Source of the DNA: Clostridia bacterium
GTDB taxonomy: Bacteria > Bacillota > Clostridia > Oscillospirales > RGIG8002
Reading direction: 5' to 3'
DNA length: 64,000 nucleotides
Assembly (NCBI GenBank): GCA_017620395.1
Contig: JAFZQJ010000013.1
Location: 1-64,000 of the forward strand
Below are positions 1 through 64,000 of the stretch, piece after piece (within the stretch, counting starts at the first letter, position 1; every line of letters starts with the position of its first letter). The position numbers and the translations under genes were made by a program. Below the pieces are notes generated by a model. It searched no databases. It was not told the origin of the DNA and saw only the letters and a program-made list of their open reading frames with translations.

Positions 1-604
1 AACGACGATCACGAACCTGATCAACCGCTTCTACGACATCGCGGACGGCAAGATCCGCTACGACGGGATCAACATAAACAAGATCAAAAAAGCCGATCTG
101 CGCCAGTCGCTCGGGATCGTTCTGCAGGACACGAACCTCTTCTCCGGCACGGTGATGGACAACATCCGCTACGGGCGGCTCGACGCGACGGACGAGGAGT
201 GCCGCGAGGCGGCGCGGCTCGCGGGCGCGGACGATTTCATCACGCGACTGCCGAACAGCTACGACACCGAGCTTGCGAACAACGGCGCGAACCTCTCGCA
301 GGGACAGCGCCAGCTCATCTCCATCGCGCGCGCCGCCGTCGCCGATCCGCCCGTAATGATACTCGACGAGGCGACCTCCTCCATCGACACCCGCACCGAA
401 GCCATCGTTCAGCGCGGCATGGATAAGCTGATGGAAGGCCGCACCGTCTTCGTCATCGCGCACCGCCTCTCCACCGTCATGAACTCCGACGTCATCATGG
501 TGCTCGACCACGGCAGGATAATCGAGCGCGGCACGCACAAGGACCTTCTCGCGCAGAAGGGCACGTATTACCAGCTTTACACCGGCGCGTTCGAGCTTGA
601 ATAA
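1..604 (+). CDS. ABC exporter, C-terminal part of ATPase domain (5'-truncated)
   Basis: About 200 residues of the nucleotide-binding domain of an ABC transporter are present; the start lies upstream of the window. The first bases encode TTITNLINRFYD, the residues directly after a Walker A lysine, so the window cuts the gene inside the P-loop. Still visible are the Q-loop (VLQDTNLF), the signature LSQGQRQ, Walker B (VMILDEATSSID) and the switch histidine in AHRLSTV. The spacing and the ATSSID sequence fit the ABCB/MdlB type of exporter, in which a six-helix membrane domain precedes the ATPase domain. The substrate cannot be told. The stop is 41 bases before typA, which may be read from the same transcript. 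Confidence 0.93.
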   Translation, partial: TTITNLINRFYDIADGKIRYDGININKIKKADLRQSLGIVLQDTNLFSGTVMDNIRYGRLDATDEECREAARLAGADDFITRLPNSYDTELANNGANLSQGQRQLISIARAAVADPPVMILDEATSSIDTRTEAIVQRGMDKLMEGRTVFVIAHRLSTVMNSDVIMVLDHGRIIERGTHKDLLAQKGTYYQLYTGAFELE

Positions 605-645
605 GCCCGCGGACCAACGGCGTTTACATTTTGGGAAGTGAAACT

Positions 646-2460
646 ATGAAAAACATACGCAACGTCGCGATAATCGCGCACGTCGACCACGGCAAGACCA
701 CGCTCGTTGACGAAATGCTCAAGCAGAGCGGCGTCTTCCGCGAGAACCAGTCGGTCAAGGAGCGCGTCATGGACTCCGGCGACCTCGAGCGCGAGCGCGG
801 GATAACCATTCTCGCGAAGAACACCGCCGTAACCTACGGCGGCGTGAAGATCAATATCGTCGACACCCCCGGCCACGCCGATTTCGGAGGCGAGGTCGAG
901 CGCATACTGAAAATGGTCAACGGAGTCATCCTGCTCGTCGACGCCGCCGAAGGTCCGATGCCGCAGACCCGCTTCGTCCTTCAGCGCGCGCTGGAGCTTG
1001 GGCACCGCGTCATAGTTGTCGTCAACAAGATAGACCGCCCCGACCAGCGCATACACGAGGTCGTCGACGAGATACTCGAGCTGCTCATCGACCTCAACGC
1101 CACCGACGACCAGCTCGACAGCCCGATGCTCTTCTGCTCGGCGCGGCAGGGCACGGCGTCCTTCTCGCCGGAGGCGCCCGGCACAGATCTCAAGCCGCTT
1201 TTCGACACGATACTCGAATACATCCCCGCGCCCGAAGACAACGACGAAGGGCCATTCCAGATGCTCGTTTCGTCCGTCGACTACAACGAATACGTCGGCC
1301 GCATCGCGATCGGCAGGATCGAGCGCGGCGTGATTAAGCAGAATCAGGACATCGTCGTCTGCAACTACCACGAGGAGCGCAGTCCGAAGCGCGTGAAGGT
1401 CTCCAACATCTTCGAGTTCGACGGGCTGAGCAGGATCCCGGTCACGGAATCATCCTCCGGAAACATAATCGCGATAAGCGGCATCGGCGACATCACGATA
1501 GGCGACACCATCTGCGCGCCGGAAACGCCGGAGGCGCTCCCCTTCGTGAAGATCTCCGCGCCGACGATGGAGATGACCTTCTCGGTCAACGACAGCCCCT
1601 ACGCGGGACGCGACGGCAAGTACGTCACCACCCGCAACATACGCGACCGCCTCATGCGCGAAACGCTCAAGGACGTTTCGCTCAAGGTCAGCGAGGTGCC
1701 GAACAGCGACAGCTTCAACGTAGCCGGCCGCGGCGAGATGCACCTGAGCATACTCATCGAAACGATGCGCCGCGAGGGCTACGAATTCCAGGTCAGCCCC
1801 CCGCGTATCCTCAACCGCGAGATCGACGGAGTGCTCTGCGAACCGGTCGAGCGCGTCGCGATAGACGTTCCCGCCGACGCGGTCGGCTCCGTCATCGAGA
1901 AGCTCGGCGGCCGCAAGGGCGAGCTGCTTGAAATGAACCCCGTCGGCAGCCGCATGAAGCTCGAGTTCTTCGTCCCGTCGCGCGGACTTTTCGGTTACCG
2001 CAACGAGTTCCTCACCGACACAAAGGGCGAGGGCATCATGAGCTCCGTTTTCGAACGCTACGAGCCCTTCAAGGGCGAGATAAAGCGCCGCAACACCGGC
2101 TCGCTTATCGCCTTCGAGACCGGCGACGCCGTCGCCTACGGCATCTGGTGCGTGCAGGACCGCGGGCAGATGTTCATCGCGCCCGGCACGCCCGTCTACG
2201 GCGGTATGATAGTCGGCGAGTGCGCGAAGACGGAGGACATCACCGTCAACGTCTGCAAGACGAAGCACCTGACCAACACCCGCGCCGCCGGAAGCGACGA
2301 GGCGCTCCGCCTCGTGCCTCCGCGCATCATGTCGCTTGAACAGTGCCTCGAGTTCCTCGCGGACGACGAGCTGCTGGAGGTAACGCCCCACAGCCTGCGC
2401 CTGCGCAAGAGCATACTCGACCACCAGAACAGGATGAAGGCGCTGAAAAAGAAAGCCTGA
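646..2460 (+). CDS. typA: Ribosome-associated GTPase BipA/TypA
   Basis: 604 residues, the usual length of this translational GTPase, which binds the 70S ribosome and helps 50S assembly and stress adaptation. The G1 motif HVDHGKTT lies at residues 12-19, DTPGHADF at about 73-80 and NKID at 127-130, followed by EF-G-like domains III and V and the BipA-specific C-terminal domain, which ends in a lysine-rich tail. An in-frame TTG lies 15 bases upstream, but ATG at 646 is preferred because a GGGAAGTG ribosome binding site lies just before it. The following acetyltransferase gene starts 5 bases after the stop. Confidence 0.96.
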
Positions 2461-2464
2461 CCTT

Positions 2465-2974
2465 ATGCTTGAAATGAGAACCGCACGCGCGGAGGATATC
2501 GACCGCATTATGGAGGTCTACGCCGCCGCGCAGGAGTATATGATCGCCTCCGGCAACCCGACGCAGTGGCGCCGCGCGTATCCGGCGCGGGAGCTTATCG
2601 AAGACGACGTCGCCGCCGGCCGCTGCCGCGTGCTGACGGAGGGCGGCGAGATACACGCCGTCGCCGCGATATGCGCGGGCGAAGACCCCGCCTATCTCGG
2701 CATCGTCGGAAAGTGGCTCAACGACGAGCCGTATATCGCGATCCACCGCATCGCGAGCGACGGAAAATGCCGCGGCGTTTTCCGCTTCGTCGCCGACGAG
2801 TGCAAGCGGATCAGCGATAACGTCCGCGTGGATACGCACGAAAACAACCGCAAGATGCGGGAGAATATCGCCGCCTGCGGCTTCGTGCACTGCGGCACCG
2901 TCTTCATGGCGGACGGCTCCCCGCGCCTCGCGTTCCACTGGAGCAGAGAATACGAAAAGGAGCAAGCGAAATGA
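2465..2974 (+). CDS. GNAT family N-acetyltransferase
   Basis: 169 residues with the GNAT fold. The N-terminal MRTARAEDIDRIMEVY is the usual beta1-alpha1 start, and the acetyl-CoA binding half is around residues 95-150 (RIASDGKCRGVFRFV, then RVDTHENNRKMRENIAACGF, the typical beta4-alpha4 end). The pyrophosphate loop is a degenerate form of the R-x-x-G-x-G/A motif. The substrate is unknown; GNAT enzymes acetylate small amines, antibiotics or protein N-termini. It is coupled to typA (4-base gap) and overlaps the next gene by 4 bases, so all are probably co-transcribed. A second in-frame ATG lies 9 bases downstream and cannot be excluded as the start. Confidence 0.85.
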   Translation: MLEMRTARAEDIDRIMEVYAAAQEYMIASGNPTQWRRAYPARELIEDDVAAGRCRVLTEGGEIHAVAAICAGEDPAYLGIVGKWLNDEPYIAIHRIASDGKCRGVFRFVADECKRISDNVRVDTHENNRKMRENIAACGFVHCGTVFMADGSPRLAFHWSREYEKEQAK

Positions 2975-3456
2975 AAACCGCAATCGTCTACTTCTCCCTT
3001 AACGGCAACACCGAGTTTGTCGCAAGCGAACTCGCCGCGAAGCTCGGCGCAGACGTTATACGCCTCGCACCGAAAAAGGCGTTCCCCGACAGCGGCTTCA
3101 AAAAGTTCCTGTGGGGCGGCAAAAGCGCCGTCATGAAGGAAAAGCCCGAGCTCGAGCCGTATGAGTTCGACTCGGAAAAGTACGGCCGCGTGATCTTCGG
3201 CACTCCCGTCTGGGCGAGCCGCTTCACGCCGCCGATACGCACCTTCATCGCCGACAACGCCGACGCGCTGAAGGGCAAGCGCTTCGCCGCATTCACCTGC
3301 TTCTCCGGCGGCGGCGCGGACAAGGCGCTCGCGCGGCTGAAGGAGCTGCTCGGCGCCGACCTCGACGCGGAGCTTATCCTCGTCGACCCGAAGGACAAGC
3401 CCTCCGACGGAAACGCCGCGAAGATCGCGGAGTTCTGCGAAAAGCTCGGCGAGTAA
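2971..3456 (+). CDS. Flavodoxin-like FMN protein
   Basis: 161 residues. The N-terminus MKTAIVYFSLNGNTEFVA is the flavodoxin phosphate-binding loop (S-x-N-G-N-T) that holds FMN. VIFGTPVWASRFTPPIRTFI, at about residues 71-90, is the second flavin loop of the flavodoxin/NADPH-dependent FMN reductase superfamily. It may shuttle electrons or act as a small quinone or flavin reductase; the partner cannot be read from the sequence. A clear AAGGAG precedes the ATG, which overlaps the stop of the acetyltransferase gene (ATGA). A terminator follows directly. Confidence 0.88.
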   Translation: MKTAIVYFSLNGNTEFVASELAAKLGADVIRLAPKKAFPDSGFKKFLWGGKSAVMKEKPELEPYEFDSEKYGRVIFGTPVWASRFTPPIRTFIADNADALKGKRFAAFTCFSGGGADKALARLKELLGADLDAELILVDPKDKPSDGNAAKIAEFCEKLGE

Positions 3457-3467
3457 AAAATGATACG

Positions 3468-3498
3468 AAAAAAGCGGAGCGTTATGCTCCGCTTTTTA
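3468..3498 (+). terminator. Rho-independent terminator, probably bidirectional
   Basis: Stem GCGGAGC (3474-3480), 5-base loop and GCTCCGC (3486-3492), followed by TTTTT and preceded by AAAAAA. It lies between the + strand flavodoxin gene and the - strand gene ending at 3536, so it can end both transcripts. Confidence 0.85.
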
Positions 3499-3535
3499 TT
3501 ATGCCTGTTGCGTTTTTCCTTCGCGCGCGCCGCCG

Positions 3536-3958
3536 CTATTCCTCGGGCGACCATGACGGCTGAAGCTCGTCTATCTGCAGGAAGCCGTCCGCCTTCGCGG
3601 CGATCTGGTACTTATCCTCATAGACTATCTCGCCGGGCGTGTTCGTATAGACGAGGAAGTACGGATGCTCGTACCTTTCGAGCAGCCACAGCGCGGGACG
3701 TATCATTTTCATCATCTCGGCGGAGTTCTCCGTCTTGAACCAGCATACGACCGGCTCGCGGTTTCTGCACTGGGGAGGCCACGGGAGATTCTCCGCGAAC
3801 CAGGCGTCGATCTCTTTGAAAAGGTCGGCGTCCTCCGCCTCCATAACGTCGTTCTGAACGAGCTGCCAGCACATACTGAACACGCCCTTGGCGTGCATGG
3901 TGTTCCTCGCCAGCTCCTTGCCCTGAATGCGCACGTATTTGAAGTTGAGATTACTCAT
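3536..3958 (-). CDS. Conserved-looking protein of unknown function
   Basis: 140 residues, not recognised. It is soluble, with no signal peptide or membrane segment. It is rich in Trp, Cys and Pro, with features such as CWQLVQND, ENLPWPPQCRNREPVVCWF and PYFLVYTNTPGEIVYEDKY. The three cysteines are too far apart for an obvious metal site. A GGGGGAG ribosome binding site precedes the ATG. Its start is 20 bases after the stop of the phosphatase lipoprotein gene on the same strand, so the two are probably co-transcribed. Codon use matches its neighbours. Confidence 0.7.
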   Translation of the reverse strand: MSNLNFKYVRIQGKELARNTMHAKGVFSMCWQLVQNDVMEAEDADLFKEIDAWFAENLPWPPQCRNREPVVCWFKTENSAEMMKMIRPALWLLERYEHPYFLVYTNTPGEIVYEDKYQIAAKADGFLQIDELQPSWSPEE

Positions 3959-3978
3959 CGGTTTCCGCTCCCCCCGTA

Positions 3979-5133
3979 TCAGCCGGCTATAAACGCCTCG
4001 ATCTTCGCGATCTGCCCGTCGGTAAGGCCGCCGCGGCGGAGGTAGTTCTCGCCGCCCTTTTTAAGGTCGAGCGTGTTGATATCCGTTCCCTTCTCCGCTT
4101 CGCACATGCAGTAGAGGAAGTCGTCGACGTTGCCCTTGACCGCCTCGTATTTATCGGGCATTCCCTCTTTGGTTATGCCGTAGTAATTATAATAGGTGAT
4201 CATATAGTCGTCGACGATCTCCTGAGCGGAGGCGCCGGCGAGCGCGAGCAGCAGCGCGCAGACGAAGCCGGTCCTGTCCTTGCCCTCGACGCAGTGGATG
4301 AGCACGCGGCCGCCGTTTTCGGTCATTTTGACGAAGGCGTCCGATACGACCTGCGCGAACCCGTCCGCGCGGTAGTTGGCGTTCAGCGCCATCAGCAGGA
4401 CGTTGCCCTCTTTATAGAGCGAGTCGTAGTATTCGGAAACGAAGTCCTCCTTCTCGGTATGCGCCTTATACTTCGTTTCGTTATCCGAGAGGTTGAGCAC
4501 GAATCTGACGCCGTATTCCTCGGCGAATCTGTTCGCGTACGCCGCGCGGTTGTGCTGGTTGTCGCAGGGGGACGCGGAGCGGTAGAAGCCGCCCTTCTTC
4601 AGATTTCCGCCGACGACCTCGCGGAAGTTGGCGAACATAATATCTGAGTCGAACTCCTCGCGCAGATCGGAATAGTCCAGCGCGTAGAGCTCCTGAACCG
4701 CCATGTACTTGCCCCGCTCCCTCAGCGTGACCGTGACCTTGGAGGATTCCGTCATTTCGAACTCCTCCCAGGTGGACGCGCCGTAGTTGCGCGCGATGAC
4801 GACGTGGGGGTAGCCGGGATAGCCGCAGGCGAGCATTTCTCCCACCGGCACGTAGTAGCCGGAGTAATACGGGACGTCTTCGTAGCTCTTGCCGTTATCG
4901 AAGGCTATGTCGACGCTGTCGCCGAAGGCGAAGCCGAGCGCGTTGAATCCGTCGATCGTAAGGTCTATATAGACGTTGCCGAATTCCTCGTCTCTGACGA
5001 CTCCTATCTCGCCGGTGGTAACGGCCTCGCCGGGCTCTTCGTTACTGCCGCCGCAGCCGCCGAGGGCGAGCGCGGAAAGCATCAGAGCCGCCGCGATCAG
5101 GAGTGATATTATTCTCTTTGTTTTGCAACGCAT
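3979..5133 (-). CDS. Surface lipoprotein with protein-tyrosine-phosphatase domain
   Basis: 384 residues. A lipoprotein signal with lipobox LGGC near residue 27 places the protein on the outer face of the membrane. Residues about 40-145 (beginning GEIGVVRDEEFGNVYIDL and including VVIARNYGAS) resemble the C-terminal domain of SAM hydroxide adenosyltransferases. From about 165 onward the protein has the fold of Y_phosphatase3-type phosphatases, with the P-loop HCVEGKDRTG, whose Cys and Arg are the nucleophile and phosphate-binding residues, and an upstream segment RSASPCDN as in that family. The expected activity is dephosphorylation of phosphotyrosine or a phospho-lipid or inositol outside the cell. 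AAAGGGGA precedes the ATG. The domain assignment of the N-terminal part is less certain than that of the phosphatase. Confidence 0.85.
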   Translation of the reverse strand: MRCKTKRIISLLIAAALMLSALALGGCGGSNEEPGEAVTTGEIGVVRDEEFGNVYIDLTIDGFNALGFAFGDSVDIAFDNGKSYEDVPYYSGYYVPVGEMLACGYPGYPHVVIARNYGASTWEEFEMTESSKVTVTLRERGKYMAVQELYALDYSDLREEFDSDIMFANFREVVGGNLKKGGFYRSASPCDNQHNRAAYANRFAEEYGVRFVLNLSDNETKYKAHTEKEDFVSEYYDSLYKEGNVLLMALNANYRADGFAQVVSDAFVKMTENGGRVLIHCVEGKDRTGFVCALLLALAGASAQEIVDDYMITYYNYYGITKEGMPDKYEAVKGNVDDFLYCMCEAEKGTDINTLDLKKGGENYLRRGGLTDGQIAKIEAFIAG

Positions 5134-5159
5134 AACGATTTCCCCTTTGCGTAATTCAG

Positions 5160-5190
5160 AAACAGCGGAGCGCGCGCTCCGCTGTTTTGT
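5160..5190 (-). terminator. Terminator of the diguanylate cyclase gene
   Basis: Inverted repeat AACAGCGGAGCG/CGCTCCGCTGTT (5161-5172 and 5175-5186), lying between the end of the cyclase gene and the start of the phosphatase gene, both on the minus strand. A short T run follows on the minus strand. Confidence 0.75.
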
Positions 5191-5193
5191 TAT

Positions 5194-6588
5194 TTATTTA
5201 TCCGAGACGGACTTGGCGTCGTCGTCTTCCTCGTAGTTGCGGCGGCGGTCGCCGAACTGCTTATAGTAGTTGCCCTTGTTCTGATACATCGCCTCGTCGG
5301 CGCGCTTGAAGACTTCCTTGAACGCGGCGTCTTCGCCCGGGCGGTAGACCGCGCCGCCGCCGGAGAAGGAGAGCGTCATCGCGTAACGCTTCTCTTCGGC
5401 GTTGAACTTCTCCACAAGCTCGCCGATCTGAAGGAGCTTGGCGTCCAGCTCGTTCTCGGTGGTTGAGCCGAGTATGACGATGAATTCGTCGCCGCCGATG
5501 CGGAAGATCTGCTCGCCGCTGAATACGCGGCGGATCATCGCCGCGGCGTCTACTATGATGCGGTCGCCGCATTCGTGGCCGTAGTTGTCGTTCGTGGTCT
5601 TCAGACCGTTGACATCGAAGACGGCTATCGCGAAGGAGGCGGTGCCGTTGTATATCCTGCTGTTGAGCTCCTTGACGTAGTCGAGGTACGCTGTCTTGTT
5701 CGCGACGCCGGTCATGGAGTCGGTGTACGCCTGCTCGTGCGCATACTGCATATACGCCTGGAGCTTGCCGCGCATGGCGTGGATCTTGCCGCTGAGCTCG
5801 CCGATGGTATCGCCGGATTCGTTCTCCTCCGGCGCCGCGTCCGAGTAACCGGGGCGCACGCGGATCTCGTTCGAGAGCTTCTCGACGTCGCCGGAGAGCG
5901 TCTGCATTTCGGAATTGAGCTCGCGGATGCGGCGGCGGAGCTGGCCGGTCAGAAGCAGCATTATCGCGGCGCCGACGACCAGCGAAAGCGCGCTGCCGAT
6001 AACGACGAATTTCGTATGCGCGGCGATCTGCTCATCGAACCAGTCGGCGACGAAGTCGACTCCGACGAGGCCGACGACCTTGCCGGAGAAGTTCTTGATC
6101 GGACTCCACGCGGTGTAAAAGCTGCCCCATTCGTCCTGATACTTCTCGGCGTCGACCGCGGAAACGCCGGTATTCCAAGCGGCGGCCTGCGAATCGGTGT
6201 CTACGACGCGCTTGCCGTAGAGTCCCGGGTTCACGGGGTCGGGATCGACGACGAATATGAAGTGATCGCCCTGTTTCTTGACGGTGTAAATATACTTGAT
6301 GTCGCTGTCCTTCTGCGCGCGCAGGACGTTCGTCAGATCGGAGTATATCCCGTCGTACTCCGGCGTTCCGGCGTTGTCGCCGTCTATTGTCGCGAAGGCG
6401 TCGCCGTCGAGCGAAGCGGCGACTGTATCGGCGACGGAGAGCATGTTCCTGCGGATCATTTCCTTCATCGACTTGCCGGACTGCGACATGAGCAGCAGTC
6501 CGAGCGTGACGTTCAGCGTAAGCAGAAGCACGCAGACTATGACCACGTACTGAGTCGTAATATTCAGCTTTCGTTTACGTTTCGTCAT
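5194..6588 (-). CDS. Membrane diguanylate cyclase, Cache-GGDEF
   Basis: 464 residues. There are two membrane helices (about 10-34 and 192-215), and the roughly 155 residues between them look like an extracellular Cache-type sensor (KYIYTVKKQGDHFIFVVDPD, then GSFYTAWSPIKN and GLVGVDF). A short coiled-coil linker leads to a GGDEF domain at about 285-445, with RIGGDEFIVIL (GGDEF at 365-369) intact, so it should make c-di-GMP from two GTP. The allosteric I-site RxxD expected five residues before GGDEF reads FSGE, so product inhibition by that site is absent. It ends in an acidic tail. It lies in the same minus-strand cluster as an EAL protein that would degrade c-di-GMP. Confidence 0.93.
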   Translation of the reverse strand: MTKRKRKLNITTQYVVIVCVLLLTLNVTLGLLLMSQSGKSMKEMIRRNMLSVADTVAASLDGDAFATIDGDNAGTPEYDGIYSDLTNVLRAQKDSDIKYIYTVKKQGDHFIFVVDPDPVNPGLYGKRVVDTDSQAAAWNTGVSAVDAEKYQDEWGSFYTAWSPIKNFSGKVVGLVGVDFVADWFDEQIAAHTKFVVIGSALSLVVGAAIMLLLTGQLRRRIRELNSEMQTLSGDVEKLSNEIRVRPGYSDAAPEENESGDTIGELSGKIHAMRGKLQAYMQYAHEQAYTDSMTGVANKTAYLDYVKELNSRIYNGTASFAIAVFDVNGLKTTNDNYGHECGDRIIVDAAAMIRRVFSGEQIFRIGGDEFIVILGSTTENELDAKLLQIGELVEKFNAEEKRYAMTLSFSGGGAVYRPGEDAAFKEVFKRADEAMYQNKGNYYKQFGDRRRNYEEDDDAKSVSDK

Positions 6589-6637
6589 ATATATCCCTTC
6601 AAAGCGGCGCGAACGCCGTTTAATTACAGCAAGAACG

Positions 6638-6643
6638 ATTATA
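6638..6643 (-). promoter_or_regulatory. Possible -10 box for the diguanylate cyclase gene
   Basis: TATAAT on the minus strand about 50 bases before the cyclase ATG. No good -35 box at normal spacing is seen. The leader holds a small hairpin GGCG-CGAA-CGCC. Confidence 0.4.
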
Positions 6644-6702
6644 CCATATTATCGCAAAAAAATCTACGGTTATTTTATTGAGTTTATATATCCGCGGAGC
6701 GA

Positions 6703-7638
6703 TCAGTGCTTCGTCGTCATTTCGAGCTCGATATTGAAGAAGCCGCCGCCGAGCTGATCCGGAAGTCTTTTGCCGCCGGGAACGGTTATCACGCCGCCGT
6801 CGGCGAAAACGAAGGCGAGCGTTTTTTCGGAACCGTATTTGAAGCCGCTTTCCGGCAGGTCCGCCCAGGCGAGCATTCCGCAGTTCCCGATGCTCCCGCG
6901 GATCGCGGCGACGGTTTCGGCGTCTACCGGCTTCTCGCTCTCGTAGACCGCGGGGCCGTCGTAACGCGAGGTCTTCGCGTTCGTTCCCGTGCCGTCGGGG
7001 TTGATCGTCAGCGTCGCGCGGGTGAAGCCGCCGTCCTCGCGTTCCTCCGCGTAGCGTATCTCCGTCAGCGCGGAAAGATCGGGAAGCGTCTCGCGTTCGC
7101 CCTTCAGGGCGGCGCGGAACGCGCCGGCAATCGCGACGCCGGCGTCGTAGGAGATTACCGGACACTGGTTGTCTGAAGCGCTTATCCGTTCGCCGGAGGC
7201 GTATCTTATATCCACGCTGCCGCCGAAGTTTTCCGGAAGGCCGTGGGTCTGCGAATGATAGCCGTTGTTTTTCGCAAGGCCGTGCTCACGCGCGAGGGCG
7301 GTCAGCTTCGGCATGATATTTTCCTTCAGCAGCGCCCACTCGCAGTGCGGCTCGTCGTAATCGGAATACTCGCGCGTTTCGAGGAAGACGAAGCTGCCGT
7401 CCCCGACCGGCGCGGCGAAGGCGGAAACGTAGTCCAGCCGGTCGGCGCCGTCGACGGCGAGCGTTCTGAACGCGCTCGTCACGTCGAAGAGAGTCATATC
7501 GCCGGAGGTTATCTCCTTCGGCGCCTTCGTGTCAATATAGGCGTCGGTGCCGCCGCAGACGCACGGAGGCGTCTTTTTTATTATTACTATGCCGTCGTCG
7601 ACGTCTTCATCTCGCTTTTTCTTCTTGAATATCGACAT
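6703..7638 (-). CDS. Unknown protein with paralogous C-terminal domain
   Basis: 311 residues, not recognised. The Lys-rich start (MSIFKKKKRDEDVDD) and the absence of a signal peptide suggest a cytoplasmic protein. The N-terminal half contains VCGGTDAYIDTKAP and the ladder-like LFDVTSAFRTL. The C-terminal part (about 205-311) follows the layout of the next upstream gene's product: a beta-rich half, then N-x-CGMLAWADLPES, a hydrophobic strand, DGG and VPGGKRLPD. Both therefore seem to carry one shared domain. A GGGGAGGGG ribosome binding site overlaps the end of the preceding gene, with 1 base between the genes, so the pair is translationally linked. Confidence 0.7.
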   Translation of the reverse strand: MSIFKKKKRDEDVDDGIVIIKKTPPCVCGGTDAYIDTKAPKEITSGDMTLFDVTSAFRTLAVDGADRLDYVSAFAAPVGDGSFVFLETREYSDYDEPHCEWALLKENIMPKLTALAREHGLAKNNGYHSQTHGLPENFGGSVDIRYASGERISASDNQCPVISYDAGVAIAGAFRAALKGERETLPDLSALTEIRYAEEREDGGFTRATLTINPDGTGTNAKTSRYDGPAVYESEKPVDAETVAAIRGSIGNCGMLAWADLPESGFKYGSEKTLAFVFADGGVITVPGGKRLPDQLGGGFFNIELEMTTKH

Positions 7639-7639
7639 A

Positions 7640-8038
7640 TTACCCCTCCCCGTTCAGCGTTTTATAAAGCCAGTCGCGCAGTTCGCGGAAACCGTTCGGA
7701 AAGTTCTGCGAGCCGTCGGCGCGTATGCGTTCGCCGTCCATGACCGCCTCGAGGCGGAACATTTCGCCGTCCAGCACACCGCGCGGGTGCTTGCCGTGAA
7801 AGCCGTTCCAAGAAGGCACGCCGCAGTCGTTCAGCGTATCCAGCGCAGTTTCCGCAGGGCAGGCCGCGCGTTTCTCGAGGCGGCGCTCCTCCCCGTCCGG
7901 CGCGCAGTAACGGTAGGTATACATCGACACTTCCGCTTCAGCGCCGAGGTTTTTTATTTCGTATTCGGTCATCCCGCGCATACCGCTTATCGAAAGCGTC
8001 AGCGTTTCGAACGAGACCGCCTTTTTCTTTTTGAACAT
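7640..8038 (-). CDS. Unknown protein, partner of the 311-residue protein
   Basis: 132 residues, not recognised. It starts MFKKKKAVSFETLTLSISG and carries CGVPSWNGFHGKHPRG, DGEMFRLEAVMDG and GSQNFPNGFRELRDWLY, an arrangement that recurs in simpler form at the C-terminus of the 311-residue protein encoded next. Start ATG is preceded by AAGGA. It lies between the EIIC-EAL gene (6 bases) and its paralogue (1 base), so it is likely part of one transcript with both. No catalytic motif can be named. Confidence 0.68.
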   Translation of the reverse strand: MFKKKKAVSFETLTLSISGMRGMTEYEIKNLGAEAEVSMYTYRYCAPDGEERRLEKRAACPAETALDTLNDCGVPSWNGFHGKHPRGVLDGEMFRLEAVMDGERIRADGSQNFPNGFRELRDWLYKTLNGEG

Positions 8039-8044
8039 AGCGTT

Positions 8045-10228
8045 TTATTCCTTCCGCTCCTGCGCCTGCGGTTTGGCGGGCTCCGAAAGGAAGACCGCGG
8101 GCGAATACAGATAGCCCTGATAGCAGTCGCAGCCGATCTCGTGCAGCGCTTCGCGCTCCTCCGCCGTCTCCACGTATTCGGCGAGCACCGTCAGACTCAG
8201 GCTCGCGGCGAGCTGCGTTATGGAGAGGATTATCTCGCGGCAGTTCTTATGAGTGAAGAGCCCCTTGACGAGCGAGCCGTCCAGCTTGATGAAATCGAAG
8301 AGGCTTTCCTTCAGATAGTTGATGGAGGTCTGCCCCATCGAGAAGTCGTCGATGGCGAGCAACAGCCCCAGATCGCGGAACGCGTGAAGCGTGTTTATCG
8401 TTTCCTCGTCAAATGAAAGCGCCGCCTGCTCGGTCAGCTCGAGACAGAAATTCTTGCCCTCGAAGGACTCTTTGGCCGCGAGCCTCTGCATGAACTGCAT
8501 GTAGCGCGGCGTGACTATCGTCGTGCCGGTGACGTTGACGGAGATCTTGACGTCCTTTCCGAAGCGTTCGATTATCTTCGGGCGGTCCTCAAGCGCACGG
8601 AGCACGACCGCCTCCTCCATATCCGGGAGGTATCCTCCCTCCTGCGCGAGTTTTATGACCATCGGCGGATAGAGCATGCCGTAGTTCGGATGATGCCAGC
8701 GCAGCAGCGCCTCGACTCCGATACAGCGGCCGTCATAACCGTACTGCGGCTGATACGCGAGGACGACGCCCTTCTTCATGCCGTGTTTGATCTCCGCGCA
8801 GAGCGCTCTGGCGAAGTCGCCGTACACGCTCTTCTGCTCGAGAATGCTGGCGTTCGCAAGCGACTGCTCGTTCTGACGGAAGTATTCGAGGAACGAATCG
8901 TATTCCCTCTTGTATTTATCCGCGTCGCGTTTGTCGAGCATACGGACGAAAGGAACGTATATCAGCACGCCGAGCACGACGTTCGCCACCTGCAGCAGGC
9001 TGCCGGCGACCGAGCCGGTCGCGTGGAAGCCGCCGAGCAGTATCGGCGTCGTCCATTCGACGCTGCCGGTTATCATCGGCACGAGCCCCGTCGCTATCGC
9101 GACGTACGCCGTAGAATAGCAGACGAGCGGAACGGTGATGAACGGTATAAGCATTATGGGATTGAAGACCACCGGCAGCCCGAAGACCATCAGCTCGTTG
9201 ATGTTGAAAAGCATCGGGAACGCCGCCGACCAGCCGAGTCCGCGGCGGGCTCTGTTTTTGGAGAAAAGCAGTATCGCTATAAGAAGGCATATCGCGGAAC
9301 CGCATCCTCCCATAAGCACGAAGCAGTCGAAAAACTGCTTCGTCAGTATCTCGGTCGGCGCGTTTCCCGCCGCGGCCGCGGCCTGATTCGCCGCGAGTCC
9401 GGGCGCGAAGTACTGCTGCATAACGCCCTCCAGCGTGTCGCTGCCGTGGATACCGAAGAACCACAGCACCGAGGAGAGCATTACGAAGAAGAATCCCTTG
9501 AAGAATCCGCTCCCGCCGATAGAGAAGAGATTGTTAAACGCGCTCGCGAGCAGCTCGCGGAAGGAATGAACGCTGAATATGTTGACTATCGCCGTGTTGA
9601 ATACCGCAAAGACCGCAGCGGTCAGGGTTATCGGGAAAAGATATGAAAGCATCAGGTTGAAATCGTGATCCGCGCCCGTCGAGTAGAAGCGTCTGCGGCG
9701 TCCGTGAAGCAGGCGGTAAAACCGAGCGTACAGCGCGGCGGCGCCGATGCCCGTGAGTATCGCGAGGAACATCGCCTGCGGACCGAGACCGTTAGTGACG
9801 AAGGCTATGTTGAACTTATCGTTCGTCCCCGCTTCCGTTATCTCGCGGAACGTGCCCGCGAGTATCGTAAAGGACAGCATCGACGAGAGCATCGCGCCGA
9901 TGGCAGGCGTATCCTCGTTAAGCTTCTCAGCGTTTTTCACGCGCATATACGAACGGCTTATCGCGACAGTCATATAAAGGCTCAGAATGCCGAAGGTTGC
10001 GTTGTAAACGAAGTCGAGGAACTGAAGCAGAAGTCCGCCCGCGAAGCCGTTGACAAACTTCTGATACGCTTCGACCGGGAAGGTCTTCAGTATCAGCGCG
10101 AACGCGCCGATGATGAGCACCGGCGTTATGCTGAGCAGTCCGCCGCGTATCGCGCGTACGAGGGTATAACCCTCCGCTTTTTCCATCAGATCCCTGACCG
10201 CGCCGGTTTTTTTCAAACTGTTGCCCAT
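8045..10228 (-). CDS. PTS EIIC permease fused to EAL c-di-GMP phosphodiesterase
   Basis: 727 residues from the chosen start. Residues about 15-420 form a polytopic EIIC domain of the glucose/lactose-cellobiose superfamily. The family's functional residues are kept: the His of FFGIHGSD and the Glu of NINELMVFGLPVVFNP (normally NEPxxFGLPxxxNP). No EIIB or EIIA domain follows. Instead a linker leads to an EAL domain (about 470-720) with EALLRW (E506), SVNVTG, CLELTE, AIDDFSMG, IKLDGSLV, AEYVET and QGYLYSP, so the metal- and substrate-binding residues look complete. It should break c-di-GMP to pGpG, perhaps under control of sugar binding. In-frame starts at 10339 and 10237 exist; 10228 is preferred because AAAGG lies 10 bases before it and only 1 base before 10237. 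Confidence 0.9.
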   Translation of the reverse strand: MGNSLKKTGAVRDLMEKAEGYTLVRAIRGGLLSITPVLIIGAFALILKTFPVEAYQKFVNGFAGGLLLQFLDFVYNATFGILSLYMTVAISRSYMRVKNAEKLNEDTPAIGAMLSSMLSFTILAGTFREITEAGTNDKFNIAFVTNGLGPQAMFLAILTGIGAAALYARFYRLLHGRRRRFYSTGADHDFNLMLSYLFPITLTAAVFAVFNTAIVNIFSVHSFRELLASAFNNLFSIGGSGFFKGFFFVMLSSVLWFFGIHGSDTLEGVMQQYFAPGLAANQAAAAAGNAPTEILTKQFFDCFVLMGGCGSAICLLIAILLFSKNRARRGLGWSAAFPMLFNINELMVFGLPVVFNPIMLIPFITVPLVCYSTAYVAIATGLVPMITGSVEWTTPILLGGFHATGSVAGSLLQVANVVLGVLIYVPFVRMLDKRDADKYKREYDSFLEYFRQNEQSLANASILEQKSVYGDFARALCAEIKHGMKKGVVLAYQPQYGYDGRCIGVEALLRWHHPNYGMLYPPMVIKLAQEGGYLPDMEEAVVLRALEDRPKIIERFGKDVKISVNVTGTTIVTPRYMQFMQRLAAKESFEGKNFCLELTEQAALSFDEETINTLHAFRDLGLLLAIDDFSMGQTSINYLKESLFDFIKLDGSLVKGLFTHKNCREIILSITQLAASLSLTVLAEYVETAEEREALHEIGCDCYQGYLYSPAVFLSEPAKPQAQERKE

Positions 10229-10401
10229 TTGCGTCATACCTTTTGTTGCGGATAGATATATGCGTCCTCCGCGTCCGTTTTCCGACGGCTGTATGTAGAC
10301 GCATATAGATATATATTTAATATGATAACTCAACCACAAGCCTTTGTCAAGAAATGTTATGGATGAACCGGTATTTTTTTACTTCGAGCTCCCGGACGCG
10401 G

Positions 10402-10576
10402 GGGATTCGCTCGGCGCGCTTTTGCGCGCGCCGACACGCCCTCGTCGGCGGAAACGCGCCACCGGCGCGTTTCCTTCCGTCCGCTCCGCGGACTCCCTCC
10501 TTTTCGAATCCCTCCGATTCTATATTAAAAGCGTAAGGCGCCCGAATGGGCGCCTTACGCTTTTGGCGGAAGCGGT
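10402..10576 (-). repeat. tRNA-Ser tail repeat unit, distal copy (175 bp)
   Basis: Non-coding unit nearly identical to the one at 10577-10741. In the direction of tRNA transcription it runs: copy of the tRNA 3' end (CACCGCTTCCGCCA), terminator hairpin, AT-rich spacer, then a body with hairpins built from GGAAACGCGCC/GGCGCGTTTCC and TCGGCGCGC/GCGCGCCGA. The body is enclosed by GGGATTCG/CGAATCCC, the T-arm sequence of the tRNA. Compared with the other copy the stems are kept, while loops and a spacer of 8 bases differ. Open frames across this region are artefacts of the repeat. Confidence 0.85.
10527..10564 (-). terminator. Terminator copy inside the distal tRNA-tail unit
   Basis: Perfect 17-bp inverted repeat, arms 10527-10543 and 10548-10564 (AAAAGCGTAAGGCGCCC and its complement), loop of 4. 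It has the same stem as the terminator next to the tRNA but a different loop. Confidence 0.8.
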
Positions 10577-10741
10577 GGGATTCGCTCGGCGCGCTTTTGC
10601 GCGCGCCGACACGCCCTCGTCGGCGGAAACGCGCCCCCGGCGCGTTTCCTTCCGCTTCGCTCCCTCCTTTTCGAATCCCTCCGATTCATATTAAAAGCGT
10701 AAGGCGCCCATCGGGCGCCTTACGCTTTTGGCGGAAGCGGT
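10577..10741 (-). repeat. tRNA-Ser tail repeat unit, proximal copy (165 bp)
   Basis: Second copy of the unit, abutting and overlapping the 3' end of the real tRNA-Ser gene. At its right edge GGGATTCG runs on into the true T-arm (GATTCGAACCC) of the tRNA, whereas at the junction with the distal copy the same bases run into CTCGGCGCGC. The two copies and the tRNA thus share the 14-base tail with CCA and the terminator. Confidence 0.85.
10693..10729 (-). terminator. tRNA-Ser terminator
   Basis: Perfect 17-bp inverted repeat, arms 10693-10709 and 10713-10729, with a 3-base loop and a T run on the minus strand, beginning at the final A of the encoded CCA. Confidence 0.88.
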
Positions 10742-10817
10742 GGGATTCGAACCCACGAGACCTTGCGATCTACCTGATTTCGAGTCAGGCCCGTTATGAC
10801 CACTTCGATACGCTTCC
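10729..10817 (-). tRNA. tRNA-Ser(CGA) with encoded CCA
   Basis: Minus-strand class II tRNA. Acceptor GGAAGCG pairs with CGCTTCC. The anticodon arm is CCTGA-CTCGAAA-TCAGG, giving anticodon CGA, which reads UCG. A long variable arm follows (TAGATCGCAAGGTCT), typical of tRNA-Ser, and the T arm is GTGGG-TTCGAAT-CCCAC. Discriminator G and CCA are encoded. It has its own promoter and terminator. Confidence 0.95.
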
Positions 10818-10853
10818 GTATTATCCGCCGCGCTTTCCGCGCGGCCACGAACT

Positions 10854-10882
10854 ATTTTACTTTATACCCCGCCGGTTGTCAA
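10854..10882 (-). promoter_or_regulatory. Promoter of tRNA-Ser
   Basis: On the minus strand TTGACA (10877-10882), 17-base spacer, TAAAAT (10854-10859), about 37 bases before the mature tRNA 5' end. The 5' leader contains a GCGC-rich hairpin that could be a processing signal. Confidence 0.8.
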
Positions 10883-10984
10883 GTGTTTTTACGCTTTTCA
10901 TCTCCGCGGAAGTCCCGTTTTTTCGCTTTTAACCCGCCCCGGACGGTCTGACGAATATTTTTCAAAATTTTTTCGCCACTTTAC

Positions 10985-11013
10985 TTGACTAAATTGATAA
11001 AGTGTGATATAGT
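10985..11013 (+). promoter_or_regulatory. Promoter of the his operon
   Basis: TTGACT (10985-10990), 17-base spacer, TATAGT (11008-11013). The expected start near 11020 leaves a leader of only about 60 bases, too short for a T-box. The leader has just a small CGCG hairpin before the ribosome binding site GAGAGG. Confidence 0.8.
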
Positions 11014-11079
11014 ACGTCATATACTTCCGAAGATATTAACGAAAACCGCGCGGGAACGCGCTTTGAGAGGTACTTGTCT

Positions 11080-12165
11080 ATGATCTCCGACGCTTATGAA
11101 AACGGAATAAACGGACGCGACTTCGGCGCGATTTACCGCAAGCTCGGCTACAAGCCGTTCCGCATGAACCGCTTTGAGGAATATTCCCTCTACGCCGAGA
11201 ACCGCAGCTTCCTCGTCTGCGACAGCGTGATAACCTTCAACGACAGGCGCGGGCGCCTCATGGCGCTGAAGCCCGACGTCACGCTCTCCATCGCCAAAAG
11301 CTGCCGCGACGACGGCGGCACGTCGAAGTTTTACTACGACGAAAACGTCTACAGGCTCGACGACGCCTCCGGCGAGTTCCGCGAGATAATGCAGTCCGGC
11401 CTTGAATGCATGGGCGCGATCGATCTCTACTCTGAATGCGAAGTGCTTTCGCTCGCAGTAAAAAGCCTTGAGCTGATAAGCGGCGACTGCGTGCTCGACG
11501 TTTCGCACGTCGGGATACCGCAGGCGGTCATCGACGACGCGGGGCTCGACCGCGACGCCGCGCTGAAGCTGCTCGCCGCGAAGAACGCGCACGGTCTGCG
11601 CGCGCTCTGCGCGGAAAGCGGCGTTCCCGCCGCGAAGGCGGACGCGCTCGCGGAGCTGGCGCAGCTCTACGGCGGTTTCGCCGAGCTGCTGCCGCGCCTG
11701 CGTTCTCTCCTGCCCGAAGCCGCGCAGCCGGCGCTCGCCGAGCTCGAGCGCGTATACTCCGTGATGGGCGCCGCCGGCGAAGCGGATAAGCTACGGCTCG
11801 ACTTCTCCCTCGTCAGCGACATGAGCTATTACAACGGGATAATCTTCCGCGGCTTCGTCAAGGGCGTCACCCGAGCGGTTATCTCCGGCGGCCGCTACGA
11901 TAACCTTCTGAAAAAACTGGGCAAAAACGCGCAGGCGATCGGCTTCGCCGTCTACCGCGACACGCTCGCGGACCTCGACTGCGCGCCTGAATACGACGCG
12001 GACGTGCTGCTCCTCTGCGGCGACGCCGCGCCGGAGGAAACGATGCGCGCCGTGAAGGCGCTGAACGGCGCCGGAAAGAGCGTGCGCGTTTCGCGCGACG
12101 GCGCGGGACTCCGCTGCCGCGAGGTCAAAAAGCTCGTGAAAGGAGCGATAACCGATGCCGAATGA
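11080..12165 (+). CDS. hisZ: ATP phosphoribosyltransferase regulatory subunit HisZ
   Basis: 361 residues, a histidyl-tRNA-synthetase-like protein without the anticodon-binding domain. Class II synthetase features are visible: FEEYSLYAEN, LMALKPDVTLSIAK (motif 2-like region), ENVYR, and RAVISGGRYDNLL near the C-terminus. HisZ has no synthetase activity. It forms a hetero-octamer with short HisG and is needed for the first step of histidine synthesis and its feedback inhibition. ATG at 11080 (9 bases after GAGAGG) is preferred to the TTG two codons upstream. It is the first gene of the operon and overlaps hisG by 11 bases. Confidence 0.92.
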   Translation: MISDAYENGINGRDFGAIYRKLGYKPFRMNRFEEYSLYAENRSFLVCDSVITFNDRRGRLMALKPDVTLSIAKSCRDDGGTSKFYYDENVYRLDDASGEFREIMQSGLECMGAIDLYSECEVLSLAVKSLELISGDCVLDVSHVGIPQAVIDDAGLDRDAALKLLAAKNAHGLRALCAESGVPAAKADALAELAQLYGGFAELLPRLRSLLPEAAQPALAELERVYSVMGAAGEADKLRLDFSLVSDMSYYNGIIFRGFVKGVTRAVISGGRYDNLLKKLGKNAQAIGFAVYRDTLADLDCAPEYDADVLLLCGDAAPEETMRAVKALNGAGKSVRVSRDGAGLRCREVKKLVKGAITDAE

Positions 12166-12787
12166 GATGCTGAACGTCGCGCTGCCGAAGGGGCGGCTCG
12201 GCGAAGCCGTCTATGAACGCTTCGAGAAGGCGGGCTTCGGCTGTCCGTCGATACGCGAGACCAACCGCAAGCTGATATTCGAGAATCCCGAAACGCGGGT
12301 GCGCTACTTCTGGGTAAAGCCCTCCGACGTCGCGATCTACGTCGAGCGCGGAGCCGCCGACTGCGGAGTCGCCGGCAGCGATATCCTGCTGGAGTACTCC
12401 CCCGACGTCTACGAGCTTCTCGACCTCGGGCTCGGTAAATGCAGGATGGCGGTCGCCGGCAAAAAGGGCTTCGCCGACAACACCGAGCGCGCCCTGCGCG
12501 TCGCGACCAAGTTCCCCAACATCGCCCGCGATTTCTACATGAAAAAGGGCAGGCAGATAGACATCATCCGCCTCAACGGCTCCATCGAGCTCGCGCCGAT
12601 ACTCGGCATATCCGACGTCATCGTCGACATTGTCGAAACGGGCAAGACCCTGCTGGAAAACGACCTCGAGCCCTTCGAGGACATCGTTCCGATAAGCGCG
12701 CGGCTGATCGCAAACAAGGTCAGCTGCAAATTCAAGACGGACCTGATAAACGCCCTCGTCAGCGGGCTGGAAGGAGACCTGAAATGA
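12155..12787 (+). CDS. hisG: ATP phosphoribosyltransferase, short form
   Basis: 210 residues, the short HisG form that lacks the C-terminal regulatory domain and so needs HisZ, encoded just upstream. It catalyses ATP + PRPP to phosphoribosyl-ATP, the committing step of histidine synthesis. Typical features are VALPKGRLGEA at the N-terminus, GVAGSDILLEY, and ISDVIVDIVETGKTLLEN, the PRPP-binding loop region. The end overlaps hisD by 4 bases (ATGA). Confidence 0.95.
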   Translation: MPNEMLNVALPKGRLGEAVYERFEKAGFGCPSIRETNRKLIFENPETRVRYFWVKPSDVAIYVERGAADCGVAGSDILLEYSPDVYELLDLGLGKCRMAVAGKKGFADNTERALRVATKFPNIARDFYMKKGRQIDIIRLNGSIELAPILGISDVIVDIVETGKTLLENDLEPFEDIVPISARLIANKVSCKFKTDLINALVSGLEGDLK

Positions 12788-14061
12788 TAAGGATACTCGA
12801 CAGCGCCTCCGTGCCGCTCAGCGAGATACTGCTTCGCGAAAACGCCGTTTCCGGCGTGACCGACGCGGTGGCGAACATACTGCGCGAGGTGCGCGAACGC
12901 GGCGACGAAGCCGTGCGCGAATTCACCGAGCGCTTCGACCGCACGCGGCTCGACTCCTTCGAGCTGACCGCGGAGGAGTACGCCGACGGCGCCGCGAAGG
13001 CGGATCCGCGGCTCGTCGCCGTCATGGAAAAGGCGGCGGCCAACATACGCGAATACCACTCCGCGCAGGTGCGCGGGTCGAGCGTAGTCAAGGAGCGCGA
13101 CGGCATCGTGCTCGGGCAGCGCGTGATGGGGCTCGCGAAGGTGCTGCTTTACGTTCCCGGCGGCACGGCGAGGTATCCCTCCTCCGTGCTTATGAACGCG
13201 ATACCCGCCTCCCTCGCGGGAGTAGGCGAGATAATAATGACCACACCGCCCTCCGCGGACGGCACCGTTCCGCCGGCGATACTCGCCGCCGCGAAGATAG
13301 CGGGCGTGCACCGCGTTTTCAAGCTCGGCGGAGCGCAGGCGGTCGCCGCCTTCGCCTACGGCACCGAAAGCGCGCCGCGGGTCGATAAGATAGTCGGACC
13401 CGGCAACGCCTTCGTCGCCGAAGCCAAGCGGCAGGTCTACGGGCTCGTCGCGATAGACATGATCGCCGGACCGAGCGAAATACTCGTCGTTTCCGACGGA
13501 AAGAACGACCCCCGCGTGCTCGCCGCCGACCTGCTCTCGCAGGCGGAGCATGACAGAAACGCGACCGCGGCGCTCGTCACCGTCAGCCGCGAAGAAGCCG
13601 ACGCGGTCAGCGCGGAGCTGGAGCGTCAGATACCGCTGCTCCCGCGCGCCGAGATCGCCCGCGCGTCAATAGACGGCAACGGCAAGATAATACTCGTCTC
13701 CGACGTTGAGGCGGCGGTGGAAATGTCCAACGCGCTCGCGCCGGAGCATCTGGAACTCGCGGTGGAGGACCCCTTCGCCCTGCTCCCGCTGGTGCGCGAC
13801 GCCGGCTCGGTCTTCCTCGGCAGGAGCTGCCCCGAGCCGCTCGGCGACTACTTCGCCGGCACCAACCACACACTCCCGACCGGAGGCACCGCCCGTTTCT
13901 CGAGCCCGCTCTCCGTCGACGATTTCTGCAAAAAGTCATCCTATACGTACTACACGCCCGAAGCGCTCGACGCGGTATGCGACGACATCGCGTACTTCGC
14001 GCGCGCCGAGGGACTTGAAGCGCACGCGCGTTCGGCGCTTGCGCGGAGGGAGAAAGAATGA
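12784..14061 (+). CDS. hisD: Histidinol dehydrogenase
   Basis: 425 residues; zinc enzyme that oxidises L-histidinol to L-histidine with two NAD+. Recognisable segments are LYVPGGTARYPSSVLMNAIPA, KIVGPGNAFVAEAKRQV, IAGPSEILVVSDG, LSQAEHD (zinc/catalytic region), NALAPEHLEL and AGTNHTLPTGGTARFSS. The reading frame is open further upstream inside hisG, but ATG at 12784, overlapping the hisG stop, gives the family N-terminus. It sits third in the operon and overlaps hisC by 4 bases. Confidence 0.96.
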   Translation: MIRILDSASVPLSEILLRENAVSGVTDAVANILREVRERGDEAVREFTERFDRTRLDSFELTAEEYADGAAKADPRLVAVMEKAAANIREYHSAQVRGSSVVKERDGIVLGQRVMGLAKVLLYVPGGTARYPSSVLMNAIPASLAGVGEIIMTTPPSADGTVPPAILAAAKIAGVHRVFKLGGAQAVAAFAYGTESAPRVDKIVGPGNAFVAEAKRQVYGLVAIDMIAGPSEILVVSDGKNDPRVLAADLLSQAEHDRNATAALVTVSREEADAVSAELERQIPLLPRAEIARASIDGNGKIILVSDVEAAVEMSNALAPEHLELAVEDPFALLPLVRDAGSVFLGRSCPEPLGDYFAGTNHTLPTGGTARFSSPLSVDDFCKKSSYTYYTPEALDAVCDDIAYFARAEGLEAHARSALARREKE

Positions 14062-15125
14062 GCCGTTTCATGCTGCCGCGCCTCGAAGCGCTCGAGGCGT
14101 ACGTCCCCGGCGAACAGCCGCGCGACCGCAAATACGTAAAGCTGAATACGAACGAATCGCCCTATCCGCCGTCGCCTTCCGTGCTCGAAGCGGTGAGCCG
14201 CGGCGAGCTTGAAGACCTGCGCCTCTACTCCGACCCGACCTGCGCCGCGCTGAAGGCCGCGCTGGCGGACGAGTACGGCGTGAAGCCCGAAAACGTCTTC
14301 GTTTCCAACGGCTCGGACGAAACGCTTTCCTTCTTCTTCGCCGCCTACTGCGGCGAAGAGGCCGCGGCGTACTGCCCGGAGATAAGCTACGGCTTCTACC
14401 CCGTTTTCGCGCAGTTTTACGGCGCGCCGTACAAGGCAGTGCCGATGGAGGACGACCTGTCGATAGACTACCGCCGCTTCCTCGGCGTCGACGGTAACGT
14501 CGTCATCGCCAACCCGAACGCGCCGACGGGGATCGCGCTGCCCGTTTCGCAGCTGCGCGAGATCGCGGAAAGCATTCCCGACCGCGTGCTCTGCGTCGAC
14601 GAGGCCTACGTCGACTTCGGCGCGGAAAGCGCCCTGCCGCTGATAAAGGAGCTGCCGAACGTGCTCGTCGTGCGCACCTACTCCAAGTCGCGCTCGATGG
14701 CGGGCGCGCGGCTCGGCTTCGCCTTCGGCCCGCCGGAGATCGTAGCCGACCTGGAGAAGCTGAAGTACTCCTTCAACCCCTACAACGTCAACCGCCTGAC
14801 GCAGCTCTGCGGCGCGGCCGCGCTCAAGGACGGCGGCTACTACCGCGACTGCTGCGCTAAGATAATCCGCGAACGCGAATATCTTTCCGGCGAGCTGAAG
14901 GCGCTCGGCGGCGAAACGACTCCGTCGGAGGCGAACTTCGTCTTCGTGCGTTTCCCCGGCTGCGACGGCGCGGAGCTCTGCGCGGAGCTGAAGGCGCGCG
15001 GCGTGCTCGTCAGGCATTTCAATATACCCGCGATAAAAGACTATTTGAGGATAACCGTCGGCTCGCGCGACGAATGCGAAACGCTCGTAGCGCGGCTGAC
15101 TGAAATAATCGGAGGTGCAAAATGA
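14058..15125 (+). CDS. hisC: Histidinol-phosphate aminotransferase
   Basis: 355 residues, PLP-dependent fold type I aminotransferase making L-histidinol phosphate from imidazole-acetol phosphate and glutamate. The N-terminal KLNTNESPYPPSP is the HisC hallmark. NPNAPTGIA and CVDEAYVDF bind the cofactor, the Schiff-base lysine is in TYSKSRSMAGARLGF, and the substrate arginine is in LRITVGSRDE. Coupled by ATGA on both sides. Confidence 0.95.
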   Translation: MSRFMLPRLEALEAYVPGEQPRDRKYVKLNTNESPYPPSPSVLEAVSRGELEDLRLYSDPTCAALKAALADEYGVKPENVFVSNGSDETLSFFFAAYCGEEAAAYCPEISYGFYPVFAQFYGAPYKAVPMEDDLSIDYRRFLGVDGNVVIANPNAPTGIALPVSQLREIAESIPDRVLCVDEAYVDFGAESALPLIKELPNVLVVRTYSKSRSMAGARLGFAFGPPEIVADLEKLKYSFNPYNVNRLTQLCGAAALKDGGYYRDCCAKIIREREYLSGELKALGGETTPSEANFVFVRFPGCDGAELCAELKARGVLVRHFNIPAIKDYLRITVGSRDECETLVARLTEIIGGAK

Positions 15126-15709
15126 GGACCGCTGAAATCAAAAGAAAGACCGCAGAGACCGATATCGCCGTTAAGCTGAATATAGACGGCAGCGGCAACG
15201 CCGCCGTTTCCACCGGAGTCGGCTTTCTCGACCACATGCTGACGCTCTTCGCGAAGCACGGCCGCTTCGACCTCGACGTAAAGTGCAAGGGCGACCTCAA
15301 CGTCGACTTCCACCACACCGTCGAGGACGTCGCGATCTGCATCGGCAAGGCGTTCGGGCAGGCGCTCGGCGACAAGGCGGGAATCACGCGCTACGGAAGC
15401 GTCATTCTGCCGATGGACGAGGCGCTCGTGCTCTGCGCGCTCGATATTTCCGGCCGCACCTTCCTCGCGCTCGACCTCGGCATACGGGCGAAGCGCATCG
15501 GCGACTTCGACGTGGAGCTTATAGAGGAGTTTTTCCACGGCTTCACGCGCGCCTGCCCCGTCACGCTTCACATAAAGAAGCTCGACGGGCGCAACTCGCA
15601 TCACATCGCGGAGGCGGCGTTCAAGGCGTTCGGCAGAACGCTCTGCGCGGCCTGCGCGTTCGACGAACGGCTCGGCGGACGCATTCCGTCGACGAAAGGC
15701 GTTTTATGA
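15122..15709 (+). CDS. hisB: Imidazoleglycerol-phosphate dehydratase
   Basis: 195 residues, the monofunctional HisB dehydratase without the phosphatase domain found in enterobacteria. Conserved manganese-binding motifs are visible: FLDHML, DFHHTVED, EEFFHGF and NSHHIAEAAFKAFGR. It converts imidazole glycerol phosphate to imidazole acetol phosphate. No histidinol-phosphate phosphatase is recognised within the operon; the two metallophosphoesterases elsewhere in the window are not obviously that enzyme. It overlaps hisC and hisH by 4 bases each. Confidence 0.96.
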   Translation: MRTAEIKRKTAETDIAVKLNIDGSGNAAVSTGVGFLDHMLTLFAKHGRFDLDVKCKGDLNVDFHHTVEDVAICIGKAFGQALGDKAGITRYGSVILPMDEALVLCALDISGRTFLALDLGIRAKRIGDFDVELIEEFFHGFTRACPVTLHIKKLDGRNSHHIAEAAFKAFGRTLCAACAFDERLGGRIPSTKGVL

Positions 15710-16332
15710 CAGCGATAGTAGACTACGGCGTGGGCAACCTCTTTTCCCTCGCCTGCTCATTCAAGGCCGTCGGCGCCGACGCGGTCGTCACCGGCGACGC
15801 GGAGGTCATACGCTCCGCCGACCGCGTGGTGCTCCCCGGAGTCGGCGCGTTCGCGGACGCGGCGGCGAAGCTGCGCGAAAGCGGACTTGACGCGGTCATC
15901 CGCGAGCAGGCCGCCGCCGGCAAGCCGCTGCTCGGCGTCTGCCTCGGTATGCAGCTTCTGTTTGACCGCAGCCTCGAATACGGCGAGCACGAAGGGCTCG
16001 GGCTCATCCCCGGCGAGATCGTGCCAATCGCCTCGGCGCTTCCCGGGGGCTCGGACCTGAAGATCCCGCAGATCGGCTGGAACGCGCTGCGCTTCCCCGC
16101 CGGCAGGCCGAAAAGCCGCCTCTTCGCAGGAATAAACGAGGGCGACTGCGTTTACTTCGTCCACTCCTACTACGCAGCGACCGAGCCGCAGTACGTCTCC
16201 GCGTACACGGAGTACGGCGCGGAGCTGACCGCTTCCGCGGAGCGCGGTAGCGTCTACGGCATGCAGTTCCACCCCGAAAAAAGCGGCCGCGTGGGGCTCG
16301 CGATACTCTCCGCCTTCGCGGAGCTGAAATAG
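15706..16332 (+). CDS. hisH: Imidazole glycerol phosphate synthase, glutaminase subunit
   Basis: 208 residues, class I glutamine amidotransferase. VDYGVGNLFSL opens the protein; the nucleophile elbow is GVCLGMQLLF, and the catalytic His/Glu are in MQFHPEKSG. It supplies ammonia to HisF. ATG at 15706 overlaps the hisB stop; the frame is open further upstream, but this is only the hisB shadow. The gap of 16 bases before hisA is the only real gap in the operon. Confidence 0.95.
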   Translation: MTAIVDYGVGNLFSLACSFKAVGADAVVTGDAEVIRSADRVVLPGVGAFADAAAKLRESGLDAVIREQAAAGKPLLGVCLGMQLLFDRSLEYGEHEGLGLIPGEIVPIASALPGGSDLKIPQIGWNALRFPAGRPKSRLFAGINEGDCVYFVHSYYAATEPQYVSAYTEYGAELTASAERGSVYGMQFHPEKSGRVGLAILSAFAELK

Positions 16333-16348
16333 AAAGGGCATTTCTTTT

Positions 16349-17062
16349 ATGGAGATTTTTCCCGCCATCGACATATACGGCGGCAAGGTCGTCCGGCTCA
16401 TGCAGGGCGACTACGATAAGATGACCGTCTACTCCGACGACCCGCCCGCGTTCGCGAAAAAGTTCGCGGCGCAGGGGGCGAAGTTCCTGCACGCCGTCGA
16501 CCTCGAGGGCGCGCGGGACGGCGGCACGCCGAACTTCGCGGTCGTAAAGCGCCTCGCCGCGACCTCCGGTCTGAAGGTCGAGATCGGCGGCGGCATCCGC
16601 TCCGCCGAGGTCGCCGAGAAGTACCTCGAGGCGGGCGTGTGGCGCGTGATACTCGGCACGGCCGCGGTCTCCGACCCCGGCCTGCTGCGGAAGCTCGTCT
16701 CTAAATGGGGCGAACGCGTCGCCGTCGGCGTCGACGTCAAGGACGGCTTCGTCGCGGTGCGCGGCTGGCGCGAGGTCAGCAGGCGCGAATGCTTCGAGTT
16801 CTGCGGCGAGCTGCAGGACGCCGGAGTGCGCTGCGTCATCTGCACCGACGTTTCCCGCGACGGTATGCTCGGCGGTTCGAACGCCGAACTTTACCGCCGG
16901 CTGACCGCCGAATACGATATGGATTTCGTCGCCTCGGGCGGCGTGTCGAGCGCCGGCGAGCTGAAAAAGCTCGCGGAAACGGGCGTTTACGGCGCGATAC
17001 TCGGCCGCGCTCTCTACGAGGGGCGGCTGACGGTCGCTCAGGCACTGGAGGCGGTCAAATGA
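16349..17062 (+). CDS. hisA: ProFAR isomerase HisA
   Basis: 237 residues, (beta-alpha)8 barrel that isomerises ProFAR to PRFAR. The start [17 protein letters not shown] has the catalytic Asp in [12 protein letters not shown] and [12 protein letters not shown] are the two phosphate-binding loops, and [10 protein letters not shown] carries the second catalytic Asp. It overlaps hisF by 4 bases. Confidence 0.95.
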
Positions 17063-17826
17063 TAACGAAACGCATCATTCCCTGCCTCGACGTCCGCGAC
17101 GGACGAGTGGTCAAGGGCGTCAACTTCGAAGGGCTGCGGGACGTGTCCTCCCCCGTCGAGCTGGCCGAATACTACGACAAAAACGGCGCGGACGAGCTGG
17201 TCTTTTACGACATCACCGCTTCCGCCGAGGGGCGCTCGCTCTTCACCGACGCGCTGCGCGAAACCGCAAGCAAGGTCTTCATTCCGCTCACCGTCGGCGG
17301 CGGGATAAACACGCTCGACGACTTCGACCGCGTGCTCAAATGCGGCGCGGACAAGGTCAGCGTCAACTCCGGCGCGATACGCGATCCCTCGCTCATCGAA
17401 AAGGCGGCGAAGCGTTACGGCGATCAGTGCGTCGTCCTCTCCGTAGACTGCAAGCGCGTCGGCGGCAGGTACGTCGTCTTCGCGCGCGGAGGCCGCGACG
17501 ACACCGGCATCGACGCGATCGAATGGGTAAAGCGCGGAGTCGCGTCCGGCGCGGGCGAGATAGTGCTCAACTCCATCGACACCGACGGAGTCAAGGGCGG
17601 CTTCGATATCGAAATGCTACGCGACGTCTGCGGAAACGCCGGCGTTCCGGTCATCGCTTCCGGCGGCGCGGGCGGCATAGAGGACTTCGTCACCCTCTTC
17701 CGCGAAGCGCCGAACGTCGACGCGGGACTCGCCGCTTCGATATTCCACTTCCGCGAAGTGACGATCCCCGATTTGAAAAACGCGCTCGCCGAAGCGGGCG
17801 TGAACGTCCGGAGGGTAAAAGTATGA
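17059..17826 (+). CDS. hisF: Imidazole glycerol phosphate synthase, cyclase subunit
   Basis: 255 residues, barrel paralogue of His[19 protein letters not shown] carries the catalytic Asp near residue 11; [29 protein letters not shown] and IASGGAGG are the conserved loops. With HisH it makes imidazole glycerol phosphate and AICAR from PRFAR. It overlaps both neighbours by 4 bases. Confidence 0.96.
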
Positions 17827-18476
17827 AACTGATAAACGCAAACGAACTGAAATACGGCGCCGACGGTCTGATCCCCGCGGTCGTCGTCGACGCGGAGACC
17901 GGCAAGGTGCTCACCGTCGCCTATATGAACGCCGAATCGCTCGGAATCACGATGAAGGAGGGGCGCACCTGCTTCTGGTCGCGTTCGCGCGGCGAGCTCT
18001 GGCGCAAGGGCGAGACCTCCGGCAACGTTCAGCACGTCGTCGATATCACCGCCGACTGCGACCTCGACGCGCTGCTCGTACGCGTCAAAAAGGACGGGCC
18101 CGCCTGCCACACCGGCAGCGACAGCTGCTTCTTCAACGCCGTCTACGTTTCCGACGAGAACTCCGCCTTCTCCCTCGACGCGCTGATGGAGCTCATCAAG
18201 GGGCGCAAGACCGACAAAAAGGAAGGCAGCTACACCACCTACCTCTTCGAAAAAGGCATAGACAAGATACTTAAAAAGATCGGCGAGGAATCCACCGAGG
18301 TCATCGTCGCCGGCAAGGGCGGCGACCGCGCCGAAACGATATACGAGATTGCCGACCTCTGCTATCACGTCATGGTGCTGATGGCGGAAATGGGCATCTC
18401 AAACGACGAAATACTCCGCGAGCTCGCCTCGCGCCACGTCATCGACAGGAAGGTCAAACAGGAGAAAATGGTCTGA
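17823..18476 (+). CDS. hisIE: Bifunctional PR-AMP cyclohydrolase / PR-ATP pyrophosphatase
   Basis: 217 residues. The HisI part covers about 1-110, with [25 protein letters not shown], and the zinc/magnesium ligands in DCDLDALLV and CHTGSDSCF. The HisE part (about 118-217) has [20 protein letters not shown] and the Glu/Asp-rich nucleotide site. It carries out steps 2 and 3 of histidine synthesis. Last gene of the operon; a terminator follows within 20 bases. Confidence 0.95.
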
Positions 18477-18495
18477 CCTTCCCGAAATATGCAAT

Positions 18496-18526
18496 AAAAA
18501 CACGGTATTCCGTGTTTTTATTCATT
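18496..18526 (+). terminator. Terminator of the his operon
   Basis: Stem AAAAACACGG (18496-18505), loop TATT, CCGTGTTTTT (18510-18519), with further T-rich sequence downstream. Confidence 0.9.
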
Positions 18527-18615
18527 TTTTGAGCGCAGATATACACTTTTGGTCAAATATTCCATAACTTTGGTATATATTAAGACGATTTAGTGTAAAT
18601 TTTTCATTTTTGCTA

Positions 18616-18643
18616 TTGACAAATCCGGATATGCGAGTATAAT
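18616..18643 (+). promoter_or_regulatory. Promoter of the arg-car operon
   Basis: TTGACA (18616-18621), 16-base spacer, TATAAT (18638-18643), 44 bases before the argG ATG. The region before it is strongly AT-rich. Confidence 0.85.
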
Positions 18644-18675
18644 TATTCACATAAATTGAATAAATTACATATTCG
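18644..18675 (+). promoter_or_regulatory. Candidate operator: three half-sites at 13-bp period
   Basis: TATTCA (18644-18649), TGAATA (18657-18662) and TATTCG (18670-18675) are separated by 7 bases each and lie between the -10 box and the ribosome binding site GGAGG (18675-18679). TGAAT/ATTCA are the arms of ArgR boxes, but classical ArgR boxes have 4 bases between arms, so this is only a candidate site for an ArgR-like repressor. Confidence 0.4.
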
Positions 18676-18686
18676 GAGGCAACAAA

Positions 18687-19916
18687 ATGAAAAAATCAGA
18701 CATCAAAAAGGTAGTTCTTGCATATTCCGGCGGACTTGATACTTCGATAATCATTCCGTGGCTGAAAGAGAATTACAACAACTGCGAAGTCATCGCCGTT
18801 TCCGGCAACGTCGGCCAGGGCACCGAGCTCGACGGCCTCGAGGAGAAGGCGCTGAAGACCGGCGCTTCCAAGCTCTATATCGAGGATCTGCGCAAGGAGT
18901 TCGTCGAGGATTACATCTTCCCGACCGTCAAGGCGGGCGCCGTCTACGAGGGCGACTACCTGCTCGGCACCTCCTTCGCCCGTCCCTCCATCGCCAAGCG
19001 CATCGTCGAGATCGCGAAGGCGGAGGGCGCGGACGCCATCTGCCACGGCTGCACCGGCAAGGGCAACGACCAGGTCCGCTTCGAGCTGACGATAAAGGCG
19101 TTCGCGCCTGATATGCCCGTCATCGCCCCCTGGCGCGAATGGGACATCAAGAGCCGCGAGGAAGAGATCGACTACGCCGAGGCGCACGACATCCCGCTGA
19201 AGATCAACCGCGAGACGAACTATTCCAAGGACAAGAACCTCTGGCACCTCTCGCACGAGGGACTCGACCTCGAGGATCCCGCCAACGAGCCGCAGTACAA
19301 CAAGCCCGGCTTCCTCGAAATGTGCGTTTCGCCCGAGCAGGCGCCCGATACTCCCACCTATATGACGCTCCACTTCGAGAAGGGTATCCCCACCGCGATA
19401 GACGGCGTTGAGTACGGTCCCGTCGAGCTCGTGGAAAAGCTCAACGAGCTGGGCGGCAAGAACGGCATCGGCCTCGCCGACCTCGTGGAAAACCGCCTCG
19501 TCGGAATGAAGAGCCGCGGCGTTTACGAAACTCCCGGCGGCACGATCCTCTTCCGCGCCCATCAGGTGCTTGAAACGATCACCCTCGACCGCGACACCCA
19601 GCACTACAAGTCGCTCGTCGCGCAGAAGTTCGCCGAGCTCGTCTACTTCGGCCAGTGGTTCACCCCGCTGCGCGAGGCGCTCTCCGCCTTCGTCGACAAG
19701 ACGCAGGAGACCGTCACCGGCGACGTCAAGCTCAAACTCTACAAGGGCAATATCATCAACGCCGGAGTCACCTCCCCCTACTCCCTCTACGATCCGGAGA
19801 TCGCTACCTTCGACGAGGACGAGGTCTATAACCAGGCGGACAGCGCGGGCTTCATCAATCTCTTCGGACTGCCCGTGAAGGTCGCCGCCAAGGCGAAGGC
19901 GAAATACCAGAAATAA
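18687..19916 (+). CDS. argG: Argininosuccinate synthase
   Basis: 409 residues. The ATP pyrophosphatase P-loop is [11 protein letters not shown] at residues 10-20. [30 protein letters not shown] and APWREWD are family signatures for citrulline and aspartate binding. It joins citrulline and aspartate using ATP. The start is supported by GGAGG 7 bases before the ATG. First gene of a continuous arg-car operon that runs to 30143; argH is not in the window. Confidence 0.97.
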
Positions 19917-19934
19917 CACAGAAAGCGAAAATCC

Positions 19935-20891
19935 ATGCTGAACAAACCGGTCATAAAAGTATTCATAGACGGCAGCGCCGGAACGACGGGACTGCGCATC
20001 AACGAACGCCTGCGCGGGCTCGGCGGAGTCGAACCGCTGACGCTCCCCGAGGAGCTGCGCAAGGACGTTTCCGCGCGCACGGAGGCGATAGCCGCCGCGG
20101 ACGTCGCGGTGCTCTGCCTGCCGGACGACGCCGCGAGGGAGGCCGCCGCGATAGCCGATTCCGTCGGCACCGCGGTAATCGACGCCTCCACCGCGCACCG
20201 CGTCGCGCCCGGGTGGGCGTACGGCTTTCCGGAGCTTTCCGCCGCGCACAGAAGCGCCGTTGAAAGCTCGAACCGCGTCGCCGTCCCCGGCTGCCACGCG
20301 AGCGGCTTCGTCGCGCTGGTCTTCCCCCTCGTAGAGGCGGGCGTCATACCGGCGGACGCGGAGCTGACGGCGTTTTCGCTGACCGGATACAGCGGCGGCG
20401 GCAAGAAGATGATCGCCGAGTATCAGTCCGGAGCGCGCTCCGCGCTTTACGGCGCGCCGAGGCAGTACGCGCTCGGGCAGACGCACAAGCACCTGCCTGA
20501 GATGGCGGCGGTCACGGGGCTGAAAAAAGCCCCCGCCTTCTGCCCGATCGTCGCGGATTTCTACAGCGGCATGGAGGTCACCGTCCCGCTCTTCGCCGAC
20601 GCGATAAACGGCGGGATTGACGGGATAAAAGAGATTTATAAAGCGAAGTACCGCGGGCCCGTCGTCAACTATACGGACAGCCCCGACGCCGACGGATTCC
20701 TTTCCGCCGCGGCGTTCTCGGGCAGGGACGACATGGCGGTAAGCGTTTTCGGCAACGGCGAGCGGATACTGCTCACGGCGAGGTTCGACAACCTCGGCAA
20801 GGGCGCTTCCGGAGCCGCCGTGCAGTGTCTGAACGTCATGCGCGGCGCCGATGAGACCGCGGGACTCGTTATCGGAGGCAGTTATGAGTGA
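19935..20891 (+). CDS. argC: N-acetyl-gamma-glutamyl-phosphate reductase (short type)
   Basis: 318 residues, the shorter class of ArgC. The NAD(P)-binding start is KVFIDGSAGTTGLRINERL, the catalytic Cys is in VAVPGCHASG, and the substrate region is GYSGGGKKM. It reduces N-acetylglutamyl phosphate to the semialdehyde. It lies 18 bases after argG with a GAAAGCGAAAA ribosome binding site and overlaps argJ by 8 bases. Confidence 0.93.
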   Translation: MLNKPVIKVFIDGSAGTTGLRINERLRGLGGVEPLTLPEELRKDVSARTEAIAAADVAVLCLPDDAAREAAAIADSVGTAVIDASTAHRVAPGWAYGFPELSAAHRSAVESSNRVAVPGCHASGFVALVFPLVEAGVIPADAELTAFSLTGYSGGGKKMIAEYQSGARSALYGAPRQYALGQTHKHLPEMAAVTGLKKAPAFCPIVADFYSGMEVTVPLFADAINGGIDGIKEIYKAKYRGPVVNYTDSPDADGFLSAAAFSGRDDMAVSVFGNGERILLTARFDNLGKGASGAAVQCLNVMRGADETAGLVIGGSYE

Positions 20892-22107
20892 TTTCAAGCA
20901 TATACCGGGCGGCGTATGCGCCGCTAAGGGCTTTAAGGCGAACGGCGTACACTGCGGCATCCGCCGCAGTCAGAGCAAGCGCGATCTCGCGCTGATCTGG
21001 TCGGAAACTCCCGCCGCGGCCGCCGCCGTCTACACGACCAACCTCGTGAAAGGCGCGCCTATCGCGGTCACGAAGGCGAATATATCCGACGGCTTCGCCA
21101 GAGCGGTCATCTGCAACAGCGGCAACGCCAACACCTGCAACGCGAACGGAGTCGAGATCGCGGAGCAGACCTGCGCGCTGCTCGCCGAAAAGCTCGGCGT
21201 TTCCGCCTCCGACGTCATCGTCGCCTCAACCGGCGTAATCGGTCAGCCGCTCGATATAGCGCCGATCGCCTCCGGCATCCCCTCCCTCTGCGAAGGGCTC
21301 GCCGCCGACGGCTCCGACCTCGCCGCCGAAGCGATAATGACCACCGACACGAAGCTAAAATCCGTCTCCGTTTCGTTCGAGATAGGCGGAACCGAATGCC
21401 GCGTCGGCGGCATCGCGAAGGGCAGCGGAATGATACATCCGAATATGGCGACGATGCTCGTTTTCGTCACCACCGACTGCGCGATAACCCCCGCAATGCT
21501 CCAAAAGGCGCTCTCCGCCGACGTTGAGGACTCCTTCAACATGATAAGCGTCGACGGCGACACCTCCACAAACGATATGGTCTGCGTAATGGCCAACGGC
21601 GCGGCTGGCAACCCCGTCATCGACGCCGAAGGCGCGGAGTTTGAAACCTTCCGCGCCGCGCTCGCGGAAGTCACCGTTTCGCTCTGCAGGATGATCGCCG
21701 GCGACGGCGAGGGCGCGACGAAGCTGCTCGAATGCAGCGTCACCGGCGCCGCGGACGCCGCTTCCGCGAAGACGGTCGCGAAAAGCGTGATATGCTCCTC
21801 CCTGCTGAAAGCCGCGATGTTCGGCGCCGACGCCAACTGGGGCCGCGTGCTCTGCGCCGTCGGCTACAGCGGAGTCGATACCGACGTTTCGAAGATAGGC
21901 GTTTCCTTCGCCTCCTGCGCCGGAGAGATCGAAGTCTGCAGAAACGGAGCGGGCATGGAGTTCTCGGAAGAGAAAGCCAAAGAGATACTCTCGCAGAGCG
22001 AGATAAAAATAAACGTGTCGCTGGGCGACGGAAACGCCTCCGCTGTCGCGTGGGGCTGCGACCTGACCTACGACTACGTGAAGATCAACGGAGATTACAG
22101 AACGTGA
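20884..22107 (+). CDS. argJ: Bifunctional glutamate N-acetyltransferase / ornithine acetyltransferase
   Basis: 407 residues. ArgJ is made as a precursor that cuts itself before the Thr of the conserved GMIHPNMATML motif, which is present, giving alpha and beta subunits; that Thr becomes the nucleophile. The C-terminal DANWGRVLCAVGYSG is also typical. Its presence, and the absence of argA and argE in the cluster, implies the cyclic acetyl-recycling route. Start ATG at 20884 lies inside the end of argC. Confidence 0.96.
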   Translation: MSDFKHIPGGVCAAKGFKANGVHCGIRRSQSKRDLALIWSETPAAAAAVYTTNLVKGAPIAVTKANISDGFARAVICNSGNANTCNANGVEIAEQTCALLAEKLGVSASDVIVASTGVIGQPLDIAPIASGIPSLCEGLAADGSDLAAEAIMTTDTKLKSVSVSFEIGGTECRVGGIAKGSGMIHPNMATMLVFVTTDCAITPAMLQKALSADVEDSFNMISVDGDTSTNDMVCVMANGAAGNPVIDAEGAEFETFRAALAEVTVSLCRMIAGDGEGATKLLECSVTGAADAASAKTVAKSVICSSLLKAAMFGADANWGRVLCAVGYSGVDTDVSKIGVSFASCAGEIEVCRNGAGMEFSEEKAKEILSQSEIKINVSLGDGNASAVAWGCDLTYDYVKINGDYRT

Positions 22108-22958
22108 TGAACATTTCAAACGCCGCGCGCGCCGAGATACTTACACAGGCGCTCCCCTACATCCGCGAATACTACGACAAGACCGTCGTCGTCAAATACG
22201 GCGGCAACGCGATGATAAACGAAGAGCTGAAGGAGGCCGTCATGGGCGACCTCGTTCTGCTTTCGCTTATCGGAATAAAGGTCGTGCTCGTCCACGGCGG
22301 CGGGCCGGAAATAACCGAAACGCTCGCAAAGATCGGCAAGAAGAGCGAGTTCGTCAACGGCCTGCGCGTCACCGACAAGGAAACCGTCGACGTCGTGCAG
22401 ATGGTGCTGGCGGGCAAGATAAACAAGAACCTCGTCAACCTGCTCGAAGGCAAGGGCGGCCGCGCGATGGGGCTCTGCGGCATAGACGGACATATGCTCC
22501 GCGCCAGGCCGATAAGCGCCGAGCTCGGCTACGTCGGCGAGATAACCGAGGTGGATATCAAGCCGATAAACGACCTGCTTGAAAAGGGCTATATCCCGGT
22601 CGTTTCCTCCGTCGGCTGCGACGAGGACGGCAACGTCTACAACATCAACGCGGACAGCGCCGCCGCCGCGATAGCGGGCGCGGTAAACGCCGAATGCCTC
22701 ATCTCCATGACCGACATCAGCGGCATTCTGCGCGATAAGGACGACCCCTCCACGCTTATTCCGCAGGTCACGGTCGCAGAGGCGCCGCAGCTCGTCAGGG
22801 ACGGCGTCATCTCCGGCGGCATGATCCCGAAGATAGACTGCTGCATCGAGGCGATAAACAAGGGCGTGCGCAAGGTCTTCATCATCGACGGCCGCGTTCC
22901 GCACGCGATACTGATAGAAATACTCACCGACGAAGGCGTCGGCACTATGATAATCTGA
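22107..22958 (+). CDS. argB: Acetylglutamate kinase
   Basis: 283 residues, amino acid kinase fold. VVVKYGGNAM, VLVHGGGPEI, AGKINKNLVNLL, NINADSAAAAIAGA and GGMIPKID are the substrate and ATP motifs. The N-terminal helix (residues about 1-20, ISNAARAEILTQALPYIREY) resembles the extension seen in arginine-inhibited hexameric kinases, so feedback inhibition by arginine is plausible. ATG at 22107 shares one base with the argJ stop; GTG at 22104 is an alternative. Confidence 0.95.
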   Translation: MNISNAARAEILTQALPYIREYYDKTVVVKYGGNAMINEELKEAVMGDLVLLSLIGIKVVLVHGGGPEITETLAKIGKKSEFVNGLRVTDKETVDVVQMVLAGKINKNLVNLLEGKGGRAMGLCGIDGHMLRARPISAELGYVGEITEVDIKPINDLLEKGYIPVVSSVGCDEDGNVYNINADSAAAAIAGAVNAECLISMTDISGILRDKDDPSTLIPQVTVAEAPQLVRDGVISGGMIPKIDCCIEAINKGVRKVFIIDGRVPHAILIEILTDEGVGTMII

Positions 22959-22969
22959 CGGGTGAAGCC

Positions 22970-24130
22970 ATGGATACCGTACGCAAGGATAACGAATATA
23001 TCGCGAACACCTACTCGCGCTTTCCGCTCACGCTGACGCGCGGGCGGGGTTCCCTTTTATATGACGAAAACGGGAAAGAATACGTAGACCTCGGCACCGG
23101 CATCGCGGTCAACGGCTTCGGCGTCGCCGACTCCGTCTGGGCGGGCGCGGTGACGATGCAGCTCAACACCCTGCCGCATACGTCGAACCTCTACTACTCC
23201 GCCCCCTGCGCCGAACTCGCCGAGGAACTTTGCAAGCGCACCGGGATGAAAAAGGTCTTCTTCTCCAACAGCGGCGCCGAGGCGAACGAATGCGCGATAA
23301 AGGCCGCGCGGAAGTACGCCGAGGACAAGGGCAACGCCGGAGCGAAGATAATCACGCTGAAAAACAGCTTCCACGGCCGCACCCTCGCGACTCTCGCCGC
23401 GACCGGACAGGATACCTTCCACAAGGACTTCCTGCCCGTCACCCCCGGCTTCGCGTACGTCGATCCGGCATCGCCCGAAGCGCTCGAAGCCGCCGTCGCC
23501 GAAGGCGGCGTATGCGCGATAATGATAGAGGTCGTGCAGGGCGAGGGCGGCGTAGTGCCGCTGAAGCCCGAGTTCGCGGCGAAGGCCGCTTCGCTCGCCG
23601 CGGAAAACGATATCCTGCTCATCTGCGACGAGGTGCAGATCGGCAACGGCCGCAGCGGCGCGCTTTACGGCTACATGAACTACGGGCTGAAGCCCGATAT
23701 CGTCACCACCGCGAAGGGGCTCGGCGGCGGCCTTCCCATCGGCGCGACGCTGCTGGGCGAAAAGGTGAAGGACACCCTCACCCCCGGCTCCCACGGCTCC
23801 ACCTTCGGCGGCAACCCCGTCTGCTGCGCCGGCGCGCTCTCGATAATCAAGCGCATCGACGATAAGCTCCTCGCCGGAGTCCGCGAACGGAGCGAGTATA
23901 TCTTCTCCGAGCTTTCCGGCGCGAAGGGCGTCGTTTCCGTCAGCGGTATGGGGCTGATGATCGGAGTCGAGACCGTCCGTCCCGCCGCCGACGTCATCGC
24001 CGACTGTATGGCGGAGGGCGTTCTCGTGATAAAAGCGAAAAACAAGGTCCGGCTGCTGCCGGCGCTGAACATACCGACGGAGCTGCTTAAAGCCGCCGTC
24101 AGAACGCTCAAGGAGGTCTGCGCAAAATGA
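22970..24130 (+). CDS. argD: Acetylornithine aminotransferase
   Basis: 386 residues, class III PLP aminotransferase. SNSGAEANECAIKAARKY, FHGRTLATLAATGQ, LLICDEVQIGNGRSG and the PLP lysine in TTAKGLGGGLPIGA are visible. It converts N-acetylglutamate semialdehyde to N-acetylornithine. The start has GGGTGA shortly before the ATG, and the stop overlaps argF by 4 bases. Confidence 0.95.
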   Translation: MDTVRKDNEYIANTYSRFPLTLTRGRGSLLYDENGKEYVDLGTGIAVNGFGVADSVWAGAVTMQLNTLPHTSNLYYSAPCAELAEELCKRTGMKKVFFSNSGAEANECAIKAARKYAEDKGNAGAKIITLKNSFHGRTLATLAATGQDTFHKDFLPVTPGFAYVDPASPEALEAAVAEGGVCAIMIEVVQGEGGVVPLKPEFAAKAASLAAENDILLICDEVQIGNGRSGALYGYMNYGLKPDIVTTAKGLGGGLPIGATLLGEKVKDTLTPGSHGSTFGGNPVCCAGALSIIKRIDDKLLAGVRERSEYIFSELSGAKGVVSVSGMGLMIGVETVRPAADVIADCMAEGVLVIKAKNKVRLLPALNIPTELLKAAVRTLKEVCAK

Positions 24131-25035
24131 AACATCTGCTCAAACTCGCCGACTGGTCGGGCGAAGAAATAATCGCGACGCTCGACCTCGCGGATAAGCT
24201 CAAAAAGGAAAAGAAAGCCGGCGTTCCCCACCACGTCCTCGCGGGAAAAACGCTCGGAATGATATTCTCGAAGGCGTCCACGCGCACCCGCGTTTCCTTC
24301 GAGGTCGGAATGTACGACCTCGGCGGCAGCGCGCTCTTCCTCTCCTCCCACGACCTGCAGATAGGCCGCGGCGAGCCGGTGGAGGACACCGCGCGCGTGC
24401 TCTCGCGCTTCCTCGACGGGATAATGATACGCACCTTCGAACAGAAGGAGGTCGAGGACCTCGCGAAGTACGGCAGCATCCCGATAATCAACGGGCTGAC
24501 CGACTACTGCCATCCCTGCCAGGTGCTCGCCGATCTGATGACGATACGCGAACACCGCGGCGCGCTCGCCGGCAACAAGCTCTGCTTCGTCGGCGACGGG
24601 AACAATATGGCCAACTCCCTCATCGTAGGCGGCATAAAGACCGGAATGAAGGTCGCGATCGCCTGCCCCTCCACGCACAAGCCGGACGCGGCGCTGATGA
24701 AGTGGGCGGCTGAAAACGGCGATTTCACCTGCACCGAGAGCGTGCTTGAAGCCGCCGAGGGCGCGGACGTGCTCTACACCGACGTGTGGGCTTCGATGGG
24801 CCAGGAGGGCGAAGCGGACGAGCGCAAGCTCGCCTTCGCCGGATACTGCGTCGACGATTCCGTCATGGCGGTCGCCAAGAGCGACGCGATGGTGCAGCAC
24901 TGCCTGCCCGCGCACCGCGGGGAGGAGATCACAGCCGAGGTCTTCGAGGCGCACGCCGGCGAGATCTTCGACGAGGCGGAGAACCGCCTGCACGCGCAGA
25001 AGGCGGTGCTCGTGCGCTGCCTCGGCGCAGAATAA
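24127..25035 (+). CDS. argF: Ornithine carbamoyltransferase
   Basis: 302 residues. The carbamoyl-phosphate site STRTRVSF, the HPCQVLADLMT motif, GDGNNMANSL and the ornithine-binding HCLPAHRGEE are intact. It makes citrulline from ornithine and carbamoyl phosphate, which is produced by the carAB products encoded directly downstream. Confidence 0.96.
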   Translation: MKHLLKLADWSGEEIIATLDLADKLKKEKKAGVPHHVLAGKTLGMIFSKASTRTRVSFEVGMYDLGGSALFLSSHDLQIGRGEPVEDTARVLSRFLDGIMIRTFEQKEVEDLAKYGSIPIINGLTDYCHPCQVLADLMTIREHRGALAGNKLCFVGDGNNMANSLIVGGIKTGMKVAIACPSTHKPDAALMKWAAENGDFTCTESVLEAAEGADVLYTDVWASMGQEGEADERKLAFAGYCVDDSVMAVAKSDAMVQHCLPAHRGEEITAEVFEAHAGEIFDEAENRLHAQKAVLVRCLGAE

Positions 25036-25056
25036 CGCGAAAAGCGGGTTTTTACT

Positions 25057-26112
25057 ATGAAGAAATTTCTCGTGCTTGCCGACGGCTCGGTCTTCGAGGG
25101 CGTCGGCTTCGGCGCCGACAGAGACGCGGTCGGCGAGCTCGTTTTCACCACCGGCGTCTGCGGTTATATAGAAACGCTGACCGACCCGAGCTACTACGGG
25201 CAGATCGTCATGCAGACCTTCCCGCAGATCGGCAACTACGGCGTCATAAGGGAGGACTTCGAAGGGAAGCCCGCCCTTTTCGGCTACGTTACGCGCGAAT
25301 ACTGCGACGCGCCCTCAAACTTCCGCTGCGGCGGCACGCTCGACGCCTTCCTGCGCGAAAGCGGCATCCCCGCGATCTGCGGAGTCGACACGCGCGAGAT
25401 CACCCGCCGCATACGCGAAAGCGGCACGATGAACGCCGCGATATGCTCCGAAATCCCCGCCGACCTTTCCGCGATAAAGGCGTATTCAGTCAAAGACGCC
25501 GTCGCCGCTGTCAGCCGCCGCGACTCCGCCGTCTTCCCCGCGCTGAACGGCGAACGCTTCAGGGTCGCGCTCATCGACTACGGCGCGAAGGGGCACATCG
25601 TGCAGTGCCTGCGCGAACGCGGCTGCTCCGTGACCGAGCTGCCCTTCGACGTTACGGCGGAGTACATACTTTCAAACGGCTTCGACGGCGTGATGCTCTC
25701 AAACGGCCCGGGCGATCCGGCGGAGAACGCCGCCGCCGTCGCGGAGCTGAAAAAGCTGCTCGGAAAGCTGCCGATCTTCGGCATCTGCCTCGGGCATCAG
25801 CTCCTCGCGCTCGCCGCCGGCGGACGCACCGTCAAGCTCCCCTACGGGCACCGCGGCGCGAACCAGCCCGTCCGCGACCTTGAAAGCGGGCGCGTCTACA
25901 TCACGAGCCAGAACCACGGCTACGCCGCCGACGGAAGCATCCCCGGCGCGACGGAGCTTTTCAAAAACGCCAACGACGGCACGAACGAGGGCCTCGCCTA
26001 CCCCGGCCTGCAGGCGCTCTCCGTGCAGTTCCACCCCGAAGCGAGCGCAGGTCCGCACGACGCGGGCTTCATGTTCGACCGCTTTATTCAGCTGATGGAG
26101 GATAATAAGTAA
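25057..26112 (+). CDS. carA: Carbamoyl-phosphate synthase small (glutaminase) subunit
   Basis: 351 residues. The N-terminal CPSase_sm_chain domain (LVLADGSVFEGVGFG) is followed by a class I glutaminase domain with VMLSNGPGDP, the nucleophile Cys in GICLGHQLLA and the His/Glu pair in VQFHPEAS. It feeds ammonia to CarB. It lies 21 bases after argF and its stop shares one base with the carB start. Confidence 0.96.
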   Translation: MKKFLVLADGSVFEGVGFGADRDAVGELVFTTGVCGYIETLTDPSYYGQIVMQTFPQIGNYGVIREDFEGKPALFGYVTREYCDAPSNFRCGGTLDAFLRESGIPAICGVDTREITRRIRESGTMNAAICSEIPADLSAIKAYSVKDAVAAVSRRDSAVFPALNGERFRVALIDYGAKGHIVQCLRERGCSVTELPFDVTAEYILSNGFDGVMLSNGPGDPAENAAAVAELKKLLGKLPIFGICLGHQLLALAAGGRTVKLPYGHRGANQPVRDLESGRVYITSQNHGYAADGSIPGATELFKNANDGTNEGLAYPGLQALSVQFHPEASAGPHDAGFMFDRFIQLMEDNK

Positions 26113-29100
26113 TGCCGCGCGATCCCGAAATCAAAAAAGTCGTCGTCATCGGCTCCGGCCCCATCGTTATCGGGCAGGCCGCCGAGTTCGACTACGCCGG
26201 CGCCCAGGCCTGCCGCGTGCTTCGCGCGGAGGGAGTGGACACCGTGCTAGTCAACTCCAACCCCGCCACGATAATGACCGACGCCGCGCTCGCCGACGAA
26301 ATATACCTCGAGCCCCTCAACGAAGAAACGCTCAAGCGCGTCATCGAGAAGGAGAAGCCCGACAGTCTGCTCGCCTCCCTCGGCGGACAGACCGGCCTTA
26401 CGCTCGCGATGAAGCTCTCCCGCGACGGCTGGCTCGCCGCGCACGGCGTGCGCCTGCTCGGCACCGACGCGGAAGCCATTTCGCGCGCCGAGGACCGCGA
26501 GCTTTTCAAGCAGACGATGGAGGAGCTCGGCCAGCCGACGATACCCTCCGACATCGCCAACGACGTCGAAACCGCGCTTTATATCGCTGACAGGATTAAA
26601 TACCCCGTCATCGTGCGCCCCGCCTTCACCCTCGGCGGAAGCGGCGGCGGCATCGCATATAACGCCGAGGAGCTGCGCTCCGTCGCGGCGATAGGGCTCG
26701 ACACCTCCCCGATACGCCAGATACTCGTAGAGCGTTACATCTACGGCTGGAAGGAGATCGAGTTAGAGACCGTCCGCGACAGCGCCGGCAACGCCATCGC
26801 CGTCTGCAGCATGGAGAACTTCGACCCCGTCGGCGTCCACACCGGCGACAGCATCGTCGCCGCGCCCGCGCTGACGCTCTCCGACAAGGAATACCAGATG
26901 CTCCGCACGGCGTCGCTCGACATAATCTCCGCGCTCGGCATCGTCGGCGGCTGCAACTGCCAGTTCGCGCTCGATCCCGACAGCTTCGAATACGCCGTCA
27001 TCGAGGTCAACCCGCGCGTTTCGCGCTCCTCCGCCCTCGCGTCGAAGGCGACCGGATACCCGATCGCGAAGATCACCACGAAGCTCGCGCTCGGCTACAC
27101 GCTCGACGAGATACCCAACGAAATAACCGGCAAGACCTGCGCCTGCTTCGAGCCGACGGTCGACTACGTCGTCGTCAAGTTCCCGAAGTGGCCCTTCGAC
27201 AAGTTCCCCGGCAGCGACCGCACGCTCGGCACGCAGATGAAGGCGACCGGCGAGGTCATGGCCATCGCCCACTCCTTTGAGGCCGCCGTAATGAAGGCGG
27301 CGCGCGGCGCGGAGATCTCTCTCGACACGCTCGACCGCTCCGGCGGCGGCGAGCCGGTAGAAGAACGGCTGAAGCGCATGGACGACCACCGCCTTTTCAC
27401 GATATTCGAGGCGCTCCGCAAGGGAGTCGGCGCCGACGAGATAAACGCCGCGACGCGCATCGACAAATACTTCATCGGCTGCCTGAAGAAGCTCGCCGAC
27501 TTCGAGAACGAAATCGAGGGGCGCGCGCTGACGGAGGAAGAATACCTCCGCGCAAAGCGCCTCGGCTACACCGACAAGGCGCTGGCGCGGCTCTCCGCGC
27601 ACCCGCTTCCGCCGCACCGCGACGCCGTCTATAAGATGGTCGACACCTGCGCCGCGGAGTTCGACGCGGAAACGCCGTATTTCTACTCGACCTACGACGA
27701 CGCCTGCGACTCGCGCCGCTTCGTCCGCTCCGGCAAGCCGGTCATAATCGTGCTCGGATCCGGCCCGATACGCATCGGGCAGGGCATCGAGTTCGACTAC
27801 TCCTCCGTCCACTGCGTCAAAACGCTCAAGGAAATCGGCTACGACGTCGTCATCATCAACAACAACCCCGAGACCGTCTCCACCGACTACGACACCGCCG
27901 ACCGCCTCTATTTCGAGCCGCTCTGCGAGGAGGACGTGATGAACGTCATCCGCGCCGAGAACCCCGTGGGAGTCGTCGTCGCCTTCGGCGGCCAGACCGC
28001 GATACGCCTCGCGAAGTTCCTTGACGAAAACGGAGTGAAAATACTCGGCACCTCCGCCGACGGCATCGACACCGCCGAGGACCGCGAGCGCTTCGACGCG
28101 CTGCTCGAGCGCTTCTCGATAAGGCGCCCGAAGGGCGAATCCGTCACCACCGAGGAAGGCGCGCTCGCCGCTGCGAAAGAGCTCGGCTACCCCGTGCTGC
28201 TCCGCCCGAGCTACGTCATCGGCGGCCAGAATATGACCATCGCGCACGACGAGCGCGACGTATCGGTCTATATGCGCCGCATACTCGCCGGAGGCATCTC
28301 CGCGCCCGTGCTCTGCGACAAATACATGATGGGGCCCGAGCTCGAGGTGGACGTCATCTCCGACGGCACGGACGTGCTCATCCCCGGCATAATGCAGCAC
28401 ATCGAGCGCGCCGGAGTACATTCCGGCGACTCCATCGCCGTCTACCCGACCTACAACATCGGCGACATAATGCTGAAAAAGCTCGTCGACTACTCGACGA
28501 AGCTCGCCCTCGCGCTCGGCACGAAGGGCCTTGTCAACATACAGTATCTCATATACGAAAACGAGCTCTACGTTATCGAAGTCAACCCCCGCGCGTCGCG
28601 CACCGTGCCGTATATCAGCAAGGTCTCCGGCGTGCCGATGGTGGATATCGCCTCCCGCGTCATGTGCGGAGCGACGCTGCGCGAGCTCGGCTGCGGAACG
28701 GGGCTCTGCCCGACTCCGCCCTACTACGCCGTCAAGGTGCCTGTCTTCTCCTTCGAGAAGCTGACCGACGTCAACGCGTACCTCGGGCCCGAGATGAAGT
28801 CCACCGGCGAAGCGCTCGGCATCGGCAGGACTCTGCCGGAAGCGCTCTTCAAGGGACTGACCGCCGCGGGCATCAAGGTAGTTTCGCCGCACGATACGAA
28901 CGCCGACGTCGGCGTCTTCCTCAGCGTCGACGCGCACGATCTCTACGAAGTCGTCGGGCTCGCCAAGAAGTTCGACGATCTCGGCATGAAGCTCTACGCG
29001 ACCGCCGACACCGCCGACTCCATCGCCTCGCTCGGCATCGACGTCGAGCGCGTGCCCGGAGTGCGTGAAAGCGGCGAGGTCTTCAACCTCATCGAGAGCG

Positions 29101-30143
29101 GCGCGGTCAGCTACGTCGTCTACACCGGCGCCGTCTACGACGACACCATCGAGGACTATATCGCGCTGCACCGCCGCGCGCTCGCGCATTCGGTGGCGTG
29201 CTTCACGTCGCTCGACACCGCGAACGCCGTAGCGGACATAATCGCGAGCCGCTACAACGCCTTCAACACCGAGCTGGTGGACATAGCGCATATGCGCAGG
29301 GAGCGTCCGCGCCTGCGCTTCACGAAGATGCAGGGCTCCGGCAACGACTACATCTTCTTCGAGAACTTCGACGGCGCGCTGCCCGCGCCGGAATCCCTCT
29401 GCGTCACCCTCTGCGACCGCGCCTACGGCGTCGGCGGCGACGGGATCGTCTATATCGAGCGCTCCGAGGTCGCGGACGCGAAGATGCGCATCTTCAACCG
29501 CGACGGAAGCGAGGGACTTATGGCGGGCAACAGCATCCGCTGCGTCGGCAAATATCTGCACGACAAGGGGATTGTCGCCGGCGACGAGATCTCCGTAGAG
29601 ACCGCGAGCGGAATAAAGAAGCTGCGGCTGTATCTGACCAACGGGCGCGTGACCTCCGTCACCGTCGATATGGGCGAAGCCGACTTCGACGCCGCATCCC
29701 TGCCCTCCGCGCTCGGCGGCGAGATAATCGACCGCCCGGTGAACGTCGCGGGCGAGGAGCGCCGCATAACCTGCCTCTCGGTAGGCAACCCGCACTGCGT
29801 CATCTTCTGCGACCGCGTGGACGCCGTGGACGTGCCGCGCGTCGGTCAGATTTTCGAGCACGCGGATATGTTCCCCGACAGGATAAACGTCGAGTTCGTC
29901 CGCGTCGTCAACCCCACGACGCTGAAAATGCGCGTCTGGGAGCGCGGCAACGGCGAAACGCTCGCCTGCGGTACCGGCGCCTGCGCCGGAGCCGCCGCCG
30001 CGATACGCCTCGGGCTCTGCCGCGCGGACGGCGACGTGACCGTCAAGCTACCCGGCGGCGACCTGAGCGTCCGCGTCGAGAACGGCCGCGTACTGCTGAC
30101 CGGCGACGCCGCCTTCGTGTATGAGGGCGAAGTGGAAATATAA
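26112..30143 (+). CDS. carB: CarB-DapF fusion: carbamoyl-phosphate synthase large subunit with C-terminal diaminopimelate-epimerase-like domain
   Basis: 1343 residues in one open frame. Residues 1-1060 are a full CarB: two repeated ATP-grasp halves (IGSGPIVIGQAAEFDYAG near the start and LGSGPIRIGQGIEFDYSS in the second half, both with FGGQTA/LGGQTG loops) and a C-terminal MGS-like regulatory domain. Residues about 1061-1343 are a complete DapF-length domain (RFTKMQGSGNDYIFF, GVGGDGIVYI, FNRDGSEGLMAGNSIRC, GNPHCVIF, NVEFV, ERGNGETLACGTGACA). The second active-site Cys (C1286) is present. The first, expected in MCGNG, reads MAGNS with Ala at 1138, so ordinary two-base epimerase chemistry is doubtful. 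An in-frame ATG at 29292 with GGTGG 11 bases upstream could also start a separate DapF. Last gene of the arg operon. Confidence 0.9.
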   Translation: MPRDPEIKKVVVIGSGPIVIGQAAEFDYAGAQACRVLRAEGVDTVLVNSNPATIMTDAALADEIYLEPLNEETLKRVIEKEKPDSLLASLGGQTGLTLAMKLSRDGWLAAHGVRLLGTDAEAISRAEDRELFKQTMEELGQPTIPSDIANDVETALYIADRIKYPVIVRPAFTLGGSGGGIAYNAEELRSVAAIGLDTSPIRQILVERYIYGWKEIELETVRDSAGNAIAVCSMENFDPVGVHTGDSIVAAPALTLSDKEYQMLRTASLDIISALGIVGGCNCQFALDPDSFEYAVIEVNPRVSRSSALASKATGYPIAKITTKLALGYTLDEIPNEITGKTCACFEPTVDYVVVKFPKWPFDKFPGSDRTLGTQMKATGEVMAIAHSFEAAVMKAARGAEISLDTLDRSGGGEPVEERLKRMDDHRLFTIFEALRKGVGADEINAATRIDKYFIGCLKKLADFENEIEGRALTEEEYLRAKRLGYTDKALARLSAHPLPPHRDAVYKMVDTCAAEFDAETPYFYSTYDDACDSRRFVRSGKPVIIVLGSGPIRIGQGIEFDYSSVHCVKTLKEIGYDVVIINNNPETVSTDYDTADRLYFEPLCEEDVMNVIRAENPVGVVVAFGGQTAIRLAKFLDENGVKILGTSADGIDTAEDRERFDALLERFSIRRPKGESVTTEEGALAAAKELGYPVLLRPSYVIGGQNMTIAHDERDVSVYMRRILAGGISAPVLCDKYMMGPELEVDVISDGTDVLIPGIMQHIERAGVHSGDSIAVYPTYNIGDIMLKKLVDYSTKLALALGTKGLVNIQYLIYENELYVIEVNPRASRTVPYISKVSGVPMVDIASRVMCGATLRELGCGTGLCPTPPYYAVKVPVFSFEKLTDVNAYLGPEMKSTGEALGIGRTLPEALFKGLTAAGIKVVSPHDTNADVGVFLSVDAHDLYEVVGLAKKFDDLGMKLYATADTADSIASLGIDVERVPGVRESGEVFNLIESGAVSYVVYTGAVYDDTIEDYIALHRRALAHSVACFTSLDTANAVADIIASRYNAFNTELVDIAHMRRERPRLRFTKMQGSGNDYIFFENFDGALPAPESLCVTLCDRAYGVGGDGIVYIERSEVADAKMRIFNRDGSEGLMAGNSIRCVGKYLHDKGIVAGDEISVETASGIKKLRLYLTNGRVTSVTVDMGEADFDAASLPSALGGEIIDRPVNVAGEERRITCLSVGNPHCVIFCDRVDAVDVPRVGQIFEHADMFPDRINVEFVRVVNPTTLKMRVWERGNGETLACGTGACAGAAAAIRLGLCRADGDVTVKLPGGDLSVRVENGRVLLTGDAAFVYEGEVEI

Positions 30144-30146
30144 AGA

Positions 30147-30167
30147 TTCGCCCGCGCCACGGGCGAA
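30147..30167 (+). terminator. Hairpin directly after carB-dapF
   Basis: TTCGCCCG, five-base loop, CGGGCGAA, starting 3 bases after the stop. No T run follows, so it may stabilise the mRNA end, with true termination at the next hairpin. Confidence 0.5.
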
Positions 30168-30247
30168 ATAATGAATACTGAAAACTGAAGATTTAATAAT
30201 GAATAATTAAGGAAAAACGGCTCCGGATTCGGAGCCGTTTTGAATTA
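30168..30247 (+). repeat. Intergenic repeat of the TGAATACTGAA family with terminator
   Basis: Contains ATAATGAATACTGAA and TAATGAATAATTAAGGA, shared with the element at 59917-60062, then hairpin AAAACGGCTCCG-GATT-CGGAGCCGTTTT (30214-30241) followed by TTTTGAATTA as in the other copy. The hairpin works as a terminator for the arg-car operon. Only one terminal arm of the element is present here. Confidence 0.7.
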
Positions 30248-30280
30248 CAGCGGCTTCCGCAGCGAAAACGCGCTCGCGCC

Positions 30281-30386
30281 GTAAAAGTTACAAAATAGTT
30301 ACAAAACAGCCGTAAAAGTAACAAAACAGTTACAAAAACGCCCTAAAAGTTACAAAAGGGTTACAAAACTGTAACTAATTTGTAAC
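30281..30386 (+). repeat. Three tandem 31-bp units of GTTACAAAA boxes
   Basis: Units begin at 30281, 30312 and 30343, each starting G/CTAAAAG and carrying two boxes of GTTACAAAA (30287, 30298; 30318 as GTAACAAAA, 30329; 30349, 30360). Box spacing is 11, 20, 11, 20, 11, so all boxes lie on one face of the helix. The array ends in an inverted box, TTTGTAAC (about 30379-30386), just before the lipoprotein promoter. It looks like a cooperative protein-binding site. Confidence 0.8.
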
Positions 30387-30406
30387 CGTTTTTCGCGTTT
30401 TTTTAT

Positions 30407-30414
30407 GATATAAT
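30407..30414 (+). promoter_or_regulatory. Extended -10 promoter of the lipoprotein pair
   Basis: TGATATAAT (extended -10: TG one base before TATAAT at 30409-30414). No good -35 box exists at 17 bases, which fits dependence on an activator bound to the adjacent repeat array. The start would be near 30421, leaving about 65 bases of leader. Confidence 0.6.
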
Positions 30415-30485
30415 GCAATTGTAGCGAGATACCGCGCCCGCGAGCGCGAAAAACATACGATCATATTTCAAAGGAGGAATCGGAA

Positions 30486-31151
30486 ATGAAAAAACTGCTT
30501 GCGTTCACACTTGCATTGGCGATGGCGCTGACGCTCTTCGCCTGCTCGAAGGCGGCGGATCCGGTCAGCAGCTCGGAACCCGTCACGGATACGCAGGATG
30601 ACGCCGAGCCCGCGTTCACCTTCGAGGACATCCGCGTCTACGACAAGTACCTGCCGACCTCGCTCGGCATAGAGATGAAAAACGTAAATCTCACGGCTGT
30701 CCGCGACGACCGGCCTCTCGAAGATTACGAACTCCAACTCGCGGCAAGATACGGCGTTACCGGCGAAGCCGCGAAGGCCATGACACGCGCCGAGCTTCTC
30801 GATCTCGAAAGCAAACACAAACTCACTCCGCAATCAATAAGCAGCATAAAAACAGTTTATCCCGAAGTTCCGGAAAGCGTACTGAGAACGTGGACGTACG
30901 GCGATTACGAAGCTTACGGCGTCGCCGTATCGTATGAGAGACTCAGGCCGAGCGAAGAGATCCGCGCCGAGCTCGAGCGCCGCGGGATAACCGAAGACGA
31001 TTTCATGCGCCTTCGCAAGTTCTACGAATACGAATCCGATGAGGAGATAATCGCGAGAAGCGACGATGAACTGAGGGCGACCATCATCAAGGATTACGAG
31101 CAAAAGCTCGAATACGCCCGCGCGGTATCGAAGGACGATTACGGAGATTGA
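30486..31151 (+). CDS. Lipoprotein of unknown function (paralogue pair, first)
   Basis: 221 residues. The signal peptide MKKLLAFTLALAMALTLFAC ends in lipobox LFAC, followed by a short low-complexity linker (SSSEPVTDTQDD). The mature part is highly charged and probably helical, with repeated patterns such as GVTGEAAKAMTRAELLDL and GITEDDFMRLRKFYEYESDEE that suggest two related helical units. No enzyme motif is seen. A consensus AAAGGAGG lies before the ATG. Its signal peptide and first residues are almost the same as those of the next gene. Confidence 0.82.
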   Translation: MKKLLAFTLALAMALTLFACSKAADPVSSSEPVTDTQDDAEPAFTFEDIRVYDKYLPTSLGIEMKNVNLTAVRDDRPLEDYELQLAARYGVTGEAAKAMTRAELLDLESKHKLTPQSISSIKTVYPEVPESVLRTWTYGDYEAYGVAVSYERLRPSEEIRAELERRGITEDDFMRLRKFYEYESDEEIIARSDDELRATIIKDYEQKLEYARAVSKDDYGD

Positions 31152-31180
31152 TCGCCGATCATGCAGAAAGGAGCGACAGT

Positions 31181-32239
31181 ATGAATATGAAGAAGCTTTT
31201 TGCGTTCATACTTGCGGCGGCGATGGCGCTGACGCTCTTCGCCTGCGCGAAGGCAGCGGATCCGACCGCGTCTTCGAGCGGGCTCGGCGGGCCTAAGCTC
31301 TATATCCTCGCGGACCGCGGGACAGGACAGATGTATTACAAGGTGCTCGAGCTGCATCCCGAGCCGGAGTTCGACGGCGCCGGCGAGCCGATGGATGAGA
31401 AGTATATCGAATACCTCATCCGCTGTCAGGTCTACGAGGACGAGTATCGCGACTGGACGAACGGCGACGCCGAGGCGCGCCTGCGCGGCAAGACGTATCT
31501 GTTCGAACGTGAATACACCGCGGCGCAGCTTGCGAAGTTCAACGAGCTCGGGCTGACGACGGGCAAGCTGCATACGCTGCTGGATTTAAGTTACGGCATA
31601 GATGATATAATGAAAATGACCGCCGATCAGGTGCCCGGAAGTATCGAAGACAAACAAAGCGATATGATCATATACAACAAACTGAACGCCGTAGTGCCGA
31701 GGTCAGACGCAAAACGCCTGACACTCGATGACGTCGATACCTTCGGTCTCTCAGCGGATATGCTTGAGGAGGATGTCGTTGCAAAGCTCGGACCCGCAAG
31801 TGAGGTACGTGAAGAAGACGACGACGGAGAGGGAAGGTTCGGTAAAAAGATATACATCTACGACGGCTTGACGATCACCTTTTTAAAAACGCTTTACGGC
31901 GAGCCGTATATGGACGAGATATTCTCCGCCGAGTTCACGTCGCCCGATAAAGAGTATATGCACGGGATAAAGCTCGGCGACACGCTTTATGACGTCGTCG
32001 CGAAGTTCCCGCAGGACCGCGATTACCGCTGCGGCACGCCGTATGGTGATCCGATGGACAAATACACTGACGGTTATTCCGTTCTGCAGAACATCCGAGA
32101 GTATAATCGACACAACGACGATATCTACCGCCTGATCGTTACGGTCGGATACTATCCGCAGGTCAACTTCTATTTTGCGGAGGACTTGACGCTTTCGTCG
32201 ATACTCATCAAATATCGCAACGACGGATTTGAGGAATAA
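31181..32239 (+). CDS. Lipoprotein of unknown function (paralogue pair, second)
   Basis: 352 residues with lipobox LFAC at about residue 22 and the same AKAADP sequence after it as the first lipoprotein. The mature N-terminal half is helical and charged (EYTAAQLAKFNELGLTTGKL resembles the ITEDDFMRLRKF-type unit of the neighbour). The C-terminal half has two segments, LEEDVVAKLGPASEVREE and GIKLGDTLYDVVAKFP, each followed by beta-strands, a pattern like small BamE/SmpA-type lipoprotein repeats; this is a weak resemblance only. ATG at 31181 is chosen because AAAGGAG ends 7 bases before it. The gap of 29 bases suggests one operon. Confidence 0.82.
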   Translation: MNMKKLFAFILAAAMALTLFACAKAADPTASSSGLGGPKLYILADRGTGQMYYKVLELHPEPEFDGAGEPMDEKYIEYLIRCQVYEDEYRDWTNGDAEARLRGKTYLFEREYTAAQLAKFNELGLTTGKLHTLLDLSYGIDDIMKMTADQVPGSIEDKQSDMIIYNKLNAVVPRSDAKRLTLDDVDTFGLSADMLEEDVVAKLGPASEVREEDDDGEGRFGKKIYIYDGLTITFLKTLYGEPYMDEIFSAEFTSPDKEYMHGIKLGDTLYDVVAKFPQDRDYRCGTPYGDPMDKYTDGYSVLQNIREYNRHNDDIYRLIVTVGYYPQVNFYFAEDLTLSSILIKYRNDGFEE

Positions 32240-32251
32240 TTCACGCATAAC

Positions 32252-32288
32252 AAAAACGCTCCGAGGTAGCCTCGGGGCGTTTTGTTTT
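32252..32288 (+). terminator. Terminator of the lipoprotein operon
   Basis: AAAACGCTCCGAGG, loop TAG, CCTCGGGGCGTTTT with one G-T pair, followed by GTTTTATT. Confidence 0.85.
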
Positions 32289-32296
32289 ATTCAGAT

Positions 32297-32396
32297 ACCG
32301 TCATCCCGAGGGCGGCTATGCCGCGCCCGAGGGATCCCCTGCCGTCTGCTGACGGTGTGGGATCCTTCGACTCGCTTCGCTCGCTCAGGATGACAC
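32297..32396. repeat. Palindromic intergenic repeat (GTCATCC type)
   Basis: About 100 bp with inverted ends CGTCATCCCGAG and CTCAGGATGACA, internal hairpins (CCGTC-TGCT-GACGG; GGCGGC-TAT-GCCGC) and GGGATCC repeated inside. It lies between two convergent genes and has no coding potential. It resembles the widespread short palindromic repeats of bacterial intergenic regions. Confidence 0.65.
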
Positions 32397-32417
32397 CCGG
32401 CATGGAGCTTTGGTCAA

Positions 32418-33392
32418 TTATAATGCAAATTGGAAGACACAATACCCCGCGTAAATACACAGCAGCAGTATCCCCTGCCAGCGGCTTACCTTGCCGCGGA
32501 TAAGCGCCGGAAGCGCCATTATCAGCATCACCGCGCCCATGACCGGAATATCCACGACGAGCGAGGCGTTCATGCCGCCGATCAGCTTTTCCGCGGGCAC
32601 GCCGAACGGTCTGACCGTCATCGCCGCGCCGCTGACGAGCACGAGGTTGAAGAGGTTCGCGCCTATTATGTTGCCGAGCGAAAGGGCGCTGTGCCCCTTG
32701 ACGAGCGAGGTTATCGCCGTGACGAGCTCCGGCAGCGACGTGCCGAGCGCGACGAAGGTCAGCGCGATGACCGTTTCCGGCACTCCCAGCTCGGTGGCGA
32801 TCTTCGTGCCGTTATCGACGAGCAGACGCGCGCCGACCGCGATCAGCGCCGCGCCGACGACGAGCAGCAGGATATCCTTCCACGCCTTGCCCTCCGGAGC
32901 CGGCTCCGGCTCCTCCTTCTGCGCCTCGAGCTTCCTGCCCGCCCTGCGCGAGGTGATTATCAGCGCGAACATATACGCGACGAAAACGAGCAGCAGGCCT
33001 ATGCCCATCAGGCGCGAGAAATACCCGGTCGTGTACGCGACCGCCGCGTAAGCCGCCGCCGCGGCGAAGAAGAACGCGAGCGGCAGGCGGAGCGTCTTCT
33101 TATCGACGTCCGACGGACGCACCGCCATAGTCACCGCGGAGATAAGCGCGGTGTTGCAGATTATCGAGCCGATGGCGTTCCCGTAGGCGATCTCCGGATG
33201 AGTCTCGAACGCCGCGGTGACGGAGACCATCACCTCCGGCAGCGTGGTGCCTATCGAAACGACCGTCGCGCCGATGATCAGCTCCGACATCTTCAGCCGG
33301 CGGGCGATGCCGACGGAGCCGTCGACGAACCAGTCGCCTCCGAATATCAGCATCACGAGCCCCAGAATAAACAGTAAAACGGCAACAAGCAT
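32418..33392 (-). CDS. Ca2+/Na+ (CaCA family) antiporter
   Basis: 324 residues from the preferred start. About ten membrane helices in two inverted halves, each with the alpha-repeat that binds cations: GATVVSIGTTLPEVMVS in the first half and ALTFVALGTSLPELVTAI in the second. A charged cytoplasmic loop (RRAGRKLEAQKEEPEPAPEG) separates them. This is the YrbG-like, K+-independent group, probably exporting calcium in exchange for sodium or protons. The start at 33392 has AAAGGGA upstream; a further in-frame start 30 bases upstream would add a charged stretch before helix 1. It is preceded by a structured leader. Confidence 0.92.
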   Translation of the reverse strand: MLVAVLLFILGLVMLIFGGDWFVDGSVGIARRLKMSELIIGATVVSIGTTLPEVMVSVTAAFETHPEIAYGNAIGSIICNTALISAVTMAVRPSDVDKKTLRLPLAFFFAAAAAYAAVAYTTGYFSRLMGIGLLLVFVAYMFALIITSRRAGRKLEAQKEEPEPAPEGKAWKDILLLVVGAALIAVGARLLVDNGTKIATELGVPETVIALTFVALGTSLPELVTAITSLVKGHSALSLGNIIGANLFNLVLVSGAAMTVRPFGVPAEKLIGGMNASLVVDIPVMGAVMLIMALPALIRGKVSRWQGILLLCIYAGYCVFQFAL

Positions 33393-33499
33393 ACGGTTTC
33401 CCTTTCTCAAGCCGCACGGCAAGGTGAGACTCTGCGGCGGGCGCTTCCGCGCCGCCCCCGATGCCTGTTGCCACCGATTTTAATTCCGTGCGTTATTTC
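33393..33499 (-). promoter_or_regulatory. Structured 5' leader of the antiporter, possible riboswitch
   Basis: The roughly 107-base leader can close with a 7-bp stem CGCACGG/CCGTGCG (plus-strand arms 33486-33492 and 33413-33419). It encloses a GC-rich hairpin GGCGC-GGAA-GCGCC and a pairing GGTG/CACC, with purine-rich unpaired stretches between. I could not match it to the yybP-ykoY or another known riboswitch consensus. Confidence 0.45.
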
Positions 33500-33505
33500 G
33501 GTAGT

Positions 33506-33534
33506 ATTATAACCGCTCGCCGCCGTTTTGTCAA
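33506..33534 (-). promoter_or_regulatory. Promoter of the antiporter gene
   Basis: On the minus strand TTGACA (33529-33534), 17-base spacer, TATAAT (33506-33511): a perfect sigma-A consensus. Confidence 0.88.
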
Positions 33535-33573
33535 GACGGCGTGGAAATCCGTTATATTATTTGAAAAAAATCG

Positions 33574-33602
33574 TTGACAAATCGGCGTTTATGCGATATA
33601 AT
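33574..33602 (+). promoter_or_regulatory. Promoter of rpsF-ssb-rpsR
   Basis: TTGACA (33574-33579), 17-base spacer, TATAAT (33597-33602): a perfect consensus, fitting a highly expressed ribosomal protein operon. Confidence 0.9.
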
Positions 33603-33609
33603 ACTCAGG

Positions 33610-33650
33610 CTGCGTAAAAATCCGCAGTATCCTTGCTTCCGAAAGGAAGC
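33610..33650 (+). promoter_or_regulatory. rpsF leader with two hairpins, possible S6:S18 autoregulatory site
   Basis: CTGCG/CGCAG (33610-33614, 33623-33627) and GCTTCC-GAAA-GGAAGC (33635-33650) lie between promoter and ribosome binding site. In many bacteria the S6:S18 complex binds its own leader; the position fits, but the conserved motif could not be confirmed by eye. Confidence 0.35.
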
Positions 33651-33675
33651 CATAAGTCCAAAAGGAGGTGCAATT

Positions 33676-33981
33676 ATGTCAAAGATCAAGAACAACTACG
33701 AAGCTATGTTCGTCATCGACTGCGATCTCGACAGCAAGGAAGAAAACGCTACCGCCAATCTGGTGGCGAAATTCAAGTCCTTCATCGAAGAGAACGCCGA
33801 GAACGTCGAGCTCGAGGAGTGGGGCATGCGCAAGCTCGCTTATCCGATCAACTACAAGGACAGCGGCTATTACTGCGTCTGCAAGTTCACCAGCGAGACC
33901 GAGTTCCCCGCCGAGCTGGAGCGTAACTTCAACATCAACGAGAGCATCATCCGCTATCTCGTCATCAAGCTTGAGAAGTAA
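33676..33981 (+). CDS. rpsF: 30S ribosomal protein S6
   Basis: 101 residues. NNYEAMFVIDCDL, WGMRKLAYPINYKDSGYYCVCKF and LERNFNINESIIRYLVIK are typical of S6, which binds 16S rRNA together with S18. The start has AAAGGAGGTG 5 bases before the ATG; upstream in-frame starts overlap the promoter and are not credible. The gene order rpsF-ssb-rpsR is classical in Firmicutes. Confidence 0.96.
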   Translation: MSKIKNNYEAMFVIDCDLDSKEENATANLVAKFKSFIEENAENVELEEWGMRKLAYPINYKDSGYYCVCKFTSETEFPAELERNFNINESIIRYLVIKLEK

Positions 33982-33995
33982 GGGAGGAAACGAAA

Positions 33996-34439
33996 ATGAT
34001 TAACAAGGTCATTCTTATGGGCCGCCTCGTGGCCGATCCCGAGCTCAAGCATACCCAGAGCGACGTACCCGTCGTCTCCACCCGCATCGCCGTAGACCGC
34101 GATTTCAAATCCGCGAGCGGCGAGCGTCAGGCCGATTTCATCGACATCGTCTGCTGGCGCGAAAGAGCGGAGTTCGTCTCCCGCTATTTCCGCAAGGGCA
34201 ACATGATCGCCGTCGTCGGCTCCCTGCAGAGCCGCCAGTTCGAGACCAAGGACGGTCAGAAGCGTACCGCCTACGAGGTCGTCTGCGATCAGGTATCCTT
34301 CACCGGCGAAAAAGCCAACAACGCTCCCTCCGCCGGCGGAAGCTACGCGCCCCGTCAGGACGCGCCCGCTCCGGAGTTCAGCGCTCCCGGCGGCGACGAC
34401 TTCGAGGAAGTCGACGACGACAGCCAGCTGCCCTTCTGA
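33996..34439 (+). CDS. ssb: Single-stranded DNA-binding protein
   Basis: 147 residues. OB fold in about 1-105 (MINKVILMGRLVADPEL, FIDIVCWRERAEFV, VVGSLQSRQFETKDGQKRTAYEV), a Gly/Pro/Ala-rich linker and the acidic tip DDDSQLPF that recruits partner proteins. GGGAGG precedes the ATG. It lies between rpsF and rpsR. Confidence 0.96.
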   Translation: MINKVILMGRLVADPELKHTQSDVPVVSTRIAVDRDFKSASGERQADFIDIVCWRERAEFVSRYFRKGNMIAVVGSLQSRQFETKDGQKRTAYEVVCDQVSFTGEKANNAPSAGGSYAPRQDAPAPEFSAPGGDDFEEVDDDSQLPF

Positions 34440-34475
34440 GGCAGCCCCACATTCTACAACCAAGGAGTGTTATAA

Positions 34476-34721
34476 ATGGAAAAAGAGAACACCGCGCCGC
34501 GCTTCTCCAAGAAGCCCCGCAAAAAGGTCTGCGCCTTCTGCGTCGACCGCGTCGATTACATCGACTATAAGGACGTCGGCAAGCTCCGCAAGTACATTTC
34601 CGAGAGAGCGAAGATCCTGCCCCGCAGGACCACCGGCACCTGCGCTTATCATCAGACTCAGCTGACCACCGCCATCAAGAGAGCCCGCCACTGCGCGCTG
34701 CTCCCCTACGTCAACAACTGA
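34476..34721 (+). CDS. rpsR: 30S ribosomal protein S18, zinc-binding form
   Basis: 81 residues. CAFCVD at about 19-24 and TCAYHQ further on give a Cys/His set of the zinc-ribbon (C+) version. [26 protein letters not shown] and [13 protein letters not shown] are the rRNA-binding core. AAGGAGTG precedes the ATG. Last gene before a double terminator. Confidence 0.95.
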
Positions 34722-34736
34722 GCGAAACACGAAAGA

Positions 34737-34766
34737 ACGGAGCAAGAACCTTGCTCCGTTTTTTTA
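34737..34766 (+). terminator. Terminator of rpsF-ssb-rpsR
   Basis: ACGGAGCAAG, loop AAC, CTTGCTCCGT (34737-34759), then a run of T. Confidence 0.9.
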
Positions 34767-34769
34767 TTG

Positions 34770-34796
34770 AAAAAGCACGCCGCGGCGTGCTTTTTT
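34770..34796 (-). terminator. Terminator of proBA, bidirectional
   Basis: Palindrome AAAAAGCACGCCG/CGGCGTGCTTTTT, 12 bases after the proA stop on the minus strand. It has A and T runs on both sides, so it also backs up termination from rpsR. Confidence 0.85.
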
Positions 34797-34807
34797 GCTT
34801 ATCTGAT

Positions 34808-36052
34808 CTATCTCACCTGACCGTCGCCTTCGATGAGGTATTTGTAGGTGGTCAGGCAGTCGACGCCCATCGGTCCGCGGGCGTGGAGTTTCTGCGTGGA
34901 GATGCCGATCTCCGCGCCGTAGCCGAACTCGCCGCCGTCGGTGAAGCGTGTGGAGGCGTTGACGTAGACCGCCGCGGCGTCAACTTCGCGCAGAAAGCGC
35001 GCGGCGTTTTCCGCGTTTTCCGTGATTATCGCCTCGCTGTGTCCTGTGGAGTAGCGCGCGATATGCGCGAGCGCTTCGTCGATGCCGGCGACGACCTTGA
35101 CGGCGAGGATATAGTCGAGGAATTCGTTCGCCCAGTCGCTCTCGGACGCGGGCTTCACGCAGCCGCCGAGGATCACGCGGGCGCGTTCGCAGCCGCGCAG
35201 CTCGACGTTCTTCTCGTCAAGCTTCGCCTTCATCAGCGGCAGGAACTTCTCCGCGACGTCAGCGTGAACGAGCGCGGTTTCGAGCGCGTTGCAGACGGAG
35301 GGGCGCGAGGTCTTGGCGTTGAAGATTATATCCGCCGCCATATCGAGGTCGGCGGAGGCGTCCACGAAGGCGTGGCAGTTGCCCGTTCCCGTTTCTATCG
35401 TCGGTACGGTGGCGTTCTTCACCACCGCGGAGATGAGTCCGGCGCCTCCGCGCGGGATAAGCACGTCGACGTAATCGTTAAGCGTCATCAGCGCCGTAGC
35501 CGCTTCGCGCGAGGTATCCGGCAGGACGGTGACGCAGTCGGCGGGAAGCCCCGCGCTCTCGAGCGCGGAACGCATTATCTCGCCGAGCTTGAGGTTGGAG
35601 TTTATCGCCTCTTTGCCGCCCTTCAGGATAACGGCGTTGCCGCTTTTCAGGCAGAGCACGGCGGCGTCGACGGTGACGTTCGGACGCGCCTCGTATATGA
35701 TCGCGATGACGCCGAGCGGCACCGCTTTTTTCGTTATCTTCAGCCCGTTGGGGCGGACGCGCTCGTCGAAGACGCGGTCGAGCGGGTCGGGAACGCCGAG
35801 CAGTTCGAGCGCGCCCTGCGCCATGAGCTTCACGCGGCTCTCGTTCAGCGCGAGGCGGTCGAGCATCGCGGCGCTCATGCCGTTTTCGCGCGCGGCGGCG
35901 AGGTCCGCTTCGTTCGCGGCGAAGATCTCGGCCTTGCGCGCTTCAAGCGCGGCGGCGATCGCACGGAGCGCGGCGTTGCGCGTTTCGTTCGAGGAGGTTC
36001 CTATTATGCGCGACGCCGCTTTCGACGCGGCGCCGATGGCTCTGATATCCAT
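34808..36052 (-). CDS. proA: Gamma-glutamyl phosphate reductase
   Basis: 414 residues, aldehyde-dehydrogenase-like. VIAIIYEARPNVTVDAA, SGNAVILKGGKEA, LIPRGGAGLI, and the catalytic Cys in TSRPSVCNALET are visible. It reduces glutamyl-5-phosphate to the semialdehyde for proline. ATG at 36052 with AAAGGCAGGG upstream is preferred; an in-frame GTG 21 bases earlier overlaps the proB stop. Confidence 0.95.
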   Translation of the reverse strand: MDIRAIGAASKAASRIIGTSSNETRNAALRAIAAALEARKAEIFAANEADLAAARENGMSAAMLDRLALNESRVKLMAQGALELLGVPDPLDRVFDERVRPNGLKITKKAVPLGVIAIIYEARPNVTVDAAVLCLKSGNAVILKGGKEAINSNLKLGEIMRSALESAGLPADCVTVLPDTSREAATALMTLNDYVDVLIPRGGAGLISAVVKNATVPTIETGTGNCHAFVDASADLDMAADIIFNAKTSRPSVCNALETALVHADVAEKFLPLMKAKLDEKNVELRGCERARVILGGCVKPASESDWANEFLDYILAVKVVAGIDEALAHIARYSTGHSEAIITENAENAARFLREVDAAAVYVNASTRFTDGGEFGYGAEIGISTQKLHARGPMGVDCLTTYKYLIEGDGQVR

Positions 36053-36069
36053 ATTCCCTGCCTTTCTTT

Positions 36070-36855
36070 TCACTCGGCGGCGAAGACCGTGCCGACCTGT
36101 TTTCCTTCAAGCAGTTCGTAGATCAGCGCGGGGTTCGCACTGTTCATTATCACCGTTTCCCTGCCCTGCGCGAGCATACGCTCGGCGGCGCGGAGCTTGG
36201 AGGTCATGCCTCCCGTGCCGAGGGCGGATTTGCCGTCGCAGCTCTCGTACATCTCCGCCGTTATCTCGGTCACGCGCGGGATGAGCTTCGCGTTCGGGTT
36301 GGAGTGCGGGTTGGAGTCGAAAAGTCCGTCCGCGTCGGTCAGAAAGACGAGCATATCCGCGCTTATCAGCTCCGCGACGACGGCGGAAAGGTTATCGTTG
36401 TCGCGGAAGCCGGCGAGCTCTTTTATCTCGTCGGTGTTCACGACGTCGTTGGCGTTGACTATCGGGATGACGCCGAGCGAAAGCAGCCGCTCGAAGGCGT
36501 TCAGGCAGTTGCGGCGCTGTACCTCGTTCTCGACGACGTTGCGCGTCAGAAGCACCTGCGCGACCGGCACGCCGAACTCGGCGAAAAGCTTGTCGTATAT
36601 GTGCATCAGGCGTATCTGTCCGACCGCGGCGGCGGCCTGCAGACCGTCCAGCTCCGTCGGGCGGACGCCGTTCCAGAGCATCGCGCTGCCGACTCCGACC
36701 GCGCCGCTGCTCACGAGGACCACGCTGTTGCCGGTGTTGCGGACGCCGCTGAGTACCTTCGCGAGCTCGTCGATCCTGCGCAGGTTGACGCTTCCGCCTT
36801 CACCGGTCAGCGAGGACGTGCCTATCTTGACTACTATCCTCTTGCCTTTTTCCAT
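36070..36855 (-). CDS. proB: Glutamate 5-kinase without PUA domain
   Basis: 261 residues, only the amino acid kinase domain. VVKIGTSSLTG, LVSSGAVGVGSAML, NANDVVNTDEI, FRDNDNLSAVVAELI and LGTGGMTSKLRAAERM are the conserved motifs. The C-terminal PUA domain found in longer ProB proteins is missing, as in many Clostridia. It phosphorylates glutamate, with ProA acting next. Confidence 0.95.
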   Translation of the reverse strand: MEKGKRIVVKIGTSSLTGEGGSVNLRRIDELAKVLSGVRNTGNSVVLVSSGAVGVGSAMLWNGVRPTELDGLQAAAAVGQIRLMHIYDKLFAEFGVPVAQVLLTRNVVENEVQRRNCLNAFERLLSLGVIPIVNANDVVNTDEIKELAGFRDNDNLSAVVAELISADMLVFLTDADGLFDSNPHSNPNAKLIPRVTEITAEMYESCDGKSALGTGGMTSKLRAAERMLAQGRETVIMNSANPALIYELLEGKQVGTVFAAE

Positions 36856-36918
36856 ACACGTCAGCTCCTTTTATACCGCGCGACCGCTCCGTCATGCGGC
36901 TTCTTCCCTTATTTTGTT

Positions 36919-36946
36919 ATATTACCATATTTTTTGAAGATGTCAA
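36919..36946 (-). promoter_or_regulatory. Promoter of proBA
   Basis: On the minus strand TTGACA (36941-36946), 16-base spacer, TAATAT (36919-36924), about 65 bases before proB. It is divergent from the zapA promoter, which begins 10 bases away. Confidence 0.65.
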
Positions 36947-36956
36947 CAAAAAAGTG

Positions 36957-36985
36957 TTGAGAAACCGCCGATTATTTGCTATAAT
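36957..36985 (+). promoter_or_regulatory. Promoter of zapA-dut and the shape cluster
   Basis: TTGAGA (36957-36962), 17-base spacer, TATAAT (36980-36985). Confidence 0.82.
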
Positions 36986-37035
36986 ATGAGATGATAGTAT
37001 AATTGTATAACTATGTTTATTACGAGGTGGGCATT

Positions 37036-37446
37036 ATGAGTCAAAAGAACATCATCAACATAAGGATCGGCGGGGTGCCTTACACCATCAAGACAGACGA
37101 GCCTGCGGTGAACGTTGAACGCGCCGCCGCGGACGTCGACCGCCGCATAGCCGCGCACCAGCGCGACGCGGAATGGCTCAGCACCGAGAAGGCGCTCGCG
37201 CTGACTTCCATCGAGCTCGCTGACCGTTATCTGCGCCTGAAGGACGAGGTAGACAACGTCAACGCCCGCTACCGCGAGACATCCAAGCAGCTCTTCTATC
37301 TGCAGAAGGAAACGGACGAGCTCAAGCAGCAGTTGTTTGAGCTTAAACAGGGCGGAAAATCCGAACCGCTCGGCGACGAGCCGGATAATAAGGACGGCGG
37401 CGAAAACGGCTACGGCTACGGCGGCGAGGTGAGCAGCTTTGTCTGA
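37036..37446 (+). CDS. zapA: Cell division protein ZapA
   Basis: 136 residues. NIINIRIGGVPYTIKTDEPA is the ZapA N-terminal domain; a long helix/coiled coil (about 65-115) with KDEVDNVNARYRETSKQLF follows, then a flexible Gly-rich tail. ZapA crosslinks FtsZ filaments. ATG at 37036 is preferred over a TTG 33 bases upstream because GAGGTGGG lies in front of it. It overlaps dut by 8 bases. Confidence 0.87.
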   Translation: MSQKNIINIRIGGVPYTIKTDEPAVNVERAAADVDRRIAAHQRDAEWLSTEKALALTSIELADRYLRLKDEVDNVNARYRETSKQLFYLQKETDELKQQLFELKQGGKSEPLGDEPDNKDGGENGYGYGGEVSSFV

Positions 37447-37885
37447 CTCCCGCGTTTTCGTTAAGCTGACCGGACGCGCCGGCGTGAAGGCGCCCGAACG
37501 CGCGACCTCCGGCAGCGCAGGCTTCGACCTCTGCGCCGCGATAGAAGCGCCGCTGATGCTTCAACCCGGCAAGCTCGCATCCGTGCCGACGGGGATAGCG
37601 GTAAAGCTTCCCGAAGGCAGCGTAGGACTGCTCTTCGGCAGGAGCGGCCTCGGCGTGAAGCACGGAATTACCCTCTCGAACTCCGTCGGCGTCATCGACA
37701 GCGACTACGTCGGCGAAATATTAGTCGGACTGTGCAACGTCTCCGACGAGCCGTACACGATAATGCCGCTTGACCGTATCGCGCAGCTCGTGGTCATGTC
37801 TCCCCTGCCGGTAACGCTCGTTCCGGCCGAAACGCTCGAAGATACCGAACGCGGCTCCGGCGGCTTCGGCTCGACGGGCAGATAA
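37439..37885 (+). CDS. dut: dUTP diphosphatase
   Basis: 148 residues, trimeric dUTPase. The five motifs are present: AGFDLCAA, GRSGLGVKHGI, GVIDSDYVGEI, DRIAQLVV and the C-terminal RGSGGFGSTGR, which closes over the substrate. The start is TTG at 37439: an in-frame stop lies just upstream at 37430-37432, and GAGGTGA ends 6 bases before the TTG. It removes dUTP and makes dUMP. Confidence 0.94.
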   Translation: MSDSRVFVKLTGRAGVKAPERATSGSAGFDLCAAIEAPLMLQPGKLASVPTGIAVKLPEGSVGLLFGRSGLGVKHGITLSNSVGVIDSDYVGEILVGLCNVSDEPYTIMPLDRIAQLVVMSPLPVTLVPAETLEDTERGSGGFGSTGR

Positions 37886-37935
37886 ATCCGTTTATACAAC
37901 TCACCTCCCGCTCCGGCGGAGAAAGGCAGCTTCAT

Positions 37936-38958
37936 ATGGGACTTTTCAATAACTTCATCGGCATCGATATGGGCACTTCGAACACGAAGATATACTACAA
38001 GGATCGCGGCATAGTGCTGCGCGAGCCCAGCGTCGTCGCCATCGACAACTACGACGAGGTCATCCGCGCCGCCGGCAACGAGGCGAAGGAGATGCTCGGA
38101 CGCACACCCAAGGACATCACCGCAGTACGCCCGATACAGGACGGCGTCATCGCCGACCTGACCAGCACGGAGGGAATGCTCCGCCGCTTCGTCAAGGAGG
38201 TCTGCGGTAACAGCTTCTTCTCGAAGCCGCGCGCCGTTATCGCCGTGCCTTTCAACGTCACGGAGGTCGAGCGCCACGCCGTCAAGCAGGCGGCGTCAGG
38301 CGCGGGAGTGCGCGATCCGCGCACCGTCGACGAGCCTATGGCGGCCGCTATCGGCGCGGGGCTCCCGATCGCGGAGGCGACCGGCTCGATGATCGTCGAC
38401 ATCGGCGGCGGACTGACCGAGGTCGCGGTCATTTCCTACCAGGGCATCGTTTCCAGCTGCTCAGTGAAGGTCGCCGGCGACGATTTCGACGACGCGATCG
38501 TCGATTACGTCAGACGCAAATACAACATCGCCATCGGCGGCCGTACCGCCGAGGAGGTCAAGATACATATCGGCTCCGCCTACCCATATGAGAACGAGGG
38601 ACGCGAGCTGATCAAGGGCAGAAACATCATCGACGGACTGCCCAGAGAACTCGAGATAACCGCCTCCGAGGTGCGCGAGGCGCTCAGCGACTCGGTCGCC
38701 GCGATCCTGGAAGCCGTCCGCTCGACGCTTGAAAAGACCCCGCCGGAGCTTTCCGCCGACCTGATCGAGCGCGGAATAATGCTCTGCGGCGGCTCCGCGC
38801 TGCTCCGCGGTATCGACACCGTCATCGCGCAGGAGACAGGTATGCCCGTCTATATCGCGCCCGAGCCGACCGACTGCGTCGCCATCGGCGCCGGAATGAT
38901 GCTCGAGCATATCGACGAATTCGACAACGACGATTCCTACGGATACAGAATGGCGTAA
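37936..38958 (+). CDS. mreB: Rod shape-determining protein MreB
   Basis: 340 residues, bacterial actin. IGIDMGTSNTKIYYKDRGIVLREPSVVA is the phosphate-1 loop and its flank (the N-terminal half reads IGIDMGTSNT). RAVIAVPFNVTEVERHAV, VDIGGGLTEVAVIS (phosphate 2) and LCGGSALLRGIDTVI (adenosine) follow. It organises peptidoglycan synthesis along the cell side. First of the mreBCD-PBP2 set. Confidence 0.94.
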   Translation: MGLFNNFIGIDMGTSNTKIYYKDRGIVLREPSVVAIDNYDEVIRAAGNEAKEMLGRTPKDITAVRPIQDGVIADLTSTEGMLRRFVKEVCGNSFFSKPRAVIAVPFNVTEVERHAVKQAASGAGVRDPRTVDEPMAAAIGAGLPIAEATGSMIVDIGGGLTEVAVISYQGIVSSCSVKVAGDDFDDAIVDYVRRKYNIAIGGRTAEEVKIHIGSAYPYENEGRELIKGRNIIDGLPRELEITASEVREALSDSVAAILEAVRSTLEKTPPELSADLIERGIMLCGGSALLRGIDTVIAQETGMPVYIAPEPTDCVAIGAGMMLEHIDEFDNDDSYGYRMA

Positions 38959-39034
38959 GCGCCCTCAAGCGCTCACACGGATTATACGTAACGCACGGGC
39001 GATTACTGTCGCCTGACGCAAAAGAGGTCACGAA

Positions 39035-39880
39035 ATGCGGGATTTCTTCACCGGAAAGAAAATCAAAATAATCGCCGCGGTCTGCCTCGTGCTTATCGGC
39101 TCGATGATATATTCCATCAGCCGGGGCGGCGAGGCGAGCTACCTCGAGAGCTTCTTCGGCGCACTGACCGTCCCCTTCCAGAAGGCAAACGCAGCCATTG
39201 TCAACGGTCTTTCCGATTTCTTTGTCAAGATCGGCGACTACGACAGACTGAAGGAGGAGAACGATATGCTCCGCCAGGAGGTGCGGCGACTGCAGGCGCT
39301 GGAAAGCCAGAACGAGATGCTGATGCAGGAGAACGAATTCCTCAAGGGCAGTCTCGGACTGACCGAACGCCTGACCGAGCTTTCGCTCACCAAGGCTAAG
39401 GTCATCGGACGCGATCCCTCCGGATGGTTCGACGTCATCTCAGTTGACCGCGGAAGCATAGACGGAGTCGAGGTGCGCGATCCCGTTATCTCCGGCGGCA
39501 GCCTGATAGGCTACGTCAGCGAGGTCTACCTCACTTACAGCAAAGTCACGACGATACTCGACGTTTCATTCGAATGCGGCGCGCTCGAGACGCGTACCGG
39601 CGAAGTCGCGGTCATCGAAGGCGACGCAAAGCTCCGTGAGGACGGCAAGTGCAAGCTCAGCTACCTGCCGCGCGAAACGCAGGTCGCCGCGGGCGATATG
39701 GTCGTCACCAGCGGACTCGGCGGGGCCTTCCCGAAAAATATAATCGTCGGCACCGTGGAAGAGGTGCTCGTTGAAACACACGGCGCTTCAAGCTACGCGG
39801 TCATCGCGCCGTACACCGACATAAGCCGGCTGCGCAACGTCTACGTAATCACCGATTTCACCGGACAGGAGCAGGAGTAA
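39035..39880 (+). CDS. mreC: Rod shape-determining protein MreC
   Basis: 281 residues. One N-terminal membrane helix (about 9-27), a coiled coil (about 68-105, EENDMLRQEVRRLQALESQN) and the two beta-barrel domains (AKVIGRDPSGWFDVISVDRG, VTSGLGGAFPKNIIVGTV). It links MreB to the extracellular PBPs. The stop is followed after one base by the mreD GTG. Confidence 0.93.
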   Translation: MRDFFTGKKIKIIAAVCLVLIGSMIYSISRGGEASYLESFFGALTVPFQKANAAIVNGLSDFFVKIGDYDRLKEENDMLRQEVRRLQALESQNEMLMQENEFLKGSLGLTERLTELSLTKAKVIGRDPSGWFDVISVDRGSIDGVEVRDPVISGGSLIGYVSEVYLTYSKVTTILDVSFECGALETRTGEVAVIEGDAKLREDGKCKLSYLPRETQVAAGDMVVTSGLGGAFPKNIIVGTVEEVLVETHGASSYAVIAPYTDISRLRNVYVITDFTGQEQE

Positions 39881-39881
39881 C

Positions 39882-40397
39882 GTGAATAACAACACCAAAC
39901 CGAAGGCGTCCTTCGCGAAGTGGACGGTGTACTCGTTTCTGCTGCTGCTCATGCTCGTGCTGCAGAACACACTGTCTCTCCACATCGAGAATATCTGCCT
40001 CGTGCTGCCTGCCGTCATAGTCATTTCGCTGAACGACGACTCGGACGTAGGACTCGTGCTCGGGGGTGTTTTCGGCTTGCTCTGGGACGTGACTTCGGGC
40101 AGGCTTTTCGGCTACAACGCGCTGCTGATGCTTTTGTTCGCTTTCGCGGCGCAGATAGTCGCGGCGAATCTGATACGCGTCAAGTGGCTGACGAATCTCG
40201 TGACCGTCGCGGCGTTCGCGGCGATATACCAGTTGATAACCTACTTGTTTTTCTTCCTTATATGGGGCAACGGAGGCGCGTGGTATACGATCTTCCGCGC
40301 GATCTTCCGGGGCGGACTGAGCGCCGCGATCGCCGGAACGGTGTTCTTCATTATCTTCCGACCGATATGCCGGAAGATAAACTCTCCCGTCGGATAA
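39882..40397 (+). CDS. mreD: Rod shape-determining protein MreD
   Basis: 171 residues with about five membrane helices (VYSFLLLLMLVLQNTL, then GVFGLLWDVTSGRLFGYNALL, a classic MreD segment). GTG start preceded by GGAGCAGGAG. It works with MreC and PBP2. Confidence 0.9.
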   Translation: MNNNTKPKASFAKWTVYSFLLLLMLVLQNTLSLHIENICLVLPAVIVISLNDDSDVGLVLGGVFGLLWDVTSGRLFGYNALLMLLFAFAAQIVAANLIRVKWLTNLVTVAAFAAIYQLITYLFFFLIWGNGGAWYTIFRAIFRGGLSAAIAGTVFFIIFRPICRKINSPVG

Positions 40398-40406
40398 GGG
40401 GCAGTT

Positions 40407-42650
40407 ATGGATAAGCGAAGCAAAAAAATCAAAACGCTTATACTGGGCGTCTTCTGGTGCCTGGTCGTCGTTGTGTACACCGTTCGCCTTATGAACCTCC
40501 AGCTCGTCCACGGCGATGAATACCTCGAAACTGCGACCAAGCGTTCGTACAAAACGCAGACGACCGTCGCCGTTCGCGGCGAGATACTCGACTCCGACGG
40601 CGAGCCGATCGTTACGAACCGTATGGGACTGTCGGTAACGATCGACCGCGCATACATAACTAAGGATCAGGAAAACGAGACCTGCTCGAAACTGATAAAG
40701 ATACTGCTCGAAAACGGCGTCGAGATAAAGGACGGCATACCTATAACCGACGAATCCCCCTACGAATGGGAAGCCGGCAAGGAGAACGCGAAAAAGAAGC
40801 TTCTCAAAACGCTCGGCCTCGGAGACAACGCCACGACTCAGGAGGCGCTCGCGGCAATCTATAAGCGCTACGGCATAGAGGACGGCAGCGCCGACGATAT
40901 GCGCCGGCTCGCCGGCTTCCGCTACGAGATGGAGCTCCGCAACTTCGCGATCGGCACGCCGTTCACCGCCGCCAGCGATATTTCCGCAGAGACCGCCAGC
41001 GAGATAAAGGAGCGCCGCTATGAGATGAGCGGGGTCGACGTCACGGTCGAGCCGATACGCATCATCAACGACGGCACCTTCGCTCCTCACGTCATCGGCA
41101 GGACCGGCCTCATCTCCGCCGAGGAGGCGGACAGTTACGTAGAGCGCGGTTATCCGCTCAGCGCCGTCGTAGGAAAAGACGGCGTGGAAAAGTCGTTTGA
41201 GGACTACCTGCGCGGCACGGAAGGCGAAAACCTCGTCGAGGTCGACAGCACCGGCAAGGTCGTCGGCGTACACTCGGGCGAGACCTCGAAGCCGGGCAAT
41301 ACCGTCAAACTTACGATAAACTCGAAGCTTCAGTGCGTTGCGCAGGAGGCTCTGGAAGCCACCGTCAAGCGCATCCGCGCGAACGCGAAGAACGGCGTCG
41401 GAGAGGACTGCAACGCGGGTTCCGTCGTCGCGATAAACCCGAATACCGGCGCTATATACGCGATGGCAAGCTATCCGAGCTACGATTCGACAAGGTATTC
41501 CGCCGACTTCTCCGATATGATAAACAATCCGGCAAATCCGCTGCTCAACCGCGTCATCGGAGGCACCTACTCCCCCGGCTCGACCTTCAAACCCGCGACC
41601 GCCCTTGCCGGACTTGAAAACGGCGTCATCACCACCGACGAAATCATACTCGACAAGGGTATCTACACGTTTTACGACGACTATCAGCCGAAATGCTGGA
41701 TATACGACAGCTACGGCACTACGCACGGGCCATGCAACGTCGCGAAGGCGCTGCAGACCTCCTGCAACTACTTCTTCTTCGAGGTCGGCAGACGGCTCGG
41801 CATCGATAAGCTCGACGACGTCTGCAGAAGACTCGGACTGGGCGAGAAAACCGGCGTTGAACTCCCCGGTGAAAGCGCCGGAGTGCTCGCGAGCCGCAAA
41901 TACAAGGAATCGAACTTCAACGAACCCTGGTACGGCGGCGACGACCTGCAGGCGGCGATAGGCCAGTCATACCACCTCTTCACGCCGCTCCAGATCGCGA
42001 ACTACATCGCGACTATCGCAAACGGCGGAACGCGTTATCAAGTCCACCTTCTTGATAAAATCCTCGATTATAACGACGGCTCCGTCATCAGCAGCTTTGA
42101 GCCGAAAGTCGTTTCCACCGTCAATATGACCTCCGAAGAGCAGAGCGCTATCCTCAAGGGAATGCGCTCCGTCACCGAGGAGGGCGGCACCGCCTCGAGA
42201 GTTTTCGAGAACTATCCCATAGCCGTCGGCGGCAAGACGGGAACGGCCTCCGTTGCGAAAGGCACCGCGACCGGCGTCTTCGTCAGCTTCGCGCCGTATA
42301 AGGATCCGGAAATCGTCATATGCGTGCTCGTCGAGCACGCAGGCAGCGGCAACGGCGTCGCGCCCGTCGCCAAGGAGATAATGGACGCCTATTTCAAGCT
42401 CGGCAAATACGCCGACGGATACGAGGCGCCGGAATCCTCATCCGAGCCGAAGAGCTCGTCCGTTTCGAGCTCGCGCGGCGAAAGTTCCGGTCAGGAGCCC
42501 GCGCTTCCCGACAGCAACAGCTCCGCCGAGCCCTCGAGCTCTTCGCAGGAAAGCGAGCCCGACGACGGCAGCGAGGAAGAGAGTTCTTCCGAGCCGCAGG
42601 AGCCCGAAGAGAATCCGCCGGACAACGAAGGCGACGGAGAGTCGCCGTGA
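40407..42650 (+). CDS. Class B penicillin-binding protein PBP2 (elongasome transpeptidase)
   Basis: 747 residues. One membrane helix (about 10-27), the pedestal domain beginning AVRGEILDSDGEPIVTN, and a transpeptidase domain with SxxK in SPGSTFKPA (S392), SCN in LQTSCNYFF and KTGTA near 610. After the enzyme domain comes an unusual low-complexity tail of about 70 residues rich in Ser, Glu and Pro (blocks of SSSEP and SSSQES), which should lie outside the cell. It crosslinks peptidoglycan during rod growth; the position after mreD fits MrdA/PBP2 better than FtsI. Confidence 0.92.
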   Translation: MDKRSKKIKTLILGVFWCLVVVVYTVRLMNLQLVHGDEYLETATKRSYKTQTTVAVRGEILDSDGEPIVTNRMGLSVTIDRAYITKDQENETCSKLIKILLENGVEIKDGIPITDESPYEWEAGKENAKKKLLKTLGLGDNATTQEALAAIYKRYGIEDGSADDMRRLAGFRYEMELRNFAIGTPFTAASDISAETASEIKERRYEMSGVDVTVEPIRIINDGTFAPHVIGRTGLISAEEADSYVERGYPLSAVVGKDGVEKSFEDYLRGTEGENLVEVDSTGKVVGVHSGETSKPGNTVKLTINSKLQCVAQEALEATVKRIRANAKNGVGEDCNAGSVVAINPNTGAIYAMASYPSYDSTRYSADFSDMINNPANPLLNRVIGGTYSPGSTFKPATALAGLENGVITTDEIILDKGIYTFYDDYQPKCWIYDSYGTTHGPCNVAKALQTSCNYFFFEVGRRLGIDKLDDVCRRLGLGEKTGVELPGESAGVLASRKYKESNFNEPWYGGDDLQAAIGQSYHLFTPLQIANYIATIANGGTRYQVHLLDKILDYNDGSVISSFEPKVVSTVNMTSEEQSAILKGMRSVTEEGGTASRVFENYPIAVGGKTGTASVAKGTATGVFVSFAPYKDPEIVICVLVEHAGSGNGVAPVAKEIMDAYFKLGKYADGYEAPESSSEPKSSSVSSSRGESSGQEPALPDSNSSAEPSSSSQESEPDDGSEEESSSEPQEPEENPPDNEGDGESP

Positions 42651-42685
42651 TCCGAGAAAAAGGATAAAGAACGGAGGGAGAAAAC

Positions 42686-43420
42686 GTGATCCAGTCTATC
42701 GCGGTAATATCCGGAAAAGGCGGCGTCGGAAAGTCATTTTTCTGCGTTAACGTCGCGACCGCGCTCGCGTTGCGCGGCAAAGCGGCGCTCATCGTCGACG
42801 CTGATTCCGGTATGCGCAACGCCGATATCATCCTGCGCAAAAGCGACAGTTTCATATACGATCTTTCCGATATCGAGCGCGGAAACTGCTCCTTTGACGA
42901 CGCGGTCGTCGACGTCGCCGGAAAAGGCAAGCTCGCCCTAATTCCCGGCGCGAAGGATTCCGATTACGTTCCGAACGCGGAGTTTCTTAAAAAGCTCGCC
43001 GGCGAAGCCGCGAAGAAATACAACTTCATCATATACGACTGCCCCGCCGGCGTCGGCGCTTCCGTGAAAAGCTCCGCGGCCGCTGCGGACAAGGTCGTAA
43101 TCATCACGAATCCGCCGACGGAATCCGCGCTTCCCGCTTCCGCAGCGGCGGAAGCCGTGCGCCGTTCGAGTCCGGACAAGCCCTTTTACGTCGTGGTGAA
43201 CAGAGTCAATCCTAAGGGACTTTACCGCCGCGACATGTCCCCCGATCAGATCATGGACGCCTGCTGCGCCAGACTGCTCGGGATCATCTACGAAACCGAC
43301 GAGATCGAAAAAGCGCGCCGCGCAAACACGCTGCCCGTCACCGGCAAGAGCCGCGAAGCGAAGCAGCTGCGCAACATCGCCGCACGTCTCTGCGGCGAGC
43401 GCGTACCGCTTCTCATCTGA
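42686..43420 (+). CDS. MinD/ParA-type ATPase
   Basis: 244 residues. Deviant Walker A GKGGVGKSFF at about 10-19, with the signature lysine; IVDADSGMRNADI (Walker A') and FIIYDCPAGVG (Walker B). The place after mreBCD-PBP2 and the ISGKGGVGKS form suggest MinD, the division-site selection ATPase, but neither minC nor minE is adjacent, and the C-terminus (ARLCGERVPLLI) is only a short candidate membrane helix. GTG start with GGAGGGAG upstream. Confidence 0.85.
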   Translation: MIQSIAVISGKGGVGKSFFCVNVATALALRGKAALIVDADSGMRNADIILRKSDSFIYDLSDIERGNCSFDDAVVDVAGKGKLALIPGAKDSDYVPNAEFLKKLAGEAAKKYNFIIYDCPAGVGASVKSSAAAADKVVIITNPPTESALPASAAAEAVRRSSPDKPFYVVVNRVNPKGLYRRDMSPDQIMDACCARLLGIIYETDEIEKARRANTLPVTGKSREAKQLRNIAARLCGERVPLLI

Positions 43421-43471
43421 TAATATCCCATTCCTTTCACACGCATTTTTCCACGAAACGGAGGTAATCAT

Positions 43472-43870
43472 ATGGAAATCGCGCTGATGGCAGACGACAA
43501 GAAGAAGGAACTTATGATACAGTTCTGCATCGCCTACGCCGGCATACTCAGCAAGCACAATCTCTGCGCCACGGGCGCGACCGCACGCCAGATCTCCGAG
43601 GCGACCGGCCTTACGATCGAACCGTATCTCGGCGGAGTGCAGGGCGGCGGCGAGCAGGTTTTCGCCCGCATCTCATGCGACGAGATCGACCTGGTGATAT
43701 ATTTCCGCGATCCACAGTCCGCGGACGAGACGCTCGACTTCTCCCGTATATGCGACGTGCACAATATCCCCTACGCGACGAATATCGCCGGCGCGGAGGT
43801 GCTTATACTCGCGCTCCAGCGCGGAGACCTCGACTGGCGCTATAATCTGAAACCGCGCAGAGGTCGTTGA
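43472..43870 (+). CDS. mgsA: Methylglyoxal synthase
   Basis: 132 residues. LMADDKKKELMIQFC, ATGATARQISEATGL, GGVQGGGEQVFA, LVIYFRDP (catalytic Asp) and ICDVHNIPYATNIAGAE match the family. It converts dihydroxyacetone phosphate to methylglyoxal, a bypass of lower glycolysis under phosphate limitation. GGAGG precedes the ATG. Confidence 0.94.
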   Translation: MEIALMADDKKKELMIQFCIAYAGILSKHNLCATGATARQISEATGLTIEPYLGGVQGGGEQVFARISCDEIDLVIYFRDPQSADETLDFSRICDVHNIPYATNIAGAEVLILALQRGDLDWRYNLKPRRGR

Positions 43871-43934
43871 CGCTTCTTCGCGCGAAAAAACTTCTCTGTG
43901 AGAAGACCGACTATGAGAAACAGGATGTGAACCG

Positions 43935-46175
43935 ATGGCGCGTACCAAAAAGCCCGTGCCGAAGAACGCAGTAAACCCGAACGCCGAAATATCCGGCGCC
44001 GGCACCGTTCTTGACCAGAAGATCACCGAAACCCTGCGGGAGAACTATATGCCTTACGCCATGAGCGTTATCGCCTCCCGCGCCATACCCGAAATAGACG
44101 GCCTGAAGCCCTCTCACCGCAAGCTCCTCTATACCATGTATAAGATGGGGCTCTCGGAGGGCGGCTTCGTCAAGTCCGCGAACATCGTCGGCCAGACGAT
44201 GCGCTACAACCCGCACGGAGACGCCGGCATCTACGAAACGATGGTGCGTCTTACCCGCGCCTGCGAATCGCTGCTGCACCCGCTGGTGGAGTCGAAGGGC
44301 TCCTTCGGCAAGGCGTATTCCCGCGATATGAAGTACGCCGCCGCGCGTTATACCGAGGCGAAGCTCGCGAAGATAACCTCCGAGTTTTTCCGCGACATCA
44401 ACCGCGACGCCGTCGACTTCATCCCCAACTACGACAACACGACCACCGAGCCGCGTTTGCTGCCCGTCACCTTCCCCGCGATACTCTGCAACCCCACCGT
44501 CGGCATCGCCGTCGGCATGGCGTCGAACATTCCCTCATTCAATCTCGCGGAGATAATCGACGTCACCGTCGAGCTGCTCGAAAACGAGGACTTCGACGTC
44601 GCCTCCGTGCTGAAGGCGCCCGATTTCCCCGGCGGCGGCAAGCTCATCTACAACGCCGAGGAGATGAACAAGGTCATCGAGACCGGCAGCGGCAGCTTCA
44701 AAATACGCTCAGTCTGGAGCTACGACAAATCCGGCAACCGCATCGAGATCACCCAGCTCCCGCCGACGACCACCGTCGAGGCGGTAAAGGATAAGATAAT
44801 CGACATTATCAAGGGCGGAGGACTCAAAGAGATACGCGACATCCGCGACGAGACAGACATCAACGGTCTGCGCCTGACGATCGACCTGCGCGGAAGCGCC
44901 GAGCCCGAGAAGCTGATGGAGCGCCTCTTCGCCTCCACCACGCTGCAGGACACCTTCTCCGCGAACATCAACGTGCTGATCGAGGGCTCGCCCCGCGTGC
45001 TCGGCGTTCGCCAGCTCCTGCTCGAGTGGATCGCCTTCCGCATCGAGTGCGTCAAGCGCCGCATCTACTTCGACCGGCAGAAGCTCTCCGACCGCCTCCA
45101 CCTGCTCGAAGGCCTCGAGCTGATACTGCTCGATATCGACAAGGCCATCCGCATCGTCCGCGACACCGCCGAGGAGGCGGAGGTCGTGCCCAACCTGATG
45201 ATCGGCTTCGGCATCGACGAAACGCAGGCGGAGTACGTCGCGGAGATCAAGCTGCGCCACCTCAACCGCGAATACATCCTCAAGCGCACCAAGGAGATAA
45301 GCGAGCTCAAATCCGAGGTCAAGCGCCTCGGCGAGATACTGAAAAGCCCCGAGAAGCAGCGTGCGGTAATCCGCGGCGAACTGCTCGAGGTCAAGGCGAA
45401 GTACGGCATGCCGCGCAAGACCGAGATCATCTACAACTTCGAGGAGCCGACCGTCGCCGCGGCGGACGAGCCGGACGACTACCCCGTCACCGTCTTCATG
45501 ACGAAGGACGGCTACTTCAAGAAGGTCACCCCGCTTTCGCTCCGCATGAGCGGCGAGCACAAGCTCAAGGAGGGCGACTTCATCGCGCAGTCCGCGGAGA
45601 TAACCAACTGCACCGACCTGCTCTTCTTCACCGACAAGCATCAGGTCTATAAGGCGAAGGCGTATAACTTCGCGGATACTAAGATTTCCCTCATCGGCGA
45701 CTTCCTGCCCGTCAAGCTCGGCATGGACGAGGACGAGCTCCCCGTCTATATGGTCGCGACGAAGGACTACTCCGGCAGCATACTCTTCTTCTTCGAGAAC
45801 GGCAAGTGCGCACGCATCGCGCTGAAGAGCTACGAGACGAAGACCAACCGCAAGCGTCTTATCTCCGCTTACAGCGACAAGAGCCCGCTGGTCGCCGCCT
45901 TCACCGAAACGGAGGGCAACCTCCTGCTGCTGCTCAACTCCACGAACGGCAAGCTGCTGCTCATCGACGCCGCGCAGGTGCCGCTGAAGACCTCGAAGGA
46001 TACCATCGGCGTCGCCGTTATGTCAATGAAGCCGCAGCACAAGGTCGCGGGCGTCCGCGTCTACGAGGAAGGCTCGCTCTCCTCGCCGCACCGCTACCGC
46101 GTCAAGAACCTCCCCGCCGCAGGCGCGAAGCCCGCGGAGGGCGACGAACTGAACAAGCAGCTGTCGATATTCTGA
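43935..46175 (+). CDS. Type IIA DNA topoisomerase subunit A (GyrA/ParC-like)
   Basis: 746 residues. The breakage-reunion domain has the catalytic Tyr at about 139 (ARYTEAKL) and the quinolone region NPHGDAGIYET, where the position of E. coli GyrA Ser83 is Ala (residue 97) and Asp87 is Glu (101). The C-terminal beta-propeller is short, about 250 residues, and no GyrA box (QRRGGKG) is visible, which points to ParC or the second clostridial GyrA-like protein. No GyrB/ParE gene is next to it; the partner must be elsewhere. ATG with no strong ribosome binding site. Confidence 0.9.
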   Translation: MARTKKPVPKNAVNPNAEISGAGTVLDQKITETLRENYMPYAMSVIASRAIPEIDGLKPSHRKLLYTMYKMGLSEGGFVKSANIVGQTMRYNPHGDAGIYETMVRLTRACESLLHPLVESKGSFGKAYSRDMKYAAARYTEAKLAKITSEFFRDINRDAVDFIPNYDNTTTEPRLLPVTFPAILCNPTVGIAVGMASNIPSFNLAEIIDVTVELLENEDFDVASVLKAPDFPGGGKLIYNAEEMNKVIETGSGSFKIRSVWSYDKSGNRIEITQLPPTTTVEAVKDKIIDIIKGGGLKEIRDIRDETDINGLRLTIDLRGSAEPEKLMERLFASTTLQDTFSANINVLIEGSPRVLGVRQLLLEWIAFRIECVKRRIYFDRQKLSDRLHLLEGLELILLDIDKAIRIVRDTAEEAEVVPNLMIGFGIDETQAEYVAEIKLRHLNREYILKRTKEISELKSEVKRLGEILKSPEKQRAVIRGELLEVKAKYGMPRKTEIIYNFEEPTVAAADEPDDYPVTVFMTKDGYFKKVTPLSLRMSGEHKLKEGDFIAQSAEITNCTDLLFFTDKHQVYKAKAYNFADTKISLIGDFLPVKLGMDEDELPVYMVATKDYSGSILFFFENGKCARIALKSYETKTNRKRLISAYSDKSPLVAAFTETEGNLLLLLNSTNGKLLLIDAAQVPLKTSKDTIGVAVMSMKPQHKVAGVRVYEEGSLSSPHRYRVKNLPAAGAKPAEGDELNKQLSIF

Positions 46176-46210
46176 CGGGCAGAACCCGAACCCGACGAAA
46201 GGACGTTTTT

Positions 46211-46918
46211 ATGCAGCGAGTGCTGTCATACCTGCGCCGCGCAGTTGAAGATTACAAGCTCATATCCGACGGCGACCGCATCGCGGTAGGCGTCAGCGGC
46301 GGCAAGGACTCCGTGCTGCTGCTCTGCGCGCTGAACGCATTCAAACGCTTCTGCGGCATAGACTTTTCGCTCGTCGGGATAACGCTGGATATGGGCTTTG
46401 ACGAGAAGACGGACTTCGCTCCGCTCGCGGAGTTTTTAGCGAACGAGGGGATCGAATACCGCGTCCGCGAAACGCAGATAGGGCAGATCGTCTTCAATAT
46501 ACGGCAGGAGGACTCCCCCTGCTCCCTCTGCGCGCGCATGCGCCGCGGAGCGCTGCACGACGCGGCCAAGGAGCTCGGCTGCAACAAGGTCGCGCTCGGG
46601 CACAACCGCGACGATCTGCTGGAGACCTTCGTGATGAATATGCTTTACGAGGGGCGGCTCGGCGTTTTCGCGCCGATGACATACCTCGACCGCAAGGATA
46701 TCACAGTCATCCGTCCGCTCGCGCTTATGCCGGAACGCGACGTCGTCGGCGCCGCGAACCGCCTGAAGCTGCCGATACTCCGCCAGCGCTGCCCCGCCGA
46801 CGGCGAGACCTCCCGCCAGGAGACGAAGGAAATGCTTCTCGCTCTCGAGAAGGAAAAGCGCGGCACGATGAATAAGATTTTCGGCGCGATCCGCCGCTCC
46901 CACCTCAACGGGTGGTAA
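46211..46918 (+). CDS. TtcA-like tRNA 2-thiocytidine synthase
   Basis: 235 residues. PP-loop GVSGGKDSVLLL, CSLCARMRRG (Fe-S cluster Cys pair) and LGHNRDDLLET with the helical end typical of TtcA/TilS-type ATPases. It is expected to thiolate C32 of tRNAs; other PP-loop targets cannot be excluded. AAAGGA precedes the ATG by about 8 bases; the frame is open upstream inside the topoisomerase gene but has no plausible start there. Confidence 0.88.
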   Translation: MQRVLSYLRRAVEDYKLISDGDRIAVGVSGGKDSVLLLCALNAFKRFCGIDFSLVGITLDMGFDEKTDFAPLAEFLANEGIEYRVRETQIGQIVFNIRQEDSPCSLCARMRRGALHDAAKELGCNKVALGHNRDDLLETFVMNMLYEGRLGVFAPMTYLDRKDITVIRPLALMPERDVVGAANRLKLPILRQRCPADGETSRQETKEMLLALEKEKRGTMNKIFGAIRRSHLNGW

Positions 46919-46941
46919 TACCCCACCGAAAGGAAAACGAT

Positions 46942-47508
46942 ATGAACAACGACAGCGTAACGCTCGGAAAAATGATACTCAAGGTACTCGGCTGGTATCT
47001 CGCCGTGGACTTCATGGTATTCTTCATCAACCTGCCCTTCACACGCGTGGTGACCTCGACCTCCGCGGACGGCAACGTGACCGTGCCGCGTGTCATCCCT
47101 TGCGTTATACTCGGGGCGTTCACCCTGCTTATACACTTCGCGCTGACGCTCGGTTATATGGGCCCGATAGGTGAAAAGATACACTCGCCCTTCAACGAAG
47201 CCCCCGTCGACAGATGGCTCGCGCTGAAGGCGGCGGGAATAGTTTTCGCGCTGCCGCTTCTTTTCAGCGCTTTCACCGCGCTGACCGGCGCGGGAGTCTT
47301 CCTGAACACGAACTTCTATGAGGCGATGCGCTTCCCGCACAACATCTTCTACGGCCCCGTATTCGGCTTCCTGCTCGCGTTTTATCAGAAGTCCTGGCTG
47401 ACGCCCTTCTTCCCGCCGCTGATAATGATCTGCGTCGTGGAGCTTTCCTATTGGCTGGTCGTCGTCAAGCGCGTCAAGCTGCCGAAAATCTTTTACCGCG
47501 ACAGATAA
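46942..47508 (+). CDS. Four-helix membrane protein of unknown function
   Basis: 188 residues with about four membrane helices (VLGWYLAVDFMVFFIN, VILGAFTLLIHFALTLGYM, AGIVFALPLLFSAFTAL, FFPPLIMICVVELSYWLVVV) and a basic C-terminus (VKRVKLPKIFYRDR). Not recognised. The start with AAAGGA upstream is preferred over one 30 bases earlier that overlaps the thiolase gene. Confidence 0.75.
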   Translation: MNNDSVTLGKMILKVLGWYLAVDFMVFFINLPFTRVVTSTSADGNVTVPRVIPCVILGAFTLLIHFALTLGYMGPIGEKIHSPFNEAPVDRWLALKAAGIVFALPLLFSAFTALTGAGVFLNTNFYEAMRFPHNIFYGPVFGFLLAFYQKSWLTPFFPPLIMICVVELSYWLVVVKRVKLPKIFYRDR

Positions 47509-47553
47509 CATACACGCGCCCCTTCCGCAATAGTATTATCCGGGAGGGTGCGT

Positions 47554-48300
47554 ATGAAAAAGTATTTCCGTTCAAGGATAAGCAAATCAACGCTCGCGCG
47601 GCTTTTCGCCTGCGCGTTCGCGGCATTCCTCGCCGCGCTCTTTACGCTCGCGGCGCTGAAGCTCGCCGCTTCGCCGGCAAACGGCTCCCCCGCGAGAACC
47701 TACGCTCCGCTCATCCTCATTGACGCCGGACACGGCGGCGAGGACGGAGGCGCGTCCGGCGCAGGCGGACTGCTCGAGAAGGAGCTTAACCTCGACATCG
47801 CTCTGAAGCTGCGCGACGTGCTGCGGTTGATGGGCTTCCGCGTGCGGATGACGCGCGAAACGGACGTTTCGCTGCACACCGGCGAGGGAAAGCGCAAGCA
47901 GTCCGACCTTCAAACGCGAGTGGAAGCGATAAACGCCGGCGACGTCGACCTCTGCGTGAGCGTTCATCAGAACTCCTACGCAGGAAAGGGCGTCGCACGC
48001 GGCGCGCAGGTCTTCTGCGCTCCGAACGGCGAACGCAGCCGCGCCTTCGCGGAAAGCGTCCGCGAGTCACTCGCTGAATTGAGAAAAGAAAACGCCCGCA
48101 GCGTAAAGACCGCGGGCAGCTCCGTTTATATACTCAACAACGCAAAGAACCCCGCCATCCTCGTTGAATGCGGATTCCTCTCCGACCCGCTCGACGCGCT
48201 GACGCTCTCCAAACCGGAAAGCCGCGCCGAGATCGCCTTCGCGATAGCGAAGGGCGTCGCGGAGGGATTCTTCGGCGAAAGCATGGCTGAAAGGCGGTAA
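47554..48300 (+). CDS. N-acetylmuramoyl-L-alanine amidase, CwlD type
   Basis: 248 residues. An N-terminal membrane anchor or signal (about 15-38) and an Amidase_3 domain with zinc ligands in DAGHGGEDGG, EKELNLDIA and SVHQNSY and the catalytic Glu in ILVECGFLSDP. It cuts the amide between muramic acid and peptide. In spore formers CwlD acts on the spore cortex; there is no proof here that this organism sporulates. ATG 6 bases after GGGAGG; a GTG 6 bases upstream is too close to it. Confidence 0.92.
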   Translation: MKKYFRSRISKSTLARLFACAFAAFLAALFTLAALKLAASPANGSPARTYAPLILIDAGHGGEDGGASGAGGLLEKELNLDIALKLRDVLRLMGFRVRMTRETDVSLHTGEGKRKQSDLQTRVEAINAGDVDLCVSVHQNSYAGKGVARGAQVFCAPNGERSRAFAESVRESLAELRKENARSVKTAGSSVYILNNAKNPAILVECGFLSDPLDALTLSKPESRAEIAFAIAKGVAEGFFGESMAERR

Positions 48301-48304
48301 CCCC

Positions 48305-49675
48305 TTGAAAACCAAAACCGTATTCGTTTGCTCTTCCTGCGGACACGAGGAGCTGCGCTGGATGGGCGTCTGCCCCGACTGCGGCGAGTTCAGCACCTTC
48401 GTAGAGGAGGTGCGCGCCGAGGAGCCGAAGAAGGCCGCCAACGCCAAACCTTCGCGCGCATTCACCGCGCCGGCGCACATAAACGACGTTTCCGCGAAGG
48501 GCGAGGACCGCTCCTCTACCGGTATAGGTGAGCTCGACCGCGTTATGGGCGGCGGCATCGTCAAGGGCTCCGTCACGCTCGTCGGCGGCGATCCCGGCAT
48601 AGGCAAGTCCACCCTGCTGCTCCAGCTCTGCGGAACGGTCGGCGGAAAGCGCAAGCTGCTTTACGTCTCCGGCGAGGAATCCGCAAGACAGCTGAAGATG
48701 CGCGCCGAGCGTCTCGGAGTTAACGGCGGCGAGATATACATTCTCAACGAAACCGACATCGATTCCGTCATCGAGGCGATAAACTCCGCCGCGCCCGAGA
48801 TAGTTATAATAGATTCGATACAGACTATGTACTGCTCCGCGGTGACCTCCTCGACGGGCAGCGTTTCGCAGGTGCGCGAATGCACCATGCGGCTGACCGA
48901 ATGCGCGAAGTCGAACGAGATAAGCGTATTCATCGTAGGCCACGTCAACAAGGAGGGCGCGATCGCCGGCCCGAAGGTGATGGAGCATATGGTAGACACC
49001 GTGCTCTACTTCGAAGGCGAGCGCAGCATGAGCTACCGCATACTCCGCGCGGTGAAAAACCGCTTCGGCTCGACCAACGAGATCGGCGTTTTCGAAATGA
49101 CCGACCGCGGACTCGCCGAGGTGGAGAATCCCTCCGCGAAGCTGCTGGAGGACAGGCCCCGCGGCACGAGCGGCAACTGCGTAATCTGCCTCGTCGAAGG
49201 CAGCCGCCCGATACTCACCGAAACGCAGGCGCTCGTAACTCCGACCGGCTTCGGCAATCCGCGCAGGATGGCCAACGGCTTCGACTACAACCGCCTCGCG
49301 ATGCTGCTCGCGGTGCTTGAAAAGCGCTGCGGCTACCGCTTCTCGGTCAATGACGTCTACGTCAACGCCGTCGGCGGACTGAAGATCGACGAGCCCGCCG
49401 CCGATTTAGGCGTCTGCGCCGCGCTCGTTTCCGCGCTGAAGAACGCCGCGGTTCCCGAAACGACGCTCATCTTCGGCGAGGTCGGACTCGGCGGCGAAGT
49501 ACGCGGCGTCAGCGGCGCCGTCAAGCGCATCACCGAGGCCGAACGCCTCGGCTTCACCGACTGCGTGCTGCCGGCGCACACCGTCCGCACGCTCCCCGAC
49601 GGCTTCTCTACGAAGCTGAACCTCATCCCCGTCAAATCCGTTTTCGAGGCGTGCGGCAGGCTTTTCGGCGACTGA
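48305..49675 (+). CDS. radA: DNA repair protein RadA (Sms)
   Basis: 456 residues. Zinc finger CSSCGHEELRWMGVCPDCGE at the start, Walker A GGDPGIGKSTLL, the RadA-specific KNRFGSTNEIGVFEM and a Lon-protease-like C-terminal domain (VGGLKIDEPAADLGVCAALVS). A DnaB-like branch-migration helicase in recombination. The TTG start is preceded by AAAGGCGG and lies 4 bases after the amidase stop. Confidence 0.95.
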   Translation: MKTKTVFVCSSCGHEELRWMGVCPDCGEFSTFVEEVRAEEPKKAANAKPSRAFTAPAHINDVSAKGEDRSSTGIGELDRVMGGGIVKGSVTLVGGDPGIGKSTLLLQLCGTVGGKRKLLYVSGEESARQLKMRAERLGVNGGEIYILNETDIDSVIEAINSAAPEIVIIDSIQTMYCSAVTSSTGSVSQVRECTMRLTECAKSNEISVFIVGHVNKEGAIAGPKVMEHMVDTVLYFEGERSMSYRILRAVKNRFGSTNEIGVFEMTDRGLAEVENPSAKLLEDRPRGTSGNCVICLVEGSRPILTETQALVTPTGFGNPRRMANGFDYNRLAMLLAVLEKRCGYRFSVNDVYVNAVGGLKIDEPAADLGVCAALVSALKNAAVPETTLIFGEVGLGGEVRGVSGAVKRITEAERLGFTDCVLPAHTVRTLPDGFSTKLNLIPVKSVFEACGRLFGD

Positions 49676-49783
49676 CCGCGCGATGAAATAGGCGCAGTCG
49701 GCGTCCCCGCCGGCTCCGTAGACCTGCTCCAGCCCGCAGCAGCCCTCAAGCTGATAAACGCATTCTTTCGCGCAGGGTATCAA
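49406..49783 (-). CDS. Small cysteine-rich protein, 3' part antisense to radA
   Basis: The stretch between radA and pepD encodes, on the minus strand, MIPCAKECVYQLEGCCGLEQ and then DADCAYFI. This Cys spacing (CxxxCxYQxxGxCxLE...CxYF) is that of a small Cys-rich protein family seen in Clostridia, probably metal-binding. TTG at 49783 has GGGGAG 8 bases upstream; a GTG at 49813 is the alternative. Family members are only about 50-60 residues long, but here the frame stays open to 49406 inside radA, so the true 3' end is unclear; only the first 40 or so residues are supported. Confidence 0.5.
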   Translation of the reverse strand: MIPCAKECVYQLEGCCGLEQVYGAGGDADCAYFIARSVAEKPAARLENGFDGDEVQLRREAVGERADGVRRQHAVGEAEAFGLGDALDGAADAAYFAAESDLAEDERRFGNRGVLQRGNERGADA

Positions 49784-49872
49784 CGGCGCTCTCCCCTTTC
49801 TTTTGAAATCCACGATTATTCTCTGCCGCGCGGACGGCTTTATTCCGCGAAAATCACTTTGGAGGTCATTTT

Positions 49873-51318
49873 ATGGACGTTCTCCGCGGACTTGAACCGC
49901 GCAAAATGTTTGAGATTTTCGAGCGCATCAGCGCCATTCCGCACGGCTCCGGAAATATGAACGGCATCGCCGACTTCGTCGAGCGCTTCGCCGAGGAGCG
50001 CCGGCTGGAGCACCACCGCGACGGTGCGAACAACGTGGTGATAATCTCCGAAGCCACGCCCGGCAGGATGGCCGAGCCCGCGCTGATTCTGCAGGGACAT
50101 CTCGATATGGTGTGCGCGAAGGACGACGACGCAGACTTCGACTTCAAAACGCAGGCGCTTCGCCTGAAGGTCGAGGACGGCCTTGTCGGCGCGGAGGGGA
50201 CGAGTCTCGGCGCGGACGACGGCATCGCGGTCGCGATGATGCTCGCCCTGCTCGACGATAATGAGCTCTCGCATCCGCGCCTCGAATGCGTCTTCACCAC
50301 CGACGAGGAGATCGGCATGATCGGCGCGAACGCGCTCGACGTTTCCATGCTGCGCGGCAGGCGCCTGCTCAACCTCGACAGCGAGGAGGAAGGCGTCATC
50401 ACCACCGGATGCGCCGGCGGCATATGCCTGACCGGCGAATTCGGCGCCGAATCCGAAGAGATACACGGCATGCTCTACAAGCTGACCGTGCAGGGACTCA
50501 TCGGCGGCCACTCCGGCACCGAGATAATCGCGCAGCGCGCGAACGCGAACAAGGTGCTCGCCCGCCTGCTGACCGAGCTTCAGTTCCGCGCCGACTTCCG
50601 ACTTTCCTGCGCCGAGGGCGGCTTCTTCGACAACGCCATCCCGCGCAAAGCGGAGGCGCTCTTCATCTCCGACTCCGACGGCGACGCGATCGCCGCCGCG
50701 ATAAACGCCTCCGCGGAGGCGATAAAACACGAATACTCGCTTTCCGATCCGGGTATGACGATCGCGCTCGCGCCCGCCGGCGTTGCGGACTGCCGCGTGC
50801 TGACGCCGGCGGATCAGGAACGGCTGCTCTTCGCGTGGTATCAGGCGCCGGACGGGATCGTCCGTATGTGTGACGGGCTTGACGACATGGTCGAGACCTC
50901 GCTCAACCTCGGCATCCTCAAGCTCGACGAAAACGGCATGAAGCTGACCTTCATGCTCCGCAGCATGATCGACAGCGCCGCCGAGGAGCTGCATATGCGG
51001 CTTGAATCCCTCTTCGCCTTCGCGGGCGGAAAAACGGTCGTTTCAAGCAGCTACGGCGCGTGGGAGTTCCGTCAGGATTCCCCGCTCCGCGATCTCTGCG
51101 TGAAGGTATATGAAGAGATGTACGGCTCGCGTCCGCTCGTGGGCACGATCCACGCGGGACTTGAAGCCGCGGTCATCGCCGCGAAGCTCGGCGGCGCCGA
51201 CTGCGTTTCCATCGGCCCGACGCTCCGCGACGTGCATACCGCTGCCGAACGGCTCGACGCCGACTCCGCCGGACGCGTATACGACTACGTCAAGGCGCTT
51301 ATCGAAAGGAAGATCTGA
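49873..51318 (+). CDS. pepD: Aminoacyl-histidine dipeptidase PepD
   Basis: 481 residues, M20C zinc peptidase. ISAIPHGSGNMNGIADFV opens the protein; LQGHLDMVC, GADDGIAVAMMLA, TTDEEIGMIGA and LNLDSEEEG carry the zinc ligands and catalytic Glu; GGHSGTEI lies in the lid/dimer domain. It breaks dipeptides such as Xaa-His in the cytoplasm. GGAGG precedes the ATG. Confidence 0.95.
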   Translation: MDVLRGLEPRKMFEIFERISAIPHGSGNMNGIADFVERFAEERRLEHHRDGANNVVIISEATPGRMAEPALILQGHLDMVCAKDDDADFDFKTQALRLKVEDGLVGAEGTSLGADDGIAVAMMLALLDDNELSHPRLECVFTTDEEIGMIGANALDVSMLRGRRLLNLDSEEEGVITTGCAGGICLTGEFGAESEEIHGMLYKLTVQGLIGGHSGTEIIAQRANANKVLARLLTELQFRADFRLSCAEGGFFDNAIPRKAEALFISDSDGDAIAAAINASAEAIKHEYSLSDPGMTIALAPAGVADCRVLTPADQERLLFAWYQAPDGIVRMCDGLDDMVETSLNLGILKLDENGMKLTFMLRSMIDSAAEELHMRLESLFAFAGGKTVVSSSYGAWEFRQDSPLRDLCVKVYEEMYGSRPLVGTIHAGLEAAVIAAKLGGADCVSIGPTLRDVHTAAERLDADSAGRVYDYVKALIERKI

Positions 51319-51321
51319 TAT

Positions 51322-52089
51322 ATGAAGGTAGCACTGCTCGCCGATTTGCACTACTCCTCCGCCGTCGCAGACTATGACGGCAGACGCACCTCCGGTGCGC
51401 TCGACCGCCTCGACAGATTCATAACGGAGGTTTCCGGCTGCGATTTCATACTGAATCTGGGCGACCTCGTCAACGGCTCCGGCAAGCGCGACATCGACCG
51501 CTCCGACCTGCGCCGCGTTCTGAAGGCGCTCGACTCGCAACCGTTGGCGGTCTATCACGCCATCGGCAACCACGACCTCTGGGCTATGCCCCGAAACGAA
51601 CTCGTGCAGACGCTCGGGCTCCCCGCCGCGGATTACTCCTTCAAGCGCGGAGACGTCCGCTTCGTCGTGCTTGACGCCAACTACTCACCGGAGGGCGGCG
51701 CGCCGCGCGACTGGACGGTTGCGCACGTAAGCGAAAGCCGCCTCGTCTGGCTCGAACGCGTGCTCTCGCGAGAGGACTTCAAGTGGGCGATAATCGTCTG
51801 CCACCATTGCCTCGACGACCTCGGTACTCCGGAGAAGCCCGACGTCTACGCGCCGGACAACGCCGCCGAGGTGCGAGCGATAATCGAGAGAAGCGGCAAG
51901 GTGCCGCTTGTCGTCTCCGGCCATTACCACGAAGGGCGACTGCGCCCCGTGGGCGGCGTTATGTATTACACCCAGCCCGCGATATGCGAGGGCGATATGC
52001 TCACCTTCGGCATACTTGAGATCGATCCCGACACCCGCAAGTGCGGCGTCGAACCGCACGGGCTGAAGGTCAAACCGCGTCTGGACTGA
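51322..52089 (+). CDS. Calcineurin-like metallophosphoesterase
   Basis: 255 residues. Two-metal site motifs are in order: LADLHYS (D-x-H), LNLGDLVNG (GD), IGNHDLW (GNH), IVCHHCLDD and SGHYHEG (GHxH). No signal peptide. Substrate unknown; related proteins act on cyclic nucleotides, nucleotides or phospholipids. It starts 4 bases after the pepD stop. Confidence 0.88.
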   Translation: MKVALLADLHYSSAVADYDGRRTSGALDRLDRFITEVSGCDFILNLGDLVNGSGKRDIDRSDLRRVLKALDSQPLAVYHAIGNHDLWAMPRNELVQTLGLPAADYSFKRGDVRFVVLDANYSPEGGAPRDWTVAHVSESRLVWLERVLSREDFKWAIIVCHHCLDDLGTPEKPDVYAPDNAAEVRAIIERSGKVPLVVSGHYHEGRLRPVGGVMYYTQPAICEGDMLTFGILEIDPDTRKCGVEPHGLKVKPRLD

Positions 52090-52093
52090 TATT

Positions 52094-52387
52094 ATGGCAA
52101 AAGAAGAAAAACAGGAAATCAAACTTAAGCTGCTGACCACCGTCAGCGACTTCACCGAAAGCCAGATGATAGTCGGGCTGCTGAAGGACGAGGGTATCCC
52201 CGTGCTCGTCAAGGATCTCGGGCTCGGCGGCTTCATGAAGGTAACGATGGGCTACACCGTCTTCGGTCGTGAGCTGTACGTTTCCGAAGCCGACTTCGAG
52301 CGCGCGGCGGAGCTGGTCAAGGCGTTCTTCGACCGCGACGCCGACGGCGGCGACGGCATCAAAAAGCACCCGTTCACCGTATTCTGA
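52094..52387 (+). CDS. DUF2007-like small protein
   Basis: 97 residues. LKLLTTVSDFTESQMIVGLL followed by GIPVLVKDLG and ELYVSEADFERAAELVKAFF matches the layout of DUF2007 proteins, a PII-like ferredoxin-fold family of unknown role. It lies 4 bases after the phosphoesterase gene, last in its operon. Confidence 0.8.
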   Translation: MAKEEKQEIKLKLLTTVSDFTESQMIVGLLKDEGIPVLVKDLGLGGFMKVTMGYTVFGRELYVSEADFERAAELVKAFFDRDADGGDGIKKHPFTVF

Positions 52388-52401
52388 CGCATGACGGATA
52401 A

Positions 52402-52437
52402 TAAAAGAGCCGGAAGCGATCGCTTCCGGCTCTTTTA
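52402..52437. terminator. Bidirectional terminator between convergent genes
   Basis: Perfect palindrome TAAAAGAGCCGGAAGCG and complement, with A/T runs on both sides. It ends the DUF2007 gene and the ABC transporter gene on the minus strand. Confidence 0.92.
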
Positions 52438-52444
52438 TTATCAT

Positions 52445-55105
52445 CTATTGTCTTATCGCGTCAATCGGCTTTTGCCGCGAGATTGCGGCTATCGGTATAA
52501 AACTCGACAACAGCGCGATTCCGAAGCCGAGCGCTGCGATGATACCTATTTGCCGCGGCCCGAACGTCATCAGCGGGAACAGCAATCCGAAGCTGTCTGC
52601 AAGCACGGTATTGGCTGTAGCCGAGAGCGCCGCGGTCAGAGCGCACGCGAGAAGCATGTTGACCGCCGCGATAAATAAACTTTCGTAAAGGAACACTCTG
52701 AAAACATCTGCTCCGCGCGCTCCCATAGCGCGCATTATACCTATCTGACGTTTCTTCTGTGTTATGCTGACCGAGATGAAGTTGAACATCAATGCGGCGG
52801 CAAAGACCGCGAGCGCAATGCCGATTATCCCGGAAATGCGGGCTGCGCTGCTGACCGTATCCTCAAGGGCGTCCATCTGAAAGGTAACAGCATTCATTAC
52901 GGCGAAACGCGCGCTTTCGGAGAAACCGGAACAGTCGCCCAGCAGACGTTTTATCCCGTCCTTGTCGCGCGGCAGCGAAACGAGCGCGAATGAATACAAT
53001 CCCTCTCTCCCATCTGCGAGCGCGTCGAAAACCGCGTCGGAAACGATGACCGTATCGCCGGTCGGGTAGAGGTGTCCGTCGTCGCCGCGTCCGGGATAAA
53101 TGTATGTGATTATTCTCTGTCCTGCGGTGTAATAAGACGTCCTGCCGTCAGCATAGGTAAGCAGCAGTTTCAGATTTGACTTCAGCTCTTCATCCGACAC
53201 ACCCGGATTTGCAGCCCGAAGCGAAACCATATTTATCGCGTTGTATATAGTTACTATATCGTTGTCGGTGAGCTTGTCAACGGGGTCCGGCTTATACAGC
53301 AGACCGCCCGCTTTTTTCATATCAACACCGCCGATGCGGGCGACGCTGCCTGTCGAAAATGAAAGGCCGTATTTATTTTCGATATTCAGCTTTCCGTCGC
53401 CAAGCGAAACGACCGAAGGATACCGCGAGACTATCTCCGCGATCCGTCCCTTGCCGACAAAGGCGAGCGTTTCGACTCCGTAATCGCGCTCGCGCTCGAA
53501 TGCGCCGCTTTTGATAAGCTGCTTGAGATCGGGCTTTTCGCTTTTCTCCAGAGCCGAGCGGTCGACGGCGCCGGCATAGCGGCCGCTGTCGAATCCGGTA
53601 TCGATTATACCCGTCACGGTGTAATTGCGTTCGCCGAGGAAGATCGTTTTGCCTATCATTTCATCAGGCGCGTTTATCAAAGCAGTCTCTGTAGCGGTAT
53701 TTTCCCAATCAATGAGCACGGCCTTCTTTTCCGGATCATGTTCAGGCGATTGCACCCACTCATCCCATGTTTTGAATTCTTTTTCTTCCGTTTCAATCAT
53801 GTCCTCAGAAGAATGAGTTACGACTATTTCAGGGCCTGTGAAAAAGCGGTAACCCGCACCGACGAACGACTCGGCGGCGTATTTGCTTATGGCGATCTCG
53901 GGCTTGTTCCCGTCCGGCAGTCTGCCGGCGATAAGCTCCATCCCGAGCTGCTCGGGTTCGCCCTCGGCAAGTTCCGCAAATCCGGAAAAAGCCGGCATAT
54001 ACTTATTGTAATTCTCTGCTGTCACGACAGTGGAAGCGTAGTTGAGTTCAAGCGTCAGTTCGGTAAACGGCGGCTTGTAGACACCCTTGACGAGCCTGCC
54101 GGTCTTTGCTCCGAGCGCGTCGAGTTCGTCCGGCGTTATCATATAACCGTCGCCGTACCAGCCGGAAACGCCTTCGTATTCGCGAAACGCCTCCTTCTTC
54201 ACGCTGACGTAATCTCCGCCGCCATCACAAAGCGCGCGCAGCAGCGCGTTGCCGCGAGAGTAAGACGCAAACGCGTCGGCGGCGCCGACAAGCGTGAGTG
54301 AAAAGACGGAAAGAAGTATGACTGCCGCAAGACGCAGTTTTTTACTTTTTACAGAGTTCAGCGCAAGCCGCAGCGCAATACGGTCGGGAAGTCGGTTCCT
54401 TTTATCATCGGCGTTTTTGCCCGAGGGCTGCTTCACGTCTTCTCCACCGCTGTCACCCGCGATCATACCGTCGGACATGGTGATTATCCTGTCGGCGTAT
54501 TCCTCTGCCGCCGCGCTGTCGTGAGAAGCGACGATGACGAGACGTTCGCGCGAGAGGCGTTTCAATATCTCGAATACCTGACGTGAGTTCTCTGAATCAA
54601 GGGCGCCCGTCGGCTCATCCGCGATTATTATATCCGCCGATTTGACGAGTGCGCGGGCTATTGCAACGCGCTGACGCTGTCCGCCGGAGAGTTGGTCCGG
54701 CTTCCGGTCTCCGCAGCCCGCTAAATCGACGCTTTCGAGAGCGGTGTTTATGCGCTCCGCAGTCGCTTTTCCGTTTTGCAGCTCAAGCGCGAGAGCGATA
54801 TTTTCCGCAACGGTAAGCTCGTCGAGCAGGTTATATTCCTGAAAAATGAACCCGATGCGTGAATTGCGGTACGAGTCGTACTGCGCAGATGAAAAATCCC
54901 TCACCGAGACGCCGTCGATAAGCATGTCGCCGTCAGTGAGGGAATCAAGTCCGCCTATTATATTAAGCAGCGTCGTCTTGCCGCAGCCGGACTTGCCGGT
55001 GAAGAAGACGAGCCCGCGCTCGCCCAAAGTAAAAGAAACCCCGCCGAGAGCTGCGGCGTCGTTTGCGTTTTTATAGACTTTAGTGAGCTCTTTTAATGTA
55101 ATCAT
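52445..55105 (-). CDS. ABC transporter, ATPase fused to FtsX-type permease
   Basis: 886 residues. Residues 1-225 form a LolD/MacB-type ATPase (GKSGCGKTTLLN, FQEYNLLDELTV, LSGGQRQRVAIARAL, IIIADEPTGALD, ASHD). A first membrane helix near 260-280 is followed by a large extracellular domain (about 285-740) and three C-terminal helices with the FtsX signature region (QKKRQIGIMRAMGARGADVF). Such fusions act as mechanotransducers or peptide/antibiotic sensors and transporters rather than ordinary pumps. Its codon choice is more mixed than that of neighbouring genes and the upstream region is AT-rich, so recent transfer is possible. Confidence 0.92.
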   Translation of the reverse strand: MITLKELTKVYKNANDAAALGGVSFTLGERGLVFFTGKSGCGKTTLLNIIGGLDSLTDGDMLIDGVSVRDFSSAQYDSYRNSRIGFIFQEYNLLDELTVAENIALALELQNGKATAERINTALESVDLAGCGDRKPDQLSGGQRQRVAIARALVKSADIIIADEPTGALDSENSRQVFEILKRLSRERLVIVASHDSAAAEEYADRIITMSDGMIAGDSGGEDVKQPSGKNADDKRNRLPDRIALRLALNSVKSKKLRLAAVILLSVFSLTLVGAADAFASYSRGNALLRALCDGGGDYVSVKKEAFREYEGVSGWYGDGYMITPDELDALGAKTGRLVKGVYKPPFTELTLELNYASTVVTAENYNKYMPAFSGFAELAEGEPEQLGMELIAGRLPDGNKPEIAISKYAAESFVGAGYRFFTGPEIVVTHSSEDMIETEEKEFKTWDEWVQSPEHDPEKKAVLIDWENTATETALINAPDEMIGKTIFLGERNYTVTGIIDTGFDSGRYAGAVDRSALEKSEKPDLKQLIKSGAFERERDYGVETLAFVGKGRIAEIVSRYPSVVSLGDGKLNIENKYGLSFSTGSVARIGGVDMKKAGGLLYKPDPVDKLTDNDIVTIYNAINMVSLRAANPGVSDEELKSNLKLLLTYADGRTSYYTAGQRIITYIYPGRGDDGHLYPTGDTVIVSDAVFDALADGREGLYSFALVSLPRDKDGIKRLLGDCSGFSESARFAVMNAVTFQMDALEDTVSSAARISGIIGIALAVFAAALMFNFISVSITQKKRQIGIMRAMGARGADVFRVFLYESLFIAAVNMLLACALTAALSATANTVLADSFGLLFPLMTFGPRQIGIIAALGFGIALLSSFIPIAAISRQKPIDAIRQ

Positions 55106-55130
55106 AGTGATTATCTAAGAATCTTTGCTT

Positions 55131-55157
55131 ATATGGCGGCGGTTACCGCCGCCATAT
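55131..55157. promoter_or_regulatory. Near-perfect palindrome upstream of the ABC transporter gene
   Basis: 13-bp arms ATATGGCGGCGGT/ACCGCCGCCATAT with one base between. No T run follows on either strand, so it looks more like an operator or an mRNA hairpin than a terminator. It lies 26 bases upstream of the transporter start and downstream of the next gene. Confidence 0.55.
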
Positions 55158-55168
55158 AGTTCGTTATA

Positions 55169-55253
55169 AGAAAACAATCAGACAACCAATAAATTGTCAA
55201 TCATCTTATTAAAACATTTTACGATTTTAGATATTTATACGTCATTGTTTTCT
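55169..55253. repeat. Inverted repeat AGAAAACAAT...ATTGTTTTCT in AT-rich gap
   Basis: 10-bp arms (55169-55178, 55244-55253) flank 65 bases of AT-rich DNA in front of the ABC transporter gene. This is a possible regulator-binding pair or the remains of a small mobile element. TTGACA is present in between on the minus strand but no good -10 box follows. Confidence 0.4.
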
Positions 55254-55284
55254 GATTTGCGCACCTGAGAATTACGCCTGCGCG

Positions 55285-56253
55285 TCAGATCTGATCGTGC
55301 AGCTTGCGGAACTTCTTGGATTTGGAGTCAAGCTCGGAGAAGCTCTGCTCCGAGGGGATATCGTTCATACCCGACTCGATGTAGTTTCTCAGCACGCCGG
55401 TCAGGACGAACGGCTTTATGAAAATCGAGTGGACGATCGACCAGAGGATGAGCGCGCCGATGACCGAGAAGATGACGGGAAGCGCTTTGGGGTCCTGCAG
55501 CGCCTGCGCCAGCCAGCCGGTCTCGCCGGCGAGCTTCTCGGAAATCTGCGAAGCAAGGTTCGCGTAAAGCTCCTGATGTCCGCTCATGAAAAGGTAGCAG
55601 CCGCCGAAGAACACGCCGCCGATGAGTATCAGCGAAGCGAGCCCGATGCCGAATACTCTGCCCATATTCTTGAAGAAGGTCTTGCCGTGCTTGAAGAAGA
55701 TCACGGCGCCTTCGCAGGCGGCTTTGGCGGGCTTTTCGTCCTTGCGGTAGAAGATCCAGCCGAGGCAGCAGTCGCTGAGGTAGTTGACTATCGTCTGCAT
55801 TATCGAGCTGATCGCGCTGCCGACGGTGCCTCCGGTGTCGCCTCCGATGCTCTCGCCGAGCTTGGTGATAAGTCTGCCGAGCTGGCGGAAGATGCCCTTG
55901 ATCGCGCCGGTGATCGCGAAGTAGACCGCGAGCGTAACGAAGCGCTCACGGACGGTCTTTTTACCCTCCGCGACGACGTTATCCGGCAGTTCGCCTTCGG
56001 TTATGCCGCGCGTCATCATCGCGATCTGCCCCGCCTTCAGCATGAAGGACACGAAGCGCAGCACGATGATTAGAACGACAAGCCCGACAAGTGCGCCGAT
56101 AAGAAGTCCTATCGGGCCGTTCTTCGCGGCTCTGTCTCCGATCACGTAACCGACTGTGCTGAGTCCCGCGAACGCCACGAGCGCGAGGAAATCCCACAGC
56201 AGGCGGCGAAGCGAGAAGCCGAGCGTCTTTTTGTAGATCTGTTTGTTGTTCAT
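55285..56253 (-). CDS. Multi-spanning membrane protein of unknown function
   Basis: 322 residues with about six membrane helices (LLWDFLALVAFAGLSTVGYVI, IGLLIGALVGLVVLIIVL, FGIGLASLILIGGVFFGGCYLF, LPVIFSVIGALILWSIVHS and others) and soluble loops including DCCLGWIFYRKDEKPAKAAC. It ends in a charged tail (SKKFRKLHDQI). Not recognised. GGGGGAG before the ATG. Confidence 0.75.
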   Translation of the reverse strand: MNNKQIYKKTLGFSLRRLLWDFLALVAFAGLSTVGYVIGDRAAKNGPIGLLIGALVGLVVLIIVLRFVSFMLKAGQIAMMTRGITEGELPDNVVAEGKKTVRERFVTLAVYFAITGAIKGIFRQLGRLITKLGESIGGDTGGTVGSAISSIMQTIVNYLSDCCLGWIFYRKDEKPAKAACEGAVIFFKHGKTFFKNMGRVFGIGLASLILIGGVFFGGCYLFMSGHQELYANLASQISEKLAGETGWLAQALQDPKALPVIFSVIGALILWSIVHSIFIKPFVLTGVLRNYIESGMNDIPSEQSFSELDSKSKKFRKLHDQI

Positions 56254-56295
56254 AAGCTCCCCCTTCCTTTTTTTGTATTTTTAACTGAATAACAG

Positions 56296-56796
56296 TTACT
56301 CAACGTACTCCTGCCCCGGCGTATCGAGCAGCTCGAAGCTCTCGACGTCAAGGAAAACGTGATAGTGATCATCGTGGCGTTCCGAGTTAAGCGTTCCGAC
56401 AACGCGGATCCACGCCTTCTCGGGCGTGTCGGCGGGGACCTTGTCACCCCTCAGCATAAAGCCGCGGTAGTAGGCGTATTCTTTGCCGTCCGCAGGGTCT
56501 ACCTCGCGATGATAGCGGAAAACCTGCATTGTCTCGCCGCCCTCGAACTTCGTGACGTGGAACATTCCGTCGACAGCGAACTTCTTGCCGTTATACTCGT
56601 CCGAATTCGTGGTGAAGGCAAGGTAGTAGGTGTAATACAGCGCGTCGCTGATATAGGTCACGCCTTCGCCGAAGTCCGGAGTCGTGCCGGCGGGCGCGTT
56701 TCCGCTTTCGTTACCGCCCTTGCCGCTGCAGCCGGCGGCGAACAGCAACGCGAGCGTCAGCATAAGCGCGAGCGCGATCCTCAGCGTTTTTTTCAT
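56296..56796 (-). CDS. Lipoprotein of unknown function
   Basis: 166 residues. Signal peptide with lipobox AAGC at about residue 22, a Gly/Asn-rich linker, then a compact domain with NGKKFAVDGMFHVTKF, YYRGFMLRG and AWIRVVGTLNSE. The layout (strand, G-x-F, later W-x-x-V-x-G) is like an OB-fold of the kind found in small secreted proteins. Function unknown. GGAGG precedes the ATG; the preceding in-frame start 18 bases upstream is less well placed. Confidence 0.8.
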   Translation of the reverse strand: MKKTLRIALALMLTLALLFAAGCSGKGGNESGNAPAGTTPDFGEGVTYISDALYYTYYLAFTTNSDEYNGKKFAVDGMFHVTKFEGGETMQVFRYHREVDPADGKEYAYYRGFMLRGDKVPADTPEKAWIRVVGTLNSERHDDHYHVFLDVESFELLDTPGQEYVE

Positions 56797-56883
56797 ATTG
56801 TCCTCCTTCCGCACCGGCCGTGCCGGGCATTTGAGTTTGATTATTTATCAAACGGCTTCGCCGCGATAAAACGTTACGAGAAG

Positions 56884-57711
56884 CTACGCGCAGCCCTTCA
56901 CGGTCACCCGGTGGACGAAACCGCAGAGCGCGGACGAGGCGCAGAGCTGCGGCTTGCCTGGCGCGATCTCGCTGCGGACGAAGCAGTGAAGATGTCCGCA
57001 GAGCACCGCCTTGACCGCTGTTTCATCCCGCTCGAGGCGGACGAATTCCGCGGCGTTGGCTTTTTCGGAATCCGCGCCGATATAGAAGTATTCGCCGAAG
57101 CCGGCGATCTTTTCGCGGCTCGTTTCGGTCAGCACGGGAACGTGCTGCGCGACTATGAGCGGCGCGCCCTCGGTGCAGAGCGCTTTCAGATCCGCAAGCC
57201 CGGCGTCTGAAACGGTCAGCCCGCCGTTATTCACTCCGACTACGGTGAAGCCGTCGAGGCGCGCAACCTCGGCGCCGCCATCGCGCACTCCGCCGCCGCC
57301 GGCGTCGTGGTTGCCGTCTACGTAGATCAGCCTGCCGCCGTAGCCGGCGAGCGCCGCGCGCATAGCGCGGACTCCCGCGGGGCCGACGAAATCGAGCATA
57401 TCGCCCGTCATTATCAGGACGTCCGGACGCATCGCCTCCGCGAGCGCAAGCATCTTTTTCAGCACCTCCGCGCTCGGGATGCGCTTGGAATCGTCAAACG
57501 GCTCGCTGTGCCAGCGGGTGAAGTCCTCGCGCAGCGTCATCCAGTTCGCCTCGCGCGAAGCGGCTGTTTCGCGTTCCGCTTCATCCGACAGTTCGTCCGA
57601 AACCGCGAGGTGCAGATCGCTGACCTGCATGAGCGTATGCGTTCCCGCGACGCCGGGGATAACTATTTCGCTGTCGACGATTCTGTAGAACGGATCGCGG
57701 AAAACGTCCAT
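56884..57711 (-). CDS. Calcineurin-like metallophosphoesterase
   Basis: 275 residues. Motifs VSDLHLA, MTGDMLDF, VDGNHDAG, IVAQHVP and LCGHLHCF give the full two-metal site. No signal peptide. It differs clearly from the other phosphoesterase at 51322. It is similar to YkuE/Icc-like enzymes; the substrate is unknown. ATG at 57711 with GAGGTGA 5 bases upstream is preferred over a GTG 9 bases earlier. Confidence 0.87.
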   Translation of the reverse strand: MDVFRDPFYRIVDSEIVIPGVAGTHTLMQVSDLHLAVSDELSDEAERETAASREANWMTLREDFTRWHSEPFDDSKRIPSAEVLKKMLALAEAMRPDVLIMTGDMLDFVGPAGVRAMRAALAGYGGRLIYVDGNHDAGGGGVRDGGAEVARLDGFTVVGVNNGGLTVSDAGLADLKALCTEGAPLIVAQHVPVLTETSREKIAGFGEYFYIGADSEKANAAEFVRLERDETAVKAVLCGHLHCFVRSEIAPGKPQLCASSALCGFVHRVTVKGCA

Positions 57712-57797
57712 ACGCTTCACCTCGTTTCTTTTTGATTATACAATATGTTTGCGTATTTTGCAACATTAAATAATTCCGCCCGCGAACCAAAAAAATA

Positions 57798-57826
57798 TTG
57801 AAATCACGCCCGCCCCGTGGTAAAAT
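57798..57826 (+). promoter_or_regulatory. Promoter of the small membrane protein gene
   Basis: TTGAAA (57798-57803), 17-base spacer, TAAAAT (57821-57826), about 30 bases before the ATG. Confidence 0.75.
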
Positions 57827-57855
57827 ATTCCCATAAAACAGAAAGGGGTATAATA

Positions 57856-58095
57856 ATGGATCTCATCAAAAAACTGTGGCCTACGCCGTTCAAGATCAAG
57901 AAGGGCAACCTTATCTCCTTCCTCGTGCAGCTGCTGATATTCCTGATCATCTGCGCGGTCATCGGCTGGCTTTTCACCGTGCTCAGCAAGATCGCCATCG
58001 TCGGCGTCGTCTTCTACGTCGTCGGCTCGCTGATGGGCATATACGCGATCGTCGGCGCGATACTCTGCGTGCTGCGCTTCATCGGCGTCGTATAA
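57856..58095 (+). CDS. Small two-helix membrane protein
   Basis: 79 residues: a short amphipathic, basic start (MDLIKKLWPTPFKIKKGN) and two membrane helices (FLVQLLIFLIICAVIGWLF and IAIVGVVFYVVGSLMGIYA, continuing hydrophobic to the end). Small proteins with this layout are common in Clostridia; their role is not known. AAAGGGG 8 bases before the ATG, its own promoter and its own terminator argue that it is a real gene. Confidence 0.8.
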   Translation: MDLIKKLWPTPFKIKKGNLISFLVQLLIFLIICAVIGWLFTVLSKIAIVGVVFYVVGSLMGIYAIVGAILCVLRFIGVV

Positions 58096-58116
58096 AACCG
58101 ACTGAACGGAAAAAGA

Positions 58117-58152
58117 AAAGAGCGTTATCCGCACGGATAGCGCTCTCTTTTT
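58117..58152. terminator. Terminator between convergent genes
   Basis: AGAGCGTTATCC pairs with GGATAGCGCTCT with one G-T pair, followed by CTTTTT and preceded by AAAGAAAAG. It serves the small membrane protein gene and the DUF1836 gene. Confidence 0.85.
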
Positions 58153-58186
58153 GTACGGTAACGTTCACGGAAGCTGCATTTGGAAG

Positions 58187-58789
58187 TTATGGAAGTCTGA
58201 CCGCTTCCTCAGACATCGGAACTCCGTCCAGCAGAAGCAGCTTTTCCGCGAGCAGGCCGCAGAGTCCGCTGAGTATCGTGCTGAGCGAAATGAGGTCCTC
58301 CGTGCTGTGCACGGACTCCTCGATAGCCCTTTCGTCGTGCCCGAGCAGCGGCGCGGCGATAATGCGGACCTGACCCACGAAGTACTCCGCGGCGATACGG
58401 TGGCGGAGCGCGTAAGCGTCGTATATTTTCTTGACCTCTTCCTCGGATATGCCAACGGGGATCATCTTCTGCAGCGTAGCGATGCTGAGGCTCTGCTTGA
58501 GCGTGCATATCATAATAAGATAAACTATATGCACGCGGTAATACTTCTTTTTTACCGGCTCCGGCATAAACTTATTGCGAACGTAGTTGTTTATCGTCGC
58601 GGCGGTTATAAAGCGCTCCTCCTTTATCTCCGGCGGAAGGTAGTCAAGGTATTCGGTCAGCAGAGCGAGCACCTGCTCCATATAGAGCCCGAAATCGGGG
58701 ATATTCTCCCAATCGGGAAGGCGGTAATCGTTCAGATACTTTTCCCAGCGGCGAAGCTTGCCGGCGACAAGGTCGTTATCGTAATTCAT
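58187..58789 (-). CDS. DUF1836 protein
   Basis: 200 residues. LPDWENIPDFGLYMEQVLALL, ITAATINNYVRNKFMPEPVKKKYYRVHIVYLI (positions about 58-90) and LKQSLSIATLQKM match DUF1836, a MerR-like helix-turn-helix family of Firmicutes thought to be regulatory. The C-terminal half is helical and acidic. Target genes are unknown. GAAGGGTGAG precedes the ATG. Confidence 0.88.
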   Translation of the reverse strand: MNYDNDLVAGKLRRWEKYLNDYRLPDWENIPDFGLYMEQVLALLTEYLDYLPPEIKEERFITAATINNYVRNKFMPEPVKKKYYRVHIVYLIMICTLKQSLSIATLQKMIPVGISEEEVKKIYDAYALRHRIAAEYFVGQVRIIAAPLLGHDERAIEESVHSTEDLISLSTILSGLCGLLAEKLLLLDGVPMSEEAVRLP

Positions 58790-58820
58790 AATCTCACCCT
58801 TCGCTTGATAAGATACTGAT

Positions 58821-58849
58821 ATTATACTACCAAATAATCACGGATACAA
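58821..58849 (-). promoter_or_regulatory. Promoter of the DUF1836 gene
   Basis: On the minus strand TTGTAT (58844-58849), 17-base spacer, TATAAT (58821-58826), 32 bases before the ATG. Confidence 0.7.
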
Positions 58850-58933
58850 GCAAAAAAGCAAAGTTTTTTAGCAGATTTCGCGATGGAACCGCGTTTTCAC
58901 GAATTTTTCGATATTTTGTCGAGCGGTCCGGTA

Positions 58934-58962
58934 TTGACATAATGACGTAAGTGTGTTAAACT
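58934..58962 (+). promoter_or_regulatory. Promoter of the DegV gene
   Basis: TTGACA (58934-58939), 17-base spacer, TAAACT (58957-58962). The leader of about 50 bases shows nothing further. Confidence 0.75.
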
Positions 58963-59021
58963 AATCTTTGATATTACTTGATATTGTATTTGCAATTATT
59001 TGCGCGGAGGACTGATTATAT

Positions 59022-59885
59022 ATGCAAAACTACGTTCTTTTCACCGACACGGGATGCGATATTTCGCCGAAGCTGCTGGAGGAATGGGAGGTCGGATGCG
59101 TCGACCTGCGCTTCCGCAGGGACGGAGAAACCGCCGAATACACGCAGGCGCAGATGCCGACTCCGGACTTCTACCGCGAGATGCGCGACGGCGCGGTCTT
59201 CAAGACCTCCGCCGCGAACGAGGACGATTTCACAAACGCCTTCGCCCCCGTGCTCGACGGCGGCAAGGATATACTCTATATAGGTTTTTCGCTCGGCTTG
59301 AGCAGCACCGTAAACGCCGCCGTCAAGGCCGCGCAGGCGCTCGCGGAACGGTTTCCCCGCCGCCGCGTTGAAGTCGTCAGCTCCCTCGCCGCCTCCGCCG
59401 GACAGGGATTGCTCGTCTGGTACGCTGTTAAGAACTTCAAAAACGGTCTTTCGCTCGACGAAAATGCCGCCGATATCCGCGAAAAAGTACCGCATATGTG
59501 CCACTGGTTCACGGTGGACGATCTGAAATATCTCAAGCGCGGCGGGCGCGTCAGTGCGACCTCCGCAATTCTCGGCGCCGCGCTGAATATCAAGCCGGTG
59601 CTGCACGTCGACGACGACGGACACCTGATTCCCGTCCACAAGGTCATCGGCAGACGTATGTCGCTGAACACGATGCTCGCGAAAATGAAAGAACTCGCTA
59701 TGGAGGAGAAACCCGTCTATTTCATCTCTCACGGCGACTGCATCGACGACGCGAGACTGCTTGAGGAGAAAGTCACCGAGGAGTTCGGCGTCACCGCCGA
59801 GCTTATAACCGACATCGGCCCCGTCATCGGAGCTCACTCCGGTCCCGGCACGCTGGCCTTATTCTTCCTCGGGACCCGTAAGTGA
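59022..59885 (+). CDS. DegV family fatty-acid-binding protein
   Basis: 287 residues. LFTDTGCDISPKLLEEW opens the DegV fold; FKTSAANEDDF, LGLSSTVNAAV (the fatty-acid head-group Ser residues), YLKRGGRVSATSAILGAALNIKPVL and IGAHSGPGTLALFFLG are the family signatures. DegV/FakB proteins bring fatty acids to the kinase FakA; no fakA is adjacent. Ribosome binding site GGAGG. Confidence 0.93.
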   Translation: MQNYVLFTDTGCDISPKLLEEWEVGCVDLRFRRDGETAEYTQAQMPTPDFYREMRDGAVFKTSAANEDDFTNAFAPVLDGGKDILYIGFSLGLSSTVNAAVKAAQALAERFPRRRVEVVSSLAASAGQGLLVWYAVKNFKNGLSLDENAADIREKVPHMCHWFTVDDLKYLKRGGRVSATSAILGAALNIKPVLHVDDDGHLIPVHKVIGRRMSLNTMLAKMKELAMEEKPVYFISHGDCIDDARLLEEKVTEEFGVTAELITDIGPVIGAHSGPGTLALFFLGTRK

Positions 59886-59916
59886 CAAAACCGCCCTGCC
59901 CGCGGAGCGGGGACGT

Positions 59917-60057
59917 AATGAATACTGAAGATTGAATAATGAATAATTAATAATTAAGGAACAAAGCCGCTTTCTCAGAAAGCGGCTTTGAATTATTCAA
60001 ATCGGCATGCCGATTGGCACCTTCATTATTCATTTTTAAGTCTTCAATCTTCAGTAT

Positions 60058-60062
<5 letters not shown>
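59917..60062. repeat. MITE-like element with 20-bp terminal inverted repeats
   Basis: Perfect 20-bp ends, AATGAATACTGAAGATTGAA at 59917-59936 and its complement at 60043-60062, around a strong hairpin CAAAGCCGCTTTC-TCA-GAAAGCGGCTTTG (59962-59990) and a palindrome ATCGGCATGCCGAT. The right end supplies the TGA stop codon of atpC (60058-60060), and the hairpin can end both degV and the atp operon. The same sequence family occurs at 30168-30247. Confidence 0.85.
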
Positions 60063-62764
<2,702 letters not shown>

Positions 62765-62768
62765 TCCG

Positions 62769-64000
62769 TTATCCCATCTTCGCCGCAGCGGCGATTATCT
62801 CCGCCTTGTCTTCGTCGGTAAGAGCTCCTCCGTCAATGCGCGCGCAGAGCGCGGGATGTTCGCGTTCGCAAACCCCGACGAGCCGCTCAAGCTGCGGACG
62901 GAACTCCTCAGGCGCGGAAAACTCAAAGCATTGATTCAACGCGGCGACGAGAAAAATCACCTGCGCGTGCATACTCATCGGAGCCTGCTTCGGCTGACGG
63001 AGCATATACATAAGTCCCTCGCCGTACTTCAGCTTGCGGCGGGTAGCCTCGTCAAGGTCGCCGGAAAACTGCATGAAGACCTCCATCTCGCGGTACTGCG
63101 CGAGGTCGAGACGGAGCGTTCCGACCGCCTTTTTCATCGCCTTCGTCTGCGCGTCGCCGCCGACGCGGGAGACGGAAAGTCCCACGTTCACGGCGGGGCG
63201 CTGACCGGCGTGGAACATATCCCCCTCAAGGAAAATCTGTCCGTCGGTTATCGAAATAATATTCGTCGGGATATAAGCGGAAACGTCGCCCGCCTGCGTC
63301 TCTACTATGGGCAGAGCGGTAATGCTGCCGCCGCCCTTCTCCTCCGTCAGACACGCGGAGCGTTCGAGAAGTCTGGAATGCAGGTAGAAAACGTCGCCGG
63401 GATAGGCTTCTCTGCCGGGGGTGCGCCCGAGCAGCAGGCTCAGCGCACGGTAGGCGACGGCGTGCTTGCTCAGGTCGTCGTAGACTATCAGCACGTCTCT
63501 GCCGGAGGCGGCGAAATACTCCGCCAGCGTGCATCCGGCGTAAGGCGCGATATACTGCAGCGGCGCGGAATCCGCCGCCGTCGCGCTGACTACGACGGTG
63601 TATTTCATCGCGTCCTCCAGCGTCAGCGCGCGGACGATGGAAGCTACCGAGCTCGCCTTCTGCCCTATTGCGACGTAGACGCAGATAACGCCCTTGTCCT
63701 TCTGATTGATTATGGTATCGACGGCGATCGACGTCTTGCCGGTCTGTCTGTCGCCGATTATAAGCTCGCGCTGTCCTCTGCCGATCGGAAGCATCGAGTC
63801 TATCGCCAGTATGCCCGTTTCAAGCGGCACGTTCACGGGGCGGCGGTCGATTATCGCCGGCGCCGCCTGCTCGACCGGACGGTATTCCTCCGTCTCGATC
63901 GCGCCCTCGCCGTCTATAGGCGTGCCGAGCGCGTCGACGACTCTGCCGAGGAAGCCTTCGCCGCAGGGAACGCCCGCGACCTTGCCGGTGCGGCGCACCT
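62769..64000 (-). CDS. atpA: ATP synthase alpha subunit (5' end outside window)
   Basis: About 410 residues, missing roughly the first 90. Walker [31 protein letters not shown], and [14 protein letters not shown] (the alpha-type signature with the arginine finger region) are visible. Non-catalytic nucleotide-binding subunit. The F0 genes and atpH should lie beyond the right edge. Confidence 0.96.

Follow-up and report, generated by a model that had tools for sequence, protein, structure and literature searches.

Non-coding units behind a clostridial tRNA-Ser gene probably represent a small mobile element whose ends fit the neighbouring tRNA

Genes for tRNAs are classic landing sites of mobile DNA. 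Elements and islands integrated there duplicate the tRNA 3' end directly and keep the tRNA whole, with the repeat bounding the insert. The RtT repeats of E. coli tyrT/tyrV (RF00391, rttR) are a long-known oddity that is usually viewed as a curiosity; units of 178 bp lie in tandem behind the tRNA, with a 19-bp direct copy of its tail. Small gene-free hairpin repeats also make up the REP/BIME class, which is moved by RAYT (Y1) transposases. We describe units with a layout like that of the RtT repeats behind the tRNA-Ser(CGA) gene of a Clostridia bacterium, in a stretch of 64,000 nucleotides (the window).

In what follows, D denotes the tRNA tail from the T-loop through CCA, and D' its inverted copy. 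On the minus strand, the locus reads D, terminator, D', body, D, terminator, D', body and a decayed D (Table 1). The complete tRNA is left intact, and the element is flanked on both sides by direct copies of the tRNA 3' end, from the T-loop to the mature end.

Table 1. Features of the tRNA-Ser(CGA) locus in window coordinates
Feature	Position	Strand	Basis or remark
Promoter-like TTGACA-17-TAAAAT, upstream of the tRNA	10854..10882	-	11/12 consensus bases; consensus match only
tRNA-Ser(CGA), host gene, encoded CCA	10729..10817	-	only tRNA gene called in the region (ARAGORN)
D copy 1, tRNA-Ser(CGA) tail from the T-loop onward, TTCGAATCCCACCGCTTCCGCCA	within 10729..10817	-	
Unit 1 terminator hairpin, 17-bp stem, loop GAT	10693..10728	-	repeat/inverted-repeat search and folding
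Unit 1 D', inverted copy of the tRNA-Ser tail, 16/18 bases	10670..10687	-	complementarity test
Unit 1 body, subfamily A: AAGGAGGGAG, hairpins, GACGAGGGCGTGT motif	10585..10669	-	body alignments
D copy 2, direct copy of the tRNA 3' end, CGAATCCCACCGCTTCCGCCA	10564..10584	-	
Unit 2 terminator hairpin, 17-bp stem as in unit 1, loop ATTC	10527..10563	-	repeat search and folding
Unit 2 D', 16/18 bases	10503..10520	-	complementarity test
Unit 2 body, one longer hairpin (GTCCGCGGAGCGGAC)	10410..10502	-	body alignments
D copy 3, decayed, CGAATCCCCCGCGTCCG	10393..10409	-	by eye against copies 1 and 2

The sequence-only reading had described tandem units carrying copies of the tRNA-Ser tail and terminator, and a repeat search recovered them at the same spacing of 165-175 bp, with repeats of 78 nt (99%), 37 nt (100%) and 28 nt (100%). 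The terminator stem that it had reported is perfect in both units. It counted two tail-carrying units; there are indeed two, but the tails number three with the gene's own included, the outermost being decayed. The body was correctly seen to be bounded by T-arm-derived sequence, but GGGATTCG at its 5' end is the inner part of the 18-nt inverted tail. This D' (GAATCGGAGGGATTCGAA) is complementary to the tail (TTCGAATCCCACCGCTTC) to the same extent in both units. The claim that stems are kept and loops vary also held: the units differ only in hairpin loops (terminator GAT/ATTC, GCGAAG versus GTCCGCGGAGCGGAC, triloop GGG/GGT) and by one hairpin insertion. Tail, terminator and inverted tail form a single long palindrome; against shuffled sequence this segment folded with z of -8.3 and -8.7 in the two units, and whole units with z of -5.2 and -6.5.

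An assembly duplication was ruled out, since the two units diverge, the first has an ortholog in the congener G002 (L008, running to the contig end) and a separate copy lies behind tRNA-Ser(GGA). In G002 (L008 = G002:C74), part of the tRNA 5' end (GGAAGCGTATCGAAGCGG) was also seen in duplicate, about 60 bp before tRNA-Ser(CGA). Three identities had been offered for the units. The first, a tRNA-like small RNA, was rejected because no unit has a 5' acceptor strand or a tRNA fold, and both ARAGORN and Rfam at gathering score found only the real tRNA. Rfam searches of the window at E up to 5 likewise gave only tRNA, apart from sub-threshold matches to unrelated families that we judged to be chance, and Rfam 15 currently holds no named family for this repeat. 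The second, an insertion target, was right in part, in that it is the tRNA 3' end that is targeted and duplicated. The third, a repeat element using the tRNA tail, is the one that the comparison with other genomes bore out.

For that comparison we used the genome of the window (G000, 98.7% complete), its congeners G001, G002 and G003, and more distant genomes. As the sequence-only reading had suggested looking, related units were found next to other tRNA genes, behind Ser, Leu and Arg tRNAs. A second locus in the window genome, tRNA-Ser(GGA), is followed by the body at 86%, together with the tail belonging to this tRNA; 2.3 kb from it lies a truncated body copy. The body also occurs behind a Leu tRNA in G003, behind Leu(CAA) in G043, which belongs to a different family, and behind Arg(CCG) in G044, in each case with D and D' of the local tRNA. 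Near-identical bodies were found at different tRNAs within one genus. Elsewhere in the order, other body types with the same layout stand behind tRNA-Ser, Arg, Leu, Phe, Glu, Gln and Gly genes.

Seven tRNA loci were filled in one congener and empty in another (Ser(GCT), Thr, Gly, Ala, Gln, Arg and Pro). At tRNA-Ser(GCT), G002 is filled and G000 empty, the aligned sequence being 97.4% identical, and the filled allele has exactly one extra unit together with a 20-bp direct repeat, AAATCCCTTCTTCTCCGCCA. The terminator of this empty site matches the distal one of the filled allele; that of the tRNA-Pro empty site matches the proximal one. Precise empty sites could equally be explained by deletion between direct tails. 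As Ser(GCT) keeps the distal and Pro the proximal terminator, both insertion and precise loss by tail recombination are likely, in either order.

The fit of element ends to the local tRNA was assessed in 105 units with a called tRNA from many taxa, a set that still includes L123 (Gulosibacter) and L183 (Haloferax); on inspection, these two matches and that in Geothrix (L118) were not genuine. The variable T-arm base agreed with the D' base in 104 of these units (39 expected by chance) and with the distal direct copy in 103 of 105. The T-loop letter is tracked as well, with TTCAA tRNAs having TTGAA in D'. Beyond the pattern, 461 of 1352 outer bases agreed, compared with 364 after shuffling (maximum 412 in 1000 shuffles); agreement between D' and tRNA was significant to about base 15 and fell off outward, the inner bases fitting better. 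Extension of D' inward into the 5' strand of the T-stem was no better than shuffled (1.04 versus 1.05), which places the end of the inverted copy in the T-loop.

By eye, some units have a long D': in G003, that at Ser(GGA) equals the full tRNA tail at 23/23 bases and that at Gln at 19/20, and at Arg(CCG) in G001 it covers about 21 bases. Since the distal tail of these units has decayed or gone missing, selection for pairing with it cannot be the origin of the long D', and this favours D' having been copied from the target when the element was born. A mature CCA-tailed tRNA was rejected as the general template, because CCA was present in the distal copy and absent from the gene in only 3 of 27 cases. 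In the Patescibacteria loci L161, L193 and L214, the distal tail has CCA, and the tRNA gene and most sampled tRNA genes there have no encoded CCA.

An account in which the repeats are immobile would have their direct tails homogenised by recombination with the gene, and their inverted tails by quasi-palindrome correction. It would suit the better match of inner D' bases and the orthology of the Ser(CGA) units in G000 and G002. We nevertheless consider it distinctly unlikely, given full-length inverted copies beside a lost distal tail, empty sites in congeners and near-identical bodies at different tRNAs of one genus.

The body itself is likely to be selected as folded RNA or as folded single-stranded DNA, and the data fit both alike. 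In subfamily A, unpaired motifs are kept across families and hairpins vary. Covariation is strong in the related GAGUGAAUG subfamily, where 128 of 152 cells are paired in stem P2 (best of 500 shuffles, 109) and 151 of 152 in P3 (best of 500 shuffles, 132), each with double changes in 7/8 pairs. G.A mismatches are present in P2, and GUGAAU and AGAG vary little or not at all. The GAGUGAAUG module also occurs off tRNA loci, inside a palindromic repeat that is dispersed and has 7 copies in the window genome; this repeat, GGCTCCCCTGTG...GACTGAGGGGTTGT, was recorded at L326-L330 (G000:C9, C18, C11, C30, C4), L331-L342 and L345, and may be another habitat, or the source, of the module. Separately, a near-threshold match to Gut-1 RNA (48.4 bits, gathering 50) was seen just 3' of a tRNA-Leu unit (L042, 1648-1718), within a stretch of TGAAATCC-type repeats.

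Stems with compensating changes, and unpaired motifs that do not vary, are also what a regulatory RNA would show. After read-through, the inverted tail could pair with the T-arm of its tRNA and ruin that tRNA, or pair with the distal tail and leave the tRNA unharmed, and the unit would so act as a switch; alternatively, a released RNA could act as a sponge, as is reportedly the case for the E. coli leuZ 3' spacer. The folding of tail, terminator and inverted tail as one hairpin agrees with such a role, as does a distal D that runs full-length to the discriminator base in 74 of 104 units. On the other hand, presence at the same tRNA differs among congeners, inverted copies decay outward, modules occur off tRNAs, and the many tRNA types with units have no common logic. 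We regard a regulatory function as the explanation of the units as unlikely.

Searches for machinery gave no candidate enzyme. Near the 105 units no genes recurred beyond sporadic housekeeping genes, and the units themselves are non-coding. A Y1 transposase (PF01797) was absent from G000, G001 and G003, and no reverse transcriptase was found in the window genome or in most element-rich genomes; both enzymes were rejected as the machinery because the window genome lacks them. Two reverse transcriptase genes were noted in congeners. One (L260, G001:C167, ~5644-6700) lies directly 3' of tRNA-Ala(GGC) with a structured stretch between, and looks like a retron at a tRNA end; the other (L262, G003:C7) has repeated NSxNAMNVNGDNG-type reading frames upstream and looks like a diversity-generating retroelement (DGR).

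The direct repeat spans the T-loop to the mature tRNA end, which is the usual attachment identity block. It might thus be proposed that a tyrosine recombinase acting at the tRNA 3' end left short scraps bounded by attL and attR, which then duplicated in tandem. However, no integrase family recurs near the 105 units, the length is uniformly short and the body conserved, a single body is paired with many tails, and such integration sites have no inverted tail copy. This origin appears very improbable.

The distribution was examined at several levels. A T-arm plus inverted T-arm pattern was present in 118 of 245 genomes of the order, a count that includes adjacent tRNA pairs, and the reversed control matched almost none; a covariance model of one body subfamily had matches in 57 of the 245, mostly behind tRNA tails. 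A scan of 84,980 species genomes gave at least 119 stretches with the pattern. Among the matches listed, most were from Oscillospiraceae and other Clostridia, many from Patescibacteria, some from Coriobacteriia, and single cases from elsewhere; the archaeal and other single cases, with metagenome bins as their source, are weak ones. Sampling 398 genomes from the whole phylum gave 3 with the exact three-part pattern, which makes the distribution of the class patchy. This kind of element is common in gut Clostridia and is present also in Patescibacteria and Coriobacteria. Nothing on such elements was found in the open-access papers searched.

The RtT repeats were examined in the same way. In E. 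coli K-12 they carry an inverted tail, at 13/16 bases, before the hairpin body (p 0.0005-0.002 in the three distal units and 0.018 in the unit between tRNA genes). The unit between the two tyrT/tyrV genes is cleanly absent in strain SK1144. RtT-like sequence occurs in 4692 of 5426 E. coli genomes, at 1 to 10 places each. Among the open-access papers searched, we found no treatment of RtT repeats from this angle.

Taken together, related bodies stand behind different tRNAs with ends fitted to each, and a filled allele has precisely one unit and one tail more than an empty one. We conclude that the units are probably copies of a mobile element, small, non-coding and non-autonomous, whose insertion site is the tRNA 3' end. 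This reading rests on the same body carrying other tails (Ser(GGA) in the window genome, Leu and Arg in relatives), ends that fit their own tRNA, sites filled or empty in congeners, and long D' beside lost or decayed distal tails, together with the module dispersed off tRNAs, the covarying GAGUGAAUG stems and the clean presence or absence between K-12 and SK1144. Against it stand the lack of a candidate enzyme in our searches, the ability of deletion to give empty sites, and the conflicting terminators at Pro and Ser(GCT).

For such an element, both tail copies would be made from the target at insertion. Because tail, terminator and inverted tail form one long palindrome, it suggests that DNA synthesis folds back on itself into a hairpin where the tRNA-terminator hairpin lies, although we put this step forward only tentatively; a body copied from another unit would then be joined on, via the T-arm letters common to all tRNAs. 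Recombination between direct tails would produce tandem copies and remove them, and the outer part of the inverted copy would decay afterwards. The body would be transcribed by read-through from the tRNA promoter, and may be kept through recognition of the folded RNA or single-stranded DNA by putative machinery acting in trans. If true, refitting of the ends to each tRNA would be a new way for an element to insert safely, with unusual target-copied termini, and such an element would account for the recurrent tRNA-adjacent repeat in gut Clostridia, Patescibacteria and Coriobacteria.

Units of the window type share the direct 3'-end duplication with tRNA-integrated islands, but have no integrase or cargo, measure ~150-180 bp and carry an inverted tail. 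Like REP/BIME repeats they are small and gene-free, and in some bodies G(G/T)AG precedes a hairpin as it does there; GTAG or GGAG forms the hairpin foot in the GAGUGAAUG subfamily, and in the window body GGAG simply occurs. They differ from REP/BIME in their tRNA-tail ends and in the absence of a Y1 transposase from the window genome. The RtT model (gathering 45 bits) scored 133-138 bits in K-12 (L265), and gave no hit in the window when E values up to 5 were allowed, and none in the related loci L240, L245, L013 and L042. RtT repeats are annotated at tRNA-Tyr only, in one tRNA operon, whereas the window units follow tRNA-Ser(CGA). As sequence models do not join the two, the window units fall outside RF00391; nonetheless they are tandem units each with the 3' end of the preceding tRNA, as in RtT, and from their sequence they appear to work like RtT repeats. 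It is an evenly balanced question whether both belong to one mobile class, wide but patchy in bacteria, with ends built from the target that let it colonise any tRNA harmlessly. Such a class would place the E. coli tyrT repeats in a wider context and make their origin testable in K-12.
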